Positions 1 to 64,000 of a DNA stretch of 64,000 nt are shown piece by piece. A program made the translations under genes and the position numbers. The number at the start of each line of letters is the position of its first letter. Position 1 is the stretch's first letter. This DNA comes from Butyrivibrio sp. AC2005 (lineage in GTDB: Bacteria; Bacillota; Clostridia; Lachnospirales; Lachnospiraceae). The stretch spans positions 1-64,000 of the forward strand of contig NZ_AUJI01000030.1 of NCBI RefSeq assembly GCF_000424145.1, written 5' to 3'. The notes under the pieces were generated by a model that was given only the letters and a program-made list of their open reading frames with translations, made no database searches and had not been told where the DNA came from.

Positions 1-155
1 GATTTTGTACATTTGGTAAATTTGCACAAATATAATATCCTCCTCTTCCCGATAAAACATATCATTATCAAAAAAAGGAGGTATTTGATAACCACGACAG
101 TAGTCAGTTTGAAATGTCAAGCTAGAGTAATGGGGGAATGTTTGACTGCACCTGG

Positions 156-248
156 TCACCCAATAATGTTTCTTTTGGAAATGGTCAGATGAAGCGTGTG
201 GTTACATACAGGAAAATCATAGTCACTTATAAGATAATTAGTATCCAT
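156..248 (-). CDS. Small hypothetical ORF (30 codons)
   Basis: An ATG follows a good ribosome site (AAGGAG, about 8 bases upstream) and opens 30 codons that begin MDTNYLISDYDFP and end at TGA. I recognise no family. It may be the 5' stub of a truncated gene, because the ribosome site is better than chance. The rest of 1-399 shows no coding pattern that I can support. Confidence 0.25.
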   Translation of the reverse strand: MDTNYLISDYDFPVCNHTLHLTISKRNIIG

Positions 249-399
249 AATCTGCACTCCTTCACATATACATCACCTTAGCTTCTAAGATAATTATAGA
301 TGTTTTCATGTGCAAAATTATGTACATAGATAATGCTTATACATCATATTACTGTTCTGTGAAAGTAAATGGACGTATTGTCCTCAGTAACGACGCATT

Positions 400-649
400 C
401 TGCCTCATTCTGGTCTTTTCATGATATAGGCAGTTCATTTTAAGGAGTGTTTTCTGCCTCTATTTCACTTTTATTTAATATCGGCAGTTGATTTTACCTC
501 TGTTATTCTGCCTATATCAGCAATATTTGGAATGTAGGCAGAGTACTTGCCATTAAAATAACTGCCTATATCTGCATTTATCGGGATATAGGCAGAACTT
601 CGACCACAAATTGAACTGCTACAATTAATAGCATCCAAGATTGTAGCAG
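400..649. repeat. Array of alternating inverted 7-bp words, 27-bp step
   Basis: Ten 7-bp words of the CTGCCTA type alternate in orientation with exactly 20 bp between neighbours, so each orientation recurs every 54 bp with no indel. Forward words start at 400, 454, 508, 562 and 616. Reverse words start at 427, 481, 535, 589 and 643. Each forward/reverse pair can form a hairpin of 34 bases. Pairing extends to 11 bp in unit 562-595 (CTGCCTATATC with GATATAGGCAG) and to 10 bp in unit 616-649 (CTGCTACAAT with ATTGTAGCAG), so the two stems differ by compensatory changes. The 20-bp spacers are all different. The array lies about 110 bp beyond the end of the type VII operon. Function unknown. Confidence 0.9.
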
Positions 650-763
650 AAAAAACACCGGTCACAGCTATTTGCTTTAGCGAAATTTAAAAATATACTG
701 TCAGCTCGCCCGCCACTTCGTAGCGTTCTCATTGTATAGTACCTGCTATTTTACTGCCACCAA

Positions 764-1429
764 TTATTTTTCCAATCTCTTCTTCTTTTTCTCATTTATT
801 GCATTCGCAGCAATGCCACCGGCTGCTACCGCAGCACCTGCAGCTGCTATTGTGCCAACAGTACCGGGATCAAGATTAAGTGAATCCAATCCGGAAATAC
901 CTCCAAGTCCATCCGGAGCTACTGACCCGATATCCGGAATTCCCTGACCTGAATCTGCAAAGCTATTGGTTATGGATTGGTTTATAACTGATTGGTTTAC
1001 AACTGTAGAACTGACATTTACAGTCGCCTGCCCGCCACTGTTTACAACAACTGAACTTGCTGCTGCGGCTGAACCACCACCGGCAGCTGCTACAGCACCT
1101 GCAGAAGCGACAACAACAGGCCTTTTATAGAAATCTCTGTTATGAGCTTTTGCTCTGTCGACCTTTTGAACAGTTTTCTTCTCAACATTGGAATAGCTCT
1201 GAACAACCTCTGAAATCACCTGTCCGGAAAGATTAAGAACCGTTCGTTCTTCCTCAAGCTGTCTTATAAATTTTTGTAAGTCATTTCGAACATTTACCAG
1301 GAGCTCATCTCCGCCCAATTTACCAATTATCTGATTTAACTGGTTTATATAGTTATCCATATCCTTTGCTATTTTCTTAAGCTGCTCACCCTGCTCAGAG
1401 ACAACCTTATATGAAATCTTATAAGCCAT
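764..1429 (-). CDS. Helical Ala/Gly-rich membrane-associated protein, end of type VII operon
   Basis: 221 residues, family not recognised. Residues 1-100 are charged, amphipathic and helical, like a WXG100/LXG-type helical module but without a WxG turn. Residues 104-129 and 189-211 are Ala/Gly/Val-rich hydrophobic stretches that could enter a membrane. Between them is a Ser/Asn/Val-rich stretch with a repeated VVNQSVINQS-type pattern. The chain ends in a basic tail (NEKKKKRLEK). The start has a GGGGGTG ribosome site. It is the last gene of the operon, 19 bp after the fifth WXG100 gene, so it may be a secreted, membrane-inserting partner or substrate of the system. That role is inference. Confidence 0.75.
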   Translation of the reverse strand: MAYKISYKVVSEQGEQLKKIAKDMDNYINQLNQIIGKLGGDELLVNVRNDLQKFIRQLEEERTVLNLSGQVISEVVQSYSNVEKKTVQKVDRAKAHNRDFYKRPVVVASAGAVAAAGGGSAAAASSVVVNSGGQATVNVSSTVVNQSVINQSITNSFADSGQGIPDIGSVAPDGLGGISGLDSLNLDPGTVGTIAAAGAAVAAGGIAANAINEKKKKRLEK

Positions 1430-1448
1430 ATAATCACCCCCTTAGATT

Positions 1449-1772
1449 TTAGCCAAATACATTTGTCGGTAACTTGGGAATATCCTTCGAATTTTCAATA
1501 TCCTTAGTTACTTTTTCATATCCGTCTGCTGAATCGTAGAGAGAATTTACCATTTTACCCATGACATTAAGGGCATCATTACACTCATCCATCAGTTGCT
1601 GAAAGCTTGTCTGATATGTATTTGCTGCTTCGCCTGTCCAGATATTCTTAAGGGAATCTATCTGCTCTTTTGCAGAATAGCAGGATTCTTTCAGTTCTGT
1701 TTGGACCCTGTCAACAGACTCAGCCAATGTTCTTAGCTTTTTCGCATCGACCTCTATATTTATATCTGACAT
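1449..1772 (-). CDS. WXG100 family protein 5
   Basis: About 107 residues, the usual size for a WXG100 (ESX) secreted helical hairpin. A WTG turn (IWTGEAANTY) lies near the middle and a YxxxD export motif (YDSAD) near the C-terminus. Two start codons lie in tandem (1775 and 1772); the second has the better distance from AGGAGG and was chosen. WXG100 proteins form dimers that the EssC motor recognises through YxxxD/E. It is one of five adjacent paralogs, which suggests heterodimer partners or parallel substrates. Confidence 0.92.
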   Translation of the reverse strand: MSDINIEVDAKKLRTLAESVDRVQTELKESCYSAKEQIDSLKNIWTGEAANTYQTSFQQLMDECNDALNVMGKMVNSLYDSADGYEKVTKDIENSKDIPKLPTNVFG

Positions 1773-1800
1773 CATTTTCCTCCTTTATAATTCTTTGGCA

Positions 1801-2109
1801 TCAGCCTCTTCTGGAAAGCTTGTCAACGATATCCATAGCCTTTGTATCAGCCTGGTCATAGGTGTTACAGTTTTCGGTAAGTGCATCACTGGCACCTCTG
1901 ATTGCATTTGCCATATTCTGAAAGGCATTATAGTTTTTCTCATACTTTTTCAGATAGGTCGTTGCAGCTTCTCCCGACCATACCTGTTTGATAGCGGACA
2001 TTGTTTCATCAAGCTTTTTTAGCTGTTTTGACATTGACGAATAGATATTATCAAGCTCTGTTGCGGCAGATTTCATTTTTTGAATATTTACAGTATTTTT
2101 AGTAGCCAT
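1801..2109 (-). CDS. WXG100 family protein 4
   Basis: 102 residues, a typical WXG100 protein: helix, WSG turn (VWSGEAATTYLKKY), helix, then a C-terminal YDQAD that fits the YxxxD export signal. The ribosome site is GAGGTAATCT before ATG. The gene is 25 bp upstream of the next WXG100 gene in the operon. It resembles WXG100 protein 5 most closely around the turn (WxGEAAxTY), so these two probably arose by tandem duplication. Predicted to be secreted by the EssC complex. Confidence 0.93.
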   Translation of the reverse strand: MATKNTVNIQKMKSAATELDNIYSSMSKQLKKLDETMSAIKQVWSGEAATTYLKKYEKNYNAFQNMANAIRGASDALTENCNTYDQADTKAMDIVDKLSRRG

Positions 2110-2124
2110 AGATTACCTCTTTTC

Positions 2125-2415
2125 TTATGATATTCCTGCTGCAGATTGTTTTGCTCTTTCCTCTGCCTGCTTAATCTTCCTGGCTGTCTTCTTTAAATAA
2201 TCCGATACGCCTTTTAAATATTTTGCCTTGGCGTCCATATCGGATTCCACTTCATCAAGAAATTTGATAAAGGCTTTTCCGGAATCCCCTGTCCAGGCTG
2301 CGTTAAGATTATCCTTTACACCACCAAGCGCCGGTTTGGTTTTCCTTGTAAGATCAGATGCCAGCTGCTCAAGGTTTTGGGCCTGCTGTATCGTCTGCTG
2401 ATAATTGAATTTCAT
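2125..2415 (-). CDS. WXG100 family protein 3
   Basis: 96 residues from the ATG at 2415, chosen because GGGGG lies 7 bases upstream; an upstream in-frame ATG at 2457 would overlap the preceding gene. It has the WTG turn (AAWTGDSGKAFIKFL). Unlike the other four paralogs, no clear YxxxD/E motif is visible; the C-terminus is Lys/Arg/Ala-rich (KKTARKIKQAEERAKQSAAG). This asymmetry is what one would expect if it is the partner subunit of a heterodimer whose other member carries the export signal. That is inference. Confidence 0.9.
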   Translation of the reverse strand: MKFNYQQTIQQAQNLEQLASDLTRKTKPALGGVKDNLNAAWTGDSGKAFIKFLDEVESDMDAKAKYLKGVSDYLKKTARKIKQAEERAKQSAAGIS

Positions 2416-2437
2416 GTCAATACCCCCTGTTTCATAA

Positions 2438-2761
2438 TTACATAAAAGTATTATCAAATTTTAGAGATTTACTGGTATTTTCGACCTTCGTCTCAGCTTT
2501 ATCATAAACACCTGCAAGCTCCTTAAGACCTGAAACATAGCCATTGAGGACTGTGATTATTTCAGCAGAGCTTTCCTTAAGCTGTGCTGCAGTATTCTTG
2601 ATATCGTCTGAGCCATCTCCCTGCCAGTTACTTCTTGAACTCTTTATTTCCTGTTGAAACTGTTCAAATACATTTTCAAGATTTTTTATAAGAGGGGTAA
2701 GCGATTCTGCGGTTGAAAGCAAAAGCGCAATATCCATCTTTGTATCACTTCCGGCTGCCAT
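2438..2761 (-). CDS. WXG100 family protein 2
   Basis: 107 residues. It has the WXG100 helical hairpin with a WQG turn (SNWQGDGSDDIKN) and a C-terminal YDKAE that matches YxxxE. The ribosome site AGGAGG is 8 bases before the ATG. Spacing to the preceding WXG100 gene is 18 bp. It has more acidic and Ser residues around the turn than its neighbours, so it is a diverged paralog rather than a recent copy. Likely a secreted substrate or carrier of the type VII machine. Confidence 0.93.
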   Translation of the reverse strand: MAAGSDTKMDIALLLSTAESLTPLIKNLENVFEQFQQEIKSSRSNWQGDGSDDIKNTAAQLKESSAEIITVLNGYVSGLKELAGVYDKAETKVENTSKSLKFDNTFM

Positions 2762-2779
2762 AATTTCGCCTCCTGATTT

Positions 2780-3082
2780 TTAAATTTTTAATTTTCCGAT
2801 CAACCCTTGTACTTCACTTTCTGAAGCCTCATAATCGTTTGCCATTTCATTCATGATATCGCCAACTTCTAAATACTGGTCCAGCATCTCATTCAGAGCT
2901 TCCTGATCTGCCTGCCAATTCTGTAAAAATCTGGTAGCGACATCCGATTGCCAGCCCTTGCTAAGATTTCCCAAAGCATCATTTATCTTTCCGACATTGG
3001 AAGAAAGATCACCGGCAAGATTACTTATTCTGTTTGCTGTCTGCCTGAGTCGTTGAGCATCAACATTTGTCATATCTGCCAT
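2780..3082 (-). CDS. WXG100 family protein 1
   Basis: 100 residues. It has a WQS turn in place of WxG (GWQSDVATRFLQNW) and a C-terminal YEASE matching YxxxE. It is the first WXG100 gene after the YukD-like gene (12 bp gap) and has a strong AGGAGG site. The length, the two predicted helices and the position all fit the WXG100 family even though the turn Gly is replaced by Ser, a variation known in the family. Confidence 0.92.
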   Translation of the reverse strand: MADMTNVDAQRLRQTANRISNLAGDLSSNVGKINDALGNLSKGWQSDVATRFLQNWQADQEALNEMLDQYLEVGDIMNEMANDYEASESEVQGLIGKLKI

Positions 3083-3094
3083 AGCATTCTCCTC

Positions 3095-3349
3095 CTAGAT
3101 AAGCATAATTGTCTGCCCGCTTTTTACACCGATACTTCCGAGAGTTTCATTGTCCTGTAATAGTCCCTGCATATCTATACTGCAGAAAAGTACTTTGTCG
3201 GGATCAGGAAATATATTCAGATTCTCAACATCAGTTATCTGCTTTATCATCTCTTTTTTTACAGTACCAACAGACATTACAGAGTCCACTGAAAACTCAT
3301 AGGTCTTTGCAATACTTGGTACTTTTGTTTCAAGAAAAATTCTGCTCAT
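3095..3349 (-). CDS. yukD: YukD/EsaB-like ubiquitin-fold protein
   Basis: 84 residues from the ATG at 3349, which has GGAGG 7 bases upstream; a longer reading frame to 3370 lacks a site. The sequence (RIFLETKVPSIAKTYEFSVDSVMSVGTVKKEM) fits the small beta-grasp fold of YukD/EsaB, with a C-terminal segment SGQTIMLI. YukD-like proteins are cytoplasmic components of Firmicute type VII systems (Yuk/Ess), needed for or regulating secretion. It lies between essC and the WXG100 genes, as expected for that role. Confidence 0.85.
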   Translation of the reverse strand: MSRIFLETKVPSIAKTYEFSVDSVMSVGTVKKEMIKQITDVENLNIFPDPDKVLFCSIDMQGLLQDNETLGSIGVKSGQTIMLI

Positions 3350-3362
3350 AGCCTGCCTCCTT

Positions 3363-6300
3363 TTATACAAGTGGTGTTATCATTCTCACAGGGGTTCCGT
3401 CCTCCAGGAGTGCATATCCAAAGCCTGCAGGAAGCTGTCTTACTGCATCTGCGGAGGTCATCTCAAAATGAAGAACTTTCTGCTGATCAAACATACCACC
3501 AAGATTTACACCACTTTCCATAGATGTAAACTGTCTTGATACCTGATATCTTGCATAGTCTGAAACATCATCATTATTTATTGCTGCAATAAAGTAGATC
3601 TTATGATCTTTTCCTTTTTCAAGAGCAGTCTCGAAGAATCCGTTCATGCCATATTCTTCCGAATAGACTGTTTCTATAAAGGAAGCATAATCATTTATGA
3701 GGAAAAGGATTCTCTGCTGACCCTTCATTGCATCCACAACAGACTTACCGGAATTTTTAGCTTCGTTAACGATTTTGTTTCTCTCGCCAAACTTAGGAAC
3801 TATTTCATCCTGCATCAGCTTGAAAAGGCCAGCATCATCGGTTACGTATTTTGAAATTCCGTTTTGTGCTGCAAAATCCTTGAGCTCTTCATTTTTTCCA
3901 TCAAAGATTATTACATCGCTTCCTTTTGCCTTAGCTTCCAGGGCAATCGCCTTAATAAGATTTGTCTTACCGGTTTCTCCAAGGCCAATAAGGCTTATAC
4001 AGTATTCTTTATCCATATCAAAGGAAATTATGTTTTCTCCATCAATGGATTTTCCAACAGCAAGCTTGTTTTCAGGAAGTGTCTCTGTCTCCTTCATGAG
4101 TTCATTAATCGTGAGAGAATCAAGAGTCTGTCCCGGCTTTTTAGCGCCTTCGGAACCACCTGATAATTCAATTGAAGAAAGACTCTTTTTTATGCTCTGT
4201 GCCTGAGAAAGACCTTCCGTTTCCTCTACAGGAAGTGCTACCTGGAATTCAACACATCCCGGAGCCTTGATAAGTCCGCGGCCGGGTGTCTTTCCTTCCG
4301 GAACAATTTCAGTGTGATCTCCGACTACTGCTTCATATTCGAAGCGGTCAGGCATCTGAAGTCCGATACCGGTATTGAAGTTCTGGCGGAGTCTGCTTCT
4401 AAGATCGCTGGAGCCATTAGCTGTTATAATAGTGTAAATTCCATAGCTTGAGCCTTCTCTTGTAAGAACAGAAAGATCATCCTCAAATCTGTCATAGCTC
4501 TCATAGAAAGCAACAAAATTATCAATAACAAGAAGCAGTGCCGGGCAGTCAGATGCATGCTGAACATATTCCTTGTAGGAGCCGATTCCCATTCCGGCAA
4601 ATTTCTTCTTTCTTTCAGTAAGCTCTGTCATGAAGAACTCAAAGGTATCGTTAAGCTTTTCATCCTCTCCATCGAAGCAAACACTACCAATGTGAGGCAT
4701 AGCTGAAAAGATAGCCATTGTACGTGATGAAAAATCCAGTATGTAGATATTTACATCCGAGGCACTGTAATTTGTTACCGCACCATAGATTATGGTCTGC
4801 AAAAGTGTGGTTTTTCCTGATCCTGATGCACCGCAGATAAGAAGATTGCCGTCTGAAAGGAAATCAACGTAAGCTGTGTACTGGCTTTGAATCTCAGGAT
4901 TATCGACAATACCGATAGGAATCCTTAAGCTAAAGCCTTCTGCTTTTTCAGTCTGCAGTTCACTAAGATATATTCTTTTCTTCAAAGCAGGCAGCCATAT
5001 CTGTCTTACAGCGGCGATATTGTGTTCCTCTGCTATTTTTGCAGTGTACCTTACGATAGCATCAAGCTGCGTGAGCTTCTTAATATTGTCTGATTTCTTA
5101 TTCTTATCCTTCTTTTTCGGAACGCCATTTTTACCAATGAGATTTATGAGTTCAACCTTCGCATTTTTCTCATCTGTAAACGGAATATCAGGTTCATACT
5201 CTGCGCCTGACCAGCCTGACTGGAATTCTTCAAAGATTTCATCGCTTCCTACCTGGAAGAAGCCACGACCTGTTCCTGTGATATATGCAGCATCCGGTCT
5301 CTTTAGCATCTCATTTGAATCAGTCTTATCGGCAACACGGAGGCAAAGACGGAATCTTGTATTCGACCAGATTTCATCGTCTACAACGCCTGAAGGTTTC
5401 TGGGTTGCAAGAATAAGATTTACACCAAGTGAACGTCCTACGCGGGCTGCGGATACAAGAGAACGAACAAATTCAGGCTGTTCTTTTTTCAACTCAGCAA
5501 ATTCATCTGCAATTATAAGAAGATGAGGCATTGGCTCGGTTGCTATACCGGAACGATAAAGCTCTATATAAGCATCAATATGTTTTACCTTAAAGTCATT
5601 GAAAAGTTGCTGCCTGTGCTTTATTTCAGCGTTTATTGAAAGCAGTGCCCTGTTTGTCGCATTTCCTCCAAGATTTGTGATAACACCTGAGACATGCGGC
5701 AGTCCCTCAAAGCTCTGTGCCATTCCGCCACCCTTATAATCGATAAGGATAAATGCCACCTCATCGGGATGATAGTTTACTGCCAGAGACAAAATATAGC
5801 TCTGCAGAGTCTCTGATTTACCGGAACCTGTAGTACCTGCAACAAGACCATGAGGTCCATGATATTTTTCATGAATATCAAGGTACAGCGGCTGGTTGCC
5901 GGATTTGTAACCAATCATTGCTCTCATGCTTTCATAGGTTCTGTTTTCAAGCCATCTATGATAGATATCGAGAGATTCAATGTTGGAGGTCTTATACATA
6001 TCAAGGAAGGTAAGTATATCAGGTATAGCTGTGGAAACTCCGGTCTCTCTCAAATGTATGCCTGACAGCTTTCTTGCAAAGGCTTCTGCCTTGAGCGGAG
6101 GAAGACTATCAAAGGTTACATTGTATCTTCCGGGGAATGCATTCACTGTGGAAATAAAGCTGCAGTCCTTCTCGCTTGCGGTTACGATTGTGGTACAACC
6201 ACTTGGAAGCTTATCCGGTGCATCTGCCAGCATAATAACGGAAATACCCATATCTTCTGTTGGATTAAGCAGATATTTACATATAGGCTCCTCCGCTATC

Positions 6301-7958
6301 AGAGAGTAATCAGCGATGACAAAAACATAATGCGGAAGGACCTTCTTATGATCATCAGTCCTTTCAGCGCCTTTTCCGGTCTTGTCAATTCTGTCACGGA
6401 TAATACCTGACATGAAGTACATTACATCACCGATACTGTTCTTATCACAGCACATAAGACGAAGCTTGCCGTCGGGAGACCAGATATGCGGAAGGAATTT
6501 CATGTAGTTCCAGTTATCCCGTTCTTTTGACGGAAATACCATACACATTCTTACATCTGTATAAGGATGAGCACTGGCAAGCTGCACTGTCATTGTTCTT
6601 GCAATAGCAATTGCACTTGCCCTGTCGGGTGAAACAACTCCGACAAACCTGTTTTTATAAAGTGAAAGTGAAACAGGAACTCCCTTAAGCTCAGACATGG
6701 TTAGCTTGATTTCCTCTGTCTTTTTATTTAGAGGATCATGTTCCATCATAGCCTGCTCTTTTGCTGTATCGATTTTATTAAATGAAGGAATATCACCTGT
6801 TCCAAGACGGATATCAAGGAAATCGTCGTGTACCGAGCTCTTCTCCCACAGCCTTGGTGTCTCGCCTATTCCTATGTCAGCTGCTTCATTTACTGAAGGG
6901 TATGTTCTGTTTAAAACAGCCACATTGTATTCCATTTTATTTTTGATGACACCCATCATTTCAACAGTGTAATTTTCGAAGTTTTTAACCCTTCTCATTT
7001 CAGCTTCACGGAATACTTTATCCTGATGCTTGTTGTTTACGATAGCCCATATAGCGCCAATGCAGGCAGCACCAAAGCCCATAACAACGCCTGCTCCTGA
7101 CATTCCTTCGCCCATAGCCAGGGTTGCACCAAGCGCCATAGGGATTACCATTGTAAAGGATGGTCCAATGGTAAGCAGCAGCGGAGGCTTTTCCTGCTTC
7201 TGTTTGGGGGGACATTTTTCAAGTGTAATTGTCTCTGTATCCAATATTTCAAGCTTTCTGGGAGTGCGGAGGAAATACTTTTCTTCCTCTTCTTCAAACT
7301 CTTCAGCATCCCCACCGGTAGAAGTAATATTTATTTCTTTTATGCCGTTTACTTTACAGGAATTTTTAGGGTTATTGATTGCTATAGTATTACCAAGGAA
7401 AATAATTTTCAGACCGATGATATATATTACATCACCGAAAATAAGCTTTTTCTCACCATTTAGCATTCGCCCGTTTATAAAGGTTCCGTTCATGCTCTCC
7501 AGATCTTTTATAATCGCACCTTCCTGTGAAAAGGCGATTTCAGCATGCTTTGGTGAAACGAATTTGTTGTTATAGCTGATGGTGTTGGAATCATCCTTAC
7601 CTATTGTGATTTTCATCTGGGTATCAGGACGTAAAAAGTACTTTTTAAACTGTGTGTTACCATCAGTTATTTCTTCTGCAGTAAATGAAAAAATCTGACC
7701 GTCCTTAAATTCACAGTTAACAAACATACCATCGGAGATGGTAATTTTATCTATTTTAGTTTCATTTTGGGTAATCGTATATTTACCGTCAGATGTAAAG
7801 GTCCAGATTCCGTCCCATACCTCTACAGGAAGAATTACATCATCATCCCTGCCGCTTATATAGGGTTTGATTTCAAGAGGTACCTTTCTATTGTCTACAT
7901 CCGGTAGATATAATTCACAAAAACCGTTTTCAAATACGGCTGTTAACAGATAACTCAT
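3363..7958 (-). CDS. essC: EssC-type FtsK/SpoIIIE ATPase of type VII secretion
   Basis: 1531 residues, full length for EssC. An N-terminal FHA-like domain lies at about 105-190 (TIGKDDSNTISY, SPKHAEI, NGTFINGR). Paired membrane segments are at about 259-310. Three FtsK/SpoIIIE ATPase domains follow with P-loops near 708-715 (GTTGSGKS), 1043-1050 (GASGSGKT) and 1325-1332 (GLGETGKT). All three P-loops look intact, whereas the last domain is often degenerate in other systems. The protein is the membrane motor that recognises WXG100 substrates and drives export. The C-terminus LEDGTPVRMITPLV is the part that determines substrate choice in Staphylococcus EssC variants. It lies 13 bp upstream of yukD. 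The FHA domain suggests control by Thr phosphorylation. Confidence 0.96.
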   Translation of the reverse strand: MSYLLTAVFENGFCELYLPDVDNRKVPLEIKPYISGRDDDVILPVEVWDGIWTFTSDGKYTITQNETKIDKITISDGMFVNCEFKDGQIFSFTAEEITDGNTQFKKYFLRPDTQMKITIGKDDSNTISYNNKFVSPKHAEIAFSQEGAIIKDLESMNGTFINGRMLNGEKKLIFGDVIYIIGLKIIFLGNTIAINNPKNSCKVNGIKEINITSTGGDAEEFEEEEEKYFLRTPRKLEILDTETITLEKCPPKQKQEKPPLLLTIGPSFTMVIPMALGATLAMGEGMSGAGVVMGFGAACIGAIWAIVNNKHQDKVFREAEMRRVKNFENYTVEMMGVIKNKMEYNVAVLNRTYPSVNEAADIGIGETPRLWEKSSVHDDFLDIRLGTGDIPSFNKIDTAKEQAMMEHDPLNKKTEEIKLTMSELKGVPVSLSLYKNRFVGVVSPDRASAIAIARTMTVQLASAHPYTDVRMCMVFPSKERDNWNYMKFLPHIWSPDGKLRLMCCDKNSIGDVMYFMSGIIRDRIDKTGKGAERTDDHKKVLPHYVFVIADYSLIAEEPICKYLLNPTEDMGISVIMLADAPDKLPSGCTTIVTASEKDCSFISTVNAFPGRYNVTFDSLPPLKAEAFARKLSGIHLRETGVSTAIPDILTFLDMYKTSNIESLDIYHRWLENRTYESMRAMIGYKSGNQPLYLDIHEKYHGPHGLVAGTTGSGKSETLQSYILSLAVNYHPDEVAFILIDYKGGGMAQSFEGLPHVSGVITNLGGNATNRALLSINAEIKHRQQLFNDFKVKHIDAYIELYRSGIATEPMPHLLIIADEFAELKKEQPEFVRSLVSAARVGRSLGVNLILATQKPSGVVDDEIWSNTRFRLCLRVADKTDSNEMLKRPDAAYITGTGRGFFQVGSDEIFEEFQSGWSGAEYEPDIPFTDEKNAKVELINLIGKNGVPKKKDKNKKSDNIKKLTQLDAIVRYTAKIAEEHNIAAVRQIWLPALKKRIYLSELQTEKAEGFSLRIPIGIVDNPEIQSQYTAYVDFLSDGNLLICGASGSGKTTLLQTIIYGAVTNYSASDVNIYILDFSSRTMAIFSAMPHIGSVCFDGEDEKLNDTFEFFMTELTERKKKFAGMGIGSYKEYVQHASDCPALLLVIDNFVAFYESYDRFEDDLSVLTREGSSYGIYTIITANGSSDLRSRLRQNFNTGIGLQMPDRFEYEAVVGDHTEIVPEGKTPGRGLIKAPGCVEFQVALPVEETEGLSQAQSIKKSLSSIELSGGSEGAKKPGQTLDSLTINELMKETETLPENKLAVGKSIDGENIISFDMDKEYCISLIGLGETGKTNLIKAIALEAKAKGSDVIIFDGKNEELKDFAAQNGISKYVTDDAGLFKLMQDEIVPKFGERNKIVNEAKNSGKSVVDAMKGQQRILFLINDYASFIETVYSEEYGMNGFFETALEKGKDHKIYFIAAINNDDVSDYARYQVSRQFTSMESGVNLGGMFDQQKVLHFEMTSADAVRQLPAGFGYALLEDGTPVRMITPLV

Positions 7959-7976
7959 ATTGCTCCTCCTATATAT

Positions 7977-9296
7977 TTACATATCTTCCAGGCTATTTGA
8001 TACATTTGTGAAGAGTTCAGTGTAGATGGCTTTATCTTTTAAGGGAGCTACCACCTCAAAGGTCATCCAGTATACTTCCTTTGTCTGTTCATCAGTCCAC
8101 ATTGTGCCTAAATATTTTTCCAAATAAGGAATCCCACCACAGTTGACTTTATAGTCTGCCCAATATGAACTTTTACTAAATGATGGATCACCTAAAGCTT
8201 CTCTGTTTGAGAATATTCCACATTTTGAGACATAGGCTCCATCCAGCAACTGCTGATAACATGATATAAGCTGCTCATCTGTGAGACTTTGGAAATCCAG
8301 ATTCATAGGTGACATTCCGATAATTATTGATGCACCGTTAAGGTCAGACCAGATTTCATAACTGCCCACCGTTTCATGAGAAAACCTGCCGCCCGGCAAT
8401 TTAATCAGCATATGTTTGTCATCATAAGATACATATTCAGTGCAGGTTGCCGATTCAAGGGGAGTTCCGCCGGGAATTACCAGTGCCTCATCACTGTTAG
8501 TATCAAAAAATGAATCTCTGAGTGTAAGGCTGTCTGTAGGATCTTCGCCTTTTTTTGAACAGATCAGAAGTATTTTCTTGGAATCTCCTTTGCTGTTTAG
8601 CTGTTGCCAGCACTGTGCACCACCTGAATAGCCATCACATTTAAAAGTGCATTTATAGAAGAATTTGCCGGGTTCTGTTGCATCAAGATCTGCCGATTCC
8701 TCATCCAGAATCTGAGCATTGGTAAACTCAGCCTGCAAAATTCTCTTGGCTTCCCTTGACAATGAATCAATTCTCTCGGAAGGAGCAATTCTATTAACGG
8801 ATGCACTGGTAACAAGCTCATCAGCACTGAAGGCTTCATCAAATATTATGATTTTCGTTTTAACCATATCATCCGCTTTGGTCGCAAAATCCAATTGAAT
8901 CCCGGATTCATAATCATTCTCGGAAACACTTCCATAAAGCTTATCCGGGAATTTGAATGTATAAATATAATTATCTTTTGACGATGCATATTGAGAATTA
9001 AAGTCAAGCTGAGCATAGTCAATAGATGTCATAGCGGTATAAATAAACAAAAGTATTATTGGAATCAGTACAACAGCAGCTATAACTACGGCAATAATCT
9101 TTGCAGTTTTTGCCCGCTGACTTTTAACCTTTGCCTTCTGCTCCTGAACTTCACGTTCCATTCTTGCAACTTCAGCCGCTTCTGCATCTCGTTTTGCCTG
9201 TTCCCTGGCAGCTATTTTTTCTTCTTCCTTCTTTTTTTGCGTAGATACAAATAACGCTGCAGTTTCTTCTGTTTCATTTAAATTAACATCACTCAT
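7977..9296 (-). CDS. Type VII-linked membrane protein with N-terminal coiled coil (paralog B)
   Basis: 439 residues, family not recognised. Residues 1-20 (MSDVNLNETEETAALFVSTQ) nearly match the start of the upstream gene. A charged coiled coil (21-64) and one membrane helix (about 66-88) follow, then an extracytoplasmic domain of about 350 residues. One transmembrane helix with a small cytosolic part and a large outer domain makes it a candidate replacement for EssA/EssB. The start overlaps the end of the preceding gene by 8 bp, implying coupled translation. The gene ends 18 bp before essC. Function is inferred only from context and topology. Confidence 0.85.
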   Translation of the reverse strand: MSDVNLNETEETAALFVSTQKKKEEEKIAAREQAKRDAEAAEVARMEREVQEQKAKVKSQRAKTAKIIAVVIAAVVLIPIILLFIYTAMTSIDYAQLDFNSQYASSKDNYIYTFKFPDKLYGSVSENDYESGIQLDFATKADDMVKTKIIIFDEAFSADELVTSASVNRIAPSERIDSLSREAKRILQAEFTNAQILDEESADLDATEPGKFFYKCTFKCDGYSGGAQCWQQLNSKGDSKKILLICSKKGEDPTDSLTLRDSFFDTNSDEALVIPGGTPLESATCTEYVSYDDKHMLIKLPGGRFSHETVGSYEIWSDLNGASIIIGMSPMNLDFQSLTDEQLISCYQQLLDGAYVSKCGIFSNREALGDPSFSKSSYWADYKVNCGGIPYLEKYLGTMWTDEQTKEVYWMTFEVVAPLKDKAIYTELFTNVSNSLEDM

Positions 9297-10707
9297 AGCT
9301 CATTCCCCCATTATGATCATACATATGCGCAAGAGCATTTTCGAAAATTGTGTCGTATACCTCTGCATCCTTGTATGGTGAATACATTCTAAAGCTCAGT
9401 ACAATATATCGATCATTGATAACTGATATATCATAATAATCTGATTCACGCATTTCCACTCCATCAACATTAACCTTCGCTTTTTTATATGTATCCATTA
9501 CGCCAAGCACGGCATTTTTTTCCTCTTCTATTTCTCTTTTGGAAGTGGGTACCACCGTTTGCTCAATAAATGAATTGTAGGTGGCATAAAGCTTTTGCAT
9601 ATCGATATTACTGGGATCAAGGGAATCCGAAGAACCAAAATCCACAGCAGTTATAACAAGTAGTGCGCCGTTATTATCTGTGTAATAGACCTGGCCACCG
9701 CTCTCTACACCGCCATAGTTATCGTACTTAAGATACTGTGTAAATAAGCCCTTGGGTAAAGCCAATGTGATTTTAGCCTTGTCGTAAAAGCTGACGTCCT
9801 CCACATCGGTACTTGTCGGAGTATTACTGCCCGGAGTTTTAAGAGCATTTTCAGTATTGTTTTCTTCAAAGAGATCCCGCATTTTCAGATTTGCTTCTAC
9901 GTCATCACTGTTTGAAGTACTCTTTGCAATAAGTTTGTAAATACTATCACCGCTTTTTACATACCAGCCTGCAAGTGCTGAATTATGCTCATCCTTATCC
10001 GCACTGCATAGATATTCATACATAACGCTATTATCAGAACTTATGGTGCTTTGACTCTCCCGCGATATTATTCCACCACCGGTTACAGCTTTTACACTTT
10101 CTTTAAGCTCATTATTTCTGGTAGTTGCTTCCCATTCCCATAAAAAGTTTGACTCGGAAAAAGGATACTTAAGTATCTTTTCACATATTACTTCAACCGA
10201 TATGTCCGGATTCTCTTCCTGTTCAAAGAAAACATGCTTGGAGTTTCCTCCATCCTCTACATGTACTTTTTTAAACTTATCAGAAGGATAGGAAAGCTTA
10301 AGATCATAGCCATCTGATGACAAGTCGTACTCGGCATTAAATGTAAGATTATCCTCAATAACTACTGCTTCTTTTTGAACAGTTTCTTCCTTGGGACCGG
10401 TTATTTTTATAACAATGAATACCAAAATAGCAATACCGGCCAGTGCACCAATGATAATCGGCAGTTTGATTCCTGCCTTGTCTCCTCGTTCAACCTTTTT
10501 ATTTAAGGCTGTGCCTACCTTTTCAGCCTTTTGTTTCCTCGAAGCAACTTCCTCTTCCTGTTTTTTTATTTCTTCTTCCCTTGCTGCTTTTTTGGCCAGT
10601 TCCTCAGCTTCTGCCCTTTTTGCTGCCTCCTCAGCCTGCTTTTTCTTTTGCGCTGAAACAAATAACACAGAAGTATCTTCGGTGTTGTTTAAGTTTTCAT
10701 CTCCCAT
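9289..10707 (-). CDS. Type VII-linked membrane protein with N-terminal coiled coil (paralog A)
   Basis: 472 residues, paralog of the next gene. The N-terminus MGDENLNNTEDTSVLFVSAQ shares the TExT-x2-LFVS motif. Residues 21-65 are a Lys/Glu/Ala coiled coil and 82-101 a membrane helix, followed by an extracytoplasmic domain of about 370 residues. The family is not recognised. The conserved Thr-rich start resembles the ETTSVF phospho-acceptor segment of GarA-type proteins, which could be a ligand for the FHA domain of EssC; this is inference. The ribosome site is AAGGAG. It is 17 bp downstream of the small DUF2442-like gene. Confidence 0.85.
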   Translation of the reverse strand: MGDENLNNTEDTSVLFVSAQKKKQAEEAAKRAEAEELAKKAAREEEIKKQEEEVASRKQKAEKVGTALNKKVERGDKAGIKLPIIIGALAGIAILVFIVIKITGPKEETVQKEAVVIEDNLTFNAEYDLSSDGYDLKLSYPSDKFKKVHVEDGGNSKHVFFEQEENPDISVEVICEKILKYPFSESNFLWEWEATTRNNELKESVKAVTGGGIISRESQSTISSDNSVMYEYLCSADKDEHNSALAGWYVKSGDSIYKLIAKSTSNSDDVEANLKMRDLFEENNTENALKTPGSNTPTSTDVEDVSFYDKAKITLALPKGLFTQYLKYDNYGGVESGGQVYYTDNNGALLVITAVDFGSSDSLDPSNIDMQKLYATYNSFIEQTVVPTSKREIEEEKNAVLGVMDTYKKAKVNVDGVEMRESDYYDISVINDRYIVLSFRMYSPYKDAEVYDTIFENALAHMYDHNGGMSYE

Positions 10708-10724
10708 TACTCTTTCTCCTTCTT

Positions 10725-10976
10725 CTATTCATCTGACCCATCGCCCTGTTCGGCCATATTCAGGATTTCATCATGACTGATCTCCACATCGCCAAAACGG
10801 ACAAAGATACCGTTTGTTACTGCGCTGTTCCATACACCTTCATCGGAGAGCTTTTTAAACCTGACCTTATCCAGATAAGGCTTCATGTCCAATAGCATTT
10901 TTGAGCCAGTGATAAAATCCACCTTCAGCACGTAATCAGCCAATGGTTCAACATCTAAAATGTACTTTCTCTTCAC
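10725..10976 (-). CDS. DUF2442-like small protein
   Basis: 83 residues from a GTG start with a strong GAGGAGGGAG site 7 bases upstream; an in-frame ATG at 11039 has no such site. The sequence (DVEPLADYVLKVDFITGSKMLLDMKPYL, then VRFGDVEISHDEIL) matches the DUF2442 fold, small proteins often found beside toxin-antitoxin or regulatory genes. It is the first gene of the type VII operon, but its role there is unknown. Confidence 0.7.
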   Translation of the reverse strand: MKRKYILDVEPLADYVLKVDFITGSKMLLDMKPYLDKVRFKKLSDEGVWNSAVTNGIFVRFGDVEISHDEILNMAEQGDGSDE

Positions 10977-11049
10977 ATATACTCCCTCCTCTACAATTTT
11001 CGCCTCATTACTGCGTTTTTTTATTTCATGAAAATACAAAAATTTTGAA

Positions 11050-11090
11050 ATAAAAAAACATAACCACCTTACAAATTGTAAGATGGTTAT
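11050..11090 (-). terminator. Rho-independent terminator of the LuxR gene
   Basis: Read on the minus strand, the arm ATAACCATCTTACA pairs with TGTAAGGTGGTTAT (11060-11090) and runs into GTTTTTTTA. It follows the stop of the MalT-like gene by about 40 bp. A smaller plus-strand hairpin (AACCTAA/TTAGGTT at 11106-11121, then T6) sits inside the same gap. Confidence 0.8.
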
Positions 11091-11132
11091 AAAAAATTAA
11101 ACATTAACCTAAAGTTAGGTTTTTTATTTATT

Positions 11133-13631
11133 CTATTTTTTTTCAATCATTTCAAAGAGTTTTTGTCTCTTTATACGTCTGTCACCCTCGATTTCCAGCT
11201 TTGAATAAATCTGGTTTACATATTGCTTTACACTTCCTTCCGATATAAAAAGTTTTTCTGCTATTTCTCTTCCGCTCATTCGCTCGTGCATCAGAGTTGC
11301 AATTTCATATTCACGCTTTGTAAGAACAGAAAGAGAATCGGGAAGAACTGTTTCTCTTTTTTGCTTGTTTATGCGTTTCTCAAACAGATCACCCAAGGTA
11401 TAAATTACATCAATAAAAGCAGAGTTACTTTCAGTTACGCATTCCTTCATTATGTCTTTTATGTATTGGTAATTTTCGGCAAAAGGAAGTGCAAGCTTAT
11501 CAGGCAGTGCATCTTCCAGAGCTTTCTTCAGAGCCAAAACTCCTTCACTTCTCTTTCCCATTTTTTCATAGGCTGCAGCTGTCTGGATGTTTAAGTGCAT
11601 ACCTACCAGAGCATAGTGCATACCATGACACATTTCGATGAGTTCGGTATTTTTAGCTATTACCTTTGGATAATCTCCCTGCAGCAGGTAAACCTGATTT
11701 TCAATCATCTCATTCATCGGTTTCCCCGGAGCCAGAAGATTTATGGTAGCGAGCAAATGACGTCTGAAAATGTCCGGAATCTTATCTTCTTTTCCTACGA
11801 GTGCATAGTAATACGACTGGTTTGCAATTAATATATTGATCTGTGCGATGTTACGCTGGCTTAAAAGCTCATTATATCGCTCCTCAAAGGTGCATCTTGG
11901 CTTCACATCTGTAAAAAGAGAAAGTCTTCGCATAGTAAAATCAGCGCACAGAACCATGTTTTCCTGATTAGCGGATTCAGCCATATTATAGGCCTGTTCA
12001 AGAAGAAGCTGTGTGTCAACAAAATCTCCCTGCATCATGCAGGCTTCGGCTCTCATTATTTTTTCAGCACCCTTGCCATGGCCATCTGTTATTTTGTAAT
12101 AATGTGGCATGCACTCATCCATTTCAGTAAGGTATTTTGCAAGCTCCCCGGGCTCTCTGTAATACATCATAAATACTGAAGGTGATCCAAAGGTCCATCC
12201 ACCCTTGTTGCTAAGGCTGATTGCTTCGTGCGTCATTTTCTCACTTGCACTTCTATGCAAGCTGCTCATGGCACTTATGTCGTTATACATAAGAAAACTT
12301 GTTATAAGATCACATTCACCAAGGAGATTTCCTTTTTCCGATTCATCCATTTCCGGCTGATTCGAAATGGCAGAAAGAAGCAGTCCCTTAATTTCCAACA
12401 TTTTGGGAATCCTATGCCAGTTAAACATGCATCTCATAAGAACGAGAAGTGAAAATGGATGTCTGCTCAATATATCAGCAGAACATTTATCCAATAGAGA
12501 AATTACTTCATCCGGATTTTGTGTTGCAAGTAGTATGCCTGCATCTGCTTTGACCACATCGAGGAGAGAATCATAATTTTCGCTTTGTCTGTATGCCGCT
12601 AAAGCATGTATATACTGTTCATGATCTTTATACCAATCGCCATATCTGTTTATGTAAGAAAGCTGTTTTCCCTTAGGAAGTTCTTTAAAAGTTCTTTCCG
12701 CACATTCCTTCATCATGTGGTGAAAACGAAAATGAATGCCATCAGGAAGTCTGGTCACGAAAGCATTTTGTTCAGTCATGGCTTTTATCATCGACTCTGC
12801 TATGTCATATCCGGTAATGTAAGAAGCCATTTCTACAGTAAATTCATCAGCCAGACCCATTACTGCCAGGAATTCACGCTGATCCTCCTTAAGCGGATCA
12901 ATCATGGCTGAACGGAACATAGTATAAATATCGGAATCGTTATCTGCCAGTATCCCCTGCTCGGAAAAAGTTCGAAGATTAAGGTAAATTGCCGAAAACC
13001 ATCCTTCACTTGAATATAAAAGCTGGTCTATTTGTGAAGCTGTCAGTTCTGTTCCACATTTATGCGCGTATACTGAAAGCTCAGTGTGATTAAGCCTGAG
13101 ATTACCTATGCCTATCTGATGAACCTTATTCCCAAGCCTGAGTATTTCTCCGGCAGGAAGAAATCGGTCCCGACTGGCAATTATCATATGAACATTATCA
13201 GGTAATCGTCCAACCAAAAGGCATATAAATTCCGTTACTCTCCGATCTGTCATCAAATGAAAGTCATCAAGAAATATATAAGTGGGAATAACACCACCTA
13301 ATTCATGACAAACAGCATCTACAAGAAGACTTCCGCTGGCAGGATCATTTGGATAAGGATATTCCTTAAGAAAATTAAAACCTGCATAATCGAAGGCATC
13401 CTGAATGCTTTTCCAAAAAATCGCAAGATTGTCAGAATAGACGCTTATGCGTATAGTATTTATTTTTTCCTTATGGGATTTTTCTGTGAGAAACCAGTTT
13501 ACTGCTGTGGTTTTTCCATATCCCATTGGAGCAACTACAGTAGTTAAGGTACAATACGCAATTTGTCTAAGACATTCCTGAAGGCGTTCAGAAATATAGA
13601 TAGTATTTAAATTCCCCCGGCGTTTTGGCAT
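11133..13631 (-). CDS. MalT-like ATP-dependent LuxR regulator
   Basis: 832 residues, the architecture of MalT/LAL (STAND) regulators. The N-terminal P-loop is PMGYGKTT (35-42), with a Walker B at YIFLDDFHL. The middle is a long helical TPR-like region. A C-terminal LuxR HTH spans about 765-832 (LTKREYEIATLMHERMSGREIAEKLF, SEGSVKQYVNQIYSKL). Such proteins bind ATP and an inducer, oligomerise and activate transcription. It is transcribed toward the type VII operon but has its own terminator, so it may or may not regulate it. The GAGGGG site fits the chosen start. Confidence 0.93.
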   Translation of the reverse strand: MPKRRGNLNTIYISERLQECLRQIAYCTLTTVVAPMGYGKTTAVNWFLTEKSHKEKINTIRISVYSDNLAIFWKSIQDAFDYAGFNFLKEYPYPNDPASGSLLVDAVCHELGGVIPTYIFLDDFHLMTDRRVTEFICLLVGRLPDNVHMIIASRDRFLPAGEILRLGNKVHQIGIGNLRLNHTELSVYAHKCGTELTASQIDQLLYSSEGWFSAIYLNLRTFSEQGILADNDSDIYTMFRSAMIDPLKEDQREFLAVMGLADEFTVEMASYITGYDIAESMIKAMTEQNAFVTRLPDGIHFRFHHMMKECAERTFKELPKGKQLSYINRYGDWYKDHEQYIHALAAYRQSENYDSLLDVVKADAGILLATQNPDEVISLLDKCSADILSRHPFSLLVLMRCMFNWHRIPKMLEIKGLLLSAISNQPEMDESEKGNLLGECDLITSFLMYNDISAMSSLHRSASEKMTHEAISLSNKGGWTFGSPSVFMMYYREPGELAKYLTEMDECMPHYYKITDGHGKGAEKIMRAEACMMQGDFVDTQLLLEQAYNMAESANQENMVLCADFTMRRLSLFTDVKPRCTFEERYNELLSQRNIAQINILIANQSYYYALVGKEDKIPDIFRRHLLATINLLAPGKPMNEMIENQVYLLQGDYPKVIAKNTELIEMCHGMHYALVGMHLNIQTAAAYEKMGKRSEGVLALKKALEDALPDKLALPFAENYQYIKDIMKECVTESNSAFIDVIYTLGDLFEKRINKQKRETVLPDSLSVLTKREYEIATLMHERMSGREIAEKLFISEGSVKQYVNQIYSKLEIEGDRRIKRQKLFEMIEKK

Positions 13632-13670
13632 ATTATAATCCCCTCAAATAACCATTTCCCCATTTGAAAC

Positions 13671-13728
13671 AATCTAAGTGAAATATATATAGATATTATC
13701 AAATATCCACATATATTTCACTTAGATT
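13671..13728. repeat. Long inverted repeat upstream of the LuxR gene
   Basis: An 18-bp arm AATCTAAGTGAAATATAT is repeated in inverted form (ATATATTTCACTTAGATT), with an inner GATATT/AAATATC pairing, followed by a T-rich run on the plus strand. It is in the 155-bp gap between the ZIP gene stop and the LuxR start. It may be a terminator for the ZIP operon or an operator for the LuxR gene; the poor T-run on the minus strand favours the operator. Confidence 0.65.
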
Positions 13729-13786
13729 TTTAATTTTTTATGCAATTTCTATAAGGTTTCATGCACCTCCTTCCTACTGAAGAGCT

Positions 13787-14554
13787 TCACCCTAATCCTA
13801 CATCCAGAGCCATCATGAGTATGAATCCCAGAGCAAAAGAGATTGTTCCGATATTCGAATGCTCACCCTCGGACATCTCCGGGATAAGTTCCTCTACAAC
13901 GACATACATCATGGCTCCTGCTGCAAAGCTCAAAAGATATGGCATTAGCGGGATAAACAATCCTGATGCAGCAATGACCAGTAATGCACCTATAGGTTCA
14001 ACAATTCCGGACAGAACGCCATAAAGAAAAGTCTTTCCCTTGGGAACTCCCTCTCCCAAAAGTGGCATGGAAACTATTGCTCCTTCAGGGAAGTTCTGTA
14101 TAGCAATACCGATTGCCAGAGCAAGTGCTCCTGTAAAAGAGATTGTGCTGTTTCCATAAAGCCATCCTGCGCAAACTATTCCTACCGCCATTCCTTCAGG
14201 CAGATTATGGAGAGTAACCGCCAAAACAAGCTTAGTTGTTCTCTTTAACCCACTCCTTGGACCTTCCTCGTTTTTATCCAGATGCATGTGTGGCGTTACC
14301 ATATCCAGTACCAAAAGGAAAAGCATTCCTATACTGAATCCGACAGATACAGGAAGAAATCCAAGTTTTCCCATTTCCGCAGTCTGATCCAGTGCTGGAA
14401 GCAATAAACTAAAAAAAGATGCGGACACCATAACTCCCGATGCAAAGCCCGTAAGGGCACGTTGCATATTCTGGCTCATCTCTTTTTTAAACAAAAATAC
14501 ACTGGCAGCTCCCAGCGCCGTCCCCAGGAACGGAATAATGATTATGTTCCACAT
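13787..14554 (-). CDS. ZIP family divalent metal transporter
   Basis: 255 residues with about eight hydrophobic helices. The metal-binding helices are recognisable: HNLPEGMAVGIV and QNFPEGAIVSMP, the HxxPEG and xNxPEG signatures of ZupT/ZIP importers. A His/acid-rich loop (HMHLDKNEEGPR) lies between helices 3 and 4. It probably imports Zn2+, Fe2+ or Mn2+ across the cell membrane. AAAGGAG lies 9 bases before the ATG. It stands 65 bp after the acyltransferase gene on the same strand and may be co-transcribed with it. Confidence 0.93.
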   Translation of the reverse strand: MWNIIIIPFLGTALGAASVFLFKKEMSQNMQRALTGFASGVMVSASFFSLLLPALDQTAEMGKLGFLPVSVGFSIGMLFLLVLDMVTPHMHLDKNEEGPRSGLKRTTKLVLAVTLHNLPEGMAVGIVCAGWLYGNSTISFTGALALAIGIAIQNFPEGAIVSMPLLGEGVPKGKTFLYGVLSGIVEPIGALLVIAASGLFIPLMPYLLSFAAGAMMYVVVEELIPEMSEGEHSNIGTISFALGFILMMALDVGLG

Positions 14555-14618
14555 AGCCGCTTACTCCTTTAGTCCAACAGCCTCTTCTTAGGTAAATTAA
14601 ATTCTCCGGTAGTCAATT

Positions 14619-15893
14619 TTATGGAAGCCTGTGTCTCGAAAGCTTCTTTGGAAAAGGGCCTTCCATGGTAAACGGAATCCCCAGCTCTTTAAGTACATCC
14701 TGAAAAGCATTGATGTATTTTTCGGTATTCAGCATTTGCATAAAGCAGACAAATATCTTATCGCCTACGGATGTTACCTCCAGCATCAGATGTCCTTCCA
14801 CGATTGCAACAAAGGATTCAATGTAATCCGCCACTTCTCCCCAGTCCATCTGGCCCGTATAATTCACATAATATGTTCCATGCTTGGCATCTTTTCCTGT
14901 TGACGGATCATTTTCCTTCATGTATTTTCTCTTGGCTTCAATCCCATGGATATCGTCAAGCTTTTCAAAAAGTTCAAGCTTTCCCCTAACCTCATTACTA
15001 CTTACGGAAGGATCAGTCTGCAAAATAATCTGCCCTCTGGTCATGGTTCCAAGTTTTTCCATATCCATCTTAAGCTGATCTCTTGTGTAATCAATATGGA
15101 TGTGGCTTAGGATATCACAATGCGCATTTTTAATACCGATATTGGCAGAAAGGTTATGAGCCATTTCTCCGCCAATAACGGTCACCTTCTCCGGAAGCAG
15201 CCTATCCAGTGCCTTAGCAACAGCAACCAGGAAAAACGCTGCTACACTGGAGTCATTTCCTCTTGCATAATTCATAATATCCTTTTGGGAAAATGTAAGC
15301 ACGCGATAATTATCATTCCGAAGAAATGGAACAAGTAGTGCTCTCATGTAATCAAAAACCATAACATAAGGATTTTTACTCTTATACTCATATATGGGTT
15401 CATCCTTTGGAAGTGTATCCAAAGAAGGTTCATCCATCTCACCTTCAAGCAGTGGATCGTCAGGTTTCCTAATGTTCGGAGCATTAGGCTCAATACCATA
15501 TTTATCCGCAACATACTGCCATAGCGTAGTCATTATCCATGGTTGTAATCCGCGACCTCCACACATGGTATGAGAAATATTAAAATAGATGTCCTTTCCA
15601 TCACATTCTAAAAAAAGCAAATGCCCATTTACCTCTTTACTGCCAAGATACGGCGTTTTGTCTCCCATGGGAAGAACAACAACCTCTTTATCATTAGGCA
15701 CACGTACATAAGCATCGCTTTCATCAATTTCTATTTTTACGGCAAAATAAGGGTATCTTTTGATAGCTTTATTGACAGCCACTCTTAGAACATCAATATC
15801 TACCCTTTCCTTCATTCTTGCCTTTGCCCGCACTACAAAAGCAAAATTTTTCTCATCTTTATATAAAGGATATGTGTCAACGCTGTATTTCAT
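14619..15893 (-). CDS. Condensation-domain-like acyltransferase
   Basis: 424 residues, resembling the chloramphenicol acetyltransferase/condensation (alcohol acetyltransferase-like) superfamily. The catalytic HxxxGG motif is HTMCGG at 108-113, and a conserved-type MNYARGNDSSVAAFFLVAVAKALDR block follows in the second half. Such stand-alone enzymes transfer acyl groups to hydroxyls or amines; the substrate cannot be read from the sequence. No signal peptide, so cytoplasmic. The start overlaps a strong GAGGGGAAGAGG site. It follows trpB2 by 26 bp, probably in the same transcript. Confidence 0.75.
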   Translation of the reverse strand: MKYSVDTYPLYKDEKNFAFVVRAKARMKERVDIDVLRVAVNKAIKRYPYFAVKIEIDESDAYVRVPNDKEVVVLPMGDKTPYLGSKEVNGHLLFLECDGKDIYFNISHTMCGGRGLQPWIMTTLWQYVADKYGIEPNAPNIRKPDDPLLEGEMDEPSLDTLPKDEPIYEYKSKNPYVMVFDYMRALLVPFLRNDNYRVLTFSQKDIMNYARGNDSSVAAFFLVAVAKALDRLLPEKVTVIGGEMAHNLSANIGIKNAHCDILSHIHIDYTRDQLKMDMEKLGTMTRGQIILQTDPSVSSNEVRGKLELFEKLDDIHGIEAKRKYMKENDPSTGKDAKHGTYYVNYTGQMDWGEVADYIESFVAIVEGHLMLEVTSVGDKIFVCFMQMLNTEKYINAFQDVLKELGIPFTMEGPFPKKLSRHRLP

Positions 15894-15919
15894 CCTCTTC
15901 CCCTCATATGAAACAAATA

Positions 15920-17299
15920 CTAGTCATTAACTTTAGGTAATCTTGCAAAGCTTTCTTCAAGTTCAGCATCTGTCGGTATGTAATCGGTCATATCGCCATC
16001 GTTAAACTTCTGATAAGCAACCATGTCAAAATAGCCGGTTCCTGTAAGTCCAAAGAGAATTGTCTTCTCCTCACCTGTCTCCTTACACTTAAGGGCTTCA
16101 TCGATTGCTGCCTTTATTGCATGTGAGCTCTCAGGTGCAGGAAGTATACCCTCAACTCTTGCAAATCTTTGAGCCGCTTCGAATACTGCTGTCTGCTCAG
16201 CTGTAATAGCCTCCATGTAACCATCGTGATAAAGCTGTGAAAGGATCGGGCTCATGCCGTGATATCTGAGTCCGCCTGCATGGTTAGCTGAAGGAATAAA
16301 GTTGCTGCCAAGTGTGTACATTTTGGCAAGCGGACATACCATACCTGTGTCACAGAAATCATATGCAAACTTACCTCTTGTAAAGCTGGGGCAGCTTGCG
16401 GGCTCGACTGCAACAATCCTGTAATCCTTTTCACCACGCAGCTTCTCACCCATGAAAGGAGAAATAAGTCCACCGAGGTTTGATCCGCCTCCTGCGCAGC
16501 CGATAATTATATCAGGAGTAATTCCGTATTTATCAAGGGCTGCCTTCGCTTCAAGGCCGATTACGGTCTGATGAAGGAGAACCTGATTAAGCACGCTTCC
16601 AAGAACATATCTGTATCCTTCTGTCTTGGTCGCCACCTCAACTGCCTCTGAAATTGCGCATCCAAGTGAACCTGTTGTTCCGGGATGTTCTGCATTGATC
16701 TTTTTTCCAATCTCTGTATCCATAGAAGGTGAAGGAGTCACGCTTGCACCATATGTACGCATAACCTCGCGTCTGAAAGGCTTCTGCTCATATGAAACCT
16801 TAACCATATAAACCTTGCAGTCAATTCCAAGATAAGCGGTTGCCATTGACAGAGCTGTTCCCCACTGTCCTGCTCCGGTTTCTGTTGTGACACCCTTAAG
16901 TCCCTGTTGCTTAGCATAATAAGCCTGAACTATTGCGGAATTAAGCTTGTGGCTTCCGCTTGTGTTGTTACCCTCAAACTTATAATAGATTTTGGCGGGT
17001 GTTCCAAGCGCCTTCTCAAGGCAGTAAGCTCTTACAAGAGGTGAAGGTCTGTACATCTTGTAGAAGTCCTGAATCTCCTGAGGTATGTCAATATAAGGAG
17101 TGGTATCATCAAGTTCCTGCTTAATAAGTTCATCGCAGAAAACCGGTCTTAAATCTTCAAATCCCATGGGTTTAAGTGTCTCAGGATTAAGAAGCGGAGC
17201 CGGCTTATTCTTCATGTCAGCACGCACGTTATACCACTGCTTCGGAATCTCATCTTCGCTCAAATAAATTTTGTACGGGATTGTTTTTTCTACACTCAT
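15920..17299 (-). CDS. trpB2: Tryptophan synthase beta-like enzyme, TrpB2 type
   Basis: 459 residues, longer than canonical TrpB (about 400) and typical of the TrpB2 branch. The PLP lysine lies in NNTSGSHKLNSA (about K118), the catalytic segment is TETGAGQWG, and GCAGGGSNLGG binds the PLP phosphate. There is no trpA nearby, so it probably acts alone, making L-Trp from indole and serine or phosphoserine. The ATG at 17299 (MSVEK) is preferred to one at 17308 because AAAGGA then has a usual distance. Confidence 0.92.
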   Translation of the reverse strand: MSVEKTIPYKIYLSEDEIPKQWYNVRADMKNKPAPLLNPETLKPMGFEDLRPVFCDELIKQELDDTTPYIDIPQEIQDFYKMYRPSPLVRAYCLEKALGTPAKIYYKFEGNNTSGSHKLNSAIVQAYYAKQQGLKGVTTETGAGQWGTALSMATAYLGIDCKVYMVKVSYEQKPFRREVMRTYGASVTPSPSMDTEIGKKINAEHPGTTGSLGCAISEAVEVATKTEGYRYVLGSVLNQVLLHQTVIGLEAKAALDKYGITPDIIIGCAGGGSNLGGLISPFMGEKLRGEKDYRIVAVEPASCPSFTRGKFAYDFCDTGMVCPLAKMYTLGSNFIPSANHAGGLRYHGMSPILSQLYHDGYMEAITAEQTAVFEAAQRFARVEGILPAPESSHAIKAAIDEALKCKETGEEKTILFGLTGTGYFDMVAYQKFNDGDMTDYIPTDAELEESFARLPKVND

Positions 17300-17367
17300 T
17301 GTTCTCATCCTTTCGCGATTTACTTTATTAAAGTATTGAAGTTTTTCGCTCGAAAGTCAACAGTAAA

Positions 17368-17493
17368 TCATTTAAGATTCATAATAGACTGAATTCTACT
17401 GTTTGATAATTCATAATCTCCAATCTTTTGCAATTCATTAGCTTGTATCAGTTCCTCTGGAACCGATACATTTACATTCATCTTCTTCTCCAT
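17368..17493 (-). CDS. Small ORF of 41 residues, unknown
   Basis: A compact frame MEKKMNVNVSVPEELIQ..., ending MNLK, with GGAG five bases before the ATG. The start resembles a strand-helix DNA-binding N-terminus (NVNVSVPEELIQ, as in ribbon-helix-helix or antitoxin proteins), but it is too short to be complete for most of those families. It may be a truncated antitoxin or a small protein. It occupies the 290-bp gap between the LamG-like gene and trpB2. Confidence 0.4.
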   Translation of the reverse strand: MEKKMNVNVSVPEELIQANELQKIGDYELSNSRIQSIMNLK

Positions 17494-17596
17494 CGTACTC
17501 CATAAAACATCTACAAGTATAAAGGAAATTTATATATTTTTTGATGTATCTTGACCGTGTATTCAATAACATTGTAATTTCAAAAACTCGAATCTG

Positions 17597-18214
17597 TCAG
17601 TCATTATATTCTACTTCAAAATCTTTAAAGAAAGCCTCTGTTCCGATTTCAGAAAAGAATCCTATAGATCCGTGTGCATCTTTACCGTGTTTCATAAAAT
17701 GAACCACAAGTACAGGATCTTTTTCTTCATTCAAATAAAACTGAGCTTTTTCATCATGAATAATGGCTGTCAGCTGTACCCACTCATTTAATCCATTATG
17801 AATCGGTGCTTCATAATTAGTGATTCCAAATTCTCTAAAATAAGCAAAAGTATATCCCGGATAAGAAAAGTACTGGCATCCATGTGCCTTACGCACAGGA
17901 TCATTTGTCGTCCCATTAGTTGGCCTTATATAAAAAGATTCGAACTCGCTATTATCCTGATTTACCCTAAAAACGATTCCTATGAATCCTCTGGCGAAAT
18001 CCGGAGCGTCGGGAAGAAGCCTGCTCAACATTTTTACCCTGATGATACCATTATGGAAATCTATATTTCTCAGTTTGACAAAGGTATTCTCATCGAACTG
18101 CATGATTTTTTCCTTTTTTATGACCCTGAAAACCTTCTCTCCATCTAGCTTTTCCTGAGTAACTGTTGTGTGTACCGGTATGAATTCTTCCAAATCTTCA
18201 TATCTTGTCATCAT
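17597..18214 (-). CDS. LamG/DUF1080-like jelly-roll protein
   Basis: 205 residues. The pattern of strands (FDENTFVKLRNIDFHNGIIRVKM, GFIGIVFRVNQDNSEFESFYIRP, GSIGFFSEIGTEAFFKDFEVEY) is that of concanavalin-like jelly rolls (LamG, or DUF1080, '3-keto-disaccharide hydrolase'). No signal peptide, so probably cytoplasmic. The biochemical role is unknown. Its ATG overlaps the preceding stop (ATGA), so it is translated together with the 70-residue gene and the PDF-like gene upstream. Confidence 0.75.
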   Translation of the reverse strand: MMTRYEDLEEFIPVHTTVTQEKLDGEKVFRVIKKEKIMQFDENTFVKLRNIDFHNGIIRVKMLSRLLPDAPDFARGFIGIVFRVNQDNSEFESFYIRPTNGTTNDPVRKAHGCQYFSYPGYTFAYFREFGITNYEAPIHNGLNEWVQLTAIIHDEKAQFYLNEEKDPVLVVHFMKHGKDAHGSIGFFSEIGTEAFFKDFEVEYND

Positions 18215-18423
18215 TGATGTGTTGTCCTTTCATCTATTTCGAGTAAATGTCTATTAATATATAGTTCCAGATCCTGACGAGCAAACTTTACCCTGGATTT
18301 AGAAAAATCAAGTCGCTCCTCTATAGGCATAGCAGGTGTATCCCATTTATAGCAGGTTTCATACGGATTACGCCTTGCGCATTCATTTAGATATTTCTCA
18401 CTTATTATGGATTCTCGCGACAC
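18211..18423 (-). CDS. Hypothetical 70-residue protein
   Basis: Short polar protein with the sequence ECARRNPYETCYKWDTPAMPIEERLDF near its N-terminal half. The frame opens with GTG close behind an AAAGGG site, so the exact start is uncertain. It lies 7 bp after the PDF-like gene and overlaps the next gene by 4 bp, a three-gene operon. I know no function. Confidence 0.55.
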   Translation of the reverse strand: MSRESIISEKYLNECARRNPYETCYKWDTPAMPIEERLDFSKSRVKFARQDLELYINRHLLEIDERTTHQ

Positions 18424-18430
18424 CCTTTAC

Positions 18431-18841
18431 TTAAATCAGCTCGCCACTAAAGTGCTGAATCTCGTGCTGAATTATCTGAGCAGTAAAATCCGTATATTTC
18501 CCGTGTTTCTTTTCAAAATTCTGATCAAGGTAATCTACTTCTATTTCCTTATATCGTGTGCAGGGTCTTACTCCCTCTAAGGAAAGACAGCTTTCCTCGG
18601 TCTCATATTTTCCGGTCTTTTTTGTAATGACCGGATTGATCATGGGCACTGAAAAAGGTCCCATAGCCACAACTATGATCTGTTTTCTCACACCAATCAT
18701 ATTGGCAGCCATTCCAACGCACCTGTCCCTGTTTGCATTTAATGTATCAATAAGATCCTGTACAACCTGCCTATCATCTTCAGTTGCAGGCTCTGATTTT
18801 AGCTGTAGAAACATCGGATCTCTTACTATCTGCTTAACCAT
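18431..18841 (-). CDS. Peptide deformylase-like protein with altered motif 1
   Basis: 136 residues, shorter than most deformylases (about 150-190). Motif 2 is ESCLS (83-87) with the metal Cys, and motif 3 is HEIQH (126-130), so the Cys-His-His metal set and Glu remain. Motif 1, normally GxGLAAxQ, reads GMAANM (43-48), so the conserved Gln appears to be Met. It may be a PDF-like enzyme acting on other formyl or amide substrates, or a weak deformylase. The start has a strong GAGGAGA site. Confidence 0.85.
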   Translation of the reverse strand: MVKQIVRDPMFLQLKSEPATEDDRQVVQDLIDTLNANRDRCVGMAANMIGVRKQIIVVAMGPFSVPMINPVITKKTGKYETEESCLSLEGVRPCTRYKEIEVDYLDQNFEKKHGKYTDFTAQIIQHEIQHFSGELI

Positions 18842-18935
18842 TGTCTATATCTCCTCTAAAAAATAGTATTTATCTGTATACAGCATCCTTTTATAATCTT
18901 AATCTATCTGTGTTTTTCAAAATGCCATCAAACAC

Positions 18936-19244
18936 TTACATAAAATACCAGTATGTATGCCACCCTGACATCTGGATAATCGCATCATGCGGAACCTGCA
19001 CAAGAATCGGAAAATCACTCTTTGCCTCCGGGACCATTGCAGCAAATCTGAAAACTCCCACAACATTAAGGAAAGTACCTGCTACAAACAATATCCATCC
19101 CCAAATTCCCATTTCATCCGGCATCGCGCAAAACAACACACATCCAATCATGACTAATGCGATGCATATAACTAACTCTAATAGTGAAAATGTGGGTTTA
19201 TTTTTTGAATACTTCTCTTCCAGTTTTTTTAAGTCTATTTCCAT
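18936..19244 (-). CDS. Small membrane protein, unknown
   Basis: 102 residues. The N-terminus is charged (MEIDLKKLEEKYSKNKP), then two hydrophobic segments (about 20-42 and 47-68), then a polar tail. GGAGG lies 9 bases before the ATG, inside the end of the upstream transporter gene (47-bp overlap), which suggests translational coupling. It could be an accessory subunit of that transporter, but no family is recognised. Confidence 0.65.
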   Translation of the reverse strand: MEIDLKKLEEKYSKNKPTFSLLELVICIALVMIGCVLFCAMPDEMGIWGWILFVAGTFLNVVGVFRFAAMVPEAKSDFPILVQVPHDAIIQMSGWHTYWYFM

Positions 19245-20208
19245 AATGAGCGCCTCCTTTTTTAGTTGCAGATGTATTCACAATGATTATTCCGGAAACC
19301 ACCAGCAAGAGTGCTATCAGTCCGGTAAAAGAAAATGCTTCCTTGTTTTCTCCCAAAAACAGCGCTGAAAGAAGAACTCCCATGACAGGATTCATGAATC
19401 CAAGAATTGAAATTCTGCTGACAGGATTATGCTTTAGAAGTATTCCCCACAAGGTGTAAGCGCCGGCAGATATAAAGCCCATATACATAAGATTAAAAAG
19501 GCATGCACAACTTCCGAATATCAGGTGTCCACCCATGAAAAATCCGATGATAAAAAGAATCGCTCCACCGAGCATGAACTGATATCCGCTTAATGTCACA
19601 GGATTCTCTTTTCGTGAAAAAATCTTTATGCAGCAGGAAGAAAGTGCATAGAAAATAGCCGCAAAAAGCATGGCGCCTTCTCCGGATAACGAAATGCTTT
19701 CAGCACTGCTAAAAGCGTTTATTCCGCCAAGAATCAGGAAAATTCCGGCAAAGCCTGTAATACAGCCAATGAATTTTCGAATGGTATATTTTTCAAAATG
19801 GAAAATATATGCAGCTATAAGTATTGCGAAAAAATTACCTGCTGCATTTATGATGGATCCACGAACGCCGGTTATGTGCGCCAGCGCCATGAAAAAGAAA
19901 AAGTACTGCCCTACGGTCTGTAACATTGAAAGTACAAATATATAGTGCAGCGAAGCCTTCTCCGGTTTAAGGAACCGTCTTGCCAAAAGTGACCCGAGTC
20001 CAATAGTCATGATTCCGGCTAGGAAAAAGCGTGCGCCTGCCAGCATGATTCTTGATGCTGTATCATACGGACTGATTTCAAAAAGTTCATATGCAATTTT
20101 GATAGCAGGAGTGGCGCTTCCCCATAACACGCAGCAAAACAACGCTGTGATAAATGTTATGGGAAACCAGGTCCAGACAGAAGATCTGCTCGGTCTGTCT
20201 TTCATCAT
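19198..20208 (-). CDS. EamA/DMT family transporter
   Basis: 336 residues with about ten hydrophobic helices, arranged as two EamA repeats. The second half reads ILGFMNPVMGVLLSALFLGE, a typical EamA closing motif. Members export amino acids, purines or other metabolites; the substrate is unknown. It is flanked by a probable coupled small membrane protein. AAAGGA is 11 bases before the start. Confidence 0.9.
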   Translation of the reverse strand: MMKDRPSRSSVWTWFPITFITALFCCVLWGSATPAIKIAYELFEISPYDTASRIMLAGARFFLAGIMTIGLGSLLARRFLKPEKASLHYIFVLSMLQTVGQYFFFFMALAHITGVRGSIINAAGNFFAILIAAYIFHFEKYTIRKFIGCITGFAGIFLILGGINAFSSAESISLSGEGAMLFAAIFYALSSCCIKIFSRKENPVTLSGYQFMLGGAILFIIGFFMGGHLIFGSCACLFNLMYMGFISAGAYTLWGILLKHNPVSRISILGFMNPVMGVLLSALFLGENKEAFSFTGLIALLLVVSGIIIVNTSATKKGGAHYGNRLKKTGREVFKK

Positions 20209-20326
20209 GATCTTTATTTATCCTTTTACTGTCTTAATTTTTATTCCTTTGCTCAAGAAAAATCAAATTTGTGGTGCGTGGTAGTTTTGAAGAGCATATC
20301 CAAAATGCTCAAGAAAGCCCAGTTCA

Positions 20327-20482
20327 TCAGAAACAATCCCAGGTATAGAGTACATTATCGAAGTTAAGGTTTTTCAGATCATCCTCTTCTATAAAAAAGT
20401 GACCTACTCCTGAGTCTCCCCACATGATCTCGTATCCATCGCCATAACAGGAATCCATTCCGAGTTTTTGCATTGTGATCAT
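20327..20482 (-). pseudogene. 3' remnant of a DUF1963 (YwqG-like) gene
   Basis: 51 codons with the sequence YEIMWGDSGVGHFFIEEDDL and LYTWDCF at the end, which match the conserved C-terminus of DUF1963/YwqG proteins. The usual 200 or more N-terminal residues are missing and there is no ribosome site. Upstream sequence shows no matching frame. Read as a decayed fragment. Confidence 0.65.
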
Positions 20483-20637
20483 ATAATATAGTTCCCTTCG
20501 TATATTATGAAATGTGGTACATACTTAGTTAATTATACAAAATTCCATGCTATCTGAGAACAGACAGACTTTTAGACAAAAAGGCGGCAGATATTACCTG
20601 TAAAATATTGTTCGACTCAGATATTCATGGTAGAATT

Positions 20638-20718
20638 TTCTTAAATGTTGATATGTATAACATTTTTATATTCTAAAATGTTGATTTGAATGCATTTTAA
20701 ACATTCCAAAATGTTGAT
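20638..20718 (+). repeat. Three direct repeats with exact 33-bp period before the AAA ATPase gene
   Basis: The 15-bp element TTCYWAAATGTTGAT occurs at 20638-20652, 20671-20685 and 20704-20718, exactly 33 bp apart (about three helical turns). Inverted partial words (AACATTT at 20659, TGCATTT at 20691) lie between them. The last copy ends 11 bp before the ATG, so protein binding here could block translation or transcription. Likely an operator or autoregulatory site. Confidence 0.7.
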
Positions 20719-20729
20719 GAGGTGTCGTA

Positions 20730-22037
20730 ATGCTAAAAAGAAAAGTTACTGAGCAGCTGAAAAACTGGATTTCCGCCAAAGATAAGAAATGCCTTATCGT
20801 CAAAGGCGCTCGCCAGACTGGAAAAACATATATAATTGAGCAATTCGCCCGTGATAACTACGAAGAAACCGTTGAAATCAACTTTAAAGAGACTCCTTCA
20901 GCCGCTGAGATTTTCTCAGGTGATCTGACTGTTGATAACATGGTCATGGCATTAAGATTCAGATTTCCGGAAAAGAAAATTGTTCCTGATAAAACGCTTA
21001 TCTTTTTAGACGAGATCCAGGAATGTCCGGAAGCCATAACTTCACTTAAGTTCTGGGCTACAGATAACAGATATGACGTAATAGCTTCAGGCTCTCTTCT
21101 GGGTATAGATTACAAAAGATCATCATCCTACCCCGTAGGGTATGTTGATTACATCACAATGCATGGACTTGATTTCGAAGAATACCTCTGGGGACTTGGC
21201 ATTTCTGATGACATGATAAGATCACTTCAATCCTTTTTTTCCGAGAAGAAGGCTGTTCCGGAAGGCATCCACAATCAGATGATGTCATATTACAGACAGT
21301 ATATCGCCACCGGTGGTATGCCTGAAGCTGTTCAAAAATATATAGATACCAAAGATTACAGAGAAGTAGATAAGGTACAGCGGAGCCTCCTGCAGGGTTA
21401 TTTGTATGATATAGCTCATTACGCAACTGCTGAAGAAAAGGTAAAGGCAGAAAAATGCTATCTTTCCCTTTCAAAGCAGCTCCTTGATAAGGAAAACCAT
21501 AAATTTCAGTATAAAGAGATTGAACATGGCGCAAGGGCTCAGAAGTATTACTCAAGCATAGACTGGCTCCTAAGAGCTGATATCATCCAGCTCTGCCGGC
21601 TTGTTTCTGATATGCGCTATGATCTTGATGATTATGCAAGAGATGACTTTTTCCGGGCGTATACCACTGATCTATCGCTGCTTATAGCCATGAAGGATTT
21701 CTCATTAAAGCAGCATATCGTTGAAAACACGCTTTCCGGAAACACAAAAGGTGGATTGTTTGAGTGCGCCATTGCAGATGCTCTGATCAAAAAAGATTAC
21801 TCTCTTTTCTTCTATAAAAATGAAACAACTAAAAAGGAAATAGATTTTCTGATTCAAAAAGATGGCAAGGTCATTCCAATAGAAGTAAAGAGCGGTAATA
21901 CGCGTGCTACATCGCTTAATTCTGTGATAAAAAATAAATCCGATATAGATTTGGGATATAAGTTCATAGATGGCAACATAGGCGTAGGAGACGCAGGAAT
22001 AATCACCCTTCCGTTATACATGGCTCTATTCATTTAA
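20730..22037 (+). CDS. AAA ATPase with DUF4143 domain
   Basis: 435 residues. AAA_14 module with Walker A GARQTGKT (26-33), Walker B TLIFLDEIQ (88-96) and a sensor-like ASGSLLG (118-124). The C-terminal DUF4143 part ends in a PD-(D/E)xK-like block (KKEIDFLIQ, then IPIEVKSG). This family is common and mobile in Clostridia and Bacteroidetes; its job is unproven, with suggestions of nuclease or defence roles. It is the only plus-strand gene in its surroundings and has the 33-bp operator-like array in front. Confidence 0.92.
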   Translation: MLKRKVTEQLKNWISAKDKKCLIVKGARQTGKTYIIEQFARDNYEETVEINFKETPSAAEIFSGDLTVDNMVMALRFRFPEKKIVPDKTLIFLDEIQECPEAITSLKFWATDNRYDVIASGSLLGIDYKRSSSYPVGYVDYITMHGLDFEEYLWGLGISDDMIRSLQSFFSEKKAVPEGIHNQMMSYYRQYIATGGMPEAVQKYIDTKDYREVDKVQRSLLQGYLYDIAHYATAEEKVKAEKCYLSLSKQLLDKENHKFQYKEIEHGARAQKYYSSIDWLLRADIIQLCRLVSDMRYDLDDYARDDFFRAYTTDLSLLIAMKDFSLKQHIVENTLSGNTKGGLFECAIADALIKKDYSLFFYKNETTKKEIDFLIQKDGKVIPIEVKSGNTRATSLNSVIKNKSDIDLGYKFIDGNIGVGDAGIITLPLYMALFI

Positions 22038-22182
22038 AAACATATCCATATAAATTTTGTTGCTGAATAAGCTTTACTATAAATCTTATATAACACTTAA
22101 AGGGGGTTTGTTATTAATACAAAACTCCCTTAAAACTTTTTATACTTTCCAGCTTAAATAATTTAAGCTAAATGACATTTTT

Positions 22183-22225
22183 TGTAAAAAGACAAAAAGA
22201 AGAAAGCCCTGAAACATGGGCTTTC
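22183..22225 (-). terminator. Terminator of the VOC gene, possibly bidirectional
   Basis: GAAAGCCC (22202-22209) pairs with GGGCTTTC (22218-22225). On the minus strand this is followed by a T-rich run. It sits between the convergent AAA ATPase gene (plus) and VOC gene (minus) and could serve both. Confidence 0.75.
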
Positions 22226-22310
22226 CACAAATTTCTTATTTTACACTTTTAGGTTAATCTGATAAGAGATAGTTATCATATATGTGCCTTCGCATATCTT
22301 TTTCAGCAAA

Positions 22311-22700
22311 TCATCCCTTAAGATGCTGCATAAGCATTATTCCAAAACCTGAGGGAGATTCCATACGAGCACCTTTTATATAGGGTGAAACAATCAGGTT
22401 TCCCTCGCCCATACAATTACGGAAGCCCCTCTCCTCAAATAATTTATATGCTTCATCAAAATCATCAACGTTTATCCTAAGAATCGTAACATCCCGCGGA
22501 AATCCATTAGCCTTGACGATATCTAAGGCAAATCCATCTTCATTCTTCAACCTGATGACAGCCTCAACAGTATCGTCCACACTCTCGCTGGCAAGGCCAT
22601 CTCTTTCATGTCTTTGCTGGAATCCCAAGTCCTCGAATAGATGAAGCACAGACTCCACATCAGAAGTATGTATTGCCGGATTAAAACCTGTGATTTTCAT
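22311..22700 (-). CDS. VOC/glyoxalase-family protein
   Basis: 129 residues in one vicinal-oxygen-chelate pseudo-repeat (MKITGFNPAIHTSDVESVLHLFEDLG; ILRINVDDFDEAYKLFEERGF; MESPSGFGIMLMQHLKG). The same start and end patterns occur in the gene at 40700-41071, a paralog. VOC proteins are metal-dependent isomerases, dioxygenases or resistance proteins; the activity is not readable. GGAGGG precedes the ATG. Confidence 0.85.
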   Translation of the reverse strand: MKITGFNPAIHTSDVESVLHLFEDLGFQQRHERDGLASESVDDTVEAVIRLKNEDGFALDIVKANGFPRDVTILRINVDDFDEAYKLFEERGFRNCMGEGNLIVSPYIKGARMESPSGFGIMLMQHLKG

Positions 22701-22801
22701 TTTTATATCCCTCCTATCTCCCCGATAGCTTTACAACTCACCTCTATAAGTATTACTCGTATAAAAAGTATAGCATGAAAAAAATAATCTCCCTATTAAG
22801 T

Positions 22802-22967
22802 ATTGTCCAATTTCATTAACTTTTCATAAAACCAGATAAAATTAATCTTCCTATCATGCTTAATTGTCCTATTTGATAATGTTTATATCGTTACAGGACA
22901 ATTATAATACAATTTTTCTTATTATAATTGTCCTGTTTGCGTATTTTTTCATCTTAAGAGGACATCT
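22802..22967. repeat. Alternating inverted AATTGTCCT words, 64-bp period
   Basis: AATTGTCCT is at 22862-22870 and 22926-22934; its inverse AGGACAATT is at 22895-22903 and AGGACATCT at 22959-22967. Each orientation recurs after exactly 64 bp, and gaps alternate 24, 22, 24. The inner pair extends to a perfect 15-bp stem (AGGACAATTATAATA with its complement, 22895-22934), so rival hairpins are possible. A partial word (ATTGTCC, 22802) precedes it. It lies in the 345-bp gap between the VOC gene and an ADP-ribosylglycohydrolase remnant. Confidence 0.8.
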
Positions 22968-23046
22968 ATAGAAATTTTTGTAAAACAAAACTTGAGGTGA
23001 TGTTTAATGCAAAAAAAACAATTAAAAACAGCAGATCATCACATTT

Positions 23047-23303
23047 TTATCGGTGATACTTAAATTCAAATTCATCAGCTATTCTTTTTATATCTTCCGG
23101 AAGTTTACTCAATAAGATGCTTTTTTGCTCCGTGTTCTGAATATATCCGTAGTATGCCTCTGCTATGCTGCCAGTAATGCAGGCAAGGGTATCAGTATCG
23201 CCACCTAAAAAAATAGCCTTGGATATGGCATCCTCCAGATATAAATAAGAGCCGGATAGAACTATTTTTCCATCCGGCTCTACATTAACAATAAAATGAT
23301 ATT
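23047..23303 (-). pseudogene. 3' remnant of an ADP-ribosylglycohydrolase gene
   Basis: An open frame without a start, ending EFKYHR, contains SKAIFLGGDTDTLACITGSI followed by AEAYYG, the conserved metal-binding C-terminal block (GGDxDT) of ADP-ribosylglycohydrolases. Roughly the last 80 residues of a protein of about 250-300 remain. It abuts the stop of the GH130 gene, so the mannan locus or a deletion seems to have removed the 5' part. Confidence 0.75.
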
Positions 23304-24476
23304 TTACTCATTCCTTAACACTTCAAGGTTTTTCTTTATAAGCTCACATCTTTGCTGAACGCACAGAACGCTTCTGCCGGGATCTTCCGGTGTTCCGAAG
23401 ATATAATCACTAAGTAGCTCTATGCTGGTCTTTGCAACATAGACCCTGGTATCACTTCCTGCGTAATATAGCAGGATGTCTCCGGTATCCTCCACAATTG
23501 CTCCATTTGAAAAAACAACATTGGACACGTCCCCTACCCGCTCCCAGCCAAGGGGGCCAAGAAGAAGTCCTCCGGGCTCAGCGATTACTTTCTCAGGATT
23601 ATTAAGGTCTGTAGCATATGCATAGAGGACATATCTCAGACCTGCTGCAGTATTTCTTACACCATGGGCAACATGAAGCCAGCCCTTATTGGTCTTTATC
23701 GGCACGATACATTCACCATTTTTGGCTTCTGTAATCTGATGATATTTCCTTCTGCTAAGAATTTTCTCTTCATCTATTACTGCATTTGTGATGTCATCAC
23801 AAAGTCCAAAGCCTATTCCACCACCGCTTCCTGTATCTATGAAGCTGTCCATCGGTCGTGTATAGAAAGCGTACTTCCCATCAACAAACTCAGGATGAAG
23901 GACAACGTTTCTCTGCTGAGGGGAGCGTTTTGTAACAAGATTGGGAAGTCTCTCCCATTTCTTAAGATCCTTAGTCCTTACGATACCTGCCGCAGCTACA
24001 GCAGCTGACAGATCGTTTGTGGAATCATCATGGCTCTCAGAGCAGAACACTCCATAAATCCAGCCATCCTCATGCTGAGTAAGTCTCATATCATAGACAT
24101 TTGTCTCCTCCTTGCAGGTATCATCAAGAAGAATCGGATAGTCCCAGAATCTGAAATTGTCTATTCCGTTGTCACTCTCTGCTACTCCAAAGAATGACTT
24201 TCTGTCATTGCCTTCAATTCTGGCTACAAGATAATACTTCCCATTAAGCTTTATTGCTCCGGAATTAAGAACTGCATTTATTCCAAGACGTTCCTGGAAA
24301 TTCGGATTTGTTTTTATATCAAGGTCATATCTCCAGGTAAGCGGAATATGCTCTCTTGTAAGAACCGGATAGGTATATCTTGTGTATACGCCGTTATAAA
24401 AATCAGATGGCTCGTTTTTTCTGGAAAGAAGCCTTTCCTGTCTGTCTTTTTCAATATAATATCTCTCATGCAACAT
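23304..24476 (-). CDS. GH130 4-O-beta-mannosylglucose phosphorylase
   Basis: 390 residues, closely fitting GH130 subfamily 1: [53 protein letters not shown] with the proposed catalytic Asp near 129, then [15 protein letters not shown] and [13 protein letters not shown]. It cleaves beta-1,4-mannosyl-glucose with phosphate to mannose 1-phosphate and glucose. The partner 2-epimerase, which converts mannobiose to mannosylglucose, is immediately upstream and overlaps it by 11 bp. No signal peptide, so cytoplasmic. Last gene of the importer operon. Confidence 0.93.
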
Positions 24477-25635
24477 TTCTTGTTATTACCTCCAAACACA
24501 TTCTTCCGTTATGGTACGGACATTTCCAGGGTTCAACTATAGGCTCTTTTGCAGGAACACCTTCTGCATCCACATACCAGTACCATTCTGAGCCCTCTCT
24601 TTTATCAATAATGACTTCTTTTATATAATCCCATAATGCCTTTGCAGCATTCAGGTATTCTTTCTTCTCAGGATGTCTTTCATATGCATCCAGAAAACCG
24701 TTTATGGCTTCTGCCTGAACCCACCATACCCTGTCTTCTTTCACAATACCGTTTTCGGCTTCAACAGGTATGGATCTGCCATCAAATGCAACTTTATATA
24801 CTTCGCTTACCAAATCATCTGTAATTTTGCCAATTTTCTCTGAAAGCTCAGTATCGCACAGAATATCTGTAGTTCTGTTAATAAGCCATGCAGCTTCAAT
24901 ATCATGACCGTATGAATACAGATCAACCAGCGAATTGTACTCCTTGTCAAAAAAGCATTCCTGCCTGTGGAGCTGCGGATTGTATATCTTTTTGCTCACT
25001 ATATCCAATACTTCATATAAGGATTTTCTGACCCTGTTGTCACCGGATACTCTGTAAAGCTCCGTATATCCTTCCATAACATGCAAAAGCGTGTTCATGC
25101 TCCTTGTCGCTTCCGTTCCATTCTCAGAAAGCTTCTCATTTGAAACAGGCTTAAACTCTCTGTCGAAAGCCTCCAGATATCCGTCCTCATCCCTCATCTT
25201 TTTCTCAATCAGCTCATAAAGTGACAAAGCAAGCTTAAGCGCATCCTCATCACCGGAAGCATCATAATATGACGAAAGACCATAAATCGTAAAAGCCTGA
25301 TTGTATGTATGCTTGGTAGTATCAAGGGGTGCTCCGTCATATGTAACTGACCAGAAACTGCCACCATCTTTTTTATCCAGGCAATACTTCAGAAGAAATT
25401 CATATGCATGTTTCGCTTCATCAAGAAGGCTCGCATCTCCAAGCACCTTATATGCACTTGAAAAGAACCACAGGATTCTGCTGTTAAGGATACAACTCTT
25501 TTCATACTTTCTGTCCACATTAAGGTCAAAATCCATATAGCCGTAATATCCGCCATATTCATCGTCCCTAAAGCCCTTCCAGAAAGGAATTATACCGTTT
25601 ACAAGCTCCTGCCTTATTTCATTTACCATAGTCAT
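24466..25635 (-). CDS. Cellobiose/mannobiose 2-epimerase (AGE family)
   Basis: 389 residues, an (alpha/alpha)6-barrel of the N-acylglucosamine 2-epimerase family. Catalytic His candidates are in [10 protein letters not shown] (H244) and [11 protein letters not shown] (H375), with the family block [15 protein letters not shown] between. In mannan degraders this enzyme turns beta-1,4-mannobiose into mannosylglucose for the GH130 enzyme encoded next. The ATG shares one base with the permease stop (TAATG), a translational-coupling arrangement; ATG 25629 is an alternative. Confidence 0.92.
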
Positions 25636-26522
25636 TACCCCTTTACCGCTCCGGCTGCAACACCGTTATATATCTGCTTCTGACATAGAAGGAAAATTAT
25701 CAGCGCCGGAAGCAGTGACATAATTACTCCTGCACAGATAAGATGATACTGATTACCCATAGGTCCGGTGAAGGTATAAAGTGATGTGGCTACTGTACAA
25801 AGTCTTCTCTTATCCTGCAGATACAGGCTTGCACAGTAATACTCGTTATACACACCCACACCTTTTAATATCATGTTTGTCACTATTGCCGGTTTTAACA
25901 GAGGCAACAATATCCTTGAATAGATCTGAAAATAATTAGCACCATCGAGAAATGCACTCTCATCAAGGGATACCGGAAGATTTTCAAAAAACTGTATATA
26001 TATGTAAATGGACATAACGTCCGTTCCCATCATCATTATAATATAACCATACAAAGTATTGATCAGTCCCAGATTTCCCATGATCTCATAGACAGAAACC
26101 TGCATTGCAATCCCCGGAAGGAGTGCTGCAAATGTAAACATGTTTCTGATGAGACTGTTTCCAAGGAATTTAAATCTGTTAAGTACATATGCCAGCTGCG
26201 ATCCGATAAGAGTTGAGCCGACAAGTACAAATACAAGGATTATAAATGAATTGAGAAATGCCCTGCCCATATTGGCCTGTGTGAAAGCTTTTACATAATT
26301 TGAAAAATTGAAAAAGTTTTCCGGCAGAGTCATAACATTTGTTCTCTGATATTCTTCTTCTGTTTTCAGCGATGTTATTACGCAGGAAATAATTGGAAGC
26401 ACTGCCATTAACGCGCAGAATATAACGGAAACATATTTTACACATATCCATACAACTCCACTTGCACTGATCTTTTTGCTCCTAACAATTTCCTTTTCCA
26501 TTGTAACTGAGGCCACTGACAT
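25635..26522 (-). CDS. ABC sugar permease, MalG type
   Basis: 295 residues and six membrane helices. The EAA-like loop reads SLDESAFLDGANYFQIYSRI, close to the CUT1 sugar-permease consensus EAAxxDGA. The C-terminus QKQIYNGVAAGAVKG is the typical MalG ending. It pairs with the MalF-like permease directly upstream (TAATG overlap). No ATPase gene is present in the locus; as is usual for CUT1 systems in Firmicutes, a shared MsmK-type ATPase elsewhere probably energises it. Confidence 0.95.
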   Translation of the reverse strand: MSVASVTMEKEIVRSKKISASGVVWICVKYVSVIFCALMAVLPIISCVITSLKTEEEYQRTNVMTLPENFFNFSNYVKAFTQANMGRAFLNSFIILVFVLVGSTLIGSQLAYVLNRFKFLGNSLIRNMFTFAALLPGIAMQVSVYEIMGNLGLINTLYGYIIMMMGTDVMSIYIYIQFFENLPVSLDESAFLDGANYFQIYSRILLPLLKPAIVTNMILKGVGVYNEYYCASLYLQDKRRLCTVATSLYTFTGPMGNQYHLICAGVIMSLLPALIIFLLCQKQIYNGVAAGAVKG

Positions 26523-27475
26523 TATTTCCCTCCTATCTGCTGTTTTGATTTTGCTGCAATTTTGCGCTGTTTCTTAAGTGTGCGCTCATCCGCATCGGTA
26601 CCTGCATTCCTGAAAAGGAATCTGAATATGCCCTCCTGCAGGAACTTCGCAATGAAAATAATAACTAGCAGGAACACTGCCATAGCACTGGCAAGGCCAA
26701 CCTTCTGACTTGTATGTGCGATGTCATTCATAACAACAAAGAACGTGCCTGTACCATTAGCTCCGCTTGTTATTACATAAGGGGGCTCAAATGCTGACAG
26801 TGAACCAGTGATTGAGAGGATCACGTTAAGGGTTACTATAGTCTTAATGCTTGGCAGAATAATGTGCCAAAAGGTCTGCCACTTATTGGCTCCATCTATA
26901 GAAGCAGCTTCATAAAGTGTACTGTCAACAGACATCATTGCGCCAAGGAACAACACCATGGTCGATCCAAGATATCTCCATACCGAAGAATACACCAGTG
27001 ACCAATTGTTTATGGACTGATCCTTAAGCCAATACGGCAGATTATCAAGGTTAAATCCTATCGTCTGTAGAACTGTATCAAGAACAAATCCCCTTGTATA
27101 AAAGAATTTAAAGATAAAACCGATTGCTATACCATTTATCAGATAAGGGAAGAAAATAAATCCTTTCCAAAAATTCTCTGCCTTTACCTTAAAGCAAAAT
27201 ATTGTTGCAAGATAGAGCGCTGCAAATACCTGAACAACAGAACCAACCATATAATACAATGACAGCAAAAGCGTCCTCAGAATGTCCTCGCGTTTAAAAA
27301 TCTGTATATAATTCCTAAGACCGACAAATTTCCTTGGCCCAATATATTTCATATTATAAAAGCTGAACTGAACCATTTTTCCAAAAGGATAATATGTGAA
27401 CAAGATCAGTAGCCCAACCGGAATGATCAGGAAAGCCAGGATAACCTGCACCTGTTTCCATTTTCTTTTATTCAT
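26522..27475 (-). CDS. ABC sugar permease, MalF type
   Basis: 317 residues with six hydrophobic helices and the loop STLYEAASIDGANKWQTFWHI, the EAAxDGA coupling motif of CUT1 importers. It is the first permease after the lipoprotein binding protein (about 95 bp downstream) and is likely co-expressed with it. It probably imports manno-oligosaccharides, judged from the neighbouring GH130, epimerase, GH26 and esterase genes. Confidence 0.95.
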   Translation of the reverse strand: MNKRKWKQVQVILAFLIIPVGLLILFTYYPFGKMVQFSFYNMKYIGPRKFVGLRNYIQIFKREDILRTLLLSLYYMVGSVVQVFAALYLATIFCFKVKAENFWKGFIFFPYLINGIAIGFIFKFFYTRGFVLDTVLQTIGFNLDNLPYWLKDQSINNWSLVYSSVWRYLGSTMVLFLGAMMSVDSTLYEAASIDGANKWQTFWHIILPSIKTIVTLNVILSITGSLSAFEPPYVITSGANGTGTFFVVMNDIAHTSQKVGLASAMAVFLLVIIFIAKFLQEGIFRFLFRNAGTDADERTLKKQRKIAAKSKQQIGGK

Positions 27476-27570
27476 ATGGGTAACTCCCTTTCCTTTCTAC
27501 AAGGCAGGAGCGGAATTATCTAATTCCGCCCCTACACAACTACTTCATAATATAGTGTTATGAAAACCTA

Positions 27571-29085
27571 TTAGTACTTGATCTCAACTCCGCTAAGCTC
27601 CTGAGCTTCTGTCCATGCCTGATTCCAGCTGTCCATAATCTCATCAAAGGTCATGTCACCATTTGAAGCGTGCTCTATGATTGACTGTACCTTTTTATCC
27701 CCACCGTTATTGACATTGAGCTCTGAATCAGAATTCAGTGTATCCTTAAGATCTTCTTCTCCGGGAAGTGCTGTTTCATCAGAAACATACTCAACTCCAT
27801 CGAATGCTGCATAAAGATCAGGATAATTGTTGTCTTCTGCATTGATTGGGATGCCTCCTTCGTTATAGGAGAATCCTGACTCATTTGTCATCCACTTAAC
27901 AAATACGAGTGCTGCCAAACGATTGTCGTCACTTGCATCCTTGTTGATTCCGAAAGCATAATCAGGTCCTGCAGAAGCATACTGCTTGCCGTTTACTTTA
28001 ATAGGAAAGCTCATATATCCAATATCCTCAGGCTTATCACCTGCAGCCTGCATCTGTGAATATGCCCATGAACCAAGAACCATGGTTCCGATCTCACCTC
28101 TGTTGATCATACCCTTGCAGCCTTCCCAGTCTGTTGTAGAATAGTCATCCTCAATTAACCCTTCTGCTACTGCATCATAAAGTACTTTATATACGTTGTA
28201 TGCATGTGTTCCATCGCCAGGATCAGAGAAAGGATTAGCTGTGTGTGGAAGTTTCTGATTCATGTAGGTTGCATCACCTGTTGCAGTTCCTGCAATATAA
28301 GCATCCCAGGCACCCATTGTCCATCCTGCAGCATAGTTTGTATAAAGCGGGATGGCATCTGTCTTCTCTTTAATCAGCTTAAGATCTTCAATAAACTCTT
28401 CAGGTGTTGTGGGTAATGTATCGATACCTGCCTGCTCAAATACAGCCTTGTTATAGAGAACACCCTGTGCATTACCGGTTGAGGGGATTCCATAAACGAT
28501 GTCATCGTACTGCTTATCTTTAGCAAAACGGATTACGCTTTCCATATTCTCAACTGTTCCATAGGGCATGAAATAATTTGCATACTCAGAAGCGTCAATT
28601 CCCGGAATCATCATAACATCACCCCAGTCACCTCCCTGGAGCCTTAAAAGAGAATCCTCTGCATAATCTGTGATTCCTTCAACATCTACTGTGATATTCG
28701 GATATACTTCATTGAATGCTGCAATATATGATGCCCAGTTAGTTCCCGGATAATCATCTGCCAGCATATCTGTTCTGTGTGTAAGAAGCTTAATTGTTGT
28801 TGTTATGTCCTTACCGGTCTCACCAAGAACTACTGAAGTGTAGTTGTTGTCAGCCACATCTACATCTGATGAAGAATTGTCAGCTGCATCCTCCGTAGCA
28901 GTCCCATTTTCAGCCTCCTCTGATGAAGCCTCTTCACTACTGTTCTGTGTGTCTGCTGAATCTGCAGCAGCATCAACAGAATCCGCCTTAGGCGTTTCTT
29001 CTGTCTTTGCAGCCTGGCCACATGCAGCAAGTGACATGGCAATTGATGATGCTGTCATTAACGCAACAAATTTCTTGAGTCTCAT
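27571..29085 (-). CDS. Sugar-binding lipoprotein of the ABC importer
   Basis: 504 residues. A lipoprotein signal peptide ends in LAAC (Cys about 22), followed by a long acidic Ser/Ala/Glu/Asp linker (about 25-75) and a cluster B extracellular-solute-binding fold (LKLIKEKTDAIPLYTNYAAG, TMVLGSWAYSQMQAAGD). It should capture manno-oligosaccharides at the cell surface. The upstream region has two AT-rich palindromes (29103-29145) that may be operators. A strong GGGAGG site precedes the start. Confidence 0.95.
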   Translation of the reverse strand: MRLKKFVALMTASSIAMSLAACGQAAKTEETPKADSVDAAADSADTQNSSEEASSEEAENGTATEDAADNSSSDVDVADNNYTSVVLGETGKDITTTIKLLTHRTDMLADDYPGTNWASYIAAFNEVYPNITVDVEGITDYAEDSLLRLQGGDWGDVMMIPGIDASEYANYFMPYGTVENMESVIRFAKDKQYDDIVYGIPSTGNAQGVLYNKAVFEQAGIDTLPTTPEEFIEDLKLIKEKTDAIPLYTNYAAGWTMGAWDAYIAGTATGDATYMNQKLPHTANPFSDPGDGTHAYNVYKVLYDAVAEGLIEDDYSTTDWEGCKGMINRGEIGTMVLGSWAYSQMQAAGDKPEDIGYMSFPIKVNGKQYASAGPDYAFGINKDASDDNRLAALVFVKWMTNESGFSYNEGGIPINAEDNNYPDLYAAFDGVEYVSDETALPGEEDLKDTLNSDSELNVNNGGDKKVQSIIEHASNGDMTFDEIMDSWNQAWTEAQELSGVEIKY

Positions 29086-29102
29086 TTTTGTATCCTCCCT
29101 TT

Positions 29103-29145
29103 ACTTAATTTAAGTTTCCTATTTGCCTTAGGCTTAAATTTTAAG
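29103..29145 (-). promoter_or_regulatory. Candidate LacI-type operators before the binding-protein gene
   Basis: Two 13-bp palindromes, ACTTAATTTAAGT (29103-29115) and CTTAAATTTTAAG (29133-29145), have centres 30 bp apart, 18 and 48 bp upstream of the ATG. Related CTTAAWTTAA-type sequences precede the GH26 gene (36175-36229) and the LacI pair (33859-33871), so they may be the shared regulatory element of the locus. AT-rich composition makes chance occurrence possible. Confidence 0.45.
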
Positions 29146-29202
29146 TTAATTCTTATTATATTTATTAATTTGCATTTTTCAACCATAATTTTAAGAAAAA
29201 GC

Positions 29203-29246
29203 AAATAAAATGAGCCATTTCGTAAATAATTAACGAAATGGCTCAT
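29203..29246 (-). terminator. Strong rho-independent terminator after the GGDEF gene
   Basis: A perfect 14-bp stem (ATGAGCCATTTCGT with ACGAAATGGCTCAT, 29210-29246, 9-base loop) is followed on the minus strand by TTTTATTTG. It lies about 50 bp beyond the stop of the sensor/GGDEF gene and separates it from the importer operon, which must have its own promoter. Confidence 0.88.
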
Positions 29247-29294
29247 TAACTTTTGTTGGTATTATCCAACTATTAACTATATATTTTACTTAAT

Positions 29295-31607
29295 TTAATC
29301 AAACTGTTTAATTACATTTTTGTCTTTACTACGTTTAGCTTCATAAAGCATTCTGTCAGCATATGACAAAGCTTCCTCCAATTTTTGGTCAACCTCTCTG
29401 TCAGCTCTCATGATGCCTATCGACACCGAAATGTTATACGGCTTATCACTGGTCTTATTGAAAGTATCAAGCAGCCCATCAACCTTATGACGAAGGATTT
29501 CATAAGAACCGGTTACGCTTTCCGTGGTGACAAATGCATATTCATCTCCTCCGATTCTTCCAATAACAGCATCCTTACCCAATATTGTTCCAAAGACTTC
29601 TGCAATTTTCTTCAGTGAAAAATCTCCTTCTTCATGCCCAAACCTGTCATTCACTATTTTGAGGTTATTCATATCAGCAAAGCCAACCATACTTATTTCG
29701 CCTCTTTTAGCCGCTTCATGAAGATAATTTTCTCCCTCCTCAACGAACCCTCTTCTGTTGTACAGTCCCGTAAGATGATCAGTCCTTGACAGATTATCAA
29801 GTTCTATATTCATCTGCTTCATAAGGGTAAGGCTTTCCTCCAGCTCCTGCCTTATCCTCTCATTTTCCTTAAGCATCATAAGTATATGTGTGGACGCTCC
29901 GAGCTGTGAAGCAATACACTCTGCCTCACCAAAAATCTTATCCGTAAGATCAAACATTACAAAACCATACAGTTCCTCTGCAAAAAACAAAGGTAAAAGC
30001 GCCATCGCTCTCTGTCTGTCCCCAAACTCTTCTATATCAAAAAGCCTGTCAAGCAAAACCGGCTGCTCTGTTTTAGGCAATATCTTTACCTGACCATCCT
30101 TAAGAACCGCCTTTCTGTTATATGTAGGTGCAGGGCGGTACTTCTCATTTTTAAGATGATAGCATGGGCGATCCAGTACATAAATACAGGCATTCTTTAC
30201 GTCCAGCCAGTCAAAATCGTCCAGGAAAACACGATAGCTTTGATCTGTTCCATGTTTAAAGTTCATCGTCTTTCTTATAAAGTTCTTTATGGAAATGTCC
30301 CTGTCTTTCTGTTCCTTTATCAGCTCACCCAAAAGACTGTTCTCAATTTTCACAAGGGAATGGGTAGTCTGAAGCGCAGAATCAAACAGCTTAGCCTTAT
30401 AAATCTCATTATTATGAATAGCAGCAGACGCAGCCCTGTAAGCATGTCCGATGTACCTTACTATCATATCCACATCAACATACGCCATTGCCTGTGTATG
30501 AAAAAGCACATCAAAACCATCTGCTATTTCTGCCACATCCTCTTTTGCACTTTCAGATTCACTATCTAAGGCTTTAGCCTTTAACATTATCCCCTTAAAT
30601 ATTTCATATACCTTTTGCGCATCATCCTTGTCACACTCATTAAGAAATCTGTAAAAGGAGGAATTAAAATAGTCCCTTATCTCTATTTCCGTAACATCCG
30701 CATCCTGAGCAGCTGTTTTTTCTATCTTCCCAAAGGATTCCCTGATGATAAGCCTTGCGGGAATGGTAACACTTTCTGTTTTTTCGCCCCGGATCTTCTT
30801 TAATAGCGTTGTAAGTGCTACATCCCCAAGATTAAACGGATCAGCGGCAACCGTTGATAAGGGTGGATCCATCTTGGCACTGTTAACAACGTTGTCATAT
30901 CCCATGACGAATACATCTTTTCCTACCGTCTTTCCATGCTTTGCAAGCACCTCATAAGCCATTATTGCCATCTCGTCATTTACACAGAACAGCCCATCCA
31001 TATCAGGATTGTCCAGCATTAAGCGCTCTATCGCATCAGCTGTTTTTTCAGTGCATGCAAGATCACCAACCTGTTTACTGCTTTCAGAATACTTAAGTCC
31101 TGCTTCCTCTAACGTGTCATAAAAAGCATTTTCCCTTTCCATGGCATCTGTATTTCCTGATGGCCCTGCCACAATGCACAAATGTCTGCACCCGCAGTCA
31201 TTTATCAGCTTAAGCACACCTTCTCTTACAGCATTCCTGTTGTCATAACATATACAACAGCGGCTGCTGTCTTTCGTAGCCGCAATAACGCAGGGAATAT
31301 CATCAAATCCTCTTAGGAATTCATCTGTTTTTTCTGCAGTGGTAAAGCATCCAATGCTTCCTGCTGCTATGATAAGTCCATCTATATTATTTGCATTGGG
31401 GTAGGCAAAAAGCGTATTATACTGGTACTCATAGGCAATTTCATCATTATCTTCACTGAGCCTGTCTATGTATTTCCCCGGAAAAACAAATACATTAACA
31501 TCTTTTCTGGCTGCAGTATGCATAACTCCAAGACATAGCTGAATAGAATAATCATCAGCTATACCTCCTACAAGGATTCCAATTTTCAATCTGTTTTCAC
31601 CTGACAT
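29295..31607 (-). CDS. LacI-type sugar sensor fused to GGDEF diguanylate cyclase
   Basis: 771 residues from the ATG at 31607, which has AGAGGGA in front. Residues 1-310 are a periplasmic-binding-protein-like LacI ligand domain without the HTH (KIGILVGGIADDYS, DGLFCVNDEMAIMAYEVL, DVFVMGYDNV). The middle is helical with a GAF-like part. The C-terminal GGDEF domain has DHLTGLYNRRGF and IGGDEYAFV (GGDEY about 686-690). There is no signal peptide or membrane helix, so it is cytoplasmic. It probably links an intracellular sugar to c-di-GMP synthesis. The GGDEY variant keeps the key acidic residues. Confidence 0.9.
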   Translation of the reverse strand: MSGENRLKIGILVGGIADDYSIQLCLGVMHTAARKDVNVFVFPGKYIDRLSEDNDEIAYEYQYNTLFAYPNANNIDGLIIAAGSIGCFTTAEKTDEFLRGFDDIPCVIAATKDSSRCCICYDNRNAVREGVLKLINDCGCRHLCIVAGPSGNTDAMERENAFYDTLEEAGLKYSESSKQVGDLACTEKTADAIERLMLDNPDMDGLFCVNDEMAIMAYEVLAKHGKTVGKDVFVMGYDNVVNSAKMDPPLSTVAADPFNLGDVALTTLLKKIRGEKTESVTIPARLIIRESFGKIEKTAAQDADVTEIEIRDYFNSSFYRFLNECDKDDAQKVYEIFKGIMLKAKALDSESESAKEDVAEIADGFDVLFHTQAMAYVDVDMIVRYIGHAYRAASAAIHNNEIYKAKLFDSALQTTHSLVKIENSLLGELIKEQKDRDISIKNFIRKTMNFKHGTDQSYRVFLDDFDWLDVKNACIYVLDRPCYHLKNEKYRPAPTYNRKAVLKDGQVKILPKTEQPVLLDRLFDIEEFGDRQRAMALLPLFFAEELYGFVMFDLTDKIFGEAECIASQLGASTHILMMLKENERIRQELEESLTLMKQMNIELDNLSRTDHLTGLYNRRGFVEEGENYLHEAAKRGEISMVGFADMNNLKIVNDRFGHEEGDFSLKKIAEVFGTILGKDAVIGRIGGDEYAFVTTESVTGSYEILRHKVDGLLDTFNKTSDKPYNISVSIGIMRADREVDQKLEEALSYADRMLYEAKRSKDKNVIKQFD

Positions 31608-31676
31608 TTTAATCCCTCTGCATGCTCTATCACCATAAGGCAAACAAAGAGCCAATAGTAATGTATTTTTCCATAA

Positions 31677-31727
31677 GTTAAAACACGGCTGACATAAGGA
31701 ATTAGTTTAATCCTAATATGTCAACCG
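31677..31727 (-). terminator. Terminator after the LacI pair
   Basis: On the minus strand, CGGTTGACATA and TATGTCAGCCG (31686-31727) form an imperfect stem ending in GTGTTTTAAC. It follows the stop of the second LacI gene by about 37 bp and precedes the sensor/GGDEF gene. Confidence 0.6.
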
Positions 31728-31763
31728 CCATAAAACAATGTATATTTTATTAAATAATCATAA

Positions 31764-32807
31764 CTAATTAGGCGCAGACCGCGGTTTTCCTACTGACTCC
31801 CCGGGGATAAGGCTCCCCCTGATCATTGCAGATTCAAAGGGCGTTTTCGGATTATGAAGTCTCATGGTCATAAGCTCAATCGCCTTACCTGCCATCACAT
31901 CTATATCCATCTTGTAACTGGCAAGAGACAGCCCCTGCTTCATGTCGGGAGCATAATTATCAAAGCCTATAACGGAAACATCCTCAGGGACTCTGTACCC
32001 ATTCCCGGTTAAACGCTCTATCAGCAAAAGCGCAGAAACATCACAATTACAAAAAAAGGCCGTTGGCATCTGTTTCTTATCAGGAAGCTTAAAGGTGCCC
32101 TCTGCTCCTATGTTGCCATCCGCGTCCCTGTCCCCAACCACTATGGGATTTTTACCAAAGTCTACAGAAAAACCGGAAGCAGAAAGCTGCTTGCACATTC
32201 CAATATACCTTTCATCGATACTTGGCGTAACATTCATGGTTCCTACAAAACCAATATTTTTGTGCCCCATCCCAAGAAGATACCCGGCTATCTCATATCC
32301 CCCAAGGATGTTATCAGCTATGACCGCATCTCCTGCTATCTCCTCGTAAACAGAATCCAGTGACACAAGTGGCACATCAACAATCTCCTTTAGCATCCTA
32401 AGATACCCCACATCAAAGGCTCCAAGGATAATTATACCGTCTACGTTGTCCTGCCTCACAAGATTAGGGACATTCTTTTCAGTCTCCGCTGTCTTACTGA
32501 TAACCTCCAAAAGAGTAAATATCTTCTTTTCATTCGAAATAAGCGATAATTTCTGGTATATACGCCAATAGAATGACTGGCTGTGATCAAGGTATCTCTC
32601 GGCAACAATAACTCCTATGACTTTGATTTTACGGGCAACGTCATTCTTATCCTTTCTTACATAACCCATTTCATCTGCAAGACTTTCAATCTTCTCCCGC
32701 AGCTCATTACTAACACCTTTTTTACCTGAAAGGGCTTTTGACACAGTCACGCTGCTAACGCCAAGCTTCTCTGCGATATCAGACAAGGTAATATTATTCT
32801 GCATCAT
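31764..32807 (-). CDS. LacI-family regulator, second of a pair
   Basis: 347 residues. The N-terminal LacI HTH is ITLSDIAEKLGVSSVTVSKA with hinge helix, followed by a periplasmic-binding-protein-like effector domain (VDGIIILGAFDV, VIGFDNYAPDM). The start ATG overlaps the stop of the first LacI gene by 4 bp (ATGA), so the pair is co-translated and could act as a heterodimer or sense two sugars. Likely represses the mannan genes. Both proteins end with short basic tails. Confidence 0.93.
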   Translation of the reverse strand: MMQNNITLSDIAEKLGVSSVTVSKALSGKKGVSNELREKIESLADEMGYVRKDKNDVARKIKVIGVIVAERYLDHSQSFYWRIYQKLSLISNEKKIFTLLEVISKTAETEKNVPNLVRQDNVDGIIILGAFDVGYLRMLKEIVDVPLVSLDSVYEEIAGDAVIADNILGGYEIAGYLLGMGHKNIGFVGTMNVTPSIDERYIGMCKQLSASGFSVDFGKNPIVVGDRDADGNIGAEGTFKLPDKKQMPTAFFCNCDVSALLLIERLTGNGYRVPEDVSVIGFDNYAPDMKQGLSLASYKMDIDVMAGKAIELMTMRLHNPKTPFESAMIRGSLIPGESVGKPRSAPN

Positions 32808-33832
32808 TTTTCCCTCATATCTCTTACTGATGACCTTTTCACAACATATGAGTCTATCTCATATATTGTTCCTGCAAGAGTTGGATCAAGTGTCTCATTT
32901 ATTACCTGCTCTATGGCAAGCTTTGCCATCTTTGCCAGATCAACATTGTAGGTAGTAAGTATATTTTCCAGCTCATTGCCACTTAAGTAATTATCGTAGC
33001 CCACAAGCGAAATATCTTCCGGCACATTCATTCCTCGTTCAAGAAGCGCCTTATAAAGCGTCCCTGCTGCATAGTCACTGCTGCACACAAATGCTGTAGG
33101 AAGCTCCTTCGGGAGGTCTATACTTGGAGTTTCATTGTCGCCGCTTCTGTCTGACAAAATCCACTCCCTGTTTACTTTTAGCCCATTTTCCCTCATACAC
33201 TTTTTATAGCCATAGTATCTGTCAATAATATTTCGTGAATAATCAAGCGCACCTACAAAGCCAATATCTTTATGTCCGGCAAGAACAAGCTCCCTGGTCG
33301 CCCTGTACATCCCATAATAGTTTCCTGACAGAATAGAAGTATAATTGCCCATTTCTATCTGCTGGTCCATAATTACCACAGGTACTTTTATTGACAAAAG
33401 CAACCTTTCGAGATATTTCTCACGAACGGGTCCTATAATAATCACCCCATCCACATCCATTTTGGGCGGGAGCTTTGCATTATCACTATAATCCTGAATA
33501 ATTGCAAGCGAAGTAAAGCACTCTCCCTCGGACGCAGCATAAGCAACCTTCTGGTACATTTCCCAGTAAAAAGATGCCCCAACGAGCATATATCTTTCAG
33601 AGACAATAACTCCAATGGTTTTTCCCCTGGTTATACTTTTTTCTTCATTAACCGCGGTATTATTCTGATATTTGTCAGTATCAAGCCCCAGGCTTACAGC
33701 ACATTCCTTTATTTTTTTTCGCATTTCCTGGCTTACACCAGGTCTTCCTGCAAGGGAATTTGATACTGTTACAACAGATACCCCTAAAGTATCAGCAATA
33801 TCCTTTAACTTTACTTTTTGTTTTGGTCTCAT
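32804..33832 (-). CDS. LacI-family regulator, first of a pair
   Basis: 342 residues. The HTH is VKLKDIADTLGVSVVTVSNS and the effector domain includes VDGVIIIGPVREKYLERLL and LVGYDNYLSGNELEN. GGAGG is 7 bases before the ATG. It shares layout and about the same length with the next gene, a tandem duplication that has diverged. It lies about 100 bp after the esterase gene. An AT-rich CTTAAATTAA sequence sits 27 bp upstream and could be an autoregulatory operator. Confidence 0.93.
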   Translation of the reverse strand: MRPKQKVKLKDIADTLGVSVVTVSNSLAGRPGVSQEMRKKIKECAVSLGLDTDKYQNNTAVNEEKSITRGKTIGVIVSERYMLVGASFYWEMYQKVAYAASEGECFTSLAIIQDYSDNAKLPPKMDVDGVIIIGPVREKYLERLLLSIKVPVVIMDQQIEMGNYTSILSGNYYGMYRATRELVLAGHKDIGFVGALDYSRNIIDRYYGYKKCMRENGLKVNREWILSDRSGDNETPSIDLPKELPTAFVCSSDYAAGTLYKALLERGMNVPEDISLVGYDNYLSGNELENILTTYNVDLAKMAKLAIEQVINETLDPTLAGTIYEIDSYVVKRSSVRDMREK

Positions 33833-33928
33833 CTATCAACCTCCAAATATCATTATGGCTTAAATTAATTATGCAATCAATGATTTAGCGGTTAAAAAAT
33901 AATAAACTAAAGCAATATCAAAAAACGT

Positions 33929-35020
33929 TCACGCAGTTATTATAGAAACAAGGTAAAAGCTACTATTATCCTCCTTTGTGGCGCTTATAATTTCTATATC
34001 CAGCGAATGGTCTGCCTTTATACTACTGTCTAGTACAGTCTGGAGATAAAGGCAGTCTCCCCAGTCTTCATCAAAGTTTGCATCCAGCCTGGCAGAATCA
34101 TTCCTGTCCCCATCAATGATCGCGATAGCTACAGGAGCTGGCCTGTTTACTGTCTTTCTATACTGGATTGCAATAGATCTGACATCAATAAAGTCAAAAT
34201 GAATTCTGTCACCAGCCACTTCACCTATCCATCCATTTTTAAAAAGGTCGAGATGTCCTGTCTTTTCAGAAGTATCAGCCCTGAATCCGGATAATACAGG
34301 CCTGCTGTTTTCTATAGTAAACCGCGTTGGAAATTCAAATCTGTTTTGCGTTACAGGAAGCTTTTCAATATCATCTGCAGTATCAAAAGCATCTGCCTCC
34401 TGTGTTGCCTTTATATCAGATATGGTTTTTATTATTTCCCCTGCTACAAGCCCATGTCCAAAGTCATTAGGATGTAACCCATCCGGTGTTATGTCATTTC
34501 TGTTATATTCTCCCTCGCATATTCTCCTGTAAACGGTATCCCTGATACTTACATTAGGTATATCGTAATATTTTCCAACACTGTCATGTATATCCTGAGC
34601 TGTCTTGCCATCATCATAAAAAACATTGTTAAGTAGAAGCATTGCCGGTTTGTTATCTGCATACCATATTTTCCGTATCAGTCCCTCATAGGTCTCTTGA
34701 AAAAATGCTTCCGGCTCGTCATTAACAGAAAAATCCACTATGACAAAATCAGGTCTGTACATAAGCAAATCCCTGTGTACTCTTGAAACTCCAAAGTGTG
34801 ATGATGTACCACCTATTCCGGCATTCACATAGTGGAACTTCGCATTCGGAAATTCATTTTTAAACCATTCAAAGACCCTGTAAGCATAACAAAACTCCGG
34901 AGTTGAAGCGAGTGCGCCCTGAGTAATGGATCCTCCAAAAAAGCCCAATACCAGTTCCTCACCAGCCTCTGCTCGCTTTACAAAGTCCCTTAATCTTTTT
35001 ATTCCTGTAATATAATCCAT
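33929..35020 (-). CDS. CE17-like acetylmannan esterase (SGNH plus C-terminal beta domain)
   Basis: 363 residues. SGNH hydrolase at the N-terminus: block I GGSITQG with Ser31, oxyanion Gly70 (NAGIGGT), Asn100 (DFSVND), and the catalytic DGLH with Asp180 and His183. Residues about 215-363 form a beta-rich domain that fits a CBM35-like module. This order, SGNH first then CBM, and the total length match RiCEX (CE17) of Roseburia and differ from CE2, where the SGNH part is C-terminal. It should remove acetyl groups from imported mannooligosaccharides. No signal peptide. Confidence 0.82.
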   Translation of the reverse strand: MDYITGIKRLRDFVKRAEAGEELVLGFFGGSITQGALASTPEFCYAYRVFEWFKNEFPNAKFHYVNAGIGGTSSHFGVSRVHRDLLMYRPDFVIVDFSVNDEPEAFFQETYEGLIRKIWYADNKPAMLLLNNVFYDDGKTAQDIHDSVGKYYDIPNVSIRDTVYRRICEGEYNRNDITPDGLHPNDFGHGLVAGEIIKTISDIKATQEADAFDTADDIEKLPVTQNRFEFPTRFTIENSRPVLSGFRADTSEKTGHLDLFKNGWIGEVAGDRIHFDFIDVRSIAIQYRKTVNRPAPVAIAIIDGDRNDSARLDANFDEDWGDCLYLQTVLDSSIKADHSLDIEIISATKEDNSSFYLVSIITA

Positions 35021-35075
35021 TTTTCTTTTCCCTTTAGTCTTACAAATTGCGCTTCAAAATCCTTTTTTCTCTGAA

Positions 35076-36062
35076 TCAAAATCCCTGCTTTGCCTCATAA
35101 AGCCCCGGCAGATTCTCCTTTGTTACTACATTGGGGCTGTTGTAAACCTTTTTCAGATATTCAAACGTGTTATATTCCTCAGTTTTACAAAAATCCAGTG
35201 ACCAGGTCATAAAGCTTGCCCATCCGATTTTTTCATCATGAACATTCTCAGGATCCGGCAGAACCCCCACCTCTCCAAGAATAACCGGCTTCTTTGTGTC
35301 TGTTATCCCCGTCAAGACCTTATACTGCTCTGCATAAGAGGTATGAACATGCTTATCTGTGTACAGGTCAACAGATATCACATCTACAATGTCATCACCG
35401 GGATAAAAATCCTTTACATGTGAGTTCCATACCCATATAAGATTGTTCAAGTGGTGAAGCCCTACAAATCTTTCATACATAATTCTGTATAGCTTCTTTA
35501 CAGGTTCTGCGCCTTTGGCTCCCCACCAGAACCAGGTTCCATCACTCTCATGAAATGGTCTCCATAGAATAGGAATCTCCTTCTCACAAAATGGTCTTAA
35601 TATACCTGCCATAACATCCAGATCCGAGATCATTGCTGCATATTCAGGAGTTCCTTCTGTTGCTGCCTTCTCCGGATCATAAGGAGTATTTTCAGTATAA
35701 AAAGCCTTGGATCTGCCATATAACGGAGAAAACCAGTGCCATGTAAAAGTAATGAGCCCCTGCTCGGCAGCCCATTCCCATGCTTTTTTTAATGTTCCAT
35801 TATTTCCAACTATCTCATCCATACACTCCCTATCTGTATCCAGATAATTGATATTCGGCGAATATGACAGAAGCTCAAAGCCAAGAAGCGCCGGTTTCTT
35901 TCCTGTCTTTTCTTCTATCAGATGCAGTTCCTCCTGCTCCATTGTCTGTGTATGCTGCCCTGTGATAATCTTGTCATATGTAATGTCAGAGAGATACTTA
36001 AGTACATTCCTCGCGCCCTGCTGCATACAAGGATTACTTGGTTCATAAATCTTGTCACTCAT
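35076..36062 (-). CDS. GH26 beta-mannanase, cytoplasmic
   Basis: 328 residues from the ATG at 36062, which has AAAGGAG in front; the frame stays open to 36176 without a ribosome site. GH26 barrel: acid/base Glu172 in WRPFHESDGTWFWWG and nucleophile Glu264 in KPVILGEVGV. There is no signal peptide, so it should cleave imported mannooligosaccharides inside the cell rather than polymeric mannan. It begins the locus, 55 bp before the esterase gene. Confidence 0.92.
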   Translation of the reverse strand: MSDKIYEPSNPCMQQGARNVLKYLSDITYDKIITGQHTQTMEQEELHLIEEKTGKKPALLGFELLSYSPNINYLDTDRECMDEIVGNNGTLKKAWEWAAEQGLITFTWHWFSPLYGRSKAFYTENTPYDPEKAATEGTPEYAAMISDLDVMAGILRPFCEKEIPILWRPFHESDGTWFWWGAKGAEPVKKLYRIMYERFVGLHHLNNLIWVWNSHVKDFYPGDDIVDVISVDLYTDKHVHTSYAEQYKVLTGITDTKKPVILGEVGVLPDPENVHDEKIGWASFMTWSLDFCKTEEYNTFEYLKKVYNSPNVVTKENLPGLYEAKQGF

Positions 36063-36174
36063 ATTTGCTCCTTTATCCTTTAAAGATCTTATTATTTTTT
36101 TCGCCCTGCATTTCAGGACGATTCTATGACTTCTTGATCGTAAAGATGAAAAAGCGTTCAAGAAGTCATCCCTC

Positions 36175-36229
36175 ACTTAATTAATTTAACTTAATATAGT
36201 TTTACTAATTGCTTATTTTAACTTAATAT
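36175..36229 (-). promoter_or_regulatory. Candidate operator and direct repeats upstream of the GH26 gene
   Basis: A 13-bp sequence TTTAACTTAATAT is repeated exactly at 36185-36197 and 36217-36229 (32-bp step, about three turns), and ACTTAATTAATTTAAC spans 36175-36190. The shared ACTTAA core also occurs before the binding-protein gene. It fits a LacI-type regulator that controls the mannan locus, but promoter boxes cannot be fixed. Confidence 0.4.
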
Positions 36230-36412
36230 TGCATATCTCTTTCTCTTTTGCAATACTGTTTTTTTGTTTTCATAATGAATTTCGCATATAGAAATATACT
36301 TCCCTTATCGCTATACAATTAATATATAGTTACGCAAAAGTACTTTCTCTAATAGATGAATATAGCATGCAACTGCAAATATGATGATGATAACTGTAAG
36401 GAGGGTTGGCAT

Positions 36413-36868
36413 ATGGTAGACTACACAGAAGAAAAAGGATACCAATATCACATCCATACTAACAAAGACAATGTTGGCGGATATGTCATCGTTACCGGCG
36501 ATCCGGGTAGATGCGAATCTATAGCCCAGTATCTGGATGATCCCGAATTGATAGCATCCAACAGGGAATATACCACATATACAGGTAAGCTATGCGGTGA
36601 GAAAATAAGTGTGACTTCAACAGGAATCGGCGGCCCTTCTTCTGCGATAGCATTTGAAGAACTATATAAATGCGGTGCTCATACACTGATACGAGTAGGG
36701 ACATGTGGAGGCATCCAGTTAGATGTCAAAGGTGGAGATCTTATCATCGCAACAGGCGCCATCAGAATGGAAGGAACCACTAAAGAGTATGTGCCTGTAG
36801 AGTTTCCCGCTGTTGCAAATTATGAAGTGGTAGGGGCTGTGCATTTACTTAGTGCGACAGCCCCTTAG
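36413..36868 (+). pseudogene. udp: Uridine phosphorylase, truncated after about 140 residues
   Basis: The first 140 residues match bacterial uridine phosphorylase well ([60 protein letters not shown]), including the phosphate-binding Arg regions. Family members have about 250 residues; this one ends after [13 protein letters not shown]. The last codons are contributed by a hairpin (36833-36864), which suggests a deletion or insertion replaced the 3' half. The ATG at 36413 has an AAGGAGGG site. Probably inactive. Confidence 0.85.
36833..36864 (+). terminator. Hairpin that closes the truncated uridine phosphorylase frame
   Basis: GGGGCTGT and ACAGCCCC form an 8-bp stem with a 16-base loop, followed within 10 bases by a T-rich stretch. 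It encodes the foreign last codons of the truncated gene and may act as its terminator. Confidence 0.6.
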
Positions 36869-36943
36869 AAGTTTTGGATTTATTTTATTCTTTATTTCGT
36901 TTTATTTATTTTTCATTTAAGAAATATGCATACAATCTTATCA

Positions 36944-37720
36944 TTAGCAAGCTACAAAAAGACCCGGATCCTTAGGTAACCTCAGCACTCCATCAACCAT
37001 GTGTGCTAATAGTGTTTCTCTTACTTCATTTCTTGAAAGTGTGCAGGAATTCTCAAATGTGATTCCTGAATATATATAATCCATCAGGTCATCAATATTT
37101 GTCACTTCAAGGGAATCATTGTAACGCTTAATCCCGACATTGGAAAAGAATGGTTCTAACTTTTCTCCTCCATTTTCAAGGGAGAAGTTATTATCATAGG
37201 ATATATCCTGTTTGAGAATGGTTACAACAGTTTCCAGTATGCCATTTTTCCCTGCTGTTCCGGCATAGAAACATCCGCCAGGTTTAAGTACTCTTCGAAC
37301 CTCAGATATTGCCCTGCTTATATCCGGTACATGATAGAGCATGCAATTGGCAATAACCATATCAAATGTATTGTCTTCATACGGAATATCCTGGATATCA
37401 ATAACCTTGTAATCAACATTTGCAAGCTCTCCAAGATTCTTCCTGGCTTCTTTAAGCATGCCTTCGCTCATGTCGGATAATACCAGCTTTGACAATCTGC
37501 TTATAACATCCGTATGATTTACCCACATAACTGCACTTCCGGCTCCAAGTTCCAAAACTCTCATTCCGTCTTCAAACTTCATTACTGTAAAATACCAATT
37601 GTGCAGCCCCATCTTATTTGTTGAATACTTGTCATGAATTGAGATTCTTGTGTTAAGTCCTGCCGAATTCTTGTACTGATCTTTAACAAATTTTGTGTCG
37701 TCAATAAGTATATTCCCCAT
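36944..37720 (-). CDS. Class I SAM-dependent methyltransferase
   Basis: 258 residues, Methyltransf_11/25 type. Motif I is VLELGAGSA, with the post-I acid in LVLSDMSEGML, then DIPYEDNTFDMVIANCMLYH and RRVLKPGG. The target molecule is unknown; such stand-alone enzymes in clostridia methylate small molecules. It lies 28 bp after the TIGR04076-like gene, same strand. No signal or membrane segment. Confidence 0.9.
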   Translation of the reverse strand: MGNILIDDTKFVKDQYKNSAGLNTRISIHDKYSTNKMGLHNWYFTVMKFEDGMRVLELGAGSAVMWVNHTDVISRLSKLVLSDMSEGMLKEARKNLGELANVDYKVIDIQDIPYEDNTFDMVIANCMLYHVPDISRAISEVRRVLKPGGCFYAGTAGKNGILETVVTILKQDISYDNNFSLENGGEKLEPFFSNVGIKRYNDSLEVTNIDDLMDYIYSGITFENSCTLSRNEVRETLLAHMVDGVLRLPKDPGLFVAC

Positions 37721-37747
37721 GTAGCTCCTCCAATTTTATAGCATTTC

Positions 37748-38116
37748 TTAGCCTTGTGTTTCATCCGGATAATCCCAGAAGCCGCCTGTATGGAAATTTT
37801 CATTTCCCAAAGGTTGTGCAGTCAGTTTGAAAATCACACATCCATCAGGGCACACAACTGTTTTGGAGTATTTCCCATCGCCTCCCACTTTGGTAAGATC
37901 TCCGCCGCTTCTGACAGCTTCCATCAGGGGATACAGCATCATCATTGTCTTTGAACAGATTCCGTACCCATCCTGATTAACCGGACATCCATAGGTGCAT
38001 TTGTAAACATCCCCGATTTCTTCACCATTACGGCAATATCTTTCTGTATGATCTCCATGCAAAAAGCCTGTTACTTCTACCGTAAATTCATATTCTTCGT
38101 CATACCACTTTTTCAT
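37748..38116 (-). CDS. TIGR04076-family small protein
   Basis: 122 residues with the Cys-rich layout of TIGR04076: YKCTYGCPVNQDGYGICSKTMMML, then LMEAVRSGGDL, and CPDGCVIFKL at the end. These proteins occur in anaerobes and have no settled function; conserved Cys residues suggest metal binding or redox work. Start position is ordinary and the methyltransferase gene follows. Confidence 0.75.
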   Translation of the reverse strand: MKKWYDEEYEFTVEVTGFLHGDHTERYCRNGEEIGDVYKCTYGCPVNQDGYGICSKTMMMLYPLMEAVRSGGDLTKVGGDGKYSKTVVCPDGCVIFKLTAQPLGNENFHTGGFWDYPDETQG

Positions 38117-38236
38117 AGTTTATCACCTTCTTTTAATCTGTCTGATAACTTAATCACATTCTTTAATTATACAGAAAAAAGGTGCAGTTACCTATAATAA
38201 ACAATCAAAAAGTAACCTTTCTTCTTAATATTTTTT

Positions 38237-38770
38237 AAGCTTGTTAGCGATTATGCTTTATATCTTCGCATAATCATCTCCGCACCTCAGTCAATATTTG
38301 AAGTTTACTTTGTAGTGACGTAATCGATATTTAGAGTATAGACCAATAAATCTGATAAAGACCTTATAGACTTACACTATTTTGCTTGCGGATATTATAT
38401 TTCCTGCATGAGTTAAGTCTACCCGAAAACAATTATAAATTTAGACGTAAGCAAAATTTAGGTGGTAGACAAACACTTGAATTTTGCCACCTATTGACGT
38501 AAATGTTTGGAGATTGAAAACACCTTATTCTAATCATTTTACGTCTATTTACATTGATATTATTTCATTGATCTACTGCTCTAATTTCACAGTAGACCAA
38601 TATCTGTTTTGTCGCCTACATTGACTGAATTCCAATGGCTTGCGGGATTATAACTACTCAATGAATTACGTCTATTCGCGAACAAATCAGCATATAAGCA
38701 TAACCACCATTTTCAGGTTAAATAATTTTTCTCTCAAAAACTTTTCCTGACGTAAAAACCTCTTCCAATA
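38237..38770. repeat. 535-bp non-coding repeat, copy 1, built of about 127-bp sub-repeats
   Basis: No supported ORF. It is similar to 39973-40507 over its whole length; corresponding landmarks from 38315 to 38751 are offset by exactly 1737 bp, so no net indel. Inside, TAGACGTAA-type words recur: forward word centres at 38319, 38343, 38371; again at 38446, 38470, 38498; and at 38597, 38625, with reverse words at 38417, 38543 and 38670. This gives a unit of about 127 bp. TAGACTTA (38367) pairs with TAAGTCTA (38414), and ATTGATCTACTG pairs with CAGTAGACCAAT. Confidence 0.85.
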
Positions 38771-38790
38771 AGTATACCTTTTGGCAGTTA

Positions 38791-38982
38791 TTATTTTTCA
38801 ACCCCAAGATGTTTTTTAAGTCTTGGAGCCATAAAATTAAAGAGAAGTATAACTGCAAAAAAGATAATAAAATCAAATAGTTTTTCTTTAATATTAATTG
38901 TATGTTCAAAAAATATGGAAAGCGCTGCATCAAACATTAAAAATGCTACGGACTGTCCAAAACTTTTGAGTATGAGATTCAT
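38791..38982 (-). CDS. Small two-helix membrane protein, unknown
   Basis: 63 residues from the ATG at 38982, which follows TTGGAGGAAC; a longer frame to 39018 lacks a site. There are two hydrophobic segments (about 8-25 and 35-53) and a basic end (RLKKHLGVEK). Its start overlaps the stop of the upstream gene (ATGA), so they form an operon. It lies between the two 535-bp repeats. No family recognised. Confidence 0.6.
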   Translation of the reverse strand: MNLILKSFGQSVAFLMFDAALSIFFEHTINIKEKLFDFIIFFAVILLFNFMAPRLKKHLGVEK

Positions 38983-39296
38983 GTTTTTGTTCCTCCAATA
39001 TTTTTTACCATCTCCCACAATTCATGCTGAATTCTGGACAAAGGCTCATTTAAGGCGCTTCTTTCTTCGAAATCTTCTCTGTAGATAAAAAATTCAGACA
39101 AACCGGCTCTTCCGGGATAAAGGCGTTTATAGCAAGTGACAATGCAATCTTCTTTGTCCTCGTCAGAATAGTCAGCTTCGAGCACATCAATCGCATCCAG
39201 TAGTGTTTGATACTGGTACGCAATGGACTGATCTCCATATTTCTTTAAGTGTACAGCTAATTCTTTGAATAGTTTTAAAACGTAATCTATATCCAT
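38979..39296 (-). CDS. Hypothetical helical protein
   Basis: 105 residues from the ATG at 39296, which has GAGGA 6 bases upstream; an ATG at 39311 is possible. Soluble and acidic (DIDYVLKLFKELAVHLKKYGDQ; LEADYSDEDKEDCIVTCY; IQHELWEMVKNIGG), mostly helical. Not recognised. It is co-translated with the small membrane protein downstream; together they could be a regulator/effector pair, but nothing shows this. Confidence 0.6.
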   Translation of the reverse strand: MDIDYVLKLFKELAVHLKKYGDQSIAYQYQTLLDAIDVLEADYSDEDKEDCIVTCYKRLYPGRAGLSEFFIYREDFEERSALNEPLSRIQHELWEMVKNIGGTKT

Positions 39297-39508
39297 TATT
39301 TTCCTCTTCATTTCCTTTAAAGCATATCGCTGTCTATTATAATCTTTTTGAATCTTTTACAAAAGTCAGATTCCTTTCTTTCTCAGAAAAACGTTTTTCT
39401 ACAAAATCTTGAAAGGAAGATTTATTTAGTATAGATTAAAGACAATTGAAAACAGTCCACGTAGGGGATATCAGCCTGATGTGTGGAAGAAATAGGAGTA
39501 AAAAAGAA

Positions 39509-39961
39509 ATGCGAAAAGCACGTACAGAAAAGGAAAATGCGATCAGAGAGAAAATGCTTTCTGAGTTGTATGCAAATGAATATAACAAATTCATAGGATT
39601 TGAGGTATTGGAGCTTAGTCCTACCTACAGCAAGTCAAGGATAAAGTGTGATTCCAGACTACATAACATGTATGGCAGTATTCATGGAGGTGCATTGCTT
39701 TCTTTTGTAGATGCCATGGCTGGTGCTACAGGAAGTATGAGTGGATACTATGTGACTACCGTTTCTGCCAATTTGAATTTTCTGTTGCCTGCTGTAAATA
39801 CCGAATATATTTACTGTGAGTGCATGAAGCTTAAGACAGGTAAGCATATTCTGGTATTTGATATAAGGGTAACTGACGATGAAGGAAATCTTTTGGACAG
39901 TGGAGAGTTTTCTTTTTTTGCAAGTAAAGTTCCGGTGCTTGGAGATAATCTGAAGTTTTAA
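39509..39961 (+). CDS. PaaI-type hotdog thioesterase
   Basis: 150 residues from the ATG at 39509 (AGGAG upstream); the frame extends to 39446 without a site. Hotdog fold with the PaaI/YbgC-like helix NMYGSIHGGALLSFVDAMAGA and strands VTTVSANLNFLLPAVNTEYIY. The catalytic acidic residue is in the FVDAM segment. It probably hydrolyses an acyl- or aryl-CoA. It stands alone on the plus strand between the two non-coding repeats, and copy 2 begins 12 bp after its stop. Confidence 0.85.
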   Translation: MRKARTEKENAIREKMLSELYANEYNKFIGFEVLELSPTYSKSRIKCDSRLHNMYGSIHGGALLSFVDAMAGATGSMSGYYVTTVSANLNFLLPAVNTEYIYCECMKLKTGKHILVFDIRVTDDEGNLLDSGEFSFFASKVPVLGDNLKF

Positions 39962-39972
39962 AAGGAAATTCT

Positions 39973-40507
39973 TAGCTTGTTCGCGACTATATTTTATATC
40001 TTCGTATAAATAATCCTCGCGCCTTAGTCAATACTTGATGTTTACTGCATTGTGACGTAACCGTTATTTAGGTGATAGACCAAGAAATCTGATAAAGACC
40101 TTATAGATTGACACTGTTTCGCTTGTGGGAATTATATTTCCTGCATGAGTTAAGTCTACCCGCGAACAATTTTTAATATAGACTTAATCAATATTTGGAC
40201 GGTACATCTGCATTTGAATTTTGCTACCTATTGACGTAAATATTTGGGGATAGAAAATTCTTTATTCTGAGCAATTTACGTCTATTCACACTGATATTAT
40301 CTCATTGGTCTACTGCTCTAATTTCACAGTAGACCAATATTTGTTTTGTCGCTTCCATTGACTGAATTCTCCCAGCTTGAGAGAACATACTTCCTCAACA
40401 AATTACGTCTATTCGCGAACAAATCCGCATATATGCATAACCACTATTTTCAGGTTAAACCAATTTTTTCTCAAACACTTTTTCTGACGTAATCCCCCTC
40501 CAAAAGG
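39973..40507. repeat. 535-bp non-coding repeat, copy 2
   Basis: Direct copy of 38237-38770 with about one base in five changed and one single-base indel near its start. All word positions are kept, including the perfect inverted pair ATTGGTCTACTG/CAGTAGACCAAT (40305-40316 and 40327-40338). In copy 1 the same stem has one change that would be a G-U pair if the minus strand is transcribed. TTACGTCTATTCGCGAACAAAT near the right end is among the best conserved parts. No ORF. Confidence 0.85.
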
Positions 40508-40699
40508 TATGGCTTCTTCCATGCATTTCCGCTTTTACTTGCAACTTATAATTTTTCATATTCGATTTTCTTAAATTTTCATATCTTTCTAAAACGCTTA
40601 TTAAATCTGCCCATCTTCGATGTAATTATAATTTCTAATGAATTATAATTTGTCTTGGTAACTTTTTTACTTTCTGAGCATTAGAATGGAGAAAATCGC

Positions 40700-41071
40700 A
40701 TGAAAATTACAACCTTTAATACATCGATAATTACCAAGGAAGCTGAACCTGTCATCAAGCTTTTCGAGGAGCTTGGATTTGAGCAGACTCACAATAAAGC
40801 AGAAGATACGGATGTTGAGTTTTCCGCCCACAGAATGAAAGATAAAAACGGATTTCATATCGACATAGTTGAAGTTCCTGTGATTCCTCAGACCTATACA
40901 GCCATCAGAATAAATGTGGACAATTATGAAGAAGCTTATGAATTCTTCATGTCCAGGGGATTCAGAGAGGCAAAAGGATTTGCTCCAAGCACTACTACAT
41001 CCAGCAAATACGCATACCTTGTTTCTCCATCCGGATTCATAATTGATGTTTGTGAGCATGTGAAAAAGTAA
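40700..41071 (+). CDS. VOC/glyoxalase-family protein
   Basis: 123 residues, paralog of 22311-22700 (MKITTFNTSIITKEAEPVIKLFEELGF; IRINVDNYEEAYEFFMSRGF; SPSGFIIDVCEHVKK). One VOC module; members dimerise around a metal. Function not readable. Its last 35 bp overlap the 3' end of the convergent ABC ATPase gene, whose own end is abnormal, so a deletion probably joined the two. Confidence 0.85.
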   Translation: MKITTFNTSIITKEAEPVIKLFEELGFEQTHNKAEDTDVEFSAHRMKDKNGFHIDIVEVPVIPQTYTAIRINVDNYEEAYEFFMSRGFREAKGFAPSTTTSSKYAYLVSPSGFIIDVCEHVKK

Positions 41072-41714
41072 GTAAACCGGGACTGCCCAGTGCAAAGAGC
41101 TTTCCACCCACGATAAACGCTACCCTGCCGCATAGTTCAGTAGCATCCTGCATATTATGAGTTGTCAAAAGAATGGTTTTACCCCTTCTCTTTTCCTCAA
41201 GAATCAGGTCCTTCATCATACGGCTGTTTGTTGGATCAAGACCGCTTGTGGGCTCATCCAGGAAAAGAAGCTGCGGATCATGTACAAGAGCTTTGACAAA
41301 GTTCAGCCTGCTCTTCATACCCTTTGAAAAATCCGAGACTCTCTTATCCCCATCATTCTCAAGCCCCACCGCCAAAAGCAGGTCGTCAATGCTGCGCCCC
41401 TTTATGCCATATAAAGACGAGAAAAATTCAAGGTTCTCCCTGGCAGAAAGCTTTTCGTACATGGTTGAAAACTCAAAGTCAACACCTATGGTTCGGTAAA
41501 AATCGGAGCCGCATCTTTTGCACTCGACGCCTCCAACCTTAGCCACCCCTTTATAATTAGGAAGCATTCCCAAAAGTATCTTTTGAAGCGTACTTTTTCC
41601 CGCACCGGAAGGCCCAAGAAATCCGAAGATTTCTCCCTCCATCACCTCAAAATTCATGTCCACTATAAATGGCTTTTGGGTATAGCTAAACGTAAGATCC
41701 TTAACTTCTATCAT
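41037..41714 (-). CDS. ABC transporter ATPase with truncated C-terminus
   Basis: 225 residues from the ATG at 41714 (AAGGAGG). Complete nucleotide-binding core: Walker A GPSGAGKS, signature DFSKGMKS, Walker B LLFLDEPTSGLDP and the switch His in LLTTHNMQD. After GGKLFALGSPG the sequence departs from the family and reads antisense to the VOC gene. The permease gene expected next is absent. So it is the ATPase of an ABC-2-type exporter that has lost its membrane partner here. A TetR-type operator (41771-41800) lies 57 bp upstream. Confidence 0.85.
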   Translation of the reverse strand: MIEVKDLTFSYTQKPFIVDMNFEVMEGEIFGFLGPSGAGKSTLQKILLGMLPNYKGVAKVGGVECKRCGSDFYRTIGVDFEFSTMYEKLSARENLEFFSSLYGIKGRSIDDLLLAVGLENDGDKRVSDFSKGMKSRLNFVKALVHDPQLLFLDEPTSGLDPTNSRMMKDLILEEKRRGKTILLTTHNMQDATELCGRVAFIVGGKLFALGSPGLLTFSHAHKHQL

Positions 41715-41770
41715 TATTTTCCTCCTTAATGCAGGCATTTATGAAATAAAGCATTTCGTCTGTTATATCT

Positions 41771-41800
41771 ATTTGACTACATATGAATATATAGTCAAAT
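41771..41800. promoter_or_regulatory. Palindromic operator before the ABC ATPase gene
   Basis: ATTTGACTA and TAGTCAAAT are perfect 9-bp arms around 12 bases (CATATGAATATA). A near-copy, TGACTA and TAGTCA around ATTATGAATTTA, precedes the nearby TetR gene. The two copies share arm, spacing and inner ATGAAT, so this is probably the TetR binding site. Confidence 0.75.
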
Positions 41801-41916
41801 AAAGTCCTAATCAAAGTCCGGCTCAAAACCGGACTCTAATATTCATATTAAAAATGCACCTGAGCTGCCATCCGAGCAAGCTTTATTTCAACATTTTTCT
41901 CGCATCATCTTCTGCC

Positions 41917-42510
41917 TTACTTCATCATCTGCTTCACAATTCCGTAAATCAGGAGCCTTAGCGCTTCATCATAGTTCTCTTCCCCAATCTCAGCCTTGTG
42001 AAGCGTTGCAAAGTACACTGCATGAAAAGCCGCACTGACAACCTTAACGTTCAGATTCTTTTTTATAGGAAACATGGACAGCATCTGTTCTATAGTATCA
42101 GTGTCATCCTGAAAATGTGCTTCCACTACTTCCCGAGGGAGCTTCCGCACCAGAAGCTCAACTTCATCAGTATCAAGAAGCTTTAGGATTGGCATCTCAT
42201 CTGTCTTTTTAAAAAACTCAAAGATCAGATCCGTCAAAGTATCCGCCGACAAATCCCTTACAGCCACCTTCGAAAGAGCATCAGCCAGTTCGTTATTGAT
42301 GGCCTCATGCTGATCCTGGATAACCTCAAAAAGAAGCAGCTCTTTTGACTTATAAAAAAGATAAAAGGTACCCTTGGGAATTCCAACACGTTTTACCAGT
42401 TCATCAACCGTTGTGCGCCTGACACCGTACTGGGCAAGGCACTTTGCAGCCTCTTCCTTAAGCCTCTGAATTATATATTCTCTTTCCTGATCCGAATATG
42501 ACTTTGGCAA
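41917..42510 (-). CDS. TetR-family regulator
   Basis: 197 residues. The N-terminal HTH is CLAQYGVRRTTVDELVKRVGIPKGTFYLFYKSKELLLFEV, typical of TetR. The C-terminal ligand domain is helical. A palindrome 19 bp upstream of its start matches one in front of the ABC ATPase gene, so it likely represses itself and the exporter. The gap to the ATPase gene (about 200 bp) also holds no other gene. Confidence 0.93.
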   Translation of the reverse strand: MPKSYSDQEREYIIQRLKEEAAKCLAQYGVRRTTVDELVKRVGIPKGTFYLFYKSKELLLFEVIQDQHEAINNELADALSKVAVRDLSADTLTDLIFEFFKKTDEMPILKLLDTDEVELLVRKLPREVVEAHFQDDTDTIEQMLSMFPIKKNLNVKVVSAAFHAVYFATLHKAEIGEENYDEALRLLIYGIVKQMMK

Positions 42511-42528
42511 ATCTCTTTACATCCTTTT

Positions 42529-42552
42529 TGACTAATTATGAATTTATAGTCA
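42529..42552. promoter_or_regulatory. Palindromic operator before the TetR gene
   Basis: TGACTA (42529-42534) and TAGTCA (42547-42552) with 12 bases between. It has the same design as 41771-41800. Expected to give negative autoregulation of the TetR gene. Confidence 0.75.
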
Positions 42553-42583
42553 GTATAATTCTTCCTCATCAAATTGTCAAACA

Positions 42584-43084
42584 TCATGCAACTTCTTTAG
42601 CTGTGTTTATTGTCTTTTTGGAAAAAGTCCTTACAAAAAATCCAAACACATTTCGGACAAGTGGTCCTGCGAAGAATATCTGCCAGCAAAGAGCCATCGG
42701 AAAATTCATAGCAGTTGTCTGCAGCCATACTGCGACGAATTCAGCCCCGGCATCCTTGAAAAGAATTGTAGCAACGAGGCTCATAAGAGGGCACATAAGG
42801 CACACGCTCATTGCTGATATACCAAGAATCATCATGATCATTGGATCCTTGCCGGGAGTAACGAATCTGAATGCAAGCTTCTGAGCAAGTTTTCCTACAA
42901 ATAGAAGCTCGATTAATACTGCAATCGGCCACATAATGAGCATTTCTTTGAATGCAGCAATAAATATGAAATTCTGCATACCGCCTACGTTAAGTGAAAT
43001 ATTGTAGCAGATCATTGCATAGACCATGACAAATGCCATGAAAATAGTGAAAATTACATCCTGAAACTTGTTCTGTGGTAACAT
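42584..43084 (-). CDS. DUF2798-like membrane protein
   Basis: 166 residues from the ATG at 43084 with AAGGAG upstream; a frame to 43147 lacks a good site. Four hydrophobic helices in two similar halves, each with a pattern like FMAFVMVYAMICYN and PMSLVATILFKDA. DUF2798 proteins are small integral membrane proteins without known function. It is transcribed toward the TetR gene (about 75 bp away) but the TetR operator lies between them. Confidence 0.8.
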   Translation of the reverse strand: MLPQNKFQDVIFTIFMAFVMVYAMICYNISLNVGGMQNFIFIAAFKEMLIMWPIAVLIELLFVGKLAQKLAFRFVTPGKDPMIMMILGISAMSVCLMCPLMSLVATILFKDAGAEFVAVWLQTTAMNFPMALCWQIFFAGPLVRNVFGFFVRTFSKKTINTAKEVA

Positions 43085-43330
43085 ACCCGGGGTTCTCCTT
43101 TCATTGACCAGGGGAAGACCTAGGGCGTGTTGTTCGTTTTGCACCATATAGTGCTCACGTTTCCAATATTACCAACTCTACATCTTCTTATTTTAATTCT
43201 TGCGACAAGGTCAGATTATATCAGAAAAAAATCTTTCGTGTAATACCCATTTTTAATTCTATGTTGTAATTTCAAGTGATATAATGCTTTTTGGTGTGCT
43301 CACCAATCAAAAGGACAGGGGACAAAGTTC

Positions 43331-43972
43331 ATGTCGATATCACTTTTAGCAATTTTTGACTTTATAGGCACAGTTGCCTTTGCAATATCCGGTGCCATCA
43401 CCGGAATCCATAAGAAAATGGACATATTTGGAGTAAACATTCTCGCTATAATCACTGCCTGCGGTGGAGGTCTTACCAGAGACATTGTGATGGGAAACTT
43501 CCCACCACAGATGTTCATTGATCCATTTTATGTTGTAGTCGCAGCAATCATAGCAAATATCGTATTCTTTTTAATGTATTATCGTAAAGGAGTGCCGGTT
43601 AAATTCTCAGGCATATATGACAAAGGCCTGTTTATATCGGACACGCTTGGACTCGCCGCATTCATGGTAGACGGGGTAATGATAGGAGCCAATTTTGGCT
43701 ATGAAGATGACCTGTTCCTTCTGGTATTCCTCGGATTTATCACAGGTGTCGGCGGCGGAGTGTTACGCGATGTCCTGTCAAACCAGATGCCTGCCATCTT
43801 TGTAAAGCATGTTTACGCTCTTCCCGTTATAGTTGGCGGAATCGTCATGGTCATAATGCATGATCTGATGCACACCTGGAGTGCTGCCATGGTAATCAGC
43901 TTCGCTCTTGTTATTCTGCTCAGATTTATGGCGAGACATTTCCTTTGGAATCTTCCTAAAGTAGAGCTCTGA
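43331..43972 (+). CDS. TRIC/UPF0126-family channel protein
   Basis: 213 residues and about seven membrane helices with an internal two-fold repeat. The kinked-helix motifs GGGLTRDIVMG and GGGVLRDVLS are the family's signatures. Prokaryotic homologs form trimeric K+-permeable channels. Starts at a GGGGAC-type site. It stands alone on the plus strand; what follows is a nitroreductase remnant on the other strand. Confidence 0.92.
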   Translation: MSISLLAIFDFIGTVAFAISGAITGIHKKMDIFGVNILAIITACGGGLTRDIVMGNFPPQMFIDPFYVVVAAIIANIVFFLMYYRKGVPVKFSGIYDKGLFISDTLGLAAFMVDGVMIGANFGYEDDLFLLVFLGFITGVGGGVLRDVLSNQMPAIFVKHVYALPVIVGGIVMVIMHDLMHTWSAAMVISFALVILLRFMARHFLWNLPKVEL

Positions 43973-43983
43973 ATTGTATTTCC

Positions 43984-44125
43984 TCCGCTCATTTGTCTTC
44001 TTTCCCAAATGGTTCCGCCAATCCATACAGTGCCCAGACCAAGTTCATGAGCTCTCATAAGTAGTTTCTCAAAACTATATCCATATGCCTCATCTGCATG
44101 CACTTCTTCTGGTCTTTGCTAAATC
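43984..44125 (-). pseudogene. Nitroreductase remnant
   Basis: A frame without start or proper end reads EVHADEAYGYSFEKLLMRAH then ELGLGTVWIGGTIWE, matching the central part of nitroreductases (family helix 'AHELGLGTVWIGG'). It resembles the intact protein at 46547-47215 only in this block. Only about 40 residues survive. Confidence 0.65.
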
Positions 44126-44161
44126 TAAAAAACATTTCATTCTCTATTACCTCGAATGTCC

Positions 44162-45259
44162 TTAAACTGCATTTTTCAGTAGTGCCTCTACTTCCTGCCT
44201 CTTTTCATACAACACGCATCCGCCTTCATGATCATCCAAGAGCACGCCTTCCTTTTGGAGCGCCTTGAACAGCCTCGAATTAATGGCATCTCTGAGAGAA
44301 GTCTTTTTTACATTTATATCCGAATATGGTGAAAACGGGCATGGTTCCGCTCCTCCATGTGAGTTGATGTGAAAAAATCCGCGTCCTGCAGCAATACATC
44401 CACCTGAGTTTTTCTCATCTCCGGGGAAAGAAACAAAAACCATTTCAGGATGCTCAGTCCTAAGCCTTGCGATCTCTTTTTTCAGATATTCCCTTTCTTC
44501 CTCTCCGGGTGCCAGATACTCTGCATCCTCAGTTACCGGTACAAACTCAACGAATATCACTGCCTTACATCCTTTATCAGACAGCATACTTATGAAGTCT
44601 TCAGAAGAAACATCCTTTAGATTCTGCGTCGTTACCGTAACTGAAGCACCGTAGATGAGTCCTCTCCTGTTTAGTTCATCCATATTTGAGACGAGTTTAT
44701 CATATACACCCTCGCCCCTTCTTGAATCAGTGGCTTCTTTCCCACCCTCAATACTCATGATGGGCACAAGATTTCTGTTCTTATCAAACAAATCAAAGTA
44801 CTTGTCAGCCATATATGTTCCGTTAGTAAATATCGGGAATAGGATATTCTGCTTTTTACCCGCAGCTTCTATTACACCTTTTCTAAGGAGCGGTTCTCCA
44901 CCAGCAAGAAGTATGAAGCTTACTCCCAGATCGTCCGCCTCATCGAAAATCTTAAGCCATTCGTCATCAGTCAGCTGCTCTACCGGCTCTGTGTCCTCTG
45001 TTGCGTTATTGCATCTTGAATAGCATCCACTGCAGTGAAGATTACAGCTGCTTGTAATGCTGGCAATAAGGAAAGGCGGAATATGTTCGCCTTCTGCTTC
45101 CAGCTCAGCTCTTTTCTTTGATGCGCTTTTTGACGCCAATGCAAATTTCGCCATGTACGCGCTTTCTCTTGGATTTCTTAAGGTAGCCCTTATGGCATCA
45201 GAAACCACTCTCTCAACTCCATGTGTCATGTATTCCTGTATATCAAACTCTTTTTCCAT
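44162..45259 (-). CDS. Radical SAM protein
   Basis: 365 residues from the ATG at 45259 (AAAGG site). The CxxxCxxC cluster motif is CNLHCSGC (Cys 72, 76, 79), followed by FILLAGGEPLLR (GGE). C-terminal Cys residues (GGCIAAGRGFFHI, AEPCPFSPYSDIN, GGCVLY) may bind a further cluster, as in SPASM or twitch domains. Such proteins modify peptides, lipids or cofactors. No precursor peptide gene is visible next to it. The N-terminal 60 residues are helical and basic. Confidence 0.9.
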   Translation of the reverse strand: MEKEFDIQEYMTHGVERVVSDAIRATLRNPRESAYMAKFALASKSASKKRAELEAEGEHIPPFLIASITSSCNLHCSGCYSRCNNATEDTEPVEQLTDDEWLKIFDEADDLGVSFILLAGGEPLLRKGVIEAAGKKQNILFPIFTNGTYMADKYFDLFDKNRNLVPIMSIEGGKEATDSRRGEGVYDKLVSNMDELNRRGLIYGASVTVTTQNLKDVSSEDFISMLSDKGCKAVIFVEFVPVTEDAEYLAPGEEEREYLKKEIARLRTEHPEMVFVSFPGDEKNSGGCIAAGRGFFHINSHGGAEPCPFSPYSDINVKKTSLRDAINSRLFKALQKEGVLLDDHEGGCVLYEKRQEVEALLKNAV

Positions 45260-45444
45260 AAACCTTTTACCTTTCATCAAATTACTGCAAGGGTATGCTC
45301 AATGAAAAGATTATAACACATTTTGTATTTTATGCAATATAATTGGTCTCAATATCTTATTTTATATTTCGGCTCTTGTTATTTCAATAAGTCAAAAATC
45401 AAGCTGAAGAACTATCTCTTCATCATTCTTTTACAACAAGAATT

Positions 45445-45722
45445 CTAACGCAATTTTATGTAATGCTTTTTGCAGCAGGCTATTTTAAACCACCATCTCC
45501 TGCTGCTATTTCATTTTGTCGCATTTGAAGCAGTCGCTTTTTATATCTAGTGTCTACCGCTATCTCTGTTCGTCTAATATGCAGCAGACGTTTTACCCCA
45601 TATTACTCTGCCGCATATTATCTCTTTCTTATTTGCGTTAGAAAATATATTCTAAAATCAACTGCTGCAATCACCTATTTTCATATTTGTAGAAGACATT
45701 ACAACCAAATTCCAACTGCCTC
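45445..45722. repeat. Second array of alternating inverted 7-bp words, 27-bp step
   Basis: Eleven CTGCYGC-type words alternate in orientation with 20-bp spacers (one is 21). Forward words start at 45445 (CTAACGC), 45500, 45554, 45608, 45662 and 45716. Reverse words start at 45472, 45527, 45581, 45635 (GCGTTAG) and 45689. The register, 7+20+7+20, and the CTGC core equal those of the array at 400-649, 45 kb away. Not all pairs are complementary here, so the word positions rather than hairpins are what is conserved. It fills the gap between the radical SAM gene and the XRE gene. Confidence 0.85.
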
Positions 45723-45726
45723 CTTC

Positions 45727-46398
45727 CTATCCAAACAGCATATCCGCTGCTTTTTCCAGATCTCTGCGTTCCTGTGAATCATCATATCCGCTTTCCCTGT
45801 CATCGATGCCCTTTACCGGATCAATAGAGAACAGACCATCCCGGTTGCAGTAAAAGAAGATTCTTCTGACTCCCCTGATTTTAAATCTTGCTTCAGCGTT
45901 CCCTTCCGGGTAGAGCTTCACCATCTGCATATCATCGGATGACGACGCCGCCACAAACGAAATGTAATGCTCCTTCGTCATGCTGTGATCAATCCGCACA
46001 TAATACTCATCCTCCACACGCTCGATAAAAGCCATGTGCTGTTCATCTGAAGGTTCTGCCTCTAAAGGTATAAGCTGGATGCCGTGACAATGGATCGCTG
46101 CTTCGCCCATGCTGTGTATCACATTCCCGCAGACCGGGCAGACATAAAACTTTGACCGCAGCATATTTGCGGATACATTCGCATTATGAATAGTATTGCC
46201 TGATATCAGCTCCGTCACTGAAATGCTGAACGCCTCCGCAATAGGCTCCAAAAGAGTAATGTCCGGAAAGCCTTTGGCAGTTTCCCATTTTGACACACTT
46301 TTATCACTCACTCCCAGCTTTTCCGCCAGCTCGCTCTGTGTCATTTTGTTCTTTTCCCGCAGTTCCTTAATAACTGCGCCTGTAACATATTGGTTCAT
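45727..46398 (-). CDS. XRE regulator fused to a superoxide-reductase-like domain
   Basis: 223 residues from the ATG at 46398 (GGAGGTG site). The N-terminal XRE HTH is IKELREKNKMTQSELAEKLG then SDKSVSKWETAKGFPD. Then comes a rubredoxin-type CPVCG knuckle and a beta-sandwich resembling neelaredoxin/desulfoferrodoxin (HYISFVAA; AEARFKIRGVRRIFFYCNRDGLF). It probably senses superoxide or iron through the metal centre. The word array at 45445-45722 starts 5 bp beyond its stop. Confidence 0.85.
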   Translation of the reverse strand: MNQYVTGAVIKELREKNKMTQSELAEKLGVSDKSVSKWETAKGFPDITLLEPIAEAFSISVTELISGNTIHNANVSANMLRSKFYVCPVCGNVIHSMGEAAIHCHGIQLIPLEAEPSDEQHMAFIERVEDEYYVRIDHSMTKEHYISFVAASSSDDMQMVKLYPEGNAEARFKIRGVRRIFFYCNRDGLFSIDPVKGIDDRESGYDDSQERRDLEKAADMLFG

Positions 46399-46546
46399 AT
46401 TCGTTCTCACCTCCATGCACAGATTGTATATCAACACGAAAAAATAGGGTACCTACGGAAAGTAGAGTCGGACGGATTATCTAATTATTCTCATCAGCAA
46501 TATTTCCGCCTTCAAGGATTGCTTCTGCTCATATTTCTTCTATTTT

Positions 46547-47215
46547 CTATATAGCCTTACATCTATGACCACATGCCGCCTCAAAGTTATATCTGACTAT
46601 TCCAAGATCAAGCTTGGCAAATGGTCCGAATCCGGCTTTTATCACTGCCTCTTCACCATCAATATCAATAAAGAATTTCTGCTGGTTTATAGCCGTAGGA
46701 GCAAGAAGCGCTGCTTCCATACCCTCTCTAAACCATGCGGGCATGTCTTTTTCAGTAACACCGCAAAGTTTTGAAAGATCTTTTGTCTTATGGTTAGTGC
46801 CTTTATTTAAGCCATATCCTATAGCGATGACACATACTATCTTTTCATTGGCATCCACATCAGCCTTACACTTACTCTTGCCATAAGTTCCGGCAACCCA
46901 GCAGGTATTAAGTCCCAGCATCTGAGCTTCCAAAACTATCTTTTCACCATAATAGCCGCCAAGTTCCTCTAGATTATCCAGTTTCTTAGATCCCACAATC
47001 GCGATATAGTTGTTAACACCTGAAAACTTACCATAATGACTAAGCAGCGTATCAAAACATTCCGGATCATCAGTTATTAACTGGATATGGAGTCCACTCT
47101 CCTCGTTACATTCATTAATGCATTTTTCAAGAGAAGTCCTCACATCCCCAATAATATGATCCGATGAATACTGCCTTACACTGTGCCTTTCTTTTATCGC
47201 CTCTTTTATATCCAT
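46547..47215 (-). CDS. Nitroreductase-family protein
   Basis: 222 residues from the second of two tandem ATGs (AAGGAG 7 bases upstream). The N-terminus IKERHSVRQY is the FMN-binding start of the family, and EAQMLGLNTCWVAG the central helix. The C-terminal block EAALLAPTAINQQKF fits the clostridial 'nitroreductase, TM1586-like' group. Likely an FMN-dependent NAD(P)H oxidoreductase. The gene starts 11 bp after the flavin reductase-like gene, probably the same operon. Confidence 0.88.
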   Translation of the reverse strand: MDIKEAIKERHSVRQYSSDHIIGDVRTSLEKCINECNEESGLHIQLITDDPECFDTLLSHYGKFSGVNNYIAIVGSKKLDNLEELGGYYGEKIVLEAQMLGLNTCWVAGTYGKSKCKADVDANEKIVCVIAIGYGLNKGTNHKTKDLSKLCGVTEKDMPAWFREGMEAALLAPTAINQQKFFIDIDGEEAVIKAGFGPFAKLDLGIVRYNFEAACGHRCKAI

Positions 47216-47226
47216 CAAATATCTCC

Positions 47227-47760
47227 TTACTTAATGATATATGCGTCAACTATTTCTCCAACATACATAGTATGGAAATCCCTGTTTGCCATAGGGTATG
47301 TGCCGGGAACATCCTGAGGATAGGTCTTTTCTTTGATATCTACAGGAATCTTTGAAAGATCCTGGTCCTGGGAATAGAGCACCTTGCACTCGATAGTAAG
47401 TGGATACTGCTTTACGCCCGGAGTCTTTATTATCTCAGACTCCTCCAGTTCAAGACCTGCTTCTTTTACCCTATCAATATTAAAGCCGGTCTCCCAACCG
47501 CAGATTTTATTAATCGTAGGATCCGGATTCTCCAAAGGAATACTTATGCTAAACTCTCCTGCTTTATCAAGCTGTCCTTTTGTAAACCTTCCTTGTCTGA
47601 CATATACATGAAAAGTAGGTCTGCCCCATAAAGTGCCAATATGTCCCCATCCAATTACCATTGAATTGAACTTATCCGCACTGGTATTAAGCAGAATTCC
47701 CTTAGGAAGCGCTTTTGTAATCAGATTTGCATAGTCAGTAACATTAATCTTTTCCTTCAT
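47227..47760 (-). CDS. Flavin reductase-like (FMN-binding split barrel) protein
   Basis: 177 residues from the ATG at 47760 (AGGAG, 8 bases); the frame runs on to 47838 without a site. The segment FNSMVIGWGHIGTLWGRPTFHVYVRQGRF is typical of the flavin reductase-like/DIM6 family that binds FMN. With the nitroreductase next to it, it could form a two-component redox pair. No targeting sequence. Confidence 0.85.
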   Translation of the reverse strand: MKEKINVTDYANLITKALPKGILLNTSADKFNSMVIGWGHIGTLWGRPTFHVYVRQGRFTKGQLDKAGEFSISIPLENPDPTINKICGWETGFNIDRVKEAGLELEESEIIKTPGVKQYPLTIECKVLYSQDQDLSKIPVDIKEKTYPQDVPGTYPMANRDFHTMYVGEIVDAYIIK

Positions 47761-47956
47761 TTCATCACTCCTGTCTACATCTTTGACTCTATTATATTGT
47801 GTACAATCCTTAAAATATAATAAACCGCTCATAATCAAAAATCAATACTCGAAAAGAAAGAATAACCAACCAAACATAGCACTCATTATCTTCCAATAGA
47901 ACCGGCAAAAGCATCGTCATTAAAATGTCTATGATCATCCGTACTTTATTCATAGG

Positions 47957-48199
47957 TTATTTCTTATCAATCATCTTTACCACTCTGGCAGGGTTTCCTA
48001 CTGCAACCGCATTATCCGGGATATCTTTAGTCACAATACTGCCTGTTCCTACAATCGCATTCTCACCAATAGTGACTCCTGGCAAGATGTTCACCCTTGC
48101 CCCAATCCATGCATTCTTTTTGATATGGGCTTCTCTCTGATAATCCTCATCACGGATATCTATTGCCTCTCCGCTGTGCAGTCTTTCAAACACGTTCAC
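47957..48199 (-). pseudogene. Acetyltransferase (left-handed beta-helix) with internal deletion
   Basis: 80 residues. The first 20 ([20 protein letters not shown]) match the start of maltose/galactoside acetyltransferase-like proteins. The rest ([36 protein letters not shown]) matches their last hexapeptide coils. About 100 central residues, including most of the helix, are missing with the frame kept. A stable trimer is unlikely. Confidence 0.75.
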
Positions 48200-48219
48200 G
48201 AAGTATCCTCCTCTCCATT

Positions 48220-48591
48220 TTAGTATCCCAATCCTGATACCCAGGTTTCTACAGCTTCTCTTACACTTTCCTGATCATTCTGGGCATCGTTTCCTCTTAC
48301 GGCAAGCCCATCAAGTACTGTGCTGTCCGGGCAAGCTGATGAAAGTATGTTGCTACCTGATGACTCTGTTTCTTCTCCAATATCTGTAGATTCTGAATCT
48401 GCGGATCCTTCATCCTGCTTTGTGAGTTCCTCAGTTTGTACAGAATCCGCACCGGTGACATCATTTTCAACAGATGGTTCCTGAGTAGCATATGCCTCTG
48501 CGGTCACATTTGTTTCATTTTCACTATTTCCACAACCTGCAAGTGATAAGATCATCACACAAGCCAAAATCGCTCCGATCAATTTCTTCAT
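48220..48591 (-). pseudogene. Flavodoxin-like lipoprotein with internal deletion
   Basis: 123 residues. Lipoprotein signal with lipobox LAGC, then an acidic Ser/Thr/Glu linker, then SGSNIL, the expected start of a flavodoxin domain. The sequence then jumps to [20 protein letters not shown], which matches the end of clostridial flavodoxin_4 domains. The flavin-binding core is gone. Could survive as a short surface lipoprotein, but reads as an in-frame deletion. Confidence 0.65.
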
Positions 48592-48630
48592 AACCAATAC
48601 CTCATAATACTCGGCTGTTTACGTCAAAAT

Positions 48631-49473
48631 TCATTCCTTTTCAAACTCCGGTTTCCAGCCTGCGAACTGAATAAGCTGCTCTTCCGTTCTGTGATAATAT
48701 CTTTCATCCTTATCAAGCTTTGCTACCTCTGCCATCTCTTCCTCTGTCAGCTTAAAGTCGAGGATATCAAGATTATCCTTGATATGATCAACATTCTTGC
48801 TTCCCGGGATCACTACAAATCCCATCTGCGTATGCCAGCGGAGGATCACCTGTGCCGAAGACTTGCCGTACTTCTTTCCAAGTTCTGCAAATACCGGCTC
48901 CTCGATCAGCGACTTATCCCCGTGTCCAAGCGGATACCAGCTCATAAGCTTGATACCATATTTATCAAGGGTCTTGCGAAGTTCTTTCTGTGTGAAATAA
49001 GGATGAGCCTCTACCTGAATAAACTGAGGCACGATCTCCCACTTCGTCTGAAGCTCTTCAATATATTTCCCTTCAAAGTTGGAAATACCGATGCTCTTTG
49101 CTTTGCCTTCCTTATACGCTTTTTCAAGCTGCCTATACCCTACAAGCCAGTTTCCTGCAGGCTGATGGATATAAAGAAGATCCACGTAGTCAACGCCAAG
49201 TCTCTCAAGTGTCTCATCTACCGCATTATCATTTTCATACTCACTGGGCCAAAGCTTCGTGGAGAGGAAAATCTCTTCTCTCTTTACACCGCTGGCTTTC
49301 ATACCTCTCCCTACCGCACGCTCATTCACATATGCGTTAGCTGTATCTATGAGGCGATATCCCATCTTAAGCGCTTCTCTTACACTGTTCTCTGCATCTG
49401 CAGGTGAGAGCATAAAAGTTCCTATACCGACTACCGGACATTCCAGTTTGTTATTAAGTGTTACATATTCCAT
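48631..49473 (-). CDS. Aldo/keto reductase
   Basis: 280 residues from the ATG at 49473 (GGAGG, 8 bases). AKR barrel with the catalytic tetrad in view: DTANAY (Asp, Tyr), LSTKLWP (Lys) and LLYIHQP (His). The C-terminal IPGSKNVDHIKDN binds the NADPH phosphate. It reduces aldehydes or ketones; the substrate is not readable. It lies between small genes for SnoaL-like and flavodoxin-like proteins, a common stress/redox cluster in clostridia. Confidence 0.94.
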   Translation of the reverse strand: MEYVTLNNKLECPVVGIGTFMLSPADAENSVREALKMGYRLIDTANAYVNERAVGRGMKASGVKREEIFLSTKLWPSEYENDNAVDETLERLGVDYVDLLYIHQPAGNWLVGYRQLEKAYKEGKAKSIGISNFEGKYIEELQTKWEIVPQFIQVEAHPYFTQKELRKTLDKYGIKLMSWYPLGHGDKSLIEEPVFAELGKKYGKSSAQVILRWHTQMGFVVIPGSKNVDHIKDNLDILDFKLTEEEMAEVAKLDKDERYYHRTEEQLIQFAGWKPEFEKE

Positions 49474-49491
49474 TGCATGATCCTCCATTCA

Positions 49492-49860
49492 TTAATAGGT
49501 TGACGCTTTTGAACTCGTCAGTTTCCAGGCACCATTTTCTTTTCTCAGGGTAAAATCCCCCTGTAATCTCCAGCTTCCTTTTCCGCCGCCGTATACTGCA
49601 GCTACGACTCTACTTTTGCCGACCATCACAGCGATATCACCGGTGATGTTTACATCAATTGAATCATGCTCTGCGGAATAATAATTGAAAGTACCATCCA
49701 GAAGTCCTTTTATAAAAACTTCCCGGGACTGCTTTACACCTGTCATATGCATCAGGTAGTAATCATCTGTCTGAAGACTGTTAAGTCCGTCAGCATCCTT
49801 ATCGATCATATACTGCCAGTAGCGGATGTATAATTCTTTGATCTGTTCCTCGTCGGTCAT
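49492..49860 (-). CDS. SnoaL/NTF2-like protein
   Basis: 122 residues of cone-shaped NTF2 fold (EEQIKELYIRYWQYMIDKDADGLN; VMVGKSRVVAAVYGGGKGSWRLQ; KENGAWKLTSSKAS). Members are small isomerases, hydratases or binding proteins. It appears complete. Its start overlaps the end of the deleted acetyltransferase gene by 4 bp and the aldo/keto reductase gene follows after 18 bp. Confidence 0.82.
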   Translation of the reverse strand: MTDEEQIKELYIRYWQYMIDKDADGLNSLQTDDYYLMHMTGVKQSREVFIKGLLDGTFNYYSAEHDSIDVNITGDIAVMVGKSRVVAAVYGGGKGSWRLQGDFTLRKENGAWKLTSSKASTY

Positions 49861-50069
49861 TCCTTCTGCTCCTTCGGATCAAGGTATTTTATGACTTTAG
49901 CAGGCACGCCACCGACTACGGCATAATCCGGCATACAGGCATTAGCCTTGGCGCAGAGAGTTCTGGCTCTCATCATCTCATCTACAGCTTCCTTAAAATA
50001 TGGCTCTCTTACATCAGTCGGGCCGCCTTTTTCCATAAGGTCATATACATATCCTGCTTCGTAAGCCAT
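49857..50069 (-). pseudogene. Second acetyltransferase with internal deletion
   Basis: 70 residues from the ATG at 50069 (GGAGG, 8 bases). Residues 1-47 (EKGGPTDVREPYFKEAVDEM, RARTLCAKANACMPD) are the N-terminal Mac domain of sugar O-acetyltransferases; the last 20 (YAVVGGVPAKVIKYL) are the C-terminal end. The catalytic beta-helix between them is missing in frame. It is the same kind of damage as at 47957-48199, but the joints differ. Confidence 0.75.
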
Positions 50070-50119
50070 CGTCTTTTCCTCCATAATAATGAACCTCTGA
50101 CTCCGTCACCATGGTTCAT

Positions 50120-50641
50120 TTACATGATCCCGTTTGCTTTAAACCATTTCTCCACCGCGCCTTTCGACTCTGCAGCCTGACTTCCGGTAATTGCAAGACC
50201 ACTCTTCACGTCAGCGCCCTTGGCATATTTCTTTACGTCACTTTCGCTGGATCCCATTCCGCTTCCCTCGTTGGTGCAGAGAGGCAGGATCGTCTTTCCC
50301 GTAAAGTCGTATTTCTCAAGGAAGGTGGCAACCGCCATCGGGATCGTCCCCCAGTAGTTCGGGTAGCCAAGAACGATGGTGTCATACTCATCGATACTGT
50401 CTAAGTATCCGGTAAGCTCGGGTCTTGCATTATTCTGCTTGTCCTTCTTCGCTTCATCGATGCAGGTCATGTAAACCGGTGAATAAGGGTCCTTCATCTC
50501 GATCTTAAATGTATCCGCATCGATCAGCTCCTTCATGATCCCTGCTACGATCTCGGTGTTCCCGACCTTTACGTATCTCATTGCTCCGCCAAAATAGTTC
50601 TCATCCGCTCTTGAAAAGAATGCTATCAGTGTTTTAGCCAT
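50120..50641 (-). CDS. Flavodoxin-family protein
   Basis: 173 residues. FMN-phosphate loop region LIAFFSRADENYFGG, later TIVLGYPNYWGTIPMAVATF and LCTNEGSGMGSSESDV, typical of flavodoxin_4 proteins in clostridia. It binds FMN and carries electrons or reduces quinones. The ATG at 50641 follows a CGGAGG site; the frame upstream is the structured leader at 50662-50747 and not coding. The divergent LysR gene probably controls it. Confidence 0.9.
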   Translation of the reverse strand: MAKTLIAFFSRADENYFGGAMRYVKVGNTEIVAGIMKELIDADTFKIEMKDPYSPVYMTCIDEAKKDKQNNARPELTGYLDSIDEYDTIVLGYPNYWGTIPMAVATFLEKYDFTGKTILPLCTNEGSGMGSSESDVKKYAKGADVKSGLAITGSQAAESKGAVEKWFKANGIM

Positions 50642-50661
50642 CGTGTTATCCTCCGTTATTC

Positions 50662-50747
50662 GACCTAAGGGGTACCGCTTGCGGTGACACGACATGAGGA
50701 GGGACCCATTCATGGGGGGAGTCCTGATGTCACTGATGCCTTAGGTC
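50662..50747 (-). ncRNA. Three-armed structured leader of the flavodoxin gene
   Basis: Closing stem GACCTAAGG/CCTTAGGTC (9 bp, perfect), a short arm ACCGC/GCGGT, and a longer arm (GACATnAGGA with TCCTnATGTC, then CCCAT/ATGGG). The flavodoxin ribosome site (CGGAGG) is 13 bases after the closing stem, so folding could control it. I match it to no known riboswitch class. It is richer in GC than the flanks. Confidence 0.55.
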
Positions 50748-50878
50748 AGTGTTTAGTTTTCATGAACTGTGTTTATTTGCTTCGTTGATAAAATTATTGC
50801 ATGAAGTTCTTGAAATATCCAATTCAAATATTCTATAATTGATTTAATTTTTAAATAGCTGATTCCGGGGGATTTTCG

Positions 50879-51766
50879 ATGACCACCAAACAGATCGATT
50901 ACTGTATTGAACTGGCACGGACTCTTAACTTCAGCCGCGCCGCAGAGAACGCATTTGTAAGCCAGCCCACCTTTTCCTATCAGGTAAAACTGCTGGAAGA
51001 TGAGGTTGGATTTAAGATATTTGAAAGAAACGGCAAAGGCGCCGCACTCACTCCTGCCGGTCAGCAGTTCGTAACGTACCTTTACGGTATACGTGAGGAT
51101 ATGAAGAGAGCAATAGAACAGGGGCAGAATTTCAGTGCCAGGTATACTGACAACATAACGGTTTCCATGATGGTCAGACAGGCCATATATTTCCTGCCTG
51201 AGGCGATCCGCATATTTGAAAAGGAGCAACCCGGTGTCCAGGTTACTCCTCTGTTTCAGTACGATAACGGTGTAGAAAGTTTTTTAAAGGATGAGTCCGA
51301 CGTCCTCTTTGCGCTTATCGAACAGACTAAACATATCCCGGGGATCAACGTACACAAGCTCTTTGATTCCGGGATTTACCTTATTGCTGATAAAAACGAT
51401 CCGCTGGCAAAAAAGAACCTCATCACAGATGAAGATATCTACGGACGAACCCTCATGGTAGGCGGCGGTTCTCCGAACGCTTTACGTAGTGTCCAGCAAA
51501 AGCTCATCTCATCCGGGAAGATCAAATACTTTAACAGTCCCGATCACGACTCTACGCTTGTAAACGTCGCATCCGGCAAAGGCATCTGCCTTGCTCCCGG
51601 ATTCTTAAACGACCATAGCGGACAGTTTGCATGGATCCCTTATGACTGCAAGGAATGCTTTCACTGCGTTCTCTGCACTCACAAGACGGATAGCCGAGAG
51701 AGCCTTGCTGAATTTATACTAACACTTCAGAAGCTGTACAAAGATGCAGTGGCCTTCCCACTTTAA
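50879..51766 (+). CDS. LysR-family regulator
   Basis: 295 residues. The winged HTH at the N-terminus reads QIDYCIELARTLNFSRAAENAFVSQPTFSYQVKLLEDEVGFKIFERNGKG, followed by a co-inducer-binding domain. It is divergent from the flavodoxin gene, the classic arrangement for LysR control of the neighbour, and converges with the GH2 gene (4-bp overlap of ends). Ligand unknown. Confidence 0.93.
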   Translation: MTTKQIDYCIELARTLNFSRAAENAFVSQPTFSYQVKLLEDEVGFKIFERNGKGAALTPAGQQFVTYLYGIREDMKRAIEQGQNFSARYTDNITVSMMVRQAIYFLPEAIRIFEKEQPGVQVTPLFQYDNGVESFLKDESDVLFALIEQTKHIPGINVHKLFDSGIYLIADKNDPLAKKNLITDEDIYGRTLMVGGGSPNALRSVQQKLISSGKIKYFNSPDHDSTLVNVASGKGICLAPGFLNDHSGQFAWIPYDCKECFHCVLCTHKTDSRESLAEFILTLQKLYKDAVAFPL

Positions 51767-54135
51767 CTTCCAATAGAACTTGTCACCTCAACAGGAATCT
51801 CTTTATTGATTGTATCACTGCCATCAGTAGCTGTGATAGTCAATTTTTCACTATTACCGACACGGATTACAGCCAGTGCTCTGCCATAATATGTCTTGTA
51901 AGATCCAGACAGGAAATTTTCCTCAGTACATGGATTGGCACTTCCAAAGCCCAGAAGCTCACCGCCTACAACGGATACGGATAAGCACCTGTCGTCATTG
52001 CACTCCACGATACCGTTTTGATCCTCAATATTTATGTCTATGTAGGCAATCTCTCCGGGACGATATTGTGTCTTCTCCGGCTTTATCACTACTGCTGCTG
52101 TGCCTGCGGATTTCATGCTGCTTCTGGATAATTCTTTTCCTGCTGCATCATAGGCTACAGCTTCGATTACACCGGGCACATACCTGGTCTTAAAAAGAGT
52201 CTGGTACCCTTTTATCTTTTTTCGTCCTGCTGATTTGCCGTTGATAAAGAGTTCAACGCTGTCAGCTTTTGCAAAAACATCGATCTGAGCTTTGTTACCT
52301 TCACACCCTTTCCATGACCAACTCTCAAGTGCGTTTGTCCCTCTCCACACAGAGCGTGTTACCCTCACACCCGGATGATTCACCGGCCTTACGCCTATCA
52401 CAGGTTTGTTTGTGATATCCCACACAACCCTCGCAAGTCCAAGAGAAGCATCGGGGTTACCGAGAATATCAATGACCCCTGACCCGGCTAAAAGCCATGG
52501 ATACGGCCTGTTAAAGGGCATTCCTCCAGTGTAGCTAAAGGCACCAATTCCGGCTTCTCCCAGATAATCCCATGCTGTCCACATAAAATCGCCTATTAGA
52601 TAAGGATATTTTTTTACCATATCCCAGTTCTTTCCTATCTCATAAGGAAATGTCTCACTGCCTACAATGACGCGGTCGGGATGCTTATCGCCTTCCATTG
52701 GATATCTGCCGTTTGCATAGTTGTAACCTGCTATATCCAGCGCATCCATGATGGGAGAAGTTATCCTGTCGACTTTATCCGAATTACCTGCCTTATTCAT
52801 TCCGGGTCCGATGAAAGCAGCCATGGTATTAAATAGAAGGCTGGCGTTTTTGGGCTCCCCTTCGTCTCTGTCCTGTGCCTGCTGCTCCTTATCAACATTG
52901 TCATACTGGCCATTTCCCTTGGCATAATTTCCCATGATCATCATGTTCATTCCGCCTGTAACAGCTCTGGTATCATCGATGGACTTTACGAAAGATATCA
53001 TCTTCTTTCCCATTTCCACGCCTTCGCTTTTACCCGGCTCTGATACTTCATTGCCGATGGAGTACATAATGACACTGGGATGGTTATAATCCCTTTCTAC
53101 CATTGCCTTTACGTCATCTTTCCAGCAATCTCTGAAATCACAGCCATAGTCGAAACGGGTCTTTCTGACATACCACATGTCAAAGGATTCATCAATTACA
53201 TACATTCCGTAGTAGTCGCAGGCAGAAAGCATGTCGGTGGAAGCCGGATTGTGGGAAGAGCGGATTGCATTAAATCCCTGCTCTTTCAGAATTCTCACTC
53301 TTCTCCATTCGCTCTCTGCAAAGCCGGCTGCGCCGAGTATTCCATTGTCATGATGAACGCACCCTCCTCTTAAGAGCGTCTCTTTTCCATTTATAAAAAG
53401 ACCTTTATTACTCCAGGCAATCTTTCTGATGCCAAACTTTTCATTGGCTTCATCCACAACCTGGTCTCCATGCTTAAGCATCACATGAGTTTCGTAAAGA
53501 TTTGGTGAATCTTCTGACCAGAGAAGTGCATCCTTAAGCTCAATCTCTGCATCTTTCCCTGAAGAAGTTGCTATCACCTTACCATCCTTAAGAATCTCAA
53601 TATCGATATCTTCGCCATCAGCGGCAGTTACGACTCTTATCCTTGCAGGATTTATACCAATAGTCGAGACTTTAACTCCCTGAAAATGAATGTGCTCTTT
53701 GTTTCCCGCAAGAAGATATACAGGTCTGTAGATTCCGCCTCCCGAATACCACCTCGAATTAGGGAGCTTTGAATTATCCACCCGTACCCTGATCACATTT
53801 TTCTCTCCATATTTAAGACTCTCATCAAGGGAAAAAAGAAACTGTGTATATCCATAGCGGTGCTCACCGAGCTCAGTTCCATTAAGAATAACACTACAAT
53901 TTCTGTAGACACCTTCGAATAGGATCTCCACATGTTTGCTGCTCCACTCAGCAGGAACATCAAAAACCTTCTCATATTCATAGATGTTTCCTACAAAGTA
54001 TCCTTGTCCCCCGCCGCCTGCAGAATCCGGGCGCCTTCCATCCAATAGCTGTGCGTCATGCGGGAGGGTAAGATTTTCAATCTCTTTTTTATCAGTCTTA
54101 AAATGCCAGTTATCAGTAAAACTAATCTTTTTCAT
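51763..54135 (-). CDS. GH2 glycoside hydrolase
   Basis: 790 residues. N-terminal jelly roll (WHFKTDKKEIENLTLPHDAQL), immunoglobulin-like domain, then a TIM barrel with acid/base Glu363 (SIGNEVSEPG) and nucleophile Glu494 (VGSETFPYE). Two beta domains close the protein (DUF4982-like and Ig-like, about 580-790). Most likely a beta-galactosidase or beta-glucuronidase-like enzyme; the sugar cannot be set. Cytoplasmic, no signal. It is the last gene of the four-gene operon with GH3, phosphotriesterase-like and transporter genes. Confidence 0.93.
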   Translation of the reverse strand: MKKISFTDNWHFKTDKKEIENLTLPHDAQLLDGRRPDSAGGGGQGYFVGNIYEYEKVFDVPAEWSSKHVEILFEGVYRNCSVILNGTELGEHRYGYTQFLFSLDESLKYGEKNVIRVRVDNSKLPNSRWYSGGGIYRPVYLLAGNKEHIHFQGVKVSTIGINPARIRVVTAADGEDIDIEILKDGKVIATSSGKDAEIELKDALLWSEDSPNLYETHVMLKHGDQVVDEANEKFGIRKIAWSNKGLFINGKETLLRGGCVHHDNGILGAAGFAESEWRRVRILKEQGFNAIRSSHNPASTDMLSACDYYGMYVIDESFDMWYVRKTRFDYGCDFRDCWKDDVKAMVERDYNHPSVIMYSIGNEVSEPGKSEGVEMGKKMISFVKSIDDTRAVTGGMNMMIMGNYAKGNGQYDNVDKEQQAQDRDEGEPKNASLLFNTMAAFIGPGMNKAGNSDKVDRITSPIMDALDIAGYNYANGRYPMEGDKHPDRVIVGSETFPYEIGKNWDMVKKYPYLIGDFMWTAWDYLGEAGIGAFSYTGGMPFNRPYPWLLAGSGVIDILGNPDASLGLARVVWDITNKPVIGVRPVNHPGVRVTRSVWRGTNALESWSWKGCEGNKAQIDVFAKADSVELFINGKSAGRKKIKGYQTLFKTRYVPGVIEAVAYDAAGKELSRSSMKSAGTAAVVIKPEKTQYRPGEIAYIDINIEDQNGIVECNDDRCLSVSVVGGELLGFGSANPCTEENFLSGSYKTYYGRALAVIRVGNSEKLTITATDGSDTINKEIPVEVTSSIGS

Positions 54136-54146
54136 GCAAGTTCCTC

Positions 54147-55478
54147 TCAGCCTAAATTCTGCTCCTTTTCAAGGTCCGGAAGCATATCATCAACCTTATA
54201 GAAAACCATAAGGGCCGCAACGATTGCGAATGAAATGGCAGGAATAATACCTATAAGAAATTTAATCATAAAGATTGCCGAATCAGGCTGAACGCTTAGC
54301 GTTCCATCATAGTGTCCAAGCTGCAGGAGCCAGCCTACCATTCCGAGTCCCAATGCTCCGCCGACTTTGCCCAGGAATCCCTTTATGGCACCGATGGTTC
54401 CATCCATTCTTTTACCACTGATGTGCGCATTGTATGTTCCGCAATCAAGCATCATGAGGTCTGTAAGATATGTGATTGGAAGCGCGGCAATACCTCCAAG
54501 GATTCCGCCTATCAATATAAGCGTATAATTGTGTCCGAAGAAAAACCAGATAAGTCCTGCCATGATATATGCGATACAGCCAATCTGCACCAGTCTTCCC
54601 TTTGACATCTTCTTCATCAGCGCAGGGAATATAACAAGAAGAGGAAGTGTAAGTACTGCAAGTCCGCTGAAAGCGCTCATCTTCTTTACATCACCGAGAA
54701 CCCATGTGAAATAATATGTGTTGATTCCCATTCCTGAAACAAGCATATAGCAGAAGTACATAAAGCCAACAATCCATACATAAGGATTTCTCTTAAGAAC
54801 CTGCAGAACATCCGAAAACTTTACTTCTTCATGATCAGAAGCATCCTTTACCTCGACTGTCTCTTTTACGAAGAAGAATCTCATAATACCGATAAAGGCC
54901 ATAGGGAGTGAAATAAGCAGCATAAGTTTACTCCATCCCTGTGGAGAGGTTGCTATATTGGCCATAAGGATCGGGAACAGCATATTGATAAAGATCGATG
55001 CTCCCATGATAACAATACCGCCGAAGCTTGCGAGTTTAACTCTCTGTTCGTTTGTTCCAAAAGCTCTTATCATATATGGATTCTGAGCTGCGGAAAGAAG
55101 TGTTGTACATACACTGTTGATCACAATTCTGCAGACAAGTATCCAGATGGCCTTCACGGCAAGTGAGGAAGATGCAGGTGTGGAGAACATCAGAAATGTT
55201 ACGAGCCACTCTGCTACGATCGCCCATTCGTAAGGGCGCCCTTTTCCACATCTTGTGTTTGTTTTATCTACAATATATCCGGCAAAAAGATCTGTGATCG
55301 CATCTACGATACTGCTGGCAGCAAGGAGTGTTCCCACTAGTGCCGGCGGCATACCAAGTGCATCCGTAGCATAAATACTGACAAAGCTTACAATAATAAA
55401 GTTGATGGCGGCAGAAGCTCCCCTGCTCTGCCATGCCCAGAATTTTCCAATACCTATTTTGTCTTTTTTGTTTTCCAT
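54147..55478 (-). CDS. GPH-family glycoside/cation symporter
   Basis: 443 residues with 12 predicted helices of the glycoside-pentoside-hexuronide (MelB-like) type: an early DALGMPPALVGTLLAASSIVDAITD and the loop NTRCGKGRPYEW. It should bring a glycoside or glycoside-derived acid into the cell with Na+ or H+. It lies 38 bp after the phosphotriesterase-like gene and just before GH2. Supplies substrates for the cytoplasmic GH2 and GH3 enzymes. Confidence 0.93.
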   Translation of the reverse strand: MENKKDKIGIGKFWAWQSRGASAAINFIIVSFVSIYATDALGMPPALVGTLLAASSIVDAITDLFAGYIVDKTNTRCGKGRPYEWAIVAEWLVTFLMFSTPASSSLAVKAIWILVCRIVINSVCTTLLSAAQNPYMIRAFGTNEQRVKLASFGGIVIMGASIFINMLFPILMANIATSPQGWSKLMLLISLPMAFIGIMRFFFVKETVEVKDASDHEEVKFSDVLQVLKRNPYVWIVGFMYFCYMLVSGMGINTYYFTWVLGDVKKMSAFSGLAVLTLPLLVIFPALMKKMSKGRLVQIGCIAYIMAGLIWFFFGHNYTLILIGGILGGIAALPITYLTDLMMLDCGTYNAHISGKRMDGTIGAIKGFLGKVGGALGLGMVGWLLQLGHYDGTLSVQPDSAIFMIKFLIGIIPAISFAIVAALMVFYKVDDMLPDLEKEQNLG

Positions 55479-55516
55479 ATTACACCTCTCTTATTTGTCT
55501 TACTAAAACATGTTCT

Positions 55517-56617
55517 TTATCTTGAAAGAATCCGAGCCGGGTTATCAATGGTGATCTTAGGTATCACGTTCTCATAACCCAGCTGTTTAAGTACCGGAAT
55601 CGCAAATTCCATAAATCTGCTGCAGCCGTATCCTCCATAGGTCCTGCCCATTATTCTGCTGGAAAAGTCATGACCAATGGTAATCTTGTCTTCGTATCCA
55701 AGATCAACCAGATTTATAAGTGCCTTCAGCCTCTCGAAATCATCTGTAGCAAAGAAACTACTGTTTTGTATGGGCATTCCCCAGGTATCAAGGCCGATAG
55801 TAACTCCCATTGAAAGCAGCTCTTTCTGTGTATCAAGGCTTATGTTTCTGCCTGTAGTCGGATTTTTGAGATATTCCTCAACCGGAATGTGAGCCACAAG
55901 TCTGTTGTCCATATGGCAGATATGCACTTTGTCAGGCTCTGCTCCAGCATCTATCGCAGCCTGTGCTGCAAATACGACATCCTCAGTTCGTATCATAGGA
56001 TCTGTATGGATGTGGACCGACAGCCCTGTTTCCCCTGACAGCCTTCCACAAGCCCGTATTGGAAGAATTTCTTCTTCCGAAAGCTTACCATCCTGCTCAT
56101 AGGTTGCTATAGCAGCTTTTAAAATTCCCGGGCGTACAGTGGTTCCATCTATTCCTTCTTCAACTTCCTTTTTAAAGGTTTCATAGTAGAATTCCTCATC
56201 CTTAACTATGAGCTGTGGCGGCCTTGAAGTTTTGGTATAAACACCTGTTGCACATACAATGTTTATACCTGTCTTCTCTGAAAGTTCTTTTATCCTGTCT
56301 ATATCTCCCCTGACACCTATGGGGGAACAGTCAACAATGGACTTTCCTCCGCAGGCAGTGAAGAAAGAGAACTCCTTGATCAGGTAATCAAGATCATTCA
56401 TTTGCGCGCACTCTTCATTGAGAAGATAAACGCCGCTTTTTAAAAACGGGTAGTTTTCAGGTTTAAATTCAAGGAGTTGTTCAGGGACACCCTGAAACAT
56501 ATTTCTCATGTACTTTCCTGCTATCCTTAGGTCATACAGGGTATGTTCATGCAGTGATGTAAATCCCAGTTCGTCTGCATTTATCTCTCCGCAGACTGTA
56601 GTTATTTTCTTACTCAT
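55517..56617 (-). CDS. Phosphotriesterase-family hydrolase (lactonase-like)
   Basis: 366 residues. Metal ligands appear as LHEHTLYD (HxH), the bridging Lys in RPGILKAAIAT, VHIHTDP, ICHMDNR and the final Asp in TIGHDFSSR: a complete PTE set. In bacteria such enzymes are mostly lactonases or carbohydrate esterases. Placement between a GH3 gene (8-bp overlap) and a glycoside symporter suggests a sugar lactone or an ester of an imported glycoside as its substrate. That is inference. Confidence 0.87.
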   Translation of the reverse strand: MSKKITTVCGEINADELGFTSLHEHTLYDLRIAGKYMRNMFQGVPEQLLEFKPENYPFLKSGVYLLNEECAQMNDLDYLIKEFSFFTACGGKSIVDCSPIGVRGDIDRIKELSEKTGINIVCATGVYTKTSRPPQLIVKDEEFYYETFKKEVEEGIDGTTVRPGILKAAIATYEQDGKLSEEEILPIRACGRLSGETGLSVHIHTDPMIRTEDVVFAAQAAIDAGAEPDKVHICHMDNRLVAHIPVEEYLKNPTTGRNISLDTQKELLSMGVTIGLDTWGMPIQNSSFFATDDFERLKALINLVDLGYEDKITIGHDFSSRIMGRTYGGYGCSRFMEFAIPVLKQLGYENVIPKITIDNPARILSR

Positions 56618-59219
56618 TGCTGGTCTCCTTATCTGTAATCATTGACTGCTCTCTGTACAATACAAGCTCTATTACACGTTTTGCCGAGGTTTGAAGATAG
56701 GCCCTGTTTAGCTTCCCGAACTTCACATCGCTTAATATTGCATCCACATCTTCCTGGGATCCCGGCATTATGAGATCATTTCCTGCTTTTATGCAAAGAG
56801 CGGGATCTGAAAAACCATATTTGCTGTCCATCGCGGGATTCATGTCTCCTCCGCCTGTCGTACCCCAGTCTGTCATTACAACGCCCTTAAACTTCCACTC
56901 ATCTCTGAGCACAGAAGTCAAAAGCTCATAGGAATTGGCAGTATGGAGGCCATTCAAAAGATTGTATGAAGTCATGAGTGACAAGGGCTGCGCATCTTCT
57001 ACGGCTATCTCAAATCCTCTTAAATAGATTTCCCTGATGGTCCTCTCAGTAGCATGGGAATTATTGTGTGACCTGTTATCCTCCAGATTATTCAGGGCAA
57101 AATGCTTGATACATGCACCGCACCCCTTGTGCTTTTGAACTCCTGTGATGGTGGCAGATGCGCATTTACCTGACAAAAAAGGATCTTCTGAGTAATATTC
57201 AAAATTTCTTCCACATAGGGGATTTCTTTGAATATTCATTCCCGGAGCGAGCCACAACGTTACTCCAAACTCTTCCATTTCTTCGCCTACAATGTCGCCG
57301 GCATGGCTGATAAGTTCCATGTCCCAGGTCTGAGCAAGAGCGGTTGCTATCGGTATTGCTGTGCAGTACTGATAATAATCGATTGCGCCATCAGGTCTTG
57401 CAGGTACCGGCATACCAAGGAGCTGCTCAATTCCTCCCATGGCCGATTCCCCAAGTCCCGGGATTACATTTCCCTCACTGTCGGCAACGAATGTCTTGGA
57501 AAGTCTAAGCCCCGCAGGTCCGTCTGCAAGAACCAGGTTGGTGATACCTCTTGTATTTATAAGTTCTGAAGTAGTATCACCTGCTGCACCGGGACAGGCT
57601 GTAGAAGCGGCGCCGATAACTGATGTACTGCCAAATCCGCCTCTTGCTGTGCCGACACACAAGAGCGCCAGCTCCTCATTACTCAGCTGCGACACAATAT
57701 CATCAACCGCTGCGCTTTTCGATAAAACATCCTGCAATGTAACAGTATTTTTTTGGTTTGTAGTCAGCAGCATGGGTTCATCAGAGTAGCTGACTGTCTG
57801 AGTATTGATAGCCTCCGGATCTACCTTGATCCTTAGAGCTTTCTCGTATTCTTTTGTCTCATCCGAATACGTGTAGAAATTAGCTCTGTCTGCCTTAGCC
57901 TCATCAATTTCACAATCGGGTAAAAGACATTTCTTAAGCTTTTTGGTAACTACATCACTTTCAAGAACCAATACAGCTTCTATCCGGCTGCTTCGCGAGT
58001 GCTTACCAACTCTTACTGTGTATTCGCCCTTTTCAAGGATCCATGATGATGTTTTCTCATCATAGGAAGCTAGGTCAGTCAAAGCTATTCTGATGGTGAC
58101 TGTAGTGCTTTCACCGGGCTTAATATCACCGGTTTTGGCGAACCCTGCAAGGACCTGATAAGGTTTTTGCACCTTACCGGCAGGCTGTGAAACATAAACC
58201 TGGACAGTCTCTTTTCCTGTATATCTGTCACCGATATTTGTAACGGTGACCTTTAGCTTCAAGCTGCAGCCATCAGCAGTAACTGAATCAGTGTTTATCT
58301 TAAAATCACTATAGGAAAGACCATATCCGAAGGGATAAGCCGGTGTTACTCCGAAGCTGTCAAACCATCTGTAGCCAACAAATATTCCTTCGCTGTAGTA
58401 CTCATCAGCAACATCGCCGTTCCTATGGCCAAAGGTATCTGCACACGGATAATCCAAATACTTCTGAGCCCATGTTGCTGCAAGTCTCCCGCTTGGATTA
58501 ACCTTACCTGTCAGAATGTCTGTAAGTGCCGCTCCGCTTATGTTTCCGAGCTGGCTCATAAGTAAAACCGCGCCGACTTTGTCGTTATTTCTGAAAAATT
58601 CAGTGTCAATAACTCCACCTACGTTGAGCACAACGACCACTTTTTCAAACTTTTTGCAAAGAATCTCTAAATTGGACTTTTCACCCTCGCTTAATTCATA
58701 GTCGCCGCCTATTACCCGTCTGTCTGATCCCTCACCCGAAGTACGTGCAATAATGTAAAGCGCTAAGCTCTTATCCAGTCCTTTCAAATCATCCTCAATT
58801 ATGGTGGGAACATCCGGATCCCTGTATGGGTTTTCAAGCGCGTATAATACTCCAGCCTGTCCTTTTCTTGTGAGCTCTGCTACAAAGCACTGCATGTATG
58901 AATTCATATGTTCACTGCAAAGTGCATCGTATCGGTTCAGCCAGGGATCAGTTCCGATGAGGAATCCTCCGTCCTTTAATCCCTGCTCCACATTACAGAC
59001 AGATCTTGAATTTACATCTCCGGATCCTGTTCCGCCCTTAACGGTATGCCTTACTCCACTTCCAAATACTGCTATAGGATATTTAGGAACGGTAAGTGGA
59101 AGTACTCCGTCGTTTTTCAAAAGAACCATGCCCTGAGTCGCAATACCTCTGGAACGGGCCATATTTCTCTTTTCCCTCTGACTTTCTTCTTTCACTTTTG
59201 AGGCATATATCTTTGCCAT
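56610..59219 (-). CDS. GH3 beta-glycosidase with swapped domain order
   Basis: 869 residues. The usual C-terminal alpha/beta domain comes first (GMVLLKNDGVLPLTVPKYPI, VVLNVGGVIDT), then a fibronectin III-like domain (VQVYVSQPAGKVQKPYQVLAGF), and the catalytic barrel last (LADGPAGLRL; KHFALNNLEDNRSHNN; nucleophile Asp784 in VVMTDWG). This order is known from Butyrivibrio fibrisolvens and some Ruminococcus beta-glucosidases. No signal peptide. First gene of the operon; the AraC gene is divergent. Confidence 0.93.
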   Translation of the reverse strand: MAKIYASKVKEESQREKRNMARSRGIATQGMVLLKNDGVLPLTVPKYPIAVFGSGVRHTVKGGTGSGDVNSRSVCNVEQGLKDGGFLIGTDPWLNRYDALCSEHMNSYMQCFVAELTRKGQAGVLYALENPYRDPDVPTIIEDDLKGLDKSLALYIIARTSGEGSDRRVIGGDYELSEGEKSNLEILCKKFEKVVVVLNVGGVIDTEFFRNNDKVGAVLLMSQLGNISGAALTDILTGKVNPSGRLAATWAQKYLDYPCADTFGHRNGDVADEYYSEGIFVGYRWFDSFGVTPAYPFGYGLSYSDFKINTDSVTADGCSLKLKVTVTNIGDRYTGKETVQVYVSQPAGKVQKPYQVLAGFAKTGDIKPGESTTVTIRIALTDLASYDEKTSSWILEKGEYTVRVGKHSRSSRIEAVLVLESDVVTKKLKKCLLPDCEIDEAKADRANFYTYSDETKEYEKALRIKVDPEAINTQTVSYSDEPMLLTTNQKNTVTLQDVLSKSAAVDDIVSQLSNEELALLCVGTARGGFGSTSVIGAASTACPGAAGDTTSELINTRGITNLVLADGPAGLRLSKTFVADSEGNVIPGLGESAMGGIEQLLGMPVPARPDGAIDYYQYCTAIPIATALAQTWDMELISHAGDIVGEEMEEFGVTLWLAPGMNIQRNPLCGRNFEYYSEDPFLSGKCASATITGVQKHKGCGACIKHFALNNLEDNRSHNNSHATERTIREIYLRGFEIAVEDAQPLSLMTSYNLLNGLHTANSYELLTSVLRDEWKFKGVVMTDWGTTGGGDMNPAMDSKYGFSDPALCIKAGNDLIMPGSQEDVDAILSDVKFGKLNRAYLQTSAKRVIELVLYREQSMITDKETSNE

Positions 59220-59313
59220 AAGCTTCTCCCTTCATTTATTCAATTAACCGTAGTTGCACAATTTCCCTTTATCTTCTATACTCATGATAAACATTCGTAA
59301 CTGTTATATAAAT

Positions 59314-59325
59314 GTCAATTATGAC
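59314..59325. promoter_or_regulatory. Palindrome in the GH3/AraC divergent promoter region
   Basis: GTCAATTATGAC is a 12-bp palindrome in the 154-bp gap. It lies between TGTTATATAAAT (59302-59313) and ATTTATAACA (from 59338), which are partly complementary. Suited to the AraC regulator or to divergent promoters, but no -10/-35 boxes can be fixed with confidence. Confidence 0.4.
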
Positions 59326-59373
59326 GTATATCGAGCTTATTTATAACATATACGCATATAATTGGAGGTTTCT

Positions 59374-60471
59374 ATGTTCAACTGTGCAACCATATCTGTT
59401 TCAGAAAGAGACATTGCGAAAGCCAACAGCTTCATATATCCTGATATGAATCTTTCCAAGGGAGTCGTGCCTGACCAGTATCAGCTTAGAGAACCATACA
59501 GGCTGATCTTTACCACACAAAATATTGACGGTGAGGATGGATTCTTTTCAAACTGCTTTGTATCACCCAGGGGAACACTCTACTCATCTCTGGCTGTCGA
59601 AGAGTTTGCCGCTTACAAAAAAGCACTCAGGCTTCATAGCCATAATTTTTACGAGCTTATGTTTGTTTTAGATGGACAGATATTTGTAAATGTGGAAAAC
59701 GAAAGACATTTGTACAAGAAAGGGAGCTGCTGCATATTAAATACGAACATCATGCATTCGGAAGAATACGACTCCAATTATTCCATTGTGTTTCTTCAGA
59801 TTTCACCTGCATTGATGCAGTCCCTGTACAGTGATATGGAACTTAATTATTTTGACATAGAAAAAAAGCCTGTCGAATCTGACATGTACGAGTTTCTACA
59901 AGAAAACCTGTCAGTTGGCAGTGTCTCAAAAGACTATGTGGATTTTATTCCTGAAAAAAATGTTGATCTGCTGGAACGAACTGTTCATGGCTATTTTGAC
60001 CAGATTACATCAAGGACCTTAAGCCCATGTCTTGGCTCCTCGGTCAAGATCAAAGGTCTGATACTTGATCTTTTTTATTATCTGTTGGAACCGGAAAACT
60101 TCAGCACAACTCCGCTACAGATTGGAACTGATGCAGAGTCTGCACTGTTTAATGCTATTTTTTTGGCCATGAAGCGGTCCGATGGCAGAATCAGCCGAAG
60201 CCAACTGGCTGAGAAAATGAGCTATTCCGGCTCTTATCTGAACGAGATATGCAAGAAATACTCTGGGCTATCGCTTTTCGAGTATGGAATGACCTTCACC
60301 ATGAAAAAGGCAGCGGATATGCTTGCTACTACTGATCTTAACGTTGACGAAATTGGTACTCTGCTTGGTTTTTCCAATCATACACACTTTTATAAATTGT
60401 TCAAAGAAAGATATGATGTAACCCCTGCGAAATACAGGAGGGCTAAGAAACTGGCGTCCTCTTTCGGCTAA
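59374..60471 (+). CDS. AraC-family regulator of the GH2/GH3 operon
   Basis: 365 residues from the ATG at 59374 (GGAGG, 6 bases). The N-terminal part is a cupin-like sensor (HSHNFYELMFVLDGQIFVNV). The C-terminal double HTH contains SQLAEKMSYSGSYLNEICKKYSGLS and VDEIGTLLGFSNHTHFYKLFKERYDVTPAKYRR. It is divergent from the GH3 gene with a shared intergenic region, and so most likely the activator of that operon in response to an imported sugar. Confidence 0.94.
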   Translation: MFNCATISVSERDIAKANSFIYPDMNLSKGVVPDQYQLREPYRLIFTTQNIDGEDGFFSNCFVSPRGTLYSSLAVEEFAAYKKALRLHSHNFYELMFVLDGQIFVNVENERHLYKKGSCCILNTNIMHSEEYDSNYSIVFLQISPALMQSLYSDMELNYFDIEKKPVESDMYEFLQENLSVGSVSKDYVDFIPEKNVDLLERTVHGYFDQITSRTLSPCLGSSVKIKGLILDLFYYLLEPENFSTTPLQIGTDAESALFNAIFLAMKRSDGRISRSQLAEKMSYSGSYLNEICKKYSGLSLFEYGMTFTMKKAADMLATTDLNVDEIGTLLGFSNHTHFYKLFKERYDVTPAKYRRAKKLASSFG

Positions 60472-60477
60472 CTCAAG

Positions 60478-60843
60478 CTAAAACCCCCTCCTTTTTCGTT
60501 CAAATAGTTTATCTCCCAATCTGCTGAGCACCATAATGGCACCCACCAACAACACTGATTCAATGATGATTGCTATCCATGGCGCTCCCATAAATCCTGT
60601 TATCACGTATCCGATGGCACATATGCTCGCAACCAGTGTCGCATAGGGAAGCTGTGTCTCCACGTGTCTGATATGCTTACAAGCCGCTCCGGTGGATGCA
60701 AGTATAGTTGTATCGGATATCGGTGAGCAATGGTCTCCGTATACGGCTCCGGCAAGTGTTGCTCCAAGTTCATCAGTTTTCTTGGTATTTATAAGATGCC
60801 CGCCGTGAACGGTAATTGTAACAGACCACATATTTTGAATCAA
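60478..60843 (-). pseudogene. nhaC: 3' fragment of a NhaC-type Na+/H+ antiporter gene
   Basis: The frame contains ELGATLAGAVYGDHCSPISD then TTILASTGA, a hallmark of NhaC carriers, and two closing membrane helices. Only the last 100 or so of about 450-500 residues remain; the first residues of the frame (MIQNMWSVTITVHGGHL) are unrelated. A terminator hairpin of the next gene abuts its 5' end, so it has no promoter. Confidence 0.8.
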
Positions 60844-60886
60844 AAACTTCCCCCCATAACGCTAATTTTATAAAGTTATGGGGGAA
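60840..60886 (-). terminator. Terminator of the DUF4256 gene
   Basis: On the minus strand CTTCCCCCATAAC pairs with GTTATGGGGGGAAG (one bulge) and runs directly into TTTTTG. It follows the DUF4256 stop by about 95 bp. It also marks the left edge of that gene's segment against the NhaC fragment. Confidence 0.75.
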
Positions 60887-60979
60887 GTCGATTTTGAATT
60901 CATGTAATTTTATGCAGCTCACGCTCGGTTTGTGAAATTGCTAACGGTCGTTTTAAACTGAAATATAACTATTTTGAAT

Positions 60980-61501
60980 TTATATAAGCGTATAACCTCT
61001 GAACCCGCGCACGGAATAGTACGAATCCGCCCCGTTATGGAATGTGAAAACCCTTCCGTAACGTCGTTCGCAGAACAATGCACCACCCTTGTCGCGAATA
61101 TCATCCGGCGTAGTGATCCAACTTGACGTTTTCAAATCAAATTCCCCGAGACTTTGCAGTCGGCGATAGAGTTCCTCCGTCATGATCAAAACGCCGATTT
61201 CTTTTGCTTTCCATTCGGCGCTGCCTGACGGCGGGTTTTTAGCACGCCCCTGTAATGCCTTTTCGTCATAGCACAGGCTTCTGCGCCCAGAAGGGGACTC
61301 CTTTGCGCAGTCGCAGAAAATTAGCTTTCCCGTCTTTTCGTCATAGCCGATGGTATCCGGTTCTCCGCCGCTCTCCTCCATCCTTCTCAAAACATCCATG
61401 GAGTCCTGATGCTCAAGCAAACGTTTCTCCACGTCAAGCCAACTCAGTTCCATATGAAGATTCTTATTATCCTGAAACCTCGCTTTTAATATTTCTAACA
61501 T
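60980..61501 (-). CDS. DUF4256 protein
   Basis: 173 residues fitting DUF4256: WLDVEKRLLEHQDSMDVLRRMEESGGEPD, DTIGYDEKTGKLIFCDCAKESPSGRRSLCYDEKAL, and EELYRRLQSLGEFDLKTSSWITTP. The family is widespread in Firmicutes and Bacteroidetes and has no known function. Conserved Cys residues (FCDCAKE) stand out. Base composition is more GC-rich than in the neighbours, which may mean recent acquisition. Confidence 0.85.
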   Translation of the reverse strand: MLEILKARFQDNKNLHMELSWLDVEKRLLEHQDSMDVLRRMEESGGEPDTIGYDEKTGKLIFCDCAKESPSGRRSLCYDEKALQGRAKNPPSGSAEWKAKEIGVLIMTEELYRRLQSLGEFDLKTSSWITTPDDIRDKGGALFCERRYGRVFTFHNGADSYYSVRGFRGYTLI

Positions 61502-61552
61502 AGTTTCCCCCTCCTATCCGCGATTTGTCTTAGTCTATTATCCTACTGGAAG

Positions 61553-62335
61553 TTAAAAATCAACGAGAATATCTGAGATAGCAACCAAGGTAGCCTCTCC
61601 ACTAATTTTTAGTCTCCCATGATCAAGCAGTTCACAATATAGATGCCCGCCTCTCTTCGATGCCTGGTACGCATGAATCTCTGATTTTCCTAATTCTTTT
61701 GACCAGTAATCAGCTATCTGGCAATGCGCAGAACCGCACACGGGATCTTCCGGAACTAAGAGTTTGGGAAAGAAACTCCTCGATACGCAGTCTGTATCTT
61801 TTCCTTTTGCCGTAACATTCTGTCCACGCCCGGGCAGCCCGGCAAGTTTACTCTGATCCGGCTTCATGTTCCGGATCTGCTCCTCAGATTCAAAAATACA
61901 TACAAGATCGGGTCCCAGTACGGCCTTAACGGGTCTTTCTCCAAAGGCTCTTTCCATTTCATCTGTCACCGGTATCTCCTGCTGTTCATATGTAGGAAAA
62001 TCCATCTCATAAAGCCTGTCTTTTCTAACAATCGTCAGCTTTCCGCTGAGAGTATTAAATTCTATTACATCCTTATCCTGCTCAAAGTAATTGAATATCA
62101 CAAAGGAAGATGCCAGAGTAGCATGACCGCATAGTTCAACTTCGGATCCGGGAGTAAACCATCTGAGGTGATAGCCCTGTTCCTCCTTAACAATAAACGC
62201 TGTCTCACTCAGATTATTCTCCATAGCCAGCTTCATCATGAAGTCTTCTTTCGGCCATTTATCCATTACACAAACAGCCGCCGGATTTCCGGAAAACGGC
62301 TTGTCTGTATAAGCATCAACAATATATTGCTTCAT
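61553..62335 (-). CDS. PhzF-family isomerase
   Basis: 260 residues from the ATG at 62335 (GGAGG, 8 bases). N-terminal KQYIVDAYTDKPFSGNPAAVCVMD and the catalytic Glu in NNLSETAFIV match PhzF. The middle ELCGHATLAS and late VPEDPVCGSAHC motifs are also in place, and the fold is diaminopimelate-epimerase-like. Its natural substrate outside phenazine producers is unknown. The start lies downstream of the EamA stop, 32 bp away. Confidence 0.93.
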   Translation of the reverse strand: MKQYIVDAYTDKPFSGNPAAVCVMDKWPKEDFMMKLAMENNLSETAFIVKEEQGYHLRWFTPGSEVELCGHATLASSFVIFNYFEQDKDVIEFNTLSGKLTIVRKDRLYEMDFPTYEQQEIPVTDEMERAFGERPVKAVLGPDLVCIFESEEQIRNMKPDQSKLAGLPGRGQNVTAKGKDTDCVSRSFFPKLLVPEDPVCGSAHCQIADYWSKELGKSEIHAYQASKRGGHLYCELLDHGRLKISGEATLVAISDILVDF

Positions 62336-62367
62336 TACTTGCCTCCTTGTTCGATAATGCCTGAATA

Positions 62368-62781
62368 TTATATTACCATCAGCAGCGTCCCCGCTCCGAT
62401 CAGGACGCATCCCATAATTGACTTTGCAGTAAACTGCTCATGCAGGAACACAAATGCCAGAACCAGAGTGATCACCACGCTGAGTTTGTCTATAGGTACT
62501 ACTTTAGAAGCTTCTCCCAACTGTAATGCTTTGTAATAACATAACCACGAAGCACCCGTAGCCAGACCTGAGAGAATAAGAAATATCCAGCTTCTTTTGC
62601 CGATCGTCGATAACCCGCTCTGTGCATGAGTTATGAATACCATAATCCAGGCCATTCCAACCACTACCACGGTTCGGATGGCCGTAGCCAGATTAGAATC
62701 CACTCCTTCGATTCCTATCTTAGCCAATATTGAGGTTAATGCGGCAAATACTGCCGATAACAGTGCAAATATGATCCACAT
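62368..62781 (-). CDS. Single-domain EamA transporter
   Basis: 137 residues from the ATG at 62781 (GGGGAGG, 9 bases). There are five hydrophobic helices of one EamA repeat (VFAALTSILAKIGIEGVDSNLATAIRT; LCYYKALQLGEASKVVPIDK; FLHEQFTAKSIMG). One-domain EamA proteins work as dimers. It sits between the PNPOx-fold and PhzF genes; substrate unknown. Confidence 0.9.
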   Translation of the reverse strand: MWIIFALLSAVFAALTSILAKIGIEGVDSNLATAIRTVVVVGMAWIMVFITHAQSGLSTIGKRSWIFLILSGLATGASWLCYYKALQLGEASKVVPIDKLSVVITLVLAFVFLHEQFTAKSIMGCVLIGAGTLLMVI

Positions 62782-62862
62782 ATATCTAAAACCTCCCCAT
62801 CTATATTTCATTCCTACAATTAAAGTTTCAAAATAATAAATTCCGGTATAACGCGTTTCCAC

Positions 62863-63339
62863 TTATGACTCATTAACCAACTTTCCAGTCATATGTTCAG
62901 GTACAAACTCCAGGCATTGAACACGCGGTAATGCGTTCTTTAGCTCTTTTTCCAGATATTCTTCATCATCGGTAAATTTTCTGACCAAAGCTGTGCATAT
63001 TTCTCGAGCCTTTTCTTCATCTTCTACAAGGGCAATCCTGCCAAAAGTAATAACGCTCTTTATATTAAGAGCCCAGTCACCTTCCTTACGAAATCCTTCA
63101 TCATAAACACAGTAACTGGCCTTACCACAAGCTTTTATGGAGTCAATCTTATGGCCCTCTTTGGCGCCGTGAAAATAGATTTTTCCATCATCTTCGCAGT
63201 ACCAGTGATCTATAGGAAGTCCGTATGGGTACCCATCATCACCTATCAATGAAAGTACGCCCCTCTTAGTATTCTTCAGTATTTCTATACACTCTGAATC
63301 AGAAATCTGCTGATTAAATCTTCTCATCTTTCTAAACAT
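62863..63339 (-). CDS. Pyridoxamine 5'-phosphate oxidase-fold protein (NimA-like)
   Basis: 158 residues from the ATG at 63339, which has GAGG inside an upstream in-frame GTG. FMN-binding split barrel: RGVLSLIGDDGYPYGLPIDHWY and KIYFHGAKEGHKIDSI fit the NimA/5-nitroimidazole-reductase-like group. It may reduce nitro compounds or bind flavin or heme. It begins just after the SMR gene, with which it shares bases at the boundary. Confidence 0.9.
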   Translation of the reverse strand: MFRKMRRFNQQISDSECIEILKNTKRGVLSLIGDDGYPYGLPIDHWYCEDDGKIYFHGAKEGHKIDSIKACGKASYCVYDEGFRKEGDWALNIKSVITFGRIALVEDEEKAREICTALVRKFTDDEEYLEKELKNALPRVQCLEFVPEHMTGKLVNES

Positions 63340-63347
63340 GGTAAACC

Positions 63348-63668
63348 TCACTCTTTCGCTAAAATCTTAAGTCCAGCAATTCCAACTACAATCAGAATAA
63401 CACATATTATCTGCGCAACTGTCAACTTTTCATGAAAAAGAAATATTCCCAGCATAGTAGTTCCAACAATTCCCATTCCGGTCCACATAGCATAAGCTGT
63501 TCCAAGCGGCAGTTGTTTCAGCGCTATCGAAAGAAAAACTGCACTGGCTATATATCCTACGCCGGTAATGATAGATGGTATCAGCAATGTGAAACCGTTC
63601 GACATCTTCATGGTTACAGCCCACGTAATCTCAAGAACACCTGCAATAAACAAATAAATCCACTTCAT
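63348..63668 (-). CDS. sugE: Small multidrug resistance protein, SugE/Gdx type
   Basis: 106 residues and four helices. Glu13 (AGVLEITWAV) is the coupling residue, and GTAYAMWTGMGIVGTT resembles the SugE/Gdx guanidinium exporter motif (AYAVWTGIG) rather than that of EmrE. It functions as an antiparallel dimer that exports guanidinium or small cations for protons. The 200-bp leader has a promoter and strong hairpins. One gene suffices, unlike paired SMR systems. Confidence 0.93.
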   Translation of the reverse strand: MKWIYLFIAGVLEITWAVTMKMSNGFTLLIPSIITGVGYIASAVFLSIALKQLPLGTAYAMWTGMGIVGTTMLGIFLFHEKLTVAQIICVILIVVGIAGLKILAKE

Positions 63669-63691
63669 AGAAACCTCCGTAGGTCTGAAAT

Positions 63692-63896
63692 TAAAATTTC
63701 ACACTCTCGCGGCATTCGTCAAATGTCCATGCAAGCATGTTCATTTTCCTCATTGCTCGCGGAAATAAAATACGCCATTTCCTTACCTGCTAAGACCTAA
63801 CGGTAAAGAAATGACGTCAATCCCACTACTCGGTAGCAATGGGCGTCTGTTTATTTTGTTTCATCAACTATACTTGGTAACAAGCTATTTTGTCAA
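63692..63896 (-). promoter_or_regulatory. Promoter and structured leader of the SMR gene
   Basis: TTGACA (63896-63891) and TATAGT (63872-63867) are 18 bp apart, a good promoter. The leader then folds a hairpin with CCCA/TGGG and CTAC/GTAG parts (about 63820-63850) and a 16-bp stem (63772-63787 with 63802-63817), whose two imperfections are G-U pairs in this transcript. ATTTTATTT follows the stem as in an attenuator. A 17- to 20-codon reading frame (MNMLAWTFDECRESVKF, about 63692-63751) lies between it and the gene. I recognise no known guanidine riboswitch motif. Confidence 0.55.
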
Positions 63897-63942
63897 TAAT
63901 TCTGAAATAAAATCGCTACATAAACTTGAAGTTGTCTTTCTA

Positions 63943-64000
63943 TTAGATGCCCGTTAGCGTATCTACTTCTATCGTCGGACATCCATGAACTCCCTCATAT
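63943..64000 (-). CDS. 3' end of an unidentified gene
   Basis: The frame entering from the right edge reads YEGVHGCPTIEVDTLTGI and stops at TAA. It is too short to identify and could be chance. Confidence 0.25.
   Translation of the reverse strand, partial: YEGVHGCPTIEVDTLTGI

Follow-up and report, generated by a model that had tools for sequence, protein, structure and literature searches.

Dispersed arrays of alternating short words and an associated PD-(D/E)XK nuclease-like protein family in Butyrivibrio and other Clostridia

Repeated protein sites that adjoin the gene of the protein reading them are known from plasmid iterons, parS and other centromere arrays, and CRISPR and TIGR arrays combine a regular repeat/spacer layout with an adjoining nuclease gene. 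The closest described system is that of REP sequences, which are short, intergenic palindromic units of alternating orientation dispersed over a genome, and of RAYT genes, found as one gene per repeat type and often flanked by their own repeats (available text of PMC6006769 and PMC8049555). According to the same text, genomes with more than one RAYT gene type have a separate repeat family for each, and RAYTs are vertically inherited, whereas the abstract of PMC6006769 speaks instead of horizontal transfer followed by loss. No helical-turn ladder is mentioned in the available text of either paper.

Here, we investigated a repeat array at positions 45445..45722 (A2) of a 64-kb window, the first 64,000 nucleotides of a contig of Butyrivibrio sp. 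AC2005, together with a second array at 400..649 (A1). No strand is assigned to either array or to its parts. We consider it probable that A2 is a stand-alone copy of a multi-site array read by a cognate PD-(D/E)XK nuclease-like protein, that is, a REP/RAYT-like system with an unrelated enzyme in which the nuclease probably helps to spread the arrays. As in a REPtron, home repeats lie beside a gene, dependents lie elsewhere, and several types occur per genome. The enzyme, however, differs: the protein here is of PD-(D/E)XK type with invariant E164, D195, and E210-H211, whereas the RAYT core is HuH-Y1 (IS200-like). Also unlike a REPtron, each array here holds about 10 half-sites with a helical-turn ladder, there are several paralogues per genome, and folding of the repeats into hairpins is not supported by significant covariation in arrays of the CTGC type. 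With an unrelated enzyme, no conservation of hairpins found, and no ladder in the available RAYT/REP texts, the array system does not belong to the REPtrons.

The other systems are more distant in layout. Like iterons and parS, the arrays here lie beside the gene of their presumed reader, but they are dispersed over chromosomal contigs, their half-sites alternate, and the protein has a nuclease fold. In contrast to CRISPR and TIGR arrays, the words alternate in orientation, the spacers are often alike within an array, and the period follows DNA helical turns; the window has no Rfam match at the gathering threshold.

Words and register of the two arrays in the window

A2 is a stand-alone array of eleven 7-bp words of CTGC/GCAG type in alternating orientation. 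These are CTAACGC (45445), GCAGCAG (45472), CTGCTGC (45500), GAAGCAG (45527), CTACCGC (45554), GCAGCAG (45581), CTGCCGC (45608), GCGTTAG (45635), CTGCTGC (45662), GTAGAAG (45689), and CTGCCTC (45716-45722). The steps are 27 bp throughout, including all those of the right end (45608..45722, words at 45608, 45635, 45662, 45689, and 45716), except for one of 28 bp from GCAGCAG at 45472 to CTGCTGC at 45500 (45472..45506). The extra base is absent from four dispersed copies, and, judged by this comparison, the 28-bp step is a one-base insertion. An earlier note on this DNA had reported eleven words, 27-bp steps, and a single-base slip at 45445-45722, and its coordinates proved exact.

Counting core matches in the 27-bp alternating register, A2 scores 38 of 44. 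When the 64-kb window was shuffled 60 times with its dinucleotides preserved, the highest register score was 28, and the window without its two arrays scores 25. Chance or low-complexity DNA has nothing in its favor except that the word is short. Against it stand this shuffle test, a reversed-pattern control, and a second set of genes compared with controls (both below), and we regard its probability as negligible.

The array lies between two minus-strand open reading frames, both named by reading their sequences. On the left is a SPASM-type radical SAM protein (44162..45280, 372 aa), whose listed start is 164 bp from A2. On the right is an XRE-type regulator (45727..46437, 236 aa); the last word of A2 ends 4 bp short of its stop codon (45727), and relatives carry genes similar to this one without the array. 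A profile search of window ORFs of at least 60 aa found no member of the nuclease family described below. The window also contains a 33-bp tandem repeat of 2.5 copies at 20638-20718, which is of a different kind from the arrays.

A1 (400..649) has ten words, CTGC-type and GCAG-type in turn, with all steps at 27 bp and no slip. Its words are mostly CTGCCTM and TAGGCAG, the final pair is CTGCTAC / GTAGCAG, and there are exact four-word matches at 430, 484, and 538. The core common to both arrays is GCAG N20 CTGC N26 GCAG, and the equal register that the note had claimed for A2 and the array at 400-649 is indeed found in A1. Since the words alternate in orientation, the repeat unit is 54 bp. The proposal that a 7+20 spacing and the word itself are maintained therefore needs rewording: the unit is really a 54-bp alternating pair, one case of a whole-helical-turn rule, and word identity fails as a universal feature, as paralogues differ in their words.

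GCAG-N20-CTGC occurs 6 times in the whole window, a count that one other spacing likewise reaches. Spacing 20 was not enriched in 100 kb of control DNA from the same genome (2 occurrences versus a mean of 3.5 for other spacings). Because bulk DNA lacks this enrichment, the peak at 20 belongs to the arrays and not to bulk sequence; the sharp spacer peak for which the note had suggested a check is present inside arrays and absent from the histogram of bulk DNA.

Dispersed copies in the genome, the genus, and beyond

DNA similarity identified four further copies of A2 in the window genome, at C20:64025, C18:31733, C20:71106, and C18:66666 (74-92% identity). The stretch shared with copies, 45426..45720, is 91.6% identical to C20:64025, 91.1% to C18:31733, and 86.0% to C20:71106, and the C18:66666 copy is 74.2% identical to A2 over 45453-45700. 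A fifth similarity match, C53:13460, spans only 56 bases left of A2. The homology of A2 is array-sized, beginning 19 bp ahead of the first word and stopping within the last word in the best copy. Between C20:64025 and C18:31733, mutual homology extends about 100 bp further left and 35 bp further right.

A four-word pattern with up to two mismatches matched 40 places in the window genome, 36 of them in 12 arrays and 4 single; the reversed pattern matched 0. Across the genus, 27 of 79 genomes have an exact four-word match, compared with 0 of 79 for the reversed pattern. An exact six-word scan of a collection of species genomes gave 36 loci (26 in Butyrivibrio, 3 in Lachnospiraceae, 1 in Clostridiales, and 6 in other phyla). 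The six loci from other phyla were set aside before neighbor analysis as probable coding repeats or chance, and one of them, L041, turned out to be intergenic. The claim of a dispersed family in Lachnospiraceae is thus borne out by about 12 arrays in this genome and by the genus counts, and the genome search that could have overturned it turned up further arrays instead. The CTGC array at C5:69143-69520 of the window genome (L010:1290-1670) ends 8 bp ahead of a metallophosphatase-like gene (named by eye), a gap among the tightest observed.

Six stretches of viral contigs have the five-word pattern. A viral origin was considered and rejected: the one viral stretch inspected (L067) is a GC-rich repeat of coding appearance, and the portions of all six that were searched gave 0 nuclease matches.

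We also searched for sites from which an array is missing. The flanks of A2 were compared with the 79 genus genomes, 61 of which matched, and a 15-kb stretch with two copies was compared with 4 genomes. No clean empty site was seen in 29 inspected loci and one more, and the two flanks are not syntenic there. At the inspected loci, homology halts at neighboring genes or at the left end of A2, and the opposite side is never in place. Because the other flank is missing at every inspected locus, we claim no insertion boundary. Two arrays with matching flanks, of 10 and 14 words (L047 and L061), differ by 54-bp units by eye. As to the active function or amplification mechanism that the note had thought likely, array-sized dispersed copies and the 54-bp differences are seen, but no insertion event or clean empty site was caught, and the mechanism given below is put forward as our inference.

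A nuclease-like protein family beside the arrays

We clustered the proteins encoded next to the 30 Butyrivibrio, Lachnospiraceae, and Clostridiales loci. One recurrent protein of ~265 aa occurs at 9 of the 30, and a profile search recovered the identical 9 among all 36. The array lies 5' of this gene in all nine Butyrivibrio loci holding both (9/9), at a distance of 33-301 bp. The search for a co-occurring protein family that the note had proposed thus found a PD-(D/E)XK nuclease-like protein. There is also one short match to it: in L093 (G142:C13, ~249564-249955), the only exact four-word CTGC match of that genome lies just upstream of a 68-aa open frame with a short nuclease match (first ~65 residues).

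Pfam and NCBIfam assign no convincing family to the protein (53 members in the Pfam scan); a few isolated weak matches are below curated cut-offs or in a single member, and Y1_Tnp, the HuH-Y1 family, is not among the families listed for these 53. The C-terminal half matches PADLOC models of candidate defense proteins, PDC-S68 in 53/53 members and HEAT_CxxC_PDDEXK in 40/53. The nuclease domain is homologous to theirs; in contrast to them, the protein here is small and stand-alone, with its own N-terminal half and an array. An AF2 model has a mean pLDDT of 94.2. Foldseek returned weak matches only (best E 0.043), prominently Bax1, DrdV, MunI, BamHI, and Vsr, with prefoldin and other unrelated folds interspersed among the PD-(D/E)XK matches. 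Eight residues are invariant in 88/88 proteins: S161, K162, E164, D195, F196, E210, H211, and G213. Together, the AF2 model, the weak Foldseek matches, the PADLOC models, and these residues provide the core fold and the acidic active-site residues of a PD-(D/E)XK enzyme. The canonical lysine after the last acidic residue is absent, where the motif is E-H-x-G, and the invariant K162, two residues ahead of E164, may replace it. Because the active-site residues are invariant in 88/88, the putative catalysis is probably kept.

The protein is common: counting partial and domain-only matches, homologues occur in 74 of 200 genera sampled from the family of the window genome. With domain-only matches in larger proteins counted, they occur in 60 of 391 genomes at the level of the class and in 7 of 149 at that of the phylum. 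Some homologues are large proteins (~650-1260 aa) with the same nuclease domain, and these are probably related to PDC-S68.

Next to the nuclease genes, periodic repeats are common. In a first set, drawn from the family, a periodic repeat is found upstream of 66/82 genes, 59 with a period of at least 50 (8 of 90 genes with less than 300 bp upstream were left out); without nine loci chosen for their array, the count is 57/73. Random 800-bp windows gave 10/480 and the downstream sides 19/89. A second Clostridia set, in which most genomes are new and further families of the class are represented, gave 35/60 upstream, against 14/480 for controls and 5/58 downstream. It counts 60 of 69 loci, after exclusion of 6 partial genes and of 3 that the first set contained already; first-set orthologues and some shared genomes remain. 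These counts overstate the number of independent cases, because the genes are related and the two sets have some genomes and orthologues in common. Coding repeats, too, can register in the period test, and 7 of the 66 first-set matches have periods below 40. No upstream array was detectable at 16/82 genes of the first set and 25/60 of the second. As with a RAYT gene, then, the gene is flanked by its own repeat type in both sets.

The window genome has five nuclease paralogues, four with a flanking array and each of these with a different word. The C2 paralogue (C2:84900-85691) has CTGCYGC at 54 bp, the C3 paralogue GAGTCAA/TTGACT at 54 bp, the C16 paralogue TCAGGGTA/TACCCTGA at 53 bp in an array downstream of the gene, and the C13 paralogue TTCATCC/GGATGAA at 54 bp in a weaker array. 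The C8 paralogue has no clear array, with TTTGGTACC-like words seen by eye only. The CTGC-register score is 37 at the C2 nuclease locus and 25 at each of the other four. C2:84900-85691 is the sole paralogue of the five whose adjoining array shares the register of A1 and A2, which makes it their likely partner. A run of N lies inside the TCAGGGTA/TACCCTGA array downstream of the C16 nuclease (L223/L076).

No nuclease-family gene was found in 40 control stretches, several of which hold ladder-period arrays with inverted words; in some of these arrays, which are short, one reading frame stays open throughout, and it is not certain that all are non-coding. We picked 11 stand-alone arrays by eye from the periodic control windows, omitting coding-looking or simple repeats. 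Six of the 11 share words with a nuclease locus in their own genome, and 0 of 74-76 loci from other genomes score as high. They are the array at 265.4 kb of C2 in the window genome (matched with the C16 gene), one each in G479 and G506, the 55-bp array of G662, and two in G767. The remaining 5 were unmatched among the nuclease loci compared, which may be incomplete for G662, G373, and G767 and number one for G227. The nuclease copy whose locus bears the words of the 55-bp array (L336, G662:C1, ~632456-633243) is in two pieces. Dispersal of a repeat type within its own genome, a REPtron feature, is therefore seen here for A1, A2, and about 10 other arrays and for the six matched stand-alone arrays; it is not seen for the C3 array, which has no second copy in the window genome by BLAST.

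Of the 90 nuclease genes, 22 lie at recurrent chromosomal spots, named from sequence reading: after rplM-rpsI (6 loci, including C3 of the window genome), and at genes resembling ComEC (6), RlmD (4), lysyl-tRNA synthetase (3), and GMP synthase (3). These spots are more in keeping with part of the family being inherited vertically than with a freely moving gene. Read by eye, none of the recurrent neighbor clusters resembles a replication-initiator or partition gene.

Helical periods, inverted words, and the proposed mechanism

The upstream periods of the first set (n=70) fall into classes of 51-56 (33), 61-64 (15), 72-75 (13), and 84-85 bp (2); seven more, all below 40, resemble other kinds of repeat, and the ranges 57-60, 65-71, and 76-83 are empty. 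For the 63 periods of at least 45, the common spacing that fits best is 10.34 bp (R 0.855), which 0 of 2000 jittered sets equaled. The second set has periods of 42 (2), 51-54 (14), 61-65 (6), 73-75 (4), 83-87 (8), and 94 (1), with R 0.786 at 10.34 bp (0/5000 nulls) and a best spacing of 10.56. Two downstream arrays, at 66.0 and 71.2 bp, are between the main period classes. The simplest explanation of this ladder (~42, 53, 63, 74, and 85 bp) is whole turns of B-DNA, and whole-turn periods therefore point to a putative lattice of protein along one side of the double helix.

Period class tracks the protein tree, with 15 changes versus 29.8 in shuffles (0/200 as low; 88 proteins, 68 classed). Relatedness inflates the number of independent cases, yet the tree requires several changes of period class. 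Remnants of an unrelated MITE-like transposon that merely landed beside the nuclease family would account for the differing flanks of the dispersed copies. They would not account for the link of the arrays to a single protein family, seen in both sets, for their usual place 5' of the gene, for words that differ between paralogues, or for a period that follows the protein tree, and we consider such an origin extremely unlikely.

We folded 51 arrays at their own period (score at least 20, period at least 45, and at least 3 copies). Inverted arms were significant in 35 of the 51, with words that differ, for example, GTGACCGCA, TTACAACTG, GCGAACAAAA, and CATACGTTG. By turn class, the median outer span of the inverted repeat is 36.5 bp (5 turns), 40 bp (6 turns), and 50 bp (7 turns).

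Covariation and polarity were examined in 38 CTGC arrays (L038, L041, L043, L048, L055, L064, L065, and L067 were excluded), of which 17 have ten words, the commonest length. These arrays have an overall two-fold symmetry, with a flank preference mirrored between the halves (0/5000 within-array shuffles as extreme). The TTGATTTTA-like flank on GCAG words has 4.86 of 9 matches in the left half versus 2.53 in the right, and on CTGC words 4.43 in the right half versus 2.14 in the left.

A series of RNA or single-strand DNA hairpins, such as an RNA element or a REPIN-like element, would keep the pairing of neighbors. Neighboring words do follow a single consensus and its reverse complement, and matching changes occur in individual pairs, as in CTGCTAC / GTAGCAG at 616 and 643 of A1. 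Nevertheless, in the CTGC-type arrays true neighbors were not significantly more complementary than random pairs within an array: the excess for C-to-G pairs (n=226) is positive but was equaled in 133/2000 shuffles, and that for G-to-C pairs (n=198) in 348/2000. This agrees with the note's remark that not all neighboring words are complementary. The loop and the linker are also equally rigid, and the period shifts by whole helical turns, which is most simply a property of double-stranded DNA. The covariation test and the Rfam scan both disfavor a hairpin RNA, and we judge hairpins of either kind very unlikely. Because neighbor complementarity is not significant and the words are inverted, half-sites for a protein are favored.

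We infer protein binding, cutting, spreading, and any benefit to the host from these patterns. In the mechanism that we propose for the nuclease-like protein, each word would be a half-site, and word pairs would form inverted repeats, which span ~36 bp in the 5-turn class. A stack of these set whole helical turns apart could line up protein dimers on one face of the DNA. A gene with its adjoining array would be the home copy, through which the protein may sense or repress its own promoter, and stand-alone arrays would be dependents spread elsewhere. The reader of A1 and A2 is most likely the product of C2:84900-85691. Cutting near arrays, followed by repair, would probably lead to array growth in 54-bp units and to spread.

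The strongest competing reading is that the arrays are operators only or part of a conflict system. The protein would then be an autorepressor, or a nuclease of defense or conflict that is kept sequestered; stand-alone arrays would act as decoys or in regulation, and the nuclease would have no part in their spread. The array is mostly upstream of its own gene, paralogues differ in words as insulated regulatory pairs do, the domain is shared with the candidate defense proteins PDC-S68 and HEAT_CxxC_PDDEXK, and about a quarter of the genes sit at the recurrent spots described above. However, operators alone leave the dispersal of same-word arrays and the array-sized homology of A2-type copies unexplained, and a mere repressor would not need fully invariant catalytic residues. 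We therefore consider this reading rather unlikely, and spreading by the nuclease remains our preferred explanation.

More broadly, there is perhaps an even chance that these arrays represent an undescribed class of chromosomal system in Clostridia. Here, a PD-(D/E)XK family at stable places, each paralogue with a private word, would write or keep arrays at 4 to 9 whole turns and build one-sided nucleoprotein lattices at its own gene and elsewhere, as a self-spreading repeat system and possibly a chromosome-organizing or immune device. Our literature search, which covered few subscription papers, found no description of such arrays or of the protein family with repeats in titles and the openings of abstracts. 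If correct, this would be a second, enzymatically unrelated answer to the REP/RAYT question, namely why, and by what means, bacteria maintain dispersed repeats along with an enzyme dedicated to them. With their whole-turn period classes and differing words, the 51 folded arrays offer a starting data set on the co-evolution of DNA-binding specificity and helical phasing, and the family is a possible source of new sequence-specific DNA-reading proteins.

Lastly, the intergenic locus L041 (positions 2150-2420; Alphaproteobacterium MAG, VGCX01000021.1) has a 54-bp tandem array of 3.5 units with the inverted words CTGCTCA/TGAGCAG. It has a DUF4143 AAA gene on one side and an ATPase_2 gene on the other, lying immediately upstream of the latter, and an enzyme family other than the nuclease may use the array layout there.
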